Shown in pieces: positions 1 through 25,441 of a stretch of DNA of 25,441 nt; position 1 is the stretch's first letter, and each line of letters starts with the position of its first letter. The position numbers were made by a program, and so were the translations under genes. The stretch comes from a virus, in the IMG/VR virus record IMGVR_UViG_3300017963_000711, positions 1-25,441 of that record; one strand, 5' to 3'. Below the pieces are notes generated by a model that did no database searches, was not told the DNA's origin, and worked only from the letters and a program-made list of their open reading frames with translations.

Positions 1-167
1 AATTTTTCGCAAATGGAACCATTATGTTTTACATTTTTTGATTTCCAGTGACAATACGGTCGTTTGTGTTTATCTGCAAATGTCGATGAAAACATACAGG
101 TATAACAGGTTTCCCTTGCAGGAGGTCCGGCGTCTCTCTTGAAGAGAGACTTTAAAAATTTAAACAT
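1..167 (-). CDS. Small Cys-rich protein, 3' end beyond the window
   Basis: Reading leftward from an ATG at 165-167, the frame stays open for 55 codons to the window edge, so the gene is partial. A Shine-Dalgarno (AAAGGAT, complement of 172-178) lies 4-5 bases before the ATG. The peptide begins MFKFLKSLFKRD and carries CYTC at residues 21-24, YCHW at 38-41 and a further Cys at 53. This spacing (C-x2-C, C-x-W, C) suggests a small metal-binding fold. I do not recognise a family. It is divergent from everything on the + strand and has its own promoter-like sequence at 200-228. It probably marks the edge of another operon, perhaps early genes. That it is coding is fairly well supported by the start signals and open frame; function is unknown. 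Confidence 0.6.
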   Translation of the reverse strand, partial: MFKFLKSLFKRDAGPPARETCYTCMFSSTFADKHKRPYCHWKSKNVKHNGSICEK

Positions 168-199
168 CTTAATCCTTTCATTCATTTATAACTTTTCAT

Positions 200-228
200 A
201 ATATAGCACAATATTAATTTATTTAAAC
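200..228 (-). promoter_or_regulatory. Candidate promoter of the leftward Cys-rich gene
   Basis: On the minus strand a TATATT -10 (positions 205 to 200) is preceded after 17 bases by a weak GTTTAA -35 (228 to 223). The -35 overlaps the first copy of the 22-bp palindromic element at 222-243, so a protein bound there would touch this promoter. The predicted start is about 26 bases ahead of the ATG at 167. The -35 match is poor, so it may need an activator. Confidence 0.4.
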
Positions 229-243
229 TGTTTCGAATCGAAA
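222..243. repeat. 22-bp operator-like element, copy 1
   Basis: This copy matches positions 462-483 in 21 of 22 bases, in direct orientation. The 3' part is an inverted repeat, GTTTCGA-A-TCGAAAC (230-244). The 5' part is TTTAAACT. It overlaps the -35 of the leftward promoter. A symmetric core beside a promoter, repeated once in the same intergenic region, is what a dimeric repressor or activator site looks like. The protein that binds is not shown by the sequence. Confidence 0.65.
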
Positions 244-361
244 CATATCTTTTATTATCTGAGCGTGGTACTTTAAAGTCTTTAATTAAAACTTCAAGCT
301 AAAGCTCTCGTTTTCTTCCGTTGGGGAGTAAATATAAATAAGTTTAAAAAAGAGTATCCCA

Positions 362-404
362 TCGGAGCCCGAAGGGCGAGAATGCGGAAACCCGGTAGGG
401 CCGA
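362..404. other. GC-rich segment with three-way-junction folding potential
   Basis: In a strongly AT-rich intergenic region, about 65 bases (362-425) are GC-rich. TCGG 362-365 can pair with CCGA 401-404 and encloses two hairpins, GCCC-gaa-GGGC (367-377) and CCC-ggta-GGG (391-400). It lies between the two palindromic repeats. A 35-codon ORF (382-489) crosses it but has a poor ribosome site and runs through repeat copy 2, so I do not call it a gene. It could be a structured RNA or a single-strand DNA structure such as an origin. No known family was recognised. Confidence 0.35.
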
Positions 405-461
405 CAGGCGGGGGTGTGTTAGGGTAAAAAAAGGAACGCAAGGCAATATTAAGCAGTTTAT

Positions 462-483
462 TTTAAACTCTTTCGAATCGAAA
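462..483. repeat. 22-bp operator-like element, copy 2
   Basis: This is the direct repeat of 222-243 with one mismatch (C for G at 470). The core is TTTCGA-A-TCGAAA (471-483). It ends 2 bases before the -35 of the rightward promoter at 486-516, the place where an activator or a repressor would act. The spacing between copies is 240 bp, which would also allow looping by a bound protein. Confidence 0.65.
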
Positions 484-485
484 TA

Positions 486-516
486 TTGATTTTTAGTAAA
501 AATCTGATACTATAAT
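486..516 (+). promoter_or_regulatory. Candidate promoter of the non-coding RNA
   Basis: TTGATT (486-491) and TATAAT (511-516) are separated by 19 bases. An alternative -10, TACTAT (508-513), gives 16. The palindromic element copy 2 abuts the -35. There is no gene directly downstream, only the structured segment ending in the terminator at 788-822, so the promoter would drive an untranslated RNA. Confidence 0.45.
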
Positions 517-522
517 TTTACT

Positions 523-821
523 CACGTTCTATTTCTAAATTTTGAAACAAAGGGATTTAGTTATCCGAAAACAAAATATCAAGGTAAAAATAAGCTACTG
601 TTTTATAAGTGTTTTGCGCAGAGTGCTTATAAATATTTAGTTTTATCGTAGTCCGGCAGACGAAAAAGCATGCAAGATGGGTTCGATTCCCATATGCGGA
701 CTTGATATTGATTTAAGCTCATGACAGGCTTCGTGCCGTTAGTTCCTCTGAGCAAGCGCGTGTCTGCGTGTACGAAAGACAAAGCTTAAAAGACACCTTA
801 TCGAAACCGGGTGTCTTTTTT
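523..821 (+). ncRNA. Candidate structured non-coding RNA with a tRNA-like arm
   Basis: No coding frame with a ribosome site is found here, but complementarity is dense. AATATCAAG (575-583) pairs with CTTGATATT (701-709), a 9-bp long-range helix. Inside it are ATAAGC 590-595 with GCTTAT 625-630, and a tRNA-type T-arm (677-693). A second domain is closed by TTTAAGCT 712-719 with AGCTTAAA 783-790 and holds a hairpin TGTCT/AGACA (761-765 with 777-781). A Rho-independent terminator follows at once. With the promoter at 486-516 the product would be about 300 nt. The size and T-arm recall tmRNA, but no tag frame and no 3' CCA are visible. Y-RNA-like (YrlA) RNAs also mimic tRNA, but only loose motif similarity is seen and no Ro-type gene is in the window. 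The ends are inferred from promoter and terminator positions. Confidence 0.5.
651..702 (+). other. Minimal tRNA-like element (acceptor stem plus T-arm)
   Basis: A canonical T-arm is present: ATGGG 677-681, loop TTCGATT 682-688, CCCAT 689-693. It is followed by TGCGGAC (695-701), which pairs with GTCCG-g-CA (651-658) to give 7 bp with one bulged G. Only 18 bases lie where the D and anticodon arms should be, so it cannot be a working elongator tRNA. It could be a tRNA mimic inside the larger RNA, a deleted tRNA, or the 3' end of a tRNA captured as an attachment site. The retained 5' acceptor strand argues mildly against a simple attachment remnant. Confidence 0.5.
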
Positions 822-822
822 G
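788..822 (+). terminator. Rho-independent terminator of the non-coding RNA
   Basis: AAAAGACACC (788-797) pairs with GGTGTCTTTT (810-819) around a 12-base loop, followed by a run of T residues. It separates the upstream RNA from the promoter at 910-938. Confidence 0.85.
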
Positions 823-909
823 TGTTAATATTTCTTAATATTATTTTTCAATCTATAACTGAGCCTTAAGCTTTTTCTAGTATTTTTGTATTATTATCTT
901 GAAATAGTC

Positions 910-938
910 TTGACTTAATCAAAATACAGTGATATATT
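910..938 (+). promoter_or_regulatory. Promoter of the 987-2048 operon
   Basis: TTGACT (910-915), a 17-base spacer and TATATT (933-938) give a near-consensus housekeeping-type promoter, 49 bases ahead of the first ATG at 987. Confidence 0.7.
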
Positions 939-986
939 AATAACATAGAGAGCAGCAGTTAAGCTTTCGAAAAACGGAGAAAAGTT

Positions 987-1526
987 ATGAAAAACGAAAC
1001 GAAAGAATTAAAGCAAGAATACATCGAAGAAGCATTAAAGCATTTTAGTGAAAGCATGAGAAAATATTTCGAAAAAGAAACATCAGCAGTATACAAAACG
1101 GAGAACGGGAATTTGATATCTTTTTCAAAACCGAGTATCGAAAAGAGTTTTTGTTTCGGGTATGACGAATGCGTGGCAGAGAGCTACGAAGGGGCAAGTA
1201 AAGCGATGAGAGATTTAGATAAAGAAAAATTCTTTGAAAGAAATTTGGACTCCGTAAAGCGTGACCTGAGAGAGTTAGAAAACAGCGAAAAAATATACTT
1301 TTTGAATCAGTACAGAGGGGGCGGACGTATTCAATTTTTTGTATCCGAAGAATATAAACAAAAATTTCCGTCTGAAAAATACATTAACGCAACGTCGGCG
1401 GATCGGTCAAATTTAATTGAAATACAAAAGCAAGAAATTGAAAAATTTAAAAAAAGATTAAACACTTATTATAAAAGATATGGATTAAGCAAACTAAAAA
1501 CTTGGACATACAGCACTAATGACTAA
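987..1526 (+). CDS. Hypothetical phage protein, 179 aa
   Basis: The ATG is preceded by GGAG (976-979) at a 7-base distance. The protein is charged and mostly helical in composition, soluble, with no signal peptide or membrane segment. It has a short aromatic block near residues 54-61 (SFCFGYDE), which I have seen as a general pattern in small phage accessory proteins but cannot tie to a named family. The C-terminal third (about 130-175) is Lys/Glu-rich and may form a coiled coil. It is the first gene after the 910-938 promoter and is followed 70 bases later by a second small gene. Position suggests an early or accessory function; nothing in the sequence defines an activity. Confidence 0.75.
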   Translation: MKNETKELKQEYIEEALKHFSESMRKYFEKETSAVYKTENGNLISFSKPSIEKSFCFGYDECVAESYEGASKAMRDLDKEKFFERNLDSVKRDLRELENSEKIYFLNQYRGGGRIQFFVSEEYKQKFPSEKYINATSADRSNLIEIQKQEIEKFKKRLNTYYKRYGLSKLKTWTYSTND

Positions 1527-1560
1527 ATAACCCTGACGAGTCTTTGAGAATTAAGACGAA

Positions 1561-1574
1561 ACGCCCGAGGGCGT
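1561..1574 (+). promoter_or_regulatory. Short intergenic hairpin
   Basis: ACGCC (1561-1565) pairs with GGCGT (1570-1574) around a CGAG loop in the gap between the first two genes. There is no T-run, so it is not a terminator. It may stabilise or process the mRNA just ahead of the next ribosome site. Confidence 0.35.
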
Positions 1575-1596
1575 CGGTTATAAAGGAGAACAGAAG

Positions 1597-1872
1597 ATGC
1601 AGAAAGATAAATCTTATAAAAAAGCGGATTACCCGAACAAAATGCTTATATATGCGAAGAGAAAACATTTTGACGATGATTACTACAAGCTTAAAGCAAT
1701 TATTAACGACGGTTTTAAACTGCATGATTTCTACTGTTTTAGCGAAAAGACTGAGAATCAGATCAAAGAAATTATTAAAAAATTAAATTATAATAAGTTT
1801 TTTTCTTTTGTATACCTAAAGCACACGGAAAGCGGCTATTATAATATTTACGTTAAGAGAGGAGAGTTTTAA
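1597..1872 (+). CDS. Hypothetical phage protein, 91 aa
   Basis: An AAAGGAG site (1580-1586 region) sits about 10 bases before the ATG at 1597. The product is small, basic, and rich in Lys, Tyr and Phe, with no membrane segment and no Cys cluster. I do not recognise it. Its stop is 2 bases before the next ATG, so it is co-translated with the 57-aa protein that follows. A different-frame ORF over the same bases (1544-1786) lacks this ribosome site and is a shadow. Confidence 0.7.
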   Translation: MQKDKSYKKADYPNKMLIYAKRKHFDDDYYKLKAIINDGFKLHDFYCFSEKTENQIKEIIKKLNYNKFFSFVYLKHTESGYYNIYVKRGEF

Positions 1873-1874
1873 AA

Positions 1875-2048
1875 ATGCAAGAAAACAATAAATCAAGCCA
1901 CGGCGGTGCAAGAAAAGGAGCCGGAAAAAAGGGCATACCCGGACTCAAGAAGAGGACCTACAGAACTCTAGAGATCGAAGATCAAATAATTAAGCGGTGG
2001 CTCAAAAAGCGGCATGAAAATATTAAAAGAAATCCGATAATTAAATAA
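1875..2048 (+). CDS. Small basic protein with GGARKGAG motif, 57 aa
   Basis: A GAGAGGAGAG site (1857-1866) lies 8 bases before the ATG. The protein starts MQENNKSSHGGARKGAGKKG and continues KKRTYRTLEIEDQIIKRW. An N-terminal GGxRxGAGxK stretch occurs on many small phage and mobile-element proteins, often ahead of a short DNA-binding domain; that link is family knowledge, not shown here. The following segment (about residues 28-50) is a likely basic helix. It is the last gene of the 987-2048 operon, 2 bases after the previous stop. A nucleic-acid-binding or regulatory role is the best guess. Confidence 0.65.
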   Translation: MQENNKSSHGGARKGAGKKGIPGLKKRTYRTLEIEDQIIKRWLKKRHENIKRNPIIK

Positions 2049-2052
2049 TATT

Positions 2053-2079
2053 CTCGACGCGAAATTATTTCGTTTCGAG
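2053..2079. repeat. Imperfect 13-bp inverted repeat after the first operon
   Basis: Arms 2053-2065 and 2067-2079 match at 11 of 13 positions around one central T. The arms contain CGAAAT and TTTCGAG, close to the TTCGA core of the upstream repeats. No T-run follows, so it is either a weak mRNA-end hairpin or a binding site just ahead of the promoter at 2097-2125. Confidence 0.45.
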
Positions 2080-2096
2080 GAATTAATTTAAAAAGC

Positions 2097-2125
2097 TTGA
2101 CTTATATTCGAATATATATTATTAT
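2097..2125 (+). promoter_or_regulatory. Promoter with palindromic operator for the AbrB-like operon
   Basis: TTGACT (2097-2102), a 17-base spacer and TATTAT (2120-2125) form a good promoter. The spacer holds a perfect 14-bp palindrome, TATATTCGAATATA (2103-2116), so a bound dimer would block RNA polymerase. The first gene downstream is an AbrB-type DNA-binding protein, a class that usually represses its own promoter, so autoregulation is likely but inferred. Confidence 0.65.
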
Positions 2126-2175
2126 AAAATCATTGATATCAATCGCTGTGCAAGGTTGTTACGATGCACCAGTTT

Positions 2176-2259
2176 TGCTTATTTTTTACTGAGATAAATA
2201 AGCAGTTCTTATATTTTCCGACTACAGGGCAAAATATGACTGCCGTGAATAGTGCGGCA
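2176..2259 (+). promoter_or_regulatory. Untranslated leader with two hairpins
   Basis: The transcript from 2097-2125 would have a leader of about 150 nt. It contains TGCTTATTT 2176-2184 paired with AAATAAGCA 2196-2204 (9 bp) and TGCCG 2241-2245 paired with CGGCA 2255-2259. The latter is followed by TTTAATTT and ends about 10 bases before the ribosome site (AAAGGT, 2269-2275). This could attenuate transcription or control translation. A 61-codon ORF (2164-2349) across it is in the wrong frame for the real gene and looks non-coding. Confidence 0.4.
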
Positions 2260-2281
2260 TTTAATTTAATCAAAGGTCATT

Positions 2282-2455
2282 ATGCAAAGAAAAATAATAA
2301 GAAAAATAATAAAACAAGGCTCTTCCTATATGGTCACTATCCCTCCTGATTTGCTTAAAATATTAAAGCTTAAGCAGGGCGATAAGGTTGAGCTTGAGCT
2401 TAAGGGTAAGAGGGTTTTTATTAAGGCGGTGGAAAGTGAGAAAAAAACAAGTTAA
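2282..2455 (+). CDS. AbrB/MazE (SpoVT-AbrB) fold DNA-binding protein, 57 aa
   Basis: This gene is short, yet the family pattern is clear: a basic start, then GSSYMVTIPPDLLKIL, LKQGDKVELEL and KGKRVFI. This is the swapped-hairpin beta-alpha-beta arrangement (conserved S/xVTIP, then L-x2-GD-x-V-x-L) of AbrB, MazE and SpoVT dimers, which bind palindromic operators and often their own promoter. The start is ATG 2282 with AAAGGT about 7 bases upstream. The gene follows a promoter carrying a perfect palindrome (2103-2116). The downstream GTG gene overlaps its 3' end by 20 bases, the layout of a toxin-antitoxin pair, but that partner does not look like MazF, VapC or another known toxin. I read it as a phage transcription regulator; an antitoxin is the alternative. 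Confidence 0.8.
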   Translation: MQRKIIRKIIKQGSSYMVTIPPDLLKILKLKQGDKVELELKGKRVFIKAVESEKKTS

Positions 2456-2690
2456 AAGAGAAGTGGGCGGCGTCAAATTAGAATGCACGGCAGAAAGAGA
2501 AGACAAAAGGCTTGTCGTACAGACTTCTATGGATTTAGGCAGCGGCAAAAAAAAGCTTGTTAATCTTATTTCTAATAATATAACAGAGATGCAAGATCAA
2601 GCCCTTTTAAGCAGCCTGGACGATCAAGAGCTTCAGATGTTTCTTTGCAAAATAAAGATAGAGCTAGAAGTAAGAGGATATAAAGTATAA
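2436..2690 (+). CDS. Hypothetical partner of the AbrB-like protein, 84 aa
   Basis: The start chosen is GTG 2436, with GGCGGTGGAA just upstream; the frame opens earlier, but those codons lie inside the AbrB-like gene and are out of its frame. The product begins with a Lys/Arg-rich stretch (RKKQVKREVGG). A beta-like middle follows, and a helical C-terminus rich in Leu, Gln and Glu (about residues 45-84). There are no membrane segments. It overlaps the AbrB-like gene by 20 bases, so the two are translationally coupled and probably work together. It resembles no toxin family I know. A co-regulator or an uncharacterised toxin are both possible. Confidence 0.6.
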   Translation: MRKKQVKREVGGVKLECTAEREDKRLVVQTSMDLGSGKKKLVNLISNNITEMQDQALLSSLDDQELQMFLCKIKIELEVRGYKV

Positions 2691-2756
2691 GAAAGATAAT
2701 ATGAAATAGAAAAAGCAATGAAGTGCAGCTTTATAAGAAAGGTTAAAGAATGAGAT

Positions 2757-3164
2757 ATGAAAAAACATAAGAAGAAGTTGAATAAAGTTTATTGCATTGA
2801 TTGCTATTGGCATGCACTTGCTTATGGCTTAAGGAAAATTGTGGGAAATGCTAAAGCAAATTGCTATCATGTAGCAAATTTTTATAAGGTAGATACGCCA
2901 ACCAAGCCGGAAAATAAGATATTGGAAGAAAACCCGGAAACGCATTTAAACAAGGATAATGATTGCCGGCATTTTATTGGTTATAAAATAAAACAAGAGC
3001 ACTTCGAGGAGACAGAATATAAATATTTAATAGATTTTTGGCTTTTCGATGAAAATGTTGCTTTTTTACCTTATAAAAGGAAAGTAAAAAAAATTGCGTC
3101 AATATTGCAAAGTGAAGATAAAAAATACACGCAAGATGTTACTAATTTTATACAGAAAGGTTAA
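2757..3164 (+). CDS. Putative zinc-binding phage protein, 135 aa
   Basis: The N-terminal half has CIDC (residues 13-16), NCYH (35-38) and NKDNDCRHF (64-72). The spacing C-x2-C ... C-x-H ... N-x-N-D-C is a recurring small metal-binding pattern in phage proteins; metal binding is inferred. The second half is aromatic and charged, without recognisable motifs. The start is uncertain: the best ribosome site (AGAAAGG, 2736-2742) is 7 bases before another ATG at 2750, which opens only a 6-codon frame (2750-2770). The long frame starts at ATG 2757 inside that mini-ORF, so translation may be by re-initiation. The gene ends exactly where the next ATG begins. Confidence 0.65.
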   Translation: MKKHKKKLNKVYCIDCYWHALAYGLRKIVGNAKANCYHVANFYKVDTPTKPENKILEENPETHLNKDNDCRHFIGYKIKQEHFEETEYKYLIDFWLFDENVAFLPYKRKVKKIASILQSEDKKYTQDVTNFIQKG

Positions 3165-3254
3165 ATGATGACTGATATTCAAACCGGGGGGTTAATAGTT
3201 GCTGCGTTTTGCACTATAATGACAATATATATCGAATTTGGGTTGAAAAAATGA
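3165..3254 (+). CDS. 29-aa single-span membrane peptide
   Basis: This is a tiny gene with ATG-ATG at 3165-3170 and an AGAAAGG site (3154-3160) at a good distance. The peptide is MMTDIQTGGLIVAAFCTIMT followed by IYIEFGLKK: a short polar N-terminus, one hydrophobic segment (about residues 9-23) and a basic tail, so N-out/C-in is likely. Its stop overlaps the next ATG as ATGA (3251-3254), which supports real translation. The role is unknown; small one-span peptides in phage early and terminase regions are often membrane-acting. Confidence 0.6.
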   Translation: MMTDIQTGGLIVAAFCTIMTIYIEFGLKK

Positions 3255-3463
3255 AAATAACTAAAGAAGTTTTCGAAAACGGCACGCTTAAAGAAAGACG
3301 GACTCAAGAATTGACAATGACTGAATTTTTGTTAATGAACGAAGTTCATAAAGAATCAGATATGCAAATGGCCGAGGCTGTTCCGACTCAAGATGATTTT
3401 ATAATTGAAAGAAGTTTTAGGAACTTGAGCGAAGATTATAAGAAAAGGGAGTTTGATTGTTGA
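3251..3463 (+). CDS. Hypothetical acidic protein, 70 aa
   Basis: The start is ATG 3251, in a 4-base ATGA overlap with the membrane-peptide gene; a longer frame from 3209 lacks a ribosome site and would cover that gene. The product (MKITKEVFENGTLKERR...) is charged, probably a beta hairpin followed by helices, with no Cys motif except the final residue. No family was recognised. It overlaps the next gene by a few bases at the TTG start, so it is part of one tightly coupled run leading into terminase. Confidence 0.65.
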   Translation: MKITKEVFENGTLKERRTQELTMTEFLLMNEVHKESDMQMAEAVPTQDDFIIERSFRNLSEDYKKREFDC

Positions 3464-3777
3464 AGAAAATAAAAGAAATAATTGAATTATATGATAACTA
3501 TGTCAAGGCGGATCCGGTCGATAATTGGAGAACCGAAGAAGCGAAAATTCTTTATTTATTAAGGCATGCTATAGCTTACGACAAAAAGATTGACTCAAGC
3601 CAAAAAATATTTATGGTTAAAATGTCTGATATATTTACATTAGATCATTTCGTGGACTATTGCAGAGAGTTAGAAAAAGAAAAAGAAGAAGTTTATTCGA
3701 GAATTGAGAAAGGGAAAGAAAAACTCATGACTGATATGGCTAATTCATTTGATAGGTTTTGGGAAACATATGACTAG
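3457..3777 (+). CDS. Hypothetical helical protein, ~106 aa
   Basis: The start is one of two adjacent TTG codons, 3457 or 3460; AAGGGAG (3445-3451) is well spaced for either, and 3460 gives a TTGA overlap with the previous stop. The protein is helical, and about residues 70-95 are a Glu/Lys coiled-coil-like stretch. It is placed directly before the small terminase and overlaps it by 8 bases, but has no HNH or HTH motif. Function is unknown. Confidence 0.65.
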   Translation: MLKKIKEIIELYDNYVKADPVDNWRTEEAKILYLLRHAIAYDKKIDSSQKIFMVKMSDIFTLDHFVDYCRELEKEKEEVYSRIEKGKEKLMTDMANSFDRFWETYD

Positions 3778-4192
3778 ACCACTGACAGAAAAACAAACTA
3801 ATTTCTTGGATGCATACCTGAATGACCCTGAGCGCAAGGGGAATGGGATATTAAGCTATAAAAAAGCTTATAATTGTAAAAATATGTCAGATAAAGCAAT
3901 TTATGTCGAAGTCAGCAGATTGCTCAAAAACCCTGTTATATCCCTAAGAATAAAGGAATTTAAAGACAAAGTTGAAAAGAAAATTGAAGAAGAATTTGTA
4001 TACACAGCTTTAGATCATTATAATGAACTTGATGAACTGAAAAAAGAAGCAATGAAGCTTGACAAGCCCGACTTAAAAACGGCTCTTCAGGCCTCGATAA
4101 AAAAAGGCGAGCTGAAAGGTTTATACAAAATCAAAACTGAAATAACCGGCGATGTCAGTAAGATGCCGTTTGAAATTAAGATTGTGGAGTAA
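3770..4192 (+). CDS. terS: Terminase small subunit (Terminase_2 type)
   Basis: The ATG at 3770 has GGGA 5 bases upstream and gives a 140-aa protein starting MTRPLTEKQTNFLDAYL. The upstream TTG at 3749 is less likely. The N-terminal LTEKQ...F...YL, then SYKKAYNC, then VSRLLKNPVI is the hallmark of the Terminase_2 family: an HTH-like DNA-recognition domain (about residues 5-60), then a helical oligomerisation region (about 60-115), then a short C-terminal tail likely to contact the large subunit. It recognises the packaging site and loads the large terminase. It is followed by a small helical gene and then terL. Confidence 0.88.
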   Translation: MTRPLTEKQTNFLDAYLNDPERKGNGILSYKKAYNCKNMSDKAIYVEVSRLLKNPVISLRIKEFKDKVEKKIEEEFVYTALDHYNELDELKKEAMKLDKPDLKTALQASIKKGELKGLYKIKTEITGDVSKMPFEIKIVE

Positions 4193-4195
4193 AAA

Positions 4196-4438
4196 ATGAA
4201 AATAAACGTTCAGAATATTGATCAATATCAAGAAATAACTAAAAAGTTAAGTAAAGCCGAATCGGCAGTTGAAAAGTTGAAAAACTTTTCGCATAGAGAA
4301 TTCATAATAAAAAGCACGGGCTGGATGGACGAAATTATATTAACAGATGAAGCCATTATAAGCTCTATTATTCAGAATGAGATAAAAAAACTCGAAGCTA
4401 AAATAAGCACATGGCAAAAAAAGATTGAACTTTTATAA
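4196..4438 (+). CDS. Hypothetical coiled-coil protein between terminase genes, 80 aa
   Basis: GGAG (about 4186-4189) precedes the ATG at 4196. Two Lys/Glu helices (about residues 10-32 and 58-78) flank a short middle, so it probably forms a helical hairpin or coiled coil. It begins 3 bases after the small terminase stop and overlaps the large terminase start by 14 bases. This location suggests it is made with the packaging machinery, but it has no known motif. Confidence 0.65.
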   Translation: MKINVQNIDQYQEITKKLSKAESAVEKLKNFSHREFIIKSTGWMDEIILTDEAIISSIIQNEIKKLEAKISTWQKKIELL

Positions 4439-5744
4439 AAAATACAAACCTTTATTAGAATTAAACAATTCAAAGTTTTCGGTGATTGCCTTAACCGGCG
4501 GTCGCGGCTCAATGAAAACCGGGCATGCTTTGCGCGGCATTTTAGCATGTTCTATGCAGCAAAAAAAGAAGACTTGTTTCTTCCGGGAGACAAAAGAGAC
4601 GCTCAATGAGTCACTCAAGGCAGAGCTGGACAGTATAATTGAGCAGGATTTCGACAAAAGAGGCTTTAGTTACACAAAAGAATCTGTATCGCACATAAAT
4701 GGCTCTCATATGTTTTTCAAAGGCCTTAAAGAAGTTAACACAAAAGCCATTGAAAACCTCAAGGGAATTGCGACTTCAACAGATTTTTTTGTGGTTGACG
4801 AAGCTCAGGCTGTGAGTAAGCCGGTTTGGGATGTTTTAATTCCGACTCTCAGAAAAAAAGGGTGCGTCTTAATAGTTATTTATAACCGAATTGATAACAA
4901 ATTGCCCGTAGAAGATTGTTTATTTCTGGATCACGATATCATGGAGGCCCCGGAAGGGACTTATTTTGTCGAGGTCAATTATCCAGAAATAATGCATTTG
5001 AAAGACGAAAACAAAGAACCGCTTTTGAGTGAACAATTTGTCAAGAGAGCGGAATTAATCAAACAAAATAAGCCGTCTGATTATAATACTATTTATCTGA
5101 ATAAATTCAGAGATAAATTAGACAATGCCGTAGTTAAATATTTTGAACCGAAAGAAAATGTCAGAAAAATATATTATGTTGATGATTTACCGCTGCATTT
5201 ATGTTGCGATTTTAACGTAGATCCGATGTGTTGGTGTATGGCTCATGTTGTAGATGATAAGATTTATTATTTCGACGAAATAGTCATCGAGAATACAAAC
5301 ACCAGAGAAACAATGAAAGAATTTCTAACCAGATACGGAAAGCACAAAGATAAGATAATCATAAACGGCGACGCTTCGGGCGACAGCAGGAAAACCAGTG
5401 CAGACTTTTCGGACTATATGATTATAATGAAAGCTTTAAGCGATGCAGGGCTTGAATTTGAGGTTGAGATAAAAGGATTTAATCCTCCTGTCAAGAATAG
5501 AATCGCCGCTTTTAATAATAAATTATACACTTACGACGGCAAGCGAAATATTTTGATTGACCCGAAGTGTAAACAACTTATTTATGACTGTAAATACTTG
5601 GCTTATAAGCCCGGAACAAGTATAATAGATACACCGACGCATCGGCAACTAAAAGAAGATAAAGACTCAAAGTTTTTAGGGCATATGTTCGATGCGGCCA
5701 GTTATCCGGTAGATTTCTACTTTCCTGTTCAGGATGATACTTAA
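4425..5744 (+). CDS. terL: Terminase large subunit, ATPase-nuclease
   Basis: This is the 439-aa packaging motor. The N-terminal ATPase carries Walker A GGRGSMKT (residues 25-32), Walker B VVDEAQ (123-128) and a likely coupling segment around IVIYNRID (150-157). The C-terminal RNase H-type nuclease carries CDFNVDP (261-267), NGDASGD (314-320) and MFDAASYP (421-428), which supply the acidic metal ligands. Length and order fit the Terminase_3/PBSX-like group. The protein docks on the portal, pumps DNA by ATP hydrolysis and cuts the concatemer. The start is TTG 4425, because an in-frame stop lies at 4404-4406 and no ATG is close; it overlaps the previous gene. The oddity is Met where most P-loops have Gly before the catalytic Lys. 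Confidence 0.93.
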   Translation: MNFYKKYKPLLELNNSKFSVIALTGGRGSMKTGHALRGILACSMQQKKKTCFFRETKETLNESLKAELDSIIEQDFDKRGFSYTKESVSHINGSHMFFKGLKEVNTKAIENLKGIATSTDFFVVDEAQAVSKPVWDVLIPTLRKKGCVLIVIYNRIDNKLPVEDCLFLDHDIMEAPEGTYFVEVNYPEIMHLKDENKEPLLSEQFVKRAELIKQNKPSDYNTIYLNKFRDKLDNAVVKYFEPKENVRKIYYVDDLPLHLCCDFNVDPMCWCMAHVVDDKIYYFDEIVIENTNTRETMKEFLTRYGKHKDKIIINGDASGDSRKTSADFSDYMIIMKALSDAGLEFEVEIKGFNPPVKNRIAAFNNKLYTYDGKRNILIDPKCKQLIYDCKYLAYKPGTSIIDTPTHRQLKEDKDSKFLGHMFDAASYPVDFYFPVQDDT

Positions 5745-5757
5745 AGAGGATAAGCAA

Positions 5758-5838
5758 ATGAAAGAATATATTTCAATAAGCTTAGGTTGGATTTTTTTAA
5801 TAATTATAGTATTTATAATACCTTCCACTGAACAATAA
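5758..5838 (+). CDS. 26-aa membrane peptide after terL
   Basis: GAGGA (5746-5750) sits 7 bases before the ATG, an excellent ribosome site. The peptide MKEYISISLGWIFLIIIVFI then IPSTEQ is one membrane span with a short N-terminus. It is too small for most gene finders. It may be a small membrane effector; no family is known. Confidence 0.6.
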   Translation: MKEYISISLGWIFLIIIVFIIPSTEQ

Positions 5839-5866
5839 AGGATTAAAACAGAAAGGATTAAAAAAT

Positions 5867-6070
5867 ATGCCTGATCATGATGACCTAAAGTTTCTCATCG
5901 ATGCTTTGGAAGAAATCAAGCAATGGAATGACAGTTGTGCAAGGTGCTCAGGAAGAAAAAAAGAGGCCTCGGGCTGTCATTATTGCGGCAGCGGAAGCCC
6001 GCACAGTTATACCATTGCCGAAAAAGCTTTAGGCAAATATAGAAAACTAAAACAGAATGAAAGGGATTAA
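5867..6070 (+). CDS. Small zinc-ribbon-like protein, 67 aa
   Basis: AAAGGA lies 9 bases before the ATG. The core has CARC (residues 24-27) and GCHYCGSGSPH (36-46): two C-x2-C knuckles about 10 residues apart, the second followed by GSG as in DnaJ-type or zinc-ribbon motifs. The flanks are acidic (N) and basic helix (C). It probably binds one Zn ion; the partner is unknown. It is one of several Cys-pair proteins in this window. Confidence 0.7.
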   Translation: MPDHDDLKFLIDALEEIKQWNDSCARCSGRKKEASGCHYCGSGSPHSYTIAEKALGKYRKLKQNERD

Positions 6071-6071
6071 A

Positions 6072-6338
6072 ATGAGGAAGAAAAGCTTGAGGAAATATAT
6101 AGCCCAAAAAGCGATGGAAGATAAGGAGAAAATGCGAAAATTAAATCTGCAAGCAGATTATGCAGTCAAAAATTCTCGCAGCTACAGAGCAAGACAAATA
6201 GCCCTTTTAAGCTACTCCGAACCGGAAGAAAAGGATTTTACAATAAAAGATATTCTGTATTTAATAATAGCTTTGTTTGCAGTTATAGCGCTTCTTTCGG
6301 CGATGACTTTTTTGCTCGTGTCGGCAGGAATACTTTAA
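6072..6338 (+). CDS. Tail-anchored membrane protein, 88 aa
   Basis: The start ATG 6072 is chosen because AAAGGGA (6060-6066) is 5 bases upstream; an ATG at 6057 adds five residues without a better site. The first 55 residues are very basic and polar. The last 28 (ILYLIIALFAVIALLSAMTF and on) form one membrane span at the extreme C-terminus. This is a tail-anchored, cytosol-facing topology. It overlaps the next ATG by one base. Holin-like use is possible, but the gene is far from the lysis cassette. Confidence 0.65.
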   Translation: MRKKSLRKYIAQKAMEDKEKMRKLNLQADYAVKNSRSYRARQIALLSYSEPEEKDFTIKDILYLIIALFAVIALLSAMTFLLVSAGIL

Positions 6339-6556
6339 TGAAAATAGAAGACATGACAGTTAAGGAATTTGATGAATATTGGGCGCATAAAGACAGGCCT
6401 TGGAATAGTCCAGAAATAAAAAAAAGACGATCCGAATTAAAAACAGAATATAAAATAAGGCTTGAAGAAGCTTTGGAGACAAAAGACAAGAGGCCCTTAG
6501 ATGAAATAATGAAAGGGCAGCAGCCTATACCGCTTGCCAATTTTATTTTTAAATAG
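6338..6556 (+). CDS. Hypothetical charged protein, 72 aa
   Basis: The ATG overlaps the previous stop (TAATG) and has AGGA 8 bases upstream. The product is helical and highly charged, with WAHKDRPWNSPEIKKRR at about residues 15-31 as a notable Trp/Arg stretch. No membrane span or metal motif is present. The reverse-strand frame across it is a shadow. Function is unknown. Confidence 0.65.
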   Translation: MKIEDMTVKEFDEYWAHKDRPWNSPEIKKRRSELKTEYKIRLEEALETKDKRPLDEIMKGQQPIPLANFIFK

Positions 6557-6833
6557 AGGTATTAAATAAATAGAGGCATTAAACAATGAAAATATATAAA
6601 TATCACGGAATAAGCTGCTGGGGTCTTTGTGGGGGCAATGGCGAGATTGTAGTAATGGCAGAGAGCAAGAACAAAGCTTTTGAATTAATAAAACAGCGTT
6701 TAGAATCCGAAGAGCAATTAGAGCATAATTCATATATTACAGAAACGGAATTGATTGAAATAAAACCAGAAGCCGAACAGGTTTTGGCATATGCTGAATG
6801 TCCGTGCCGGCATATAGATTAAGAGGTATTAAA
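6555..6833 (+). repeat. Three copies of an AGAGG[T/C]ATTAAA leader motif
   Basis: The 12-base unit occurs at 6555-6566, 6572-6583 and 6822-6833. The second and third are extended to AGAGGNATTAAACAATG and serve as ribosome sites of the two following genes. The match is longer than a Shine-Dalgarno needs, which suggests local duplication or recombination of gene starters. Confidence 0.55.
6586..6822 (+). CDS. Hypothetical protein, 78 aa
   Basis: GAGG of the repeated leader lies about 10 bases before the ATG. The protein has CWGLCGGNGEIVVMAES at residues 11-27 and ends with ECPCRHID; Cys pairs near both ends could form disulfides or hold a metal. The middle (NKAFELIKQRLESEE) is helical. It resembles small phage proteins that present a beta strand followed by a helix, but I cannot name a family. 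Confidence 0.65.
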   Translation: MKIYKYHGISCWGLCGGNGEIVVMAESKNKAFELIKQRLESEEQLEHNSYITETELIEIKPEAEQVLAYAECPCRHID

Positions 6834-6835
6834 CA

Positions 6836-7180
6836 ATGAGTGAAACGATAAAAGAAGTAATTGACGAATATTTGGAATGGAAAAAAGAAAAATCTAAGCT
6901 TTTCCGTGAAAAGCTAAAACCCGGCGAAATATCAGAGGAAGATTTAAGAAAAACCAAGGCCGCTCGAGAGCAGGAACGCATAAAGGCACAAGCAGCTTTG
7001 CAAGAATATGAGCAGGGCAAAAGCACTTTTAAATATCGTTTGACTAAAGCTATTTTTTTAGGTAATGGACTACCCGAAAAATATTTCAATACTCAAGCAG
7101 CTTTGGGTCTTGTTAAAGGGTCTAGCATCCTGACTATAGACGATTGGATAGATTTCCTCAAGACTCACAATGTAGTTTAA
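6836..7180 (+). CDS. Hypothetical protein, 114 aa
   Basis: The last gene before the non-coding segment uses the repeated leader as its ribosome site. The first 60 residues are a charged helix (KEVIDEYLEWKKEKSKLFRE, then an Ala/Gln/Arg stretch). The C-terminal half is a compact, less charged part (LTKAIFLGNGLPEKYFN, then DDWIDFLKTHNVV). No known domain is evident. The frame on the other strand is a shadow. Confidence 0.7.
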   Translation: MSETIKEVIDEYLEWKKEKSKLFREKLKPGEISEEDLRKTKAAREQERIKAQAALQEYEQGKSTFKYRLTKAIFLGNGLPEKYFNTQAALGLVKGSSILTIDDWIDFLKTHNVV

Positions 7181-7208
7181 TTGCAAAATAAATCATATGG
7201 TGTATAAT
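7181..7208 (+). promoter_or_regulatory. Promoter before the portal leader RNA
   Basis: TTGCAA (7181-7186), 16 bases and a perfect TATAAT (7203-7208) immediately follow the stop of the previous gene. The predicted start is at the G-run near 7215. It would drive the late head genes or the short RNA at 7215-7331. Confidence 0.6.
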
Positions 7209-7214
7209 GCTTTT

Positions 7215-7331
7215 GGGGGCTTAGCGTAGCTCGCGAAAAATAGTTGTTCGACTATCAGCCCTCTTTAATTTTTCGGACAGTCAAGATGCGGACGCTTGAT
7301 AAGGGTTTAATTGCCCTGTTAAGCGTCTTTT
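7215..7331 (+). ncRNA. Candidate short structured RNA / portal leader
   Basis: From the predicted start, GGGGGCT (7215-7221) pairs with AGCCCTC (7257-7263) over 7 bp (one G-U). Inside are GCG-TAGCT-CGC (7224-7234) and ATAGT-TGTTCG-ACTAT (7240-7255). The layout copies a tRNA acceptor, D-arm and T-arm without an anticodon arm. Downstream, TCAAG (7281-7285) can pair with CTTGA (7295-7299), which would break the terminator stem that follows, so two states are possible. ATGCGGAC-GC-TTGATA (7286-7301) also occurs, minus GC, in the RNA at 694-707. It could be a free small RNA ending at the terminator or a switchable leader of the head operon. Confidence 0.45.
7291..7331 (+). terminator. Terminator/attenuator ahead of portal
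   Basis: GACGCTT (7291-7297) pairs with AAGCGTC (7321-7327), with an inner AGGG/CCCT (7302-7305 with 7314-7317) and TTTT at 7328-7331. It lies only 17 bases before the portal ATG, so head genes must be expressed by read-through or antitermination. Confidence 0.75.
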
Positions 7332-7347
7332 GGCGTTTTGGTGCTTT

Positions 7348-9210
7348 ATGGCTAAGAAAAGATTTAACGAGACTGAAAAAAACCTGATAGCCTCAAGAAT
7401 AGGCGAAATCTTTGACAATCTTGATAATGCCAGAAAAGAACATAATGACGAAATTCAACAGCTGCAAGATAAAATTTACACTTTTACTGACGGAAAGCAA
7501 GCAGGGGGATTTGATTATCTCATCCCCGACTTATATAAGATTAATGACACTTTATCCAGCTATATAAATCAGACTATTTATCAGAATAATGAAAATATAT
7601 TTGATGTCAAAGGGCAAGATTTTGAAAGCCAAAGAAATGCCCAAAAGCACAAATTTGATGTTGTAGACACCCTTGACAAAATGGGCTTCAAGAGCAAAAT
7701 GATCGAAGCTATAGTTCAAATGAACTTAAGCGGCGAGCTTATTGCGTTTGTGGGCATTAACGAAAGAATTAAATATAAAAAAAGACCTAAAACAACCGCG
7801 GAGCAGCTTGCTGAAAAGCAATCAGGCGTCAACCTTGAAGACATAGAGCCTTTCGTAATAGAAGAACGAAAAATATACGAAGGCCCGGATATTGAAATTA
7901 TAAGAGCGCAGGATTTTGTTTTCGATACAACTCAAAAGAGAATATTCGATAAAGCTCCGAAGATAATAAGAAAATATCTGACTTATGAAGAAGTTGTAAA
8001 CGACCCTGCTTTTAAAATCAGTCCGGAAGACAAGCAATATTTTCAGAACTTAACTTTGAATGTAGAGCCTAATCAAGCGGAGTTAACGCAAGATCAAAGT
8101 TTTTGGCATAAAAGAACGGACATGAAAGACGGACAGCTTGAAGTTTTAGAATACTGGGGCGACTTTGTTTATTCCGACAGCGGAGAAACTTTTGATTTGT
8201 CGAATTATGTCATTGCCATGGTTGCCGGAAGAATAGTTCGCATTGAGCCTAATCCGTTTTTCAATAATCCTATTGTGTATATGGAAATAATGGAAGAACC
8301 CAACTATAAGCGCGGCATAAGCCCGTTAAGAGTGGCCTTAACGCCTCAAGACATTAAAAACAATGTTATGAATAAAGCCATTACTTTGTTTGACTTGGTA
8401 GCAAATGCGCCCTATTTCGCTCAAAAAGGAATACTAGAAGATAAAGAACAATCCATCACTCCCGGCAAGGCCATATTGTGGAAAGCAAGCGCAAACCCTC
8501 AAGGGCTTCCGCAACGTATTGACTTTTCGGGCGGACTTACTGCTGCGTTGCCTATGATGCAGATTTTCGACAGGCAAATCCAAGAGGCTACAGGTATAAG
8601 CGATAATCTCTCGGGAATTATCGAAAATGAAAGAAGAACTGCAACAGAAATAAATTTAGCGGCCAGCGGCGGCAGCGTCAGAATAAATAATTTAATCGAC
8701 AAAATAAAAAGCTTTAATTTAATGCTGGTCGAAACAATAGCCGACTTAAAGGCAAACACTGAATTGAATGCGACTCAAGTCATGGTCAAGGGAGAAGACG
8801 GCGAGTTTAATTCTTTAACAATAGAGCCAGAAGTTAAACAAGGCAACTTTGAATATACATATATAGACACCAAAACAGCTTTGGAGCGTCAAGCCAGATC
8901 TCAAGAATTACTTGGACTTGCTCAGGTATTTATTGAGGCCGCGCCCGGAGAAATTGACATGAAAGAATTGTTTAAATATATGGTAAGCCAGCTAGGGGTT
9001 CAGGATGCCGATAAATTAATGCAAAAAGACCCTATTGAGCAAGCGTTGGGACAAATAGGGCAACAGTTAAACATGCAGCCCGAAGATAAAAAAGTTATTA
9101 AAGACAGATTAGCGCAATTAGTTCCGCAAATTTTACAGGAGTTCACTCAAGGTGCAACTGAACAAGCAGGACAGGGAGAGATTCCGCCTCAAGCTCTCCC
9201 GGCTTTATAA
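7348..9210 (+). CDS. Portal protein
   Basis: This 620-aa protein forms the dodecameric DNA entry ring at one head vertex; terminase docks on it and the tail adaptor binds it. The evidence is its place after terL and before scaffold, its length, and the pattern: a charged helical N-terminus, a core with LEVLEYWGDFV and the strand pairs that follow, NPFFNNPIVYME, then a Pro/Gly-rich YKRGISPLRVALTPQDIKN loop and the long helix GISDNLSGIIENERRTATE, as in podovirus portals. The C-terminus is Gln/Ala-rich (about residues 540-620), like a barrel. The start is ATG 7348. The frame extends to a TTG at 7330, but that is inside the terminator. No Shine-Dalgarno is seen before the ATG, which is unusual here. 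Confidence 0.85.
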   Translation: MAKKRFNETEKNLIASRIGEIFDNLDNARKEHNDEIQQLQDKIYTFTDGKQAGGFDYLIPDLYKINDTLSSYINQTIYQNNENIFDVKGQDFESQRNAQKHKFDVVDTLDKMGFKSKMIEAIVQMNLSGELIAFVGINERIKYKKRPKTTAEQLAEKQSGVNLEDIEPFVIEERKIYEGPDIEIIRAQDFVFDTTQKRIFDKAPKIIRKYLTYEEVVNDPAFKISPEDKQYFQNLTLNVEPNQAELTQDQSFWHKRTDMKDGQLEVLEYWGDFVYSDSGETFDLSNYVIAMVAGRIVRIEPNPFFNNPIVYMEIMEEPNYKRGISPLRVALTPQDIKNNVMNKAITLFDLVANAPYFAQKGILEDKEQSITPGKAILWKASANPQGLPQRIDFSGGLTAALPMMQIFDRQIQEATGISDNLSGIIENERRTATEINLAASGGSVRINNLIDKIKSFNLMLVETIADLKANTELNATQVMVKGEDGEFNSLTIEPEVKQGNFEYTYIDTKTALERQARSQELLGLAQVFIEAAPGEIDMKELFKYMVSQLGVQDADKLMQKDPIEQALGQIGQQLNMQPEDKKVIKDRLAQLVPQILQEFTQGATEQAGQGEIPPQALPAL

Positions 9211-9376
9211 AACCGAAGAATGGCAGCAACTTAAAGAGTTTTTCATGCATGAAATAATCGAAAATGCGGGGATTCCCGACAGGCATGATTTTATTAACGG
9301 CATGAAGCACATTATTTATTTACCCGAAGAATGTTACGAAGCAGAAATTACAAAGCTGAAAAATGAGCAAAAATAA
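9152..9376 (+). CDS. Small protein overlapping portal, 74 aa
   Basis: The start is GTG 9152, 10 bases after AGGAG (9137-9141), inside the last 59 bases of portal in another frame. The product is helical: basic first 20 residues, then YKTEEWQQLKEFFMHEII and a short NGMKHIIYLPEECYEAEI part. An ATG at 9245 would give only 43 residues. Small proteins directly after portal are common in podoviruses, but this one is not recognised. It overlaps the next gene by 14 bases. Confidence 0.65.
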   Translation: MQLNKQDRERFRLKLSRLYKTEEWQQLKEFFMHEIIENAGIPDRHDFINGMKHIIYLPEECYEAEITKLKNEQK

Positions 9377-9974
9377 TTCAATATGGTTGTGTTGCGGAAA
9401 AGGACCTTTGACCGATCGGGAGAAGGGAATTTTGCCTTCTCTGATCGAGAAATATCCGTCTATAGGCATAAACGAATTTATTAAACATTTTAACGGCTGC
9501 GATTATTTTATAAATCAAGATTATAATTCCGCCGACAAAAGCCTTGATCAAGGCTATAGAGAAGATTTGAAAGTATGTGTGCCGAAGCATTCGTCTAATT
9601 CTGCTTTCGGAAGATATGCAAAAAAAAGAAAAATAAAACCTTATTTAGTTTACTCTAAAACGGCAGACTGTAAACTTAACAGGGAATCTAATGAATTATA
9701 CAGTTTTTTCGGGAGCGGCATAAGCGCAATATCTTTAGCGTATAAAGAAGGCGCAGAAAAAGTTTTGTTAATCGGATATACAACAGATCAGGAATATAAA
9801 TATTTTTACAGCGATGCAATAAGACCCAGATCTAAAGAAAATATAGAAAATTGCAAAAAAGCAATTCGTGAAATAAAAGATACCGGCAAAATAAAAATGT
9901 ATAAATACAGAGAAGAAACAGATTTTGATTTAGAAACCTTAACTTTAGAGGAGTTATATAAAAATGGTATTTGA
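9363..9974 (+). CDS. DUF115/Rossmann-like putative glycosyltransferase
   Basis: The protein is 203 aa. It starts with a strand and nucleotide-type turn IWLCCGKGPLT (residues 7-17), then SIGINEFIKHFNGCDYFIN with the D-Y-F-x-x-D that usually follows, and later FFGSGISAISLAYKEGAEKV (114-133) then LLIGY. The G-x-GP ... GIN ... D-Y ... SG-x2-A-x3-A-x2-GA-x2-V-x-LIG order is typical of DUF115 and related sialyltransferase-like proteins that act on sugar nucleotides. The activity itself is inferred. No membrane segment is present. It is encoded inside the head operon, overlapping both neighbours, which is an unusual place for an enzyme. It could glycosylate a virion protein or alter the host surface. 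Confidence 0.55.
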   Translation: MSKNNSIWLCCGKGPLTDREKGILPSLIEKYPSIGINEFIKHFNGCDYFINQDYNSADKSLDQGYREDLKVCVPKHSSNSAFGRYAKKRKIKPYLVYSKTADCKLNRESNELYSFFGSGISAISLAYKEGAEKVLLIGYTTDQEYKYFYSDAIRPRSKENIENCKKAIREIKDTGKIKMYKYREETDFDLETLTLEELYKNGI

Positions 9975-10356
9975 TGCAGATACAAGACCTGTCAGGGTTA
10001 TGGCGACAAATCAAGCTTTAACCGCAAGTTATGTTGACATAGGTACGCCACTTGACACAAGAGTAATAAGGGCCTTCGGTGTTTTTTCCGATTTCACGGC
10101 TAATGATTCAACCGGCGTGACTTTAAGAGCTGTAGCTCAGCAAGAGGCGAACGGAGATGATTATGAAATATCGGTTGGACTCGGCACAAGCGGCGAAATA
10201 TCTTTTACCGATGCAACTGATATAAAGAGACTTGATACCTTTTTGGTTCAGGATTCCACCCCCTTTGTGCAATTGCAAGCAAAGGCAACAGTTGTCGGGG
10301 CTACAGCAGGAACTTTATCGGTCAATGTGAAAATGGAAAAACAGGTATTCAGGTAA
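9964..10356 (+). CDS. Small beta-rich virion protein, 130 aa
   Basis: GAGGAG (about 9949-9954) sits 9 bases before the ATG. The protein is rich in Thr, Ala, Val and Asp, with alternating strands (SYVDIGTPLDTRVIRAFGVF, then VTLRAVAQQ, FVQLQAKATVV, LSVNVKMEKQ) and no Cys. This is the look of a jelly-roll or Ig-like head decoration or fibre-base protein. It lies between portal and scaffold with other probable virion proteins. Exact role is unknown. Confidence 0.7.
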   Translation: MVFDADTRPVRVMATNQALTASYVDIGTPLDTRVIRAFGVFSDFTANDSTGVTLRAVAQQEANGDDYEISVGLGTSGEISFTDATDIKRLDTFLVQDSTPFVQLQAKATVVGATAGTLSVNVKMEKQVFR

Positions 10357-10358
10357 GA

Positions 10359-11096
10359 ATGGCAGGCTTTAAGACTGAAAATTTATTATACGGATGCGGT
10401 TTCGTTGTTTCTCAAGATCCCATTGCCAAGAATGGATTTGTAACTGATGGGCTGATTTCGTTCCTTCATTCTGCCGCTAATACCGGTACGGGATATGACC
10501 CAAATTCCACCACATGGGCTAACTTGGTCGAAGATGGCATAGATGCCGACTTAAGCAATTTTGCATATAATTCTTCAAGCGGATGGAACGGTTCAAATAC
10601 CGTTGGAGATCCGACTTATTTAATCGCAGACGGCATAGATGACATGGTTGAAATGACAGGAAGTGCAAGCATAATAAACGAGTCGGAATTCACCTTTGTT
10701 ACCATAGTAGAGCAGGCAGCTCTAAAAAATCTAACAGGCTTTACAAGAAAGGGTGTTTCTATACGGCAAAGATATTTCAATACGCTTACTGCGCCACAGT
10801 TTACGATGGGAAGCAATAATATAGTTGCCGATTCATTATTGGCTACAGGAACACCCGTTATGATAACCAGCGTTTATGACAACGGCACAATGAAGCAATA
10901 CATAGGCGACACATTGCAAGCCGATACGCTCTCATCTGTTTCTTATTCGAATACTGCCGATGATATAGAATTTTTCCGATATGACGGATCTACGTACACT
11001 GAAGCAAGAATTTATGTTCAGTCAATATACAACAAAGCATTAAGTCAAGCTGAAGTGACGCAAAACAATAATGCCGGTTTAGTGTGGAGGTTTTAA
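10359..11096 (+). CDS. LamG/concanavalin-like lectin-fold protein, 245 aa
   Basis: The pattern DGLISFLHSAANTGTGYD ... TTWANLVEDGIDADLSNF (about residues 30-68), then YLIADGIDDMVEM (85-97) and a C-terminal IYNKALSQAEVTQNNNAG (about 224-241) is typical of LamG-like jelly rolls: the N-terminal 'life/body, W, dl' motif, the D-G-x-D-D strand and the closing 'YN+AL-x2-E' helix. Such domains bind sugars on cell surfaces. The start is ATG 10359, 3 bases after the previous stop. As a phage gene next to head genes it is probably a virion adhesin or decoration. The ligand cannot be read from the sequence. Confidence 0.72.
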   Translation: MAGFKTENLLYGCGFVVSQDPIAKNGFVTDGLISFLHSAANTGTGYDPNSTTWANLVEDGIDADLSNFAYNSSSGWNGSNTVGDPTYLIADGIDDMVEMTGSASIINESEFTFVTIVEQAALKNLTGFTRKGVSIRQRYFNTLTAPQFTMGSNNIVADSLLATGTPVMITSVYDNGTMKQYIGDTLQADTLSSVSYSNTADDIEFFRYDGSTYTEARIYVQSIYNKALSQAEVTQNNNAGLVWRF

Positions 11097-11097
11097 A

Positions 11098-11337
11098 ATG
11101 GAGTTTTATTTAATACCTGATAATAAATACGCAGAGTTCAACATTGATAACATTGCTAAGGAAAAAAAAATAAAAATAAAGCCTCGAAAAAACAACAAAA
11201 AAGATACTATTTTAATGCATTGCAATATAGTTGAAAACTTAAACATAAATAAAGATATGCTTAACAGTCTGCAAAAAGTTAAAAAAGATTTTTTCGATCA
11301 AAATAATGATTGGGCTCAAGTTCCGGAGGTTTTTTAA
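11098..11337 (+). CDS. Hypothetical basic protein, 79 aa
   Basis: GGAGG (about 11086-11090) precedes the ATG at 11098. It has a short N-terminal strand region, a Lys/Asn-rich middle (KKIKIKPRKNNKKDT) and a helical C-terminus ending WAQVPEVF. It fills the space between two probable virion proteins with one-base gaps, so it is co-translated with them. It may be a chaperone or linker for one of them; that is a guess from position. Confidence 0.65.
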   Translation: MEFYLIPDNKYAEFNIDNIAKEKKIKIKPRKNNKKDTILMHCNIVENLNINKDMLNSLQKVKKDFFDQNNDWAQVPEVF

Positions 11338-12438
11338 ATGAGCGGATTTAACAGTAACGAAATTGTAATATCAGACCCACAAAGCGGCAACACTGCAGGC
11401 ATAAACGATGACGGGCAACTTCATGTAGTCATGGAGGGCAAGGTCGATCAAGCGAACTCCTCGTCAACTCCGTTGGGCGCAAACGAGACATTCACCGGCA
11501 CCTCTGTAGAGACACTGCCTTTTGCGGTAATAGTTGTATCGGTATACTCTGACGTATCAAGCGACACCAAAGGTTTTTGCTTACAATTTAGTCAAGACGA
11601 TATAAATTGGTATGACGCAGAATGCTATACTATAGCCGCCGACACTTCAAAAACATTTAGCTTTCAACCGGAGGCCAAATATTATAGAGCTAAATATAAA
11701 AATGGCGCAACTCCGCAATCTGAATTCAGGTTGCAAGTGACGCTTAAGAAGAGCTATGTGAAGCCGTCAAGTCACGCTATTGATGATGCTATTTCAGACA
11801 ATGACGATGCCGAATTATCGAAAGCGGTAATAACCGCGAAGGATGTAGACACCGGAGAATTTATAAATATAGGCTCAAGGCAAGGGGATACGGGTTTCAA
11901 TTTAAATGTCTCTGTAGATCAAACTGAACCTACAACTAACAGTATAAAAACAATGGAATATGATCATTCAGAAATACATGACGGCAGGCATTATATTATT
12001 ACTCATGTAGATCCGGATTTGGACGCTGCGGCCACTATAGAATATCTCATAATAACACCCGATACTACAAGATGGTCGCACTTGACGTTTGAAATAAGCG
12101 GTATTGTTTCAACTGATGTCTCATTTTACGAGGGGACCGGATTAACCGGCGGAACGCCTGTTGAGGCGATAAACAACAATAGGAACAGCGCAAATGCATC
12201 AGTGAATACTATAACCCTTAATCCTACAGGGGGATCCGGGGACGGATCTTTAATTTATAACCAGATTTTTGGCGGGCCGTCTTCTAACCAATTTAGAGGC
12301 TCTACGTCTTTTGCGGCAGAGCGGTTAGAATTTGTTTTAAAACAAAATGAAGCTTACCTGTTAAGAGTTACCTCCGGAGTAGACAACAACAGGGTTTCAT
12401 TAAAATTAAGCTGGTATGAGCATGTAAACAAGAATTAA
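11338..12438 (+). CDS. Probable beta-rich virion protein (decoration or fibre)
   Basis: This 366-aa protein has an N-terminal head-associated part (NEIVISDPQSGNTAGINDDG) and a first beta domain (about 50-135). Then come a linker and a C-terminal jelly-roll-like domain with HDGRHYIITHVDPDLDAAAT, LIITPDTTRWSHLTFEIS, VSFYEGTGLTGGTPV and NNNRNSAN. I know the 'H-x-G ... ITPDTT-x-W-x-H ... FYEG ... N-x-NRNS' pattern from virion proteins of many podo- and siphophages, where annotation varies between head decoration and tail. No signal peptide or Cys cluster is present. It lies just upstream of scaffold. Confidence 0.72.
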   Translation: MSGFNSNEIVISDPQSGNTAGINDDGQLHVVMEGKVDQANSSSTPLGANETFTGTSVETLPFAVIVVSVYSDVSSDTKGFCLQFSQDDINWYDAECYTIAADTSKTFSFQPEAKYYRAKYKNGATPQSEFRLQVTLKKSYVKPSSHAIDDAISDNDDAELSKAVITAKDVDTGEFINIGSRQGDTGFNLNVSVDQTEPTTNSIKTMEYDHSEIHDGRHYIITHVDPDLDAAATIEYLIITPDTTRWSHLTFEISGIVSTDVSFYEGTGLTGGTPVEAINNNRNSANASVNTITLNPTGGSGDGSLIYNQIFGGPSSNQFRGSTSFAAERLEFVLKQNEAYLLRVTSGVDNNRVSLKLSWYEHVNKN

Positions 12439-12450
12439 AAGGAGAAACAA

Positions 12451-12495
12451 ATGCCTTGTAATACTAAAAAGAAAAAGAGAAAAGTTAAAAAATAG
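12451..12495 (+). CDS. 14-codon Lys/Arg-rich micro-ORF
   Basis: An AAAAGGAG site (about 12437-12444) is perfectly spaced before an ATG that encodes MPCNTKKKKRKVKK and then TAG. The TAG overlaps the GGAG that serves the scaffold gene. The strong ribosome site and its placement between two structural genes argue that it is translated. It might condense nucleic acid, act as a leader that couples scaffold translation, or be a tiny virion peptide. Its KKKRKV core equals a eukaryotic nuclear-localisation motif, probably by chance because a pure Lys/Arg run will do so. Confidence 0.5.
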   Translation: MPCNTKKKKRKVKK

Positions 12496-12506
12496 GAGTC
12501 AGAAAC

Positions 12507-13466
12507 ATGACAGAACAAGTTGAAACAAAATCAGAAGTTAAAGACGAAGTTTCAGCATCGGAAGTTAAAGACGAAAAGCCTAAAACGGAAATTGATTCAA
12601 GTATGAGCAATGAAGAGATGTTTAAAATTGCTTACGAGCAGAATCAAGAACCCGAAGCGGAGCCGGAAGTAAAAGAACCGGAATCCGAAGAAACAGAGGA
12701 GCAGGAAAGCCGGGAAGAAACTCCGGAAGAGGCTGAAGAGCCAAAACCCGAAGAGGATCCAGAAACACCTGAACCGAAAACGGATGAACCCGAGAAAAAA
12801 GAAGAACCTTTAATTTTGGGCAAGTTCAAAACAGAAGAAGATCTTAACGCTCATATTCAAGAAACTGTAAACAAAAGAGAGCAAGAACTTAAGCAAGAAA
12901 CGGAACTTAAAGAGAAAGAAGAAGTTTACAATACCAATTTGTCAACTTTAAAAAATGCTTACGCTCAAATTGATCAGGAAGTTGCTAATTTTCAGGAAAA
13001 ATATGATAACGGCGAAATATCTCTTGAGCAGTTGCGAAAAATAGACGCAAATTCAGGTAGATTAAAAGCCGAAATTGAACAAAATTACGCACAGCTTCAG
13101 CAACAAGAATTTGAATATCAAAAGCCTAAGATCATCAAAGAAAACACAGAAATTTATAACAAATATCAGTCAGAAATTCCGGAGCTTAAAGACCCGATTG
13201 TAAAAAAATGGGCCGATAAACTAAAAACTGAAATATTCGATGCATCAGGAACAAAAATTGACGACGGATTCAAATCTTATGTCGGAGATTACATCGCAGG
13301 AGTAAAAAAAGAAGCTGAGAATGCAGGATATCAGAAGGCTTTAGCGGACATTCAACATAAAAAAGATAAAAAGAAAATGATGAACGGTTCCATTGCAGGC
13401 AAAAAAACGGTCAAAGCTCCTAAAAAATCTGAAGAACAACTAATATTAGATCAATTTGGATTATAA
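12507..13466 (+). CDS. Capsid scaffolding protein
   Basis: A GGAG at 12495-12498 precedes the ATG. The 319-aa protein has a very acidic Glu/Pro N-terminal third (about residues 45-100), then LGKFKTEEDLNAHIQE (about 103-118), a known scaffold signature. A long coiled-coil middle follows, and a basic C-terminus (HKKDKKKMM ... KKTVKAPKK) likely to touch the coat. It guides coat subunits into a shell and leaves before or during packaging. It is directly followed by the coat gene, as in P22-like phages. Confidence 0.88.
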   Translation: MTEQVETKSEVKDEVSASEVKDEKPKTEIDSSMSNEEMFKIAYEQNQEPEAEPEVKEPESEETEEQESREETPEEAEEPKPEEDPETPEPKTDEPEKKEEPLILGKFKTEEDLNAHIQETVNKREQELKQETELKEKEEVYNTNLSTLKNAYAQIDQEVANFQEKYDNGEISLEQLRKIDANSGRLKAEIEQNYAQLQQQEFEYQKPKIIKENTEIYNKYQSEIPELKDPIVKKWADKLKTEIFDASGTKIDDGFKSYVGDYIAGVKKEAENAGYQKALADIQHKKDKKKMMNGSIAGKKTVKAPKKSEEQLILDQFGL

Positions 13467-13481
13467 TTCAGGAGTATAAAA

Positions 13482-14333
13482 ATGCCAAACACAGCAAACA
13501 TCCCAAAGATTTTCACCACGGTTTATGAAAAACTGTTGGAAAAAGAATTAAACATAGGCAAAGTAGCATCGAGAAAATTCGATTCTGCCGTAAAAGCTTA
13601 CGGTGACACGGTCAATGTCCCCATCGGTTTTGACCCGACAGTTACCGCATGGACAGGCGGAGCAGTTGCATCTTACGAGGAAATTTCTTCCACAAGCGTA
13701 GAAATCAAGATTGACAGCGGTGATTCGTTCAACTTCGGACTTGAAAAAGAAGACGAAGTTCAGGTTGCAGGAAGCGAAAACCTCGTAAATCAATCTATAG
13801 CCAGAGCAATTTATAAAATGCGCGACAATATGGATTCCGATTTAGGCGGTCTTTATGTTGATGCAGGCATCATAGCCAACTCGGGCTCTACCGTAACCGT
13901 AACCGAAGCAAACGCTTACGAGTTGCTGCAGGAATTGACAATCTTATTCGATGAGGCAAATGTTCCCCCAACCATGAGAACAGCCGTTTTACCTCCAAGA
14001 TACGTAGGATTTTTGAGTGTTGCTATAAAAGATGCATACACCAGCGATGATGCCTTAAAACTTTTTGGTAAAAACTACATGGGTAACGCTGCCGGTTGGA
14101 ATATTATTAAGTCTAACAATGTGAATAACAACGGAACTGTTTATAACCCAATGTTTTTAGAGGCGGGTCAAACTTTTGCGTTGGCTGTTCAGCAGAACCC
14201 CAAAGTTGTGCAATATATGCCGGAGACAAAAGTCTCTCAGGCTTATAAAGCAGTTACCATGTACGGCGTAAAAACCTACAGGGGTGACAAGCTCGGTACG
14301 GTTCCGGTTCAATTCTCTAGTCTTTTAACATAA
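13482..14333 (+). CDS. Major capsid (coat) protein
   Basis: The start ATG has CAGGAG (about 13468-13473) upstream. Length (283 aa) and position after scaffold identify coat. Sequence traits of an HK97-fold coat in the P22-like sense are visible: an N-terminal helix (TTVYEKLLEKELNIGKVASR), an early strand pair with GDTVNVPIGFDPTVTAW, an E-loop region with acidic GLEKEDE, a long helix (AIYKMRDNMDSDLGGLYVD), a PPTMRTAVLPPRYVGFL turn and a final strand. I did not find a maturation protease nearby. Read-through of this gene into the strong hairpin at 14752-14780 suggests high expression. Confidence 0.9.
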   Translation: MPNTANIPKIFTTVYEKLLEKELNIGKVASRKFDSAVKAYGDTVNVPIGFDPTVTAWTGGAVASYEEISSTSVEIKIDSGDSFNFGLEKEDEVQVAGSENLVNQSIARAIYKMRDNMDSDLGGLYVDAGIIANSGSTVTVTEANAYELLQELTILFDEANVPPTMRTAVLPPRYVGFLSVAIKDAYTSDDALKLFGKNYMGNAAGWNIIKSNNVNNNGTVYNPMFLEAGQTFALAVQQNPKVVQYMPETKVSQAYKAVTMYGVKTYRGDKLGTVPVQFSSLLT

Positions 14334-14352
14334 TTTAGGAGTAAATATAAAA

Positions 14353-14736
14353 ATGGCAAGAACAGCATTAACAGTAAAAAAGATCGATGCGGCAACTTTG
14401 AATATAACTACAAACGATACCGCCATTGACGCAACTTTAGTAACAAACGGCGTTGATATTACTGATTTCTTCGATACCAGAGAAGGAACCAGAACTTTAC
14501 TGGTGACAAATTCCGAGGCTTCGGCAAAGAATGTTACAATTTCGGCAGGCCCGACAGCAAGCGCGGTTAACGAAACCGGTGATTTAGTAGTTGCCGTACC
14601 TGCAAGCACTCAGTTGTCAATCGGGAATTTAACTTCGTCTAAATATGATCAGGGCGACGGCTCCTTATATGTAGACTTTGAGACCGGTACGACCGGCTTT
14701 GTAATAGGATTAGGCGAAGGCCGCTCTTTCAGATAA
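14353..14736 (+). CDS. Probable head decoration protein, 127 aa
   Basis: AGGAG lies about 11 bases before the ATG. The product is Thr/Ala/Asp/Val-rich with strand-forming segments (LNITTNDTAI, TLLVTNSEASAKNVTI, SLYVDFETGTTGFVIGLGEG) and no Cys. It directly follows coat and precedes the hairpin, as decoration or stabilising proteins often do. An immunoglobulin-like capsid decorator is the best guess. Confidence 0.72.
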   Translation: MARTALTVKKIDAATLNITTNDTAIDATLVTNGVDITDFFDTREGTRTLLVTNSEASAKNVTISAGPTASAVNETGDLVVAVPASTQLSIGNLTSSKYDQGDGSLYVDFETGTTGFVIGLGEGRSFR

Positions 14737-14751
14737 TAAAAATAACAATAT

Positions 14752-14780
14752 TCGCGGGGCGGATTGTCCGCCCCCTGCGA
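14752..14780 (+). terminator. GC-rich hairpin after the capsid genes
   Basis: GGGGCGGA (14756-14763) pairs with TCCGCCCC (14767-14774) around TTG, extended by TCGC/GCGA (14752-14755 with 14777-14780). It is followed only by TTTGAC, so it is a partial terminator or mRNA 3' stabiliser that sets coat above tail gene expression. Confidence 0.7.
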
Positions 14781-14807
14781 TTTGACAGTTAAAGACAGGA
14801 GAAAAAA

Positions 14808-15278
14808 ATGTTCAAAAGAAAAATAGTTCCAATGCCTTGCAAGGTAAAAAACTTATCAAACGGATCAATTCACGGATGCACAGAAAAGCACTTCACTAAT
14901 TTGATGACAAAAAGAAGAGGCGAATTTGAAGCAATAGAAGCCCCTGAAGAACTCTTAAAGCAAATAAACATTAAAATTATAGAGAATGATCCGCATAAAA
15001 AGATTTTGGGCGATAAACAAGATGTTGTCGAAATAAACCCGTTACCGGAAAAAGCTCAAGACGAAAATTCTGACGGTTCAGTGAGAAGTAAAGATTTAAC
15101 TGCCAAGGAAAGGGACGAACAAGACTTAAGGCAAAAATTATTAGATGAAGTCTCTGAACTTGGACTTGAAGGTAAATTTCATTTAATGAAGCGCGAAACT
15201 ATCGAAAAAAAAATAGCAGAAGCCAGAAAAGAAAAAGAGAAAAAAGATATAAAAGACAAACTTTTAACAGGTGAATAA
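14808..15278 (+). CDS. Head-to-tail region protein with a C-terminal LEM/HeH-like motif
   Basis: An AGGAG site precedes the ATG at 14808. The 156-aa protein has an N-terminal basic domain (KRKIVPMPCKVKNLSNGSIHG) and a charged linker. Its C-terminus LLDEVSELGLEGKFHLMKRE then IEKKIAEAR matches the helix-extended-helix (LEM-like) pattern 'L...A-x-ELG-x-x-G-x-x-x-x-M-K-x-x-T-x-x-x-K-I-A' found on many phage connector-region proteins. Exact role is not known; head completion is likely from position between decoration and adaptor. Confidence 0.68.
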   Translation: MFKRKIVPMPCKVKNLSNGSIHGCTEKHFTNLMTKRRGEFEAIEAPEELLKQINIKIIENDPHKKILGDKQDVVEINPLPEKAQDENSDGSVRSKDLTAKERDEQDLRQKLLDEVSELGLEGKFHLMKRETIEKKIAEARKEKEKKDIKDKLLTGE

Positions 15279-15280
15279 AA

Positions 15281-16009
15281 ATGTCAACTTATTTTGAATT
15301 AATCACAAAAGTATTGCAAGAATTGAAATATCCTACTGTTTCAACTTTTTCGGCATTGACAAATCCGGAGCATTTGGAAATAAAAGATGCCATGAACAAA
15401 GTCAACAGAGACACTTTGCTTTCTGACGGATACAACACCAGAGAAAGAGTAGACAGTTTAACAATTCCGGCTAATACTACAGATTATTTCACGACCGTAA
15501 CCGATACGTTGCCGGGAGAAGTAAAAGAAAACGGAATAATAGTTGATAATAGCTCTTATGAATTTGTTTCCGACGTAAGCAGATTTTATACTGAAAACGT
15601 AAGCGAATTTAATTACGGACGTTTAAGAAACGATTTCTATTTCAAGAGTAAAGATTCTGCAAGAACTGCGACAGTATTGTATTTGACCAGAAATTTTGCT
15701 GAAACATCAGGCGGCACGGAAAAAGAAAACATGACGCTTGAAGACGACACAAGCATTATTCCGGAAGAAATTCAAGAGCAAGTTTTAGTTTTCGGCACTT
15801 GTTACGCCTTTAAGGGCAGTAATTCAGCCGACAAGCGCTTGGCTTACTGGAACGCTGAATACGGTAACGGAATAAGGCAATTAAACGATTACAATTTCTC
15901 TCAAGATGCCGATTTAAAATTTACTATAGATGACAACAGAGATTTGCGACACAGTAATTATTACGGCTACGGATATAATAATAACTGCCGGAGGTTCGGC
16001 AACAGATGA
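15281..16009 (+). CDS. Head-tail adaptor / tail tubular protein A-like
   Basis: The start is ATG 15281 with CAGGTG upstream; 242 aa. It has an N-terminal helix bundle (YFELITKVLQELKYPTV, then AMNKVNRDTLLSDGYNTRER), a beta middle containing YEFVSDVSRFYTENVSEFNYG, and the C-terminal helix IPEEIQEQVLVFGTCYAF. This is the order of the gp4/gp11-like adaptors of P22- and T7-type phages, which form the ring between portal and tail. The final Tyr/Asn/Gly-rich tail (YYGYGYNNN) is unusual and may contact the next ring. It overlaps the next gene by 4 bases. Confidence 0.78.
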   Translation: MSTYFELITKVLQELKYPTVSTFSALTNPEHLEIKDAMNKVNRDTLLSDGYNTRERVDSLTIPANTTDYFTTVTDTLPGEVKENGIIVDNSSYEFVSDVSRFYTENVSEFNYGRLRNDFYFKSKDSARTATVLYLTRNFAETSGGTEKENMTLEDDTSIIPEEIQEQVLVFGTCYAFKGSNSADKRLAYWNAEYGNGIRQLNDYNFSQDADLKFTIDDNRDLRHSNYYGYGYNNNCRRFGNR

Positions 16010-17715
16010 CCGATTTCGTAATAGTAGATTTTACCGGCGGCCTTAATTTAAGGGATTCAAGAACTAATCTGGGAACTGACTCAAAAAAAGTTCATTGGAC
16101 GGATTCTAAGAACGTTCGGCCTTTCAGGAATTTCGGCGTTACCAGAATGGGCGGGAATAACGACATTCTGAGCGGTGGTTTTTCTGACGGTTTTCTTGCA
16201 GTCGGAACAGGCCGAGATATAAACGGGGAATTTGCATGTACAGCTGATGATGCCGGTAATTTTATTGAAATAGATATACCGGGAGCGTCGGCAGGGAGCC
16301 CGCTTGTTACCGGCTTGAGTACAACCGAAAAAGGCCGCTTTGTTAAGCTGGATCAATCTTTATTATATTCGAACGGAACTGACGAGCCTTTTTATTATGA
16401 AAAGAACAGAACGACCACAACAACCGGAACTGTCGCAATAAACGGGACAATAAACGTTGTCGGAACGGGAACTTTATTTTTATCAGAACTGCTTATTGGC
16501 GACGAAATAACTATAGGCGGCGAGACCAGAATAATTGCAACGATAGCAGATGATTTGAACTTAACAGTGCGAACGGCGTTTACGGTAACCACAAGCGGAG
16601 TAGCCTTAACCAGAGGGCTTATAAGTTATCTTAATTCAACTCGAAGCGGCGTACAGATAAGAGGTAAGGCAATAACGTTTTATTCTAACAGAATATTTAT
16701 CGGCATGGGCAATACTTTATTCTGGTCAGCACTAGGAATATACAGCGAATGGGGCACGTCAGGAGCTACCGGAGCAGGATTTTATGCTGACTTCGGGAGC
16801 ACTATAAAAGCGATAGAGCCGTTTAAAGAATATTTAGTTATTCATTTAGAAAACGATCAAACTTTTATTATGTCCGGCAATGTTGACGCTGATGATTTTA
16901 CTTTTAATTTGTTTTTTGACAAATCCTCTAAAAGCCCTTACGGATTACTGAACGTCGAAAACGAGCAATATTTCTTTGATGACGGCGTTTTCACCACTGC
17001 TCAGGTCGGGGAGTTAAACCAAATAAGATTAACGTCGGACAAGGCAGATGTTTTGAACCCGGAAGCAACAGGATTTCTTGACGGATTCTTTGATTTTGAT
17101 CGCGAAGACGAAATATTTATGATTCATAATAAACTAAGGAAAGAGATTTGGTTTTATCTGCCCATTATAAATACAACTGATTTCGAAAAAATGTATATAT
17201 ACGATTACGAGACAAAGCAATGGTTTTTAAGGGAGTTGCCTCAGTCGATCACAGATGCAACCGTTTATGAAGATGAAATTTATGCCGTAACTTCAGACGG
17301 CGAGTTTTTGCATGAAGATACCGGGTCTAATTTCGACGGGGCTGCTATTGAGTGGCAATTATGTACGCAATTTTTCAATTTCGGGGAAATAAACAAAACT
17401 AAGGACATTGATGAGCTTTGGCTTACTTTAGACGGCAGAGTAAATAATAATTTCAAGTATTTCAGCAAATGGAATTATGATGCAACGGTCATATCGCCTG
17501 AAGTGCCTATAGTCGAAGAGCCTCTGGATAATTTGGTTTGGGGTGTCGGAAAATGGGGGGAGAAAAACTGGGCTGCATTTGTTGATCTTTCTACTTTTGC
17601 ACATATTTACAACGGCAGAAGATCTATACAATTATGCTTTAAGGGTACAACGGAAACGGAAAATTTTGCTTTAACAGGCCTTGAGTTCAGAGGGGTCTTC
17701 CCAAATGAAACATAA
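16006..17715 (+). CDS. P22 gp10-like tail / DNA-stabilisation protein
   Basis: GGAGG (about 15991-15995) lies before the ATG; 569 aa. It starts VDFTGGLNLRDSRTNLGTDS, typical of 'packaged DNA stabilisation/tail hub' beta-propellers. Repeated beta segments (GRFVKLDQSLLYSNGTDEPF, KAITFYSNRIFIGMGNTLFW, SALGIYSEWG) look like propeller blades. A Thr/Gly-rich insertion (about 141-203, GTVAINGTINVVGTGTLFLS then LIGDEITIGGE) is a domain often inserted in such tails. It plugs the tail after packaging and supports the fibre or needle. It is followed by an acetyltransferase-fold gene. Confidence 0.8.
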   Translation: MTDFVIVDFTGGLNLRDSRTNLGTDSKKVHWTDSKNVRPFRNFGVTRMGGNNDILSGGFSDGFLAVGTGRDINGEFACTADDAGNFIEIDIPGASAGSPLVTGLSTTEKGRFVKLDQSLLYSNGTDEPFYYEKNRTTTTTGTVAINGTINVVGTGTLFLSELLIGDEITIGGETRIIATIADDLNLTVRTAFTVTTSGVALTRGLISYLNSTRSGVQIRGKAITFYSNRIFIGMGNTLFWSALGIYSEWGTSGATGAGFYADFGSTIKAIEPFKEYLVIHLENDQTFIMSGNVDADDFTFNLFFDKSSKSPYGLLNVENEQYFFDDGVFTTAQVGELNQIRLTSDKADVLNPEATGFLDGFFDFDREDEIFMIHNKLRKEIWFYLPIINTTDFEKMYIYDYETKQWFLRELPQSITDATVYEDEIYAVTSDGEFLHEDTGSNFDGAAIEWQLCTQFFNFGEINKTKDIDELWLTLDGRVNNNFKYFSKWNYDATVISPEVPIVEEPLDNLVWGVGKWGEKNWAAFVDLSTFAHIYNGRRSIQLCFKGTTETENFALTGLEFRGVFPNET

Positions 17716-18295
17716 TTATAATTTTATCCCGTTAGATTTTCAGACTAAATCAGGCTTGCAGTTTTTGCCTAAAATTTTAATGCTTTTGGATAAAAATAAA
17801 AGCATGATGGTTGATGATTATACAGATGCAAATTATGAAGGACTGCTTAATTTTGTAAAAAGTTTTACGCCTTGGTTTATTGCCATAACCAAGAACGATG
17901 AGTTTTTAGGGTTTATTTATTGCACTGATTGGCAGGGAAGCGAGACCCAAAAGCATTCTTGCGAGATATCGGCATGCTCTGAAAAGAAATATTTCGGAAG
18001 TGATACCCGAAACGTCTTGAAATTATTTACGGAATACCTGTATAATAATTTAGGACTGGTTAAAATTTTCGCCAGAACTTATAAAGAGAATTTCAATTGC
18101 GTTAAAATACTTATAGACAGCGGCTTTAAGCAAGAAGGCTTCCTAAAGGGTTCAACTTTACGAAATAATGAATTGCAAGATCAATTCATTTTCGGCAGGT
18201 TAAACCCTATTTTTGTGAAAAATAAAAGCGTTAAAGATAAAAGAGATTACAGAATAAAATATAATTACAACAAAAAAAACAGGAAAGAGGTTTGA
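17705..18295 (+). CDS. GNAT-fold acetyltransferase-like protein
   Basis: The start is ATG 17705 with GAGGGG (17690-17695) at a good distance; 196 aa. The RimJ/RimL-type pattern is visible: FIAITKNDEFLGFIYC (strand pair), HSCEISACSEKKYFGSDT (where the acetyl-CoA loop should be), VLKLFTEYLYNNLGLVKIFA (helix and strand) and FNCVKILIDSGFKQEGFLKG (the 'N-x-x-x-x-L-x-x-x-GF-x-x-EG' signature). The expected R/Q-x2-G-x-G/A loop reads KKYFGSD, so CoA binding may be weak. The tail after residue 165 is Lys/Asn-rich. A GNAT-like protein in the tail operon of a podovirus suggests a virion or modifying role; the substrate is unknown. Confidence 0.7.
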   Translation: MKHNYNFIPLDFQTKSGLQFLPKILMLLDKNKSMMVDDYTDANYEGLLNFVKSFTPWFIAITKNDEFLGFIYCTDWQGSETQKHSCEISACSEKKYFGSDTRNVLKLFTEYLYNNLGLVKIFARTYKENFNCVKILIDSGFKQEGFLKGSTLRNNELQDQFIFGRLNPIFVKNKSVKDKRDYRIKYNYNKKNRKEV

Positions 18296-18296
18296 A

Positions 18297-19163
18297 GTGG
18301 GAAAGAAAAAAACCCCCTCGCCGCCTAAGCTTATAACACCTCTTGAGCAACTGACGCCGCAAGAGAGACAGCAGCGGGAGCAACTCGGAGGTATTTCCGG
18401 ACAGTTCATTGATCTTTTGGGACAAACGCCGGGGCAGTTTCAGCAAGCTTTCGGGCAGCAGGCAGGATTACAGCCGGGAAGGCTTCAGGCCGCAACGGAA
18501 TTCGAGGCACAGGCGAGACAACTATTGCCGCAGGCAAGTGTTTTAAGCCCTGAATTTCAGGCGCAATTAGACAAAAGAATAGGCACCCTGAAAACTCAAG
18601 CTCAAACAACTTTGCAGGATATTTTCAGGCCTGCGGAAGAAAGAGCAACAACAGATATATTCAGACGTTTGGGCGGAATGCGCTCTTCTCTTGCCGGCGA
18701 TGTTATCGGTCAACTTCAGCAACAAAAAGGCCGAACTGCTCAAAACCTAGCTTTGTCAATAGAGGCGCAAAGAGCCGCTCAAGAGCAGCAGCAACTTGCA
18801 AATCAGCAAGCGGCTTTACAAAATCTTTTAGGCGGAGCGGCAACGTTCAGAGGCCTTGCGACTCAACCAGCATCTCAGGCATTAGGGGCAGCAGGAACAG
18901 GGCTCGGACTTGCACAGGGCACGCAGGCAAATCAACTTGCTCAAGCTCAAAATATAGCAAATGCAATAAATCAACAGAGATTGCAACAGTTCCAAATAGC
19001 GCAACAGCAACCAAAAGGCGGAGGATTGGCGGGCGCGCTTACGGGAGGTCTGGGCGGAGCTTCAACAGGGGCGATGATAGGATCTATGTTATTCCCCGGT
19101 ATAGGAACTGCAATCGGAGCAGGATTAGGAGCCGCCGCAGGCGGAGTAGCGGGAGCGTCTTAA
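18297..19163 (+). CDS. Putative ejection (internal virion) protein 1
   Basis: The start is GTG 18297 after GAGG (about 18287-18290). The 288-aa protein is Gln/Ala/Leu-rich and helical, with FRRLGGMRSSLAGDVIGQL (about 123-141) a pattern shared by tail-adjacent phage proteins. Its C-terminus (about 239-288) is a Gly/Ala membrane-active stretch, GAMIGSMLFPGIGTAIGAG, of glycine-zipper kind. Ejected podovirus proteins of the P22 gp7/gp20/gp16 sort are Gln/Ala-rich and cross membranes with the DNA. Order and composition support that, identity with any one of them does not. Confidence 0.7.
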   Translation: MGKKKTPSPPKLITPLEQLTPQERQQREQLGGISGQFIDLLGQTPGQFQQAFGQQAGLQPGRLQAATEFEAQARQLLPQASVLSPEFQAQLDKRIGTLKTQAQTTLQDIFRPAEERATTDIFRRLGGMRSSLAGDVIGQLQQQKGRTAQNLALSIEAQRAAQEQQQLANQQAALQNLLGGAATFRGLATQPASQALGAAGTGLGLAQGTQANQLAQAQNIANAINQQRLQQFQIAQQQPKGGGLAGALTGGLGGASTGAMIGSMLFPGIGTAIGAGLGAAAGGVAGAS

Positions 19164-19164
19164 G

Positions 19165-20394
19165 ATGATTCAACAACCTGATTTAATTCAACAGCTTTTA
19201 GCAGGAACTCAACAGCCCGGAATTCAAAATATTCCTCAAGCTTTATTGGCTGAACAAGCACCGGCTTTACCGCAGCAAATATCAGCCCCGATACAGGGGC
19301 TTGATCCGAGCTTATTGCAACCTGCTTTCCCTATGGATCCTCAAGCTCAACAACAGCCCTTTGAAATGGGCTTACTGACAGAAAGGCAATCATTACCGCC
19401 AATTGATAACAGACAGGCAATAAGAGATGCCTTGATTGCAGGCGGACTTGAACTACTTTCCGGCGCGGGAGATAGAACCCTAGGTGAAAACTTGAGAGCC
19501 GGGTTGACTAAAGGGGCAGGAACCTTTTTTCAGACAGCAAGGCAAGGCGAGTCCGCCCAAAGACAGGCCGAAATATTCAAACAGTTAGGCATTGACGTTC
19601 CGGCAGGATTAAAGCCCGGGGAGCAAGAAAAATTTGTTAATCTGAAATTATCATTAGATCAATTCCAACAAAAACAAGATTTAGAAAAAGCAAAATTAAA
19701 AAACCAACAGGCTTTAAAAGATATCGAATTAAAAAGTAAAATACAAGGCCTTGAAGCCGGAAAGCAAAAAAGAATTCAAGATTTAAGCAAGCAATTAGGG
19801 AATAGGTCGAAAGACTACGAAAAAGTCAGGGATGCATTTTTAAGGGTTGATGCGGCATCAAAAGACCCGAGTCCCGCCGGCGATTTGGCCATGATCTTCA
19901 ACTACATGAAAGTTCTTGATCCGGGTTCAGTTGTTCGAGAAAGTGAATTCAGAACAGCGGAAGCAGCAAAGGCCGCTTTTTCAAGCATGGAACAAAGAGG
20001 CATTCCGGTGCCTAACTTCTTAAGACTCGGTGCGCAAAAAGCTTTAACAGGCCAAAGGTTATTGCCTGAACAACGCGAAGATTTCAGAAAAAGAGCCGAG
20101 CAATTAGCTCAAACTAAATTTGATACTCAAGTTGATTTTGTTGAAAGATTCAGAAATACAATACCTGAAGATTTAGACAGTCGAATAATAACAGATTTAT
20201 TTGACCCTAGGAAAGAAAAACAATTATCAGGCTTATTTGCTCAGGCTCTTCCCGGCGCACTTCCGCAACCTCCTGCTGCTCAACAAATGCCACAGCAGCC
20301 GCAAGCATTAACAGTTTCCGAAGGAACGACAGCGACTAATCCGGCAACCGGTGATAAATTAATATTTAGAGGTGGAACATGGCAACCAATTTAA
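19165..20394 (+). CDS. Putative ejection (internal virion) protein 2
   Basis: The ATG is one base after the previous stop; 409 aa. The N-terminus is Gln/Pro-rich, and about residues 75-125 are an Ala/Gly segment. A long Lys/Gln coiled coil (about 155-215) follows. Residues 218-262 carry a widespread phage block: YEKVRDAFLRVDAA, then PAGDLAMIFNYMKVLDPGSV and VRESEF. Another common short phage end, TATNPATGDKLIFRGGTWQP, closes the protein. The GD-x-A-x-I-x-x-x-MK-x-LDPGSVVRE-x-EF pattern is known from injected DNA-transfer proteins. It overlaps the next gene by 16 bases. Confidence 0.75.
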   Translation: MIQQPDLIQQLLAGTQQPGIQNIPQALLAEQAPALPQQISAPIQGLDPSLLQPAFPMDPQAQQQPFEMGLLTERQSLPPIDNRQAIRDALIAGGLELLSGAGDRTLGENLRAGLTKGAGTFFQTARQGESAQRQAEIFKQLGIDVPAGLKPGEQEKFVNLKLSLDQFQQKQDLEKAKLKNQQALKDIELKSKIQGLEAGKQKRIQDLSKQLGNRSKDYEKVRDAFLRVDAASKDPSPAGDLAMIFNYMKVLDPGSVVRESEFRTAEAAKAAFSSMEQRGIPVPNFLRLGAQKALTGQRLLPEQREDFRKRAEQLAQTKFDTQVDFVERFRNTIPEDLDSRIITDLFDPRKEKQLSGLFAQALPGALPQPPAAQQMPQQPQALTVSEGTTATNPATGDKLIFRGGTWQPI

Positions 20395-21899
20395 CCGGAT
20401 TGCCCGAAGGCTTTATAATTGATCAACCTGACCGGCAGGCTCAGGCGGACTTGCCGGCAGGATTTGAAATTGACCGACCGGCTCAACAAGCACCTTCTGT
20501 CGTAGAATTATTATCAGGCCTCGGCGGAGGGCTCGGCGGAATTGCTCCGACTCAAGAACAAGCCTTAGCAGGATCGGAGCTGGTAGGAAACGTTTTACAA
20601 ACACTATTGCCGGCAGGTGGCTCAGGACTCGGAGCCTTAGGCGGAGCAGCCGCAGGAACTGCAATTGCCCCCGGGCCCGGTACAGTTATCGGCGCAATTT
20701 TAGGCGGAGCAGGCGGGGCGGGGCTTGGCGAAACCACAAAGCAAGGTATCGAAATTGCAAGACAGCAAAGAGAAGGAATTGACCCCGCAAAAATAGGTCT
20801 TGAGGCAGCATTCGGAGCAGGCGGCGAAGCTTTAGGCTTTGGCGGCCAAATAGTAGCCAGAAAAGCAATTGAAAAGGCAGCCCCTGTTATTTCAAAGCTT
20901 TTGGCATCAGTGCCCGAGGAAAGCACTGCGAGAGTTGTCGCAAAAGAGCTTGCAGGCGACAGTATTTTAAGGGGGAAAATACAGCCCGAAAGAGAATTTA
21001 AAGAACTCGGACAAAAAGCATTGAAGGCTATAAGGGAAACCGAAAAGCAGTTAGGTAAAAATGTCGGAGAAACAAGAAAGCTAATTGCCGGATCTGAAAA
21101 TATTATATTAGACGCCCGACCTGTCAGTGAAAATATTATTCAAAGAGTTAAAGATATAAACGTAGGCGGCGTTCAGGTTTTAGAGCCGCAAGACATGAAA
21201 ATCATAAATGAAGTTGCTCAAGAATTAGCATCGGGGGATGTCACTCCGGCAAAGCTTCTAGGCTTAAAAAGCAAAATACAAAATGCTACATCGTTTTCAA
21301 GGGAAGCGGTAAGCAGAACAACAAATCAGGGCGATTTTTTATTAAACGAAATCCGGAAAGACATTGATAATGTTTTAGTTTCCGAATTTCCCGAATTAAG
21401 AACTGCAAATACTGAATTTGCACGATTGCAAGACAGTTTAAGCGTATTAAAAAATGAACTTAAAAATAAAAATATAGCCAGAACCTTAAGAACAGTCGAT
21501 ACCGATGCAAATATAGAAAAAGGCGTAACAGATGCCTTTGAAACCTTAGACGACCTTATGCCTGAGAACAAAAAGTTTTTGGGCAGAGCAAGAGACGTAA
21601 GGGCAAGACAAGACTTCCAGGGCCTTTTGCCTGTCAGCCGTGGTGCAAACAGAAGCGAGCAGGAGGTCATAAATTTGCTAGTCAGAGGAAGCGGCGCAGG
21701 AGCGTTAGGAGCCGCCGCTCTGGGCCCCGCAGGTGCGGCTTTGGGCCCCTTAGCATTGCCCCTTATAGGTCCGAGGGCTCAGGGAGCAGCGATAAGGGCA
21801 TTGCTGGGCGGTCCGCAAATACCGGTCGGAGCAGGTGCAGCACTGGGCGGCGGCGCACCAACAGTTTTAAATGAATTATTACAACAAGAGGGTCGATAA
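20379..21899 (+). CDS. Putative ejection (internal virion) protein 3
   Basis: AGAGGTGGA precedes the ATG at 20379; 506 aa. The N-terminus repeats LPEGFIIDQP (8-17) and LPAGFEIDRP (25-34), the 'LP-x-GF-x-x-D' peptide that phage DNA-transfer proteins often carry. Two Gly/Ala-rich hydrophobic regions (about 48-120 and 440-500) could insert in membranes. They flank a helical body (AIRETEKQLGKNVGETRKLI and on). It ends one base before the fibre gene. It would help form the DNA conduit through the envelope. No lytic transglycosylase motif is seen. Confidence 0.72.
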   Translation: MATNLTGLPEGFIIDQPDRQAQADLPAGFEIDRPAQQAPSVVELLSGLGGGLGGIAPTQEQALAGSELVGNVLQTLLPAGGSGLGALGGAAAGTAIAPGPGTVIGAILGGAGGAGLGETTKQGIEIARQQREGIDPAKIGLEAAFGAGGEALGFGGQIVARKAIEKAAPVISKLLASVPEESTARVVAKELAGDSILRGKIQPEREFKELGQKALKAIRETEKQLGKNVGETRKLIAGSENIILDARPVSENIIQRVKDINVGGVQVLEPQDMKIINEVAQELASGDVTPAKLLGLKSKIQNATSFSREAVSRTTNQGDFLLNEIRKDIDNVLVSEFPELRTANTEFARLQDSLSVLKNELKNKNIARTLRTVDTDANIEKGVTDAFETLDDLMPENKKFLGRARDVRARQDFQGLLPVSRGANRSEQEVINLLVRGSGAGALGAAALGPAGAALGPLALPLIGPRAQGAAIRALLGGPQIPVGAGAALGGGAPTVLNELLQQEGR

Positions 21900-23216
21900 A
21901 TGGGACAATTGCCAAGTTACACAAACACTTTCGTCAACGGGACAACGGCAGAAGCCCCGGAGGTTAACGAAAATTTTACAGAAATTAAAGACGCTCATAA
22001 TGCGACGGATACATCGGCATTTTATGCTGACGGATCTAAAGATATAACAGGAGCCACTTTCATTGATGTAAACAGCGACTCATCAGGCCTTCAGGTAGGG
22101 ACAACCAGAGGTTTTGTAGGTATAGCAACCGGATCAGTTATTGATAACGGAACAGACATGTTGTTCTCGACTTCTAGGCAGATGAGATTCACCCCCGCTC
22201 TTGCTAAGGCAATTCTTGACGGTGTTTTTCTGCCTGGCCTTACAGGTTCTTATGATTTAGGCTCTTCGTCTTTATTATGGAAAGATATATTTATAAGCGG
22301 AGATATTAATATATCTAATGTCACGGTATCTTCAGGATCCGGCTCCCCTGAAACTGTAGTGACTGCCGATCCGGGATCGCAATATAATGACGAGGGCGGT
22401 AATATATATGTAAAGGCAACAGGCACCGGAAATACCGGATGGTCAAATCTTCAGGCTCCGCAGAATTATTTAACAGGCCTAAATTCTGAAAACGATGCCG
22501 TCGATTCCGATCATGACATTTTGATTAATACCGGAATGGCAAAAGATGACACAGACACTGTTGTTATAAAGCTTTCAGCGGCCACGACGAAAAGAACGGA
22601 TGACACTTTTGCCGAGGGAACAGGTCAAGGCGGCTTTGCGGCTACGGAAACTTTGCCCATATCAGGCACTATACATGAATGGGTAATATCCAAACTGGAC
22701 GGAACCACAGATGTTTTTTATAATAATCATGCCACAAGCGGACTTAGTCCGACATTGCCGACAGATTTTGTTTACAAGAGAAGAAATCGCTCATGGCAAA
22801 CTGATTCTTCGGCGAATATAATTAACGGCACATGGGACGGCGATGACTTTTGGCTTAATGTTCCTCTGCAAGTTTCCACAGGAGCCTTCCCGAATACCGG
22901 GACCTTAATAACAGTAGGGACTCCGGTAGGAATAAAAATTATACCTAATTTAAATATATTCAGTGCCGTAACAGGTACCGACATAGACCTTGAAGGATTA
23001 TTGACAAGTCCGGATCAAGCTGACACCGCGCCATCGTCAAGCGTTTTCAATCTTTTCGCCGGGCAAGACACGGGGGCAGCTCTTTGGGCAAATGCCGGCA
23101 ATGATAATCCGAAAGTATTAACTAATACTTCAGGTCAAGTAAGAATAAGATATACAAGCACTTCAGGAACGTACACCGCTTTTCTGCACGGTTGGAAAGA
23201 CAGACGAGACAGATAG
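21900..23216 (+). CDS. Tail fibre / receptor-binding protein
   Basis: AGAGGG (about 21888-21893) precedes the ATG; 438 aa. It starts GQLPSYTNTFVNGTTAEAPE then VNENFTEIKDAHN, a virion-attachment start often seen in tail fibres. Then comes a repeat-like Gly/Thr/Asp-rich shaft (GSYDLGSSSLLWKDIFISGD, the 'dLG-s-x-x-x-W-k-dlf' motif of fibre proteins, about 117-136). A beta-rich C-terminal half ends in YTAFLHGWKDRRDR. No peptidase or endosialidase motif is seen. It is the last gene of the tail module. Confidence 0.82.
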   Translation: MGQLPSYTNTFVNGTTAEAPEVNENFTEIKDAHNATDTSAFYADGSKDITGATFIDVNSDSSGLQVGTTRGFVGIATGSVIDNGTDMLFSTSRQMRFTPALAKAILDGVFLPGLTGSYDLGSSSLLWKDIFISGDINISNVTVSSGSGSPETVVTADPGSQYNDEGGNIYVKATGTGNTGWSNLQAPQNYLTGLNSENDAVDSDHDILINTGMAKDDTDTVVIKLSAATTKRTDDTFAEGTGQGGFAATETLPISGTIHEWVISKLDGTTDVFYNNHATSGLSPTLPTDFVYKRRNRSWQTDSSANIINGTWDGDDFWLNVPLQVSTGAFPNTGTLITVGTPVGIKIIPNLNIFSAVTGTDIDLEGLLTSPDQADTAPSSSVFNLFAGQDTGAALWANAGNDNPKVLTNTSGQVRIRYTSTSGTYTAFLHGWKDRRDR

Positions 23217-23232
23217 CATTTAATACAAATGA

Positions 23233-23263
23233 ATGACACAAACTCTTTATAATGCTGTATAAT
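23233..23263 (+). promoter_or_regulatory. Candidate promoter of the lysis module
   Basis: Between the fibre gene and the next gene are ATGACA (23233-23238) and TATAAT (23258-23263), 19 bases apart. A second TATAAT (23248-23253) makes a tandem TATAATG-ctg-TATAATG. The region is 61 bases long without a gene. It would allow separate timing of lysis. The spacing is long, so support is moderate. Confidence 0.4.
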
Positions 23264-23277
23264 GAAAAGGTGGAATT

Positions 23278-23439
23278 ATGGCTAACAGAAAAAACGGAAA
23301 AACATCATTAAGCATAAGCTCAAAGAAAGGCAAGGGCAATAATTCGAACGGCAAATTTTCTGTAAGCATAAAAACACGAAAAAGGTTAAGCGATGCAGCA
23401 AAAAGGAGGCTCAGAGACGATATTGGTAGATTCATATGA
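23278..23439 (+). CDS. Small basic protein, 53 aa
   Basis: AAAAGGTGGA (about 23266-23274) precedes the ATG. The product starts MANRKNGKTSLSISSKKGKG and ends AAKRRLRDDIGRFI, with over a quarter Lys/Arg. A repeat-like SLSISSKKGKG / FSVSIKTRKR is visible. It may bind DNA or RNA. Its last 47 bases overlap the next gene in another frame. The good ribosome site and the promoter make it likely real. Confidence 0.6.
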   Translation: MANRKNGKTSLSISSKKGKGNNSNGKFSVSIKTRKRLSDAAKRRLRDDIGRFI

Positions 23440-23740
23440 ATATGTAAAAGGTTTAATCAATTTAGCAGAAAACTTTATGGAAGAGCAAGATTTCTTCGAC
23501 GAACACACCTTGAAGTTCGATTTAATTTTTACTAATATACACGTTATTACCTTAAGCGTTTTTTGGCTATTAAATAATATATTATTATTTTTCAGTAACG
23601 AAATCAAAAAGCACTTCAAAAAGAAAGTTATTCCTTATACAAGGACAAAAATAGGCTTCGTTAAAACAGGCATAGAAGACGGTATTATTAAAAAATTCAT
23701 CAAAGCTTTTAAAGATGGTATAAATAGAAGTAAAAAATAA
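23393..23740 (+). CDS. Putative holin-like single-span membrane protein, 115 aa
   Basis: The start is ATG 23393 with AAAGG 7-8 bases upstream; a strong AAAGGAGG inside the gene (about 23402-23409) has no well-spaced start. One membrane span lies about residues 46-67 (NIHVITLSVFWLLNNILLFF) between an acidic N-terminal domain and a very basic C-terminal one, so N-out is unlikely. Position before an XhlA-like protein and an amidase suggests the lysis module. It is holin-like only in topology. Confidence 0.6.
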   Translation: MQQKGGSETILVDSYEYVKGLINLAENFMEEQDFFDEHTLKFDLIFTNIHVITLSVFWLLNNILLFFSNEIKKHFKKKVIPYTRTKIGFVKTGIEDGIIKKFIKAFKDGINRSKK

Positions 23741-23750
23741 AGGTTTTATT

Positions 23751-24020
23751 TTGGATAATTATAAGTTTGATTTAACAACAAAAGAAATGGAAAGGATCGA
23801 GAAAAAAATCGACGAATTAACCAAGAGTCAAAATGAAATACACAGCAAGCAGGATATATTAATTGAGACCTTAAACAATCCTCTGACAGGGCATTCAGTG
23901 AGGATTCACAATCTAGAAAAAGATAAATCATTTTATCTTAAAGTTGGTACTTTTTTGGGAATTATATTCGGAACCGTGTTTGCTTTTTACTCCAAAATAA
24001 CAGATTTTTTTAAAGGTTAA
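23751..24020 (+). CDS. XhlA-like lysis membrane protein, 89 aa
   Basis: The start TTG 23751 has AAAGG 8 bases upstream; no ATG is close. A Glu/Lys coiled coil (about residues 10-45, IEKKIDELTKSQNEIHSKQD) precedes one C-terminal membrane span (about 62-82, YLKVGTFLGIIFGTVFAFY) and a basic end. This coiled-coil-plus-TM layout matches the haemolysin XhlA family, which works with a holin and endolysin. It lies two genes upstream of the amidase. Identification is by layout, not by a diagnostic motif. Confidence 0.65.
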   Translation: MDNYKFDLTTKEMERIEKKIDELTKSQNEIHSKQDILIETLNNPLTGHSVRIHNLEKDKSFYLKVGTFLGIIFGTVFAFYSKITDFFKG

Positions 24021-24038
24021 ACGAAAGGAAAACTAAAA

Positions 24039-24281
24039 ATGGTATTATATTCAGGCAAATTAAACTTAAAAGATGCTTTCAAACGGGCATCAGAAGAAAA
24101 AGAGTTCAATGAAGAGGAAAAAAAAGTTCTGCAATTGATAGCCAAAGAGCTCGACGAAGAAAAAGAATTGCAAACAACTTACGAATATCACGGAGCTGTT
24201 TATGCCTTGAAAAACAAGCCCGAAGTGAAATTTTTTGTCAGACAGGATTCAGGCGGAACAAATATAAGCAGAAGATATTAA
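24039..24281 (+). CDS. Hypothetical protein before the amidase, 80 aa
   Basis: A GAAAGGA site precedes the ATG at 24039. The first 45 residues are helical and charged (LKDAFKRASEEKEFNEEEKK), then a beta-like part (TYEYHGAVYALKNKPEVKFF) and a Gly/Arg end. It shares one base with the amidase start. It may be an endolysin regulator or unrelated. No family was recognised. Confidence 0.65.
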   Translation: MVLYSGKLNLKDAFKRASEEKEFNEEEKKVLQLIAKELDEEKELQTTYEYHGAVYALKNKPEVKFFVRQDSGGTNISRRY

Positions 24282-25063
24282 TGAAACGAATATGCGCTCA
24301 TTGGACGGCCGGTAATTTAACGGCAACTGAAAGCGACAAAAAGCATTATCATGTTATCGTGGACAATATAGGCGTTCACGATCATACAAACTCAGGGGGT
24401 ATGTTACCCCCTGAGGCTAATAATAATTGCAAAATAGGCCGCTACGTAGCTCACTGCAAGCTCGGGAACACGGGTACAATCGGAATTGCGATTGCCGGAT
24501 ACCGGAATCATCCTGAAGAATCTGTTTTGCCGGATGAAAAAACATTTGATTTATTCTTTGAAACAATTGCCGATTATTGCGAACAATATGATATCGAGGT
24601 GACGCCGCAAACTGTTTATACTCACGCAGAATATGACAGGCGATTAAGTGATTTTCACAGAGACGGAAAGATCGACTTTAATTATATCCCGTATTATGAT
24701 ATTATAATTATAGGAATAAGTAATTGCGGTGATTTTATCCGTGAAAAAATTCTCGAAATAATAAAAAGCAGAAGCATCAGAAGAAGAAAGGAAAAGAAAA
24801 TGGGATTATTTGACAAGGTAAGAGAGATTGTTTTCAAAATCAAAGATGAACAGATTTTTGATATTGTGGAAAGAGTCGAAAATGAATTTAAAGATTTAAA
24901 GGGATCTGAGAAAAAGCAGAAAGCAGTTGAATTTATAAACGAATTAATAGACATACCTGTAATAAACGAAAGTACAGAAGAAAAAATTATTTCTTATCTT
25001 TTCGATAAGAGTATTGATTTAACAGTTTTCGCGCTTAATAAATACGTTTGGAAAAAATCATAG
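24281..25063 (+). CDS. N-acetylmuramoyl-L-alanine amidase (endolysin) with C-terminal helical domain
   Basis: The first 165 residues are an Amidase_2 domain: ICAHWTAGN with zinc ligand H7, HYHVIVDNIGVHD (22-34), GTIGIAIAGYRNH (65-77), THAEYDRR with ligand H115, and KIDFNYIPYYD with K130 and D132. This fits the T7-lysozyme order (His ... His ... Lys-x-Cys/Asp). It cleaves the amide between muramic acid and L-Ala in peptidoglycan. Residues 174-260 are a separate helical domain beginning MGLFDKVREI. An internal ATG with its own Shine-Dalgarno starts exactly there, so a short form may also be made. It overlaps the previous stop by one base and is followed by a terminator. Confidence 0.85.
   Translation: MKRICAHWTAGNLTATESDKKHYHVIVDNIGVHDHTNSGGMLPPEANNNCKIGRYVAHCKLGNTGTIGIAIAGYRNHPEESVLPDEKTFDLFFETIADYCEQYDIEVTPQTVYTHAEYDRRLSDFHRDGKIDFNYIPYYDIIIIGISNCGDFIREKILEIIKSRSIRRRKEKKMGLFDKVREIVFKIKDEQIFDIVERVENEFKDLKGSEKKQKAVEFINELIDIPVINESTEEKIISYLFDKSIDLTVFALNKYVWKKS
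24800..25063 (+). CDS. Possible separately translated C-terminal domain of the amidase
   Basis: An in-frame ATG at 24800 has AAAGGA about 7 bases upstream and lies at the domain border. It would give 87 aa: MGLFDKVREIVFKIKDEQIF, then ERVENEFKDLKGSEKKQKAV and a C-terminal helical, weakly hydrophobic part (EKIISYLFDKSIDLTVFALN). The EKK...V-x-x-x-x-x-x-I-x-x-P pattern recalls small phage lysis or holin-associated proteins (phage_holin_LLH-like), by impression only. Endolysins with internal starts that form hetero-oligomers are known in other phages. Alternatively it is just the cell-wall or multimerisation domain of the amidase. Confidence 0.45.
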   Translation: MGLFDKVREIVFKIKDEQIFDIVERVENEFKDLKGSEKKQKAVEFINELIDIPVINESTEEKIISYLFDKSIDLTVFALNKYVWKKS

Positions 25064-25093
25064 CTTAAATCTGATTCAAAAACTCAAGGTTCG

Positions 25094-25115
25094 GCCCTCG
25101 AAAGAGGGCTTTTTG
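25094..25115 (+). terminator. Rho-independent terminator of the late operon
   Basis: GCCCTC (25094-25099), a GAAA loop, GAGGGC (25104-25109) and TTTTTG. It is 30 bases after the amidase stop and is a strong, compact hairpin. Confidence 0.9.
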
Positions 25116-25121
25116 TTGCAA

Positions 25122-25145
25122 TAAAAAACTCCCTGGTTAGGGGAG
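25122..25145 (-). terminator. Terminator for the leftward gene
   Basis: Read on the minus strand, CTCCC (25145-25141) pairs with GGGAG (25133-25129), followed by six T (25128-25123). It lies 113 bases beyond the stop of the minus-strand gene at 25258. With the + terminator it forms a back-to-back pair between convergent operons. The 25146-25257 interval has nothing else I can call. Confidence 0.65.
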
Positions 25146-25257
25146 CCAGATACGAGTTATTTTCAAACTTGGGGAAGAAAGGATTTATTCTTTTATTTTA
25201 GCATAATATTTTTTTATCGTTTTGCTGATGTCCTTTAAATGTCACAGCTTGTCCGGC

Positions 25258-25441
25258 TTATTCGTGATATAATGTTTTGCATTTTTCGCATCGTTTCGGC
25301 ACAGCTTGCAGCCAATCTCCTGTTTTTCTGAAATATTCTATTCTTTTGTCTTGATTATTCAAGGCTAAGAGGAACAGAACTGTAAAAACCCCACAAAAAT
25401 AAAAAAGGAAGTGGGAAAGCACGCTAAATATAGATATCACT
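25258..25441 (-). CDS. Membrane protein with C-terminal Cys pair, 5' end beyond the window
   Basis: Reading leftward, the frame is open from the window edge to TAA at 25260-25258. The visible 60 codons begin with a hydrophobic stretch (LSHFLFYFCGVFTVLFLLAL, one membrane span), then a charged linker and KRCEKCKTLYHE at the end. The apparent GTG at the edge is probably not the true start, as the frame remains open. The C-terminal C-x2-C could be half of a metal site. Facing the late operon, it belongs to another transcription unit. Confidence 0.5.
   Translation of the reverse strand, partial: VISIFSVLSHFLFYFCGVFTVLFLLALNNQDKRIEYFRKTGDWLQAVPKRCEKCKTLYHE

Follow-up and report, generated by a model that had tools for sequence, protein, structure and literature searches.

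We tentatively interpret positions 523–821 of an uncultured phage genome as a gene for a phage noncoding RNA that carries a tRNA-like domain, would be freed by RNase P, and may act as a regulator. Computation reveals a T-arm, a basal stem, a terminator, and a break in base composition, in a segment with no evident coding sequence and no match to a known RNA family. These are real features of the sequence. A noncoding RNA is probable, and a tRNA-like domain within it is plausible, with moderate support from a single case without divergent homologues.

The intergenic region and its predicted transcript

The window (the whole stretch of DNA that was analysed, 25,441 bases at 38% GC) is the IMG/VR virus record IMGVR_UViG_3300017963_000711, from an uncultured bacterial virus, and encodes terminase, portal, capsid, and tail proteins. 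The candidate RNA lies in a long intergenic region (186–986) between two gene blocks, of which the left runs leftward and the right rightward. A second contig, IMGVR_UViG_3300017971_005415, has 100% identity over window positions 1–7039 and extends the window leftward by 927 bases, whose small hypothetical genes are on the minus strand; because the RNA region is identical there, an assembly error is not likely. The features to which we refer below are as follows.

229–245, no strand: 17-bp palindrome TGTTTCGAATCGAAACA upstream of the leftward genes, a candidate operator (motif count, direct repeat)
469–485, no strand: second palindrome copy, immediately before the –35 hexamer of the RNA promoter (motif count, direct repeat)
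486–516, plus strand: promoter-like TTGATT (486–491), 19 nt, TATAAT (511–516) (direct reading)
523–821, plus strand: predicted primary transcript of the noncoding RNA, from the –10 box and the terminator
523–650, plus strand: AT-rich, weakly structured 5′ part (GC 0.28 at 523–640; fold of 523–643, z 0.16)
575–583, plus strand: 5′ arm of a claimed 9-bp long-range helix with partner 701–709 (present; P 0.145 in shuffles)
641–821, plus strand: GC-richer structured part (GC 0.42–0.48 versus 0.25–0.28 in the flanks)
644–707, plus strand: predicted tRNA-like domain, with an 11-bp bulged basal stem (644–655/697–707), a small hairpin, and the T-arm (MFE –19.6, z –2.71)
651–658, plus strand: acceptor-like 5′ strand GTCCGGCA, pairing with 695–701 with one bulged G
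677–693, plus strand: T-arm ATGGG-TTCGATT-CCCAT, the only strict one in the window (0.023 expected; pair probability 0.91–0.997)
694–701, plus strand: one unpaired A, then the acceptor-like 3′ strand TGCGGAC (695–701) (direct reading)
712–790, plus strand: second hairpin domain (MFE –23.9, z –1.47)
791–821, plus strand: intrinsic terminator, stem 791–798/809–816 and then a T run (MFE –9.6, z –2.95)

Both promoter hexamers noticed in an earlier note on this DNA are present, but their spacing is poor: the 19-nt spacer is longer than ideal, and a promoter scan allowing 16–18-nt spacers did not list the site. The terminator that the same note called clean holds up, with its stem, T run, and strong z score. 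No convincing ORF was found in 523–821, and none, judged by eye, has an evident ribosome site. Palindrome matches number four on both strands together, at the two listed sites, versus 0.19 expected, and each copy of the palindrome (also written TTTCGAATCGAAA) lies within a 32-nt direct repeat that is 84% identical at a spacing of 240. The palindromes are likely the operator of a phage regulator. Since one copy precedes the –35 hexamer and the other precedes the leftward genes, the arrangement suggests that the RNA is under shared control with the leftward operon. By eye, we take a 57-aa ORF at 2282–2455 (MQRKIIRKIIKQGSSYMVTIPPDLLKILKLKQGDKVELEL...) for a putative SpoVT/AbrB (MazE-type) DNA-binding protein, and it may regulate through both palindromes. 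Elsewhere in the intergenic region, which is 25% GC, a 74-nt patch at 355–428 reaches 62% GC; folding of both strands gave no signal (z about 0), and the patch has neither an Rfam match nor a convincing BLAST relative.

The fold of the 299-nt RNA as a whole is only modestly more stable than those of its shuffles (z –1.87). Positions 523–640 have the 28% GC of other AT-rich parts of the intergenic region (24–28%) and 523–643 folds no better than shuffles, whereas 641–821 is 42–48% GC; thus the functional RNA is probably 641–821 rather than the whole 299 nt, and 523–650 is possibly a leader that would be taken off by processing. Within the structured part, the 8-bp closing helix claimed for the second domain can be read in the sequence (TTTAAGCT at 712–719 with AGCTTAAA at 783–790), but its pair probability is 0.06–0.28 and the z score of the domain, about –1.5, is near chance. 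The claimed 9-bp helix fared similarly. Its strands are complementary (AATATCAAG at 575–583 with CTTGATATT at 701–709), but a Watson–Crick helix of at least 9 bp arises in 14.5% of shuffles of the 268-nt body, so that it is not significant, and it is a minority state (pair probability about 0.24–0.30). It competes with the local stem 644–655/697–707, which is more stable, has 11 bp, extends the acceptor, and has a probability of about 0.6–0.7. The double claim on C701, by the acceptor and by the 9-bp helix, is thus settled in favor of the local domain, within the limits of a thermodynamic model.

The only other copy of the RNA that we found is that in the 100% identical contig, and identical sequence gives no covariation information; within its own genome the RNA is present once. 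IMG/VR protein searches (tail/amidase-like protein, terminase, first ORF after the RNA, capsid, and portal) returned only the identical contig and one distant 26% match, and an IMG/VR search for the exact T-arm pattern found no divergent relative. A search for near relatives of the whole window among 50,697 phage records found none, and when phages and plasmids were searched for distant relatives of the RNA region the matches were weak (best E 0.2–0.6). In IMG/VR, the operator sequence led to four other contigs, but they carry no T-arm RNA and, apart from the motif, bear no real likeness to the window. The linker plus T-arm pattern had one IMG/VR match, which lies inside the tRNA array of a 183-kb phage; it gave no divergent relative.

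The tRNA-like domain

The perfect T-arm reported at 677–693 is present and beyond chance: in 300 dinucleotide shuffles, strict T-arms are expected 0.023 times per window on both strands, or 0.09 times when G-U pairs are allowed. It scores 19.3 bits against a T-arm model, on which genuine phage tRNA T-arms score 8–21 bits, and the Rfam tmRNA model matches the same positions at 13.3 bits. That a small piece of the RNA would fold like half of a tRNA is probably not chance.

The acceptor-like pairing is less clear-cut. Its seven pairs and one bulged G between 651–658 and 695–701 exist as complementarity, but the last two (657–696 and 658–695) have a probability of about 0.005, and in the predicted MFE structure 656–658 pair with 671–673 instead, which would leave three nucleotides between T-arm and stem. 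When the 40 nt before an arbitrary position are searched, a seven-pair acceptor in which G-U and one bulge are allowed turns up in 19% of trials, so that the pairing is not impressive alone. Its GTCCG/CGGAC core passes a stricter test (five contiguous Watson–Crick pairs, at least four of them G-C, lying 0–3 nt after and 8–25 nt before a T-arm-sized hairpin) that is passed in 0.3% of local shuffles; this P of 0.003 is supportive but not clean, because the thresholds were set after seeing this case and the Mycobacterium phage elements described below.

The fold of 644–707 was equalled by 1 of 200 shuffles. With the T-arm fixed and the flanks shuffled, it beats 96% (P 0.037); wider or narrower cuts do worse, and the result is marginal, with P ranging from 0.037 to 0.23 by cut. 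The domain departs from tRNA geometry: the T-arm is set off from the stem by 1–3 nt, one G is bulged, and there is no CCA. The one-nucleotide gap is also found in most of the Mycobacterium phage elements. The best reading of 644–707, judged from its sequence and predicted fold, is a tRNA-like domain that lacks D and anticodon arms, because chance would seldom give both a T-arm and a correctly spaced GC-rich stem and because phage RNAs of the same layout with strong covariation exist elsewhere. Thus, of the earlier proposal of a tRNA-mimic RNA, the tRNA-like domain stands with moderate support, while the long-range helix does not reach significance.

From these features we infer the transcription, processing, palindrome control, and function of the RNA. 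Transcription would run from about 523, at a promoter beside the operator-like palindrome, to the terminator at 821. The structured part, 641–821, would open with the acceptor-like stem and T-arm, with a short linker replacing the D and anticodon arms, and host enzymes that read a T-arm/acceptor minihelix, most likely RNase P, would bind this domain. A cut by RNase P near 650/651 would free a roughly 170-nt RNA from the AT-rich leader, and the freed RNA would act as a regulator via its second hairpin domain. The rise in GC from about 641 sits close to the proposed cut. Compared with the RNase P substrate pattern (a continuous acceptor/T-stem stack with a 3′ RCCA), the domain has the stem and the T-arm, with an interruption of 1–3 nt and no CCA. 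Bacterial RNase P accepts model hairpins of acceptor and T stems, and phage regulatory RNAs, including the C4 RNA of P1/P7, are RNase P substrates (PMC4919922). The C4 antisense RNA, as a phage regulatory RNA cut by RNase P (PMC4919922), is a proposed parallel only; it differs in that the window RNA has no Rfam match and no antisense target was found, the complementarity to the phage being at most 12 nt, about chance level. Use of the domain as an enzyme tether, by analogy with YrlA (PMC8394870), is possible but has no Rfam support. If the reading holds, phages equip their own transcripts with the least part of a tRNA that is still recognisable, by which host RNA-processing enzymes can take hold of them.

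Elements of similar layout in Mycobacterium phages

A BLAST search with 668–704 returned many phage tRNA genes together with unannotated intergenic sites in Mycobacterium phages Cuke (MG757156.1, L030), Fowlmouth (MH834613.1, L020), and MrMiyagi (MT776806.1, L021); the family extends to Papyrus (KF416342.1, L031) and Indlulamithi (NC_048824.1, L032). We rejected these sites as tRNAs, since ARAGORN was silent and there was no Rfam match. The element is 47 nt long and consists of a 5–6-bp acceptor-like stem, the linker AAYGGTTTTCG, a T-arm, usually one nucleotide, the returning strand of the stem, and ACGA (for example, in Cuke, L030 1192–1238, 1578–1624, and 2537–2583). One variant in MrMiyagi (L021 2573–2640) has a 6-bp acceptor (GCCCGC/GCGGGC), and its linker carries an inserted hairpin.

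Across 12 copies, 98.3% of cells pair, double changes occur at 8 of 10 pairs, and the covariation score is 0.941; shuffles give 0.201, and sliding the partners gives no more than 0.18. A model of the element (R1) finds 13–15 candidate sites per genome in the five phages, the weakest of them doubtful (cut-offs E ≤ 1 for Cuke, Fowlmouth, and MrMiyagi and E ≤ 0.05 for Papyrus and Indlulamithi). Almost all of the sites are on the coding strand. In the alignment of 43 matches, which was fitted to R1, 97.6% of cells pair, with 157 double-change cells versus 48 in shuffles. This pattern of paired substitutions shows that phages carry predicted acceptor/T-arm RNAs, without D and anticodon arms, under selection for pairing. 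The records carry no annotation for the elements, which lie in the gaps between consecutive genes; most of those in Cuke, Papyrus, and Indlulamithi begin about 8–15 nt past a stop codon and end 35–50 nt before the next start. By analogy, such placement would resemble the tRNA punctuation of polycistronic RNA and looks like mRNA punctuation.

The window RNA is not a member of this family, as it matches only R1 positions 18–37, the T-arm (19.3 bits). It shares with the elements an acceptor-like stem, a short linker where a tRNA has its D and anticodon arms, a T-arm with GGTTCGATTCC, the usual single nucleotide between T-arm and stem, and a phage origin. The elements, in contrast, are 47 nt long, number about 13 candidate sites per genome, occupy gene gaps, and have the AAYGGTTTTCG linker and a 3′ ACGA, whereas the window RNA is single copy with a longer linker, no ACGA, and its own promoter and terminator. 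The existence of elements with covariation-supported pairing makes the tRNA-mimic idea for the window RNA more plausible. A wider generalization, which we regard as doubtful, is that the window RNA is one of scattered, unrecognised phage RNAs that bear an acceptor stem and T-arm for host tRNA enzymes, serving as punctuation in Mycobacterium phages and here heading a free-standing regulatory RNA. The Mycobacterium phage family is probably more interesting than the window RNA, and the search prompted by the latter has yielded a case that covariation supports and that can be tested, since phages of Mycobacterium smegmatis are easily grown. In the titles and abstracts retrieved from open PMC, neither phage tRNA-like elements of this kind nor these Mycobacterium phage elements are described.

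Known RNA classes and alternative explanations

At gathering thresholds no Rfam family matched, and at relaxed thresholds the sole tRNA-related match was of the T-arm alone to tmRNA models. The statement that this is not a normal tRNA agrees with our results: ARAGORN found 0 tRNA genes, no RF00005 match was listed in the Rfam scans of the region, and neither program recognised a four-arm cloverleaf. Likewise, neither of the two mimic classes considered earlier, tmRNA and bacterial Y-like RNA, fits fully. For tmRNA (RF00023), only 677–693 matches, at 13.3 bits versus a gathering score of 47, and ARAGORN recognised neither a tmRNA nor a tag reading frame. The window RNA and tmRNA share a T-arm, and neither has a normal D or anticodon arm, but the window RNA has no CCA and no 5′ acceptor at its transcript start.

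A divergent YrlA-type (bacterial Y) RNA, in which a basal stem carries a T-arm and a small D-arm-like hairpin, is a very improbable identity. In published YrlA, D, T, and acceptor-like arms accompany a large basal stem (PMC8394870), and the MFE structure of 644–707 does share its topology, with an 11-bp basal stem, a small hairpin, and the T-arm. Against this, no Rfam scan gave a Y RNA match even at E 10, the hairpin has just 3–4 bp and is not a real D-arm, and no Rsr/Ro60 gene was recognised in the window. It is also unlikely, and we disfavor the view, that 677–701 was copied from a host tRNA 3′ end as a phage attachment core, or is what is left of a degenerate tRNA. The attachment reading has to be taken seriously because the anatomy is that of the 26-bp attP core of mycobacteriophage Ms6, which comprises a T-arm and 3′ acceptor strand (PMC1762012), and phage tRNA genes are prominent among the BLAST matches to 668–704. 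An attachment core, however, predicts no matching 5′ acceptor strand, yet one is present, and no integrase was seen among the proteins scanned in 26.4 kb, including the 927 bp left of the window. Across 84,980 genomes, not one tRNA contains the 20-mer GTTCGATTCCCATATGCGGA, which spans T-loop and acceptor. Its single genome match, in Legionella impletisoli (L005 2464–2490, GTTCGATTCCCATATGCGGAATCGAAC), is an inverted repeat that happens to contain the 20-mer and is not a tRNA.

Coincidence deserves somewhat more weight, although we still think it on the unlikely side: the segment would be a phage sRNA of the ordinary sort, or a terminated leader, whose hairpins are stable, and its T-arm likeness would come from reading many sequences. 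About 1 in 43 such windows should contain a strict T-arm by chance, many windows were read, the folds are only modestly stable (z –1.87 for the 299 nt), and the 9-bp helix and second domain are near chance. What argues for the tRNA-like domain is that the T-arm lies inside the promoter–terminator interval beside a GC-rich stem at tRNA-like spacing (P 0.003) and that its 19.3 bits are as high as the scores of genuine phage tRNA T-arms.

Three further cases come from other phages. In Stenotrophomonas virus Jojan60 (ON045087.1, L026 1445–1527), an 83-nt RNA matches both ends of the Rfam tmRNA model at 61.8 bits, ends in CCACCA, and leaves no room for a tag-coding part; from its sequence, it is possibly a mini-tmRNA in a phage tRNA array. 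Microbacterium phage Quenya (MT889365.1, L023 about 1439–1527) has an orphan T-arm RNA adjoining a tRNA-Gln gene, with a 7-bp acceptor (GGGCCTG/CAGGTCC), inner hairpins, a tmRNA-like look, and no Rfam match at the gathering score. In Klebsiella phage Carvaje (L024 1449–1539) and Salmonella phage FSL SP-076 (L025 1449–1539), an orphan T-arm sits on a basal stem of about 16–19 bp; the shape is Y-RNA-like without an Rfam match, and the pairing is kept across phages of the two genera despite sequence differences.
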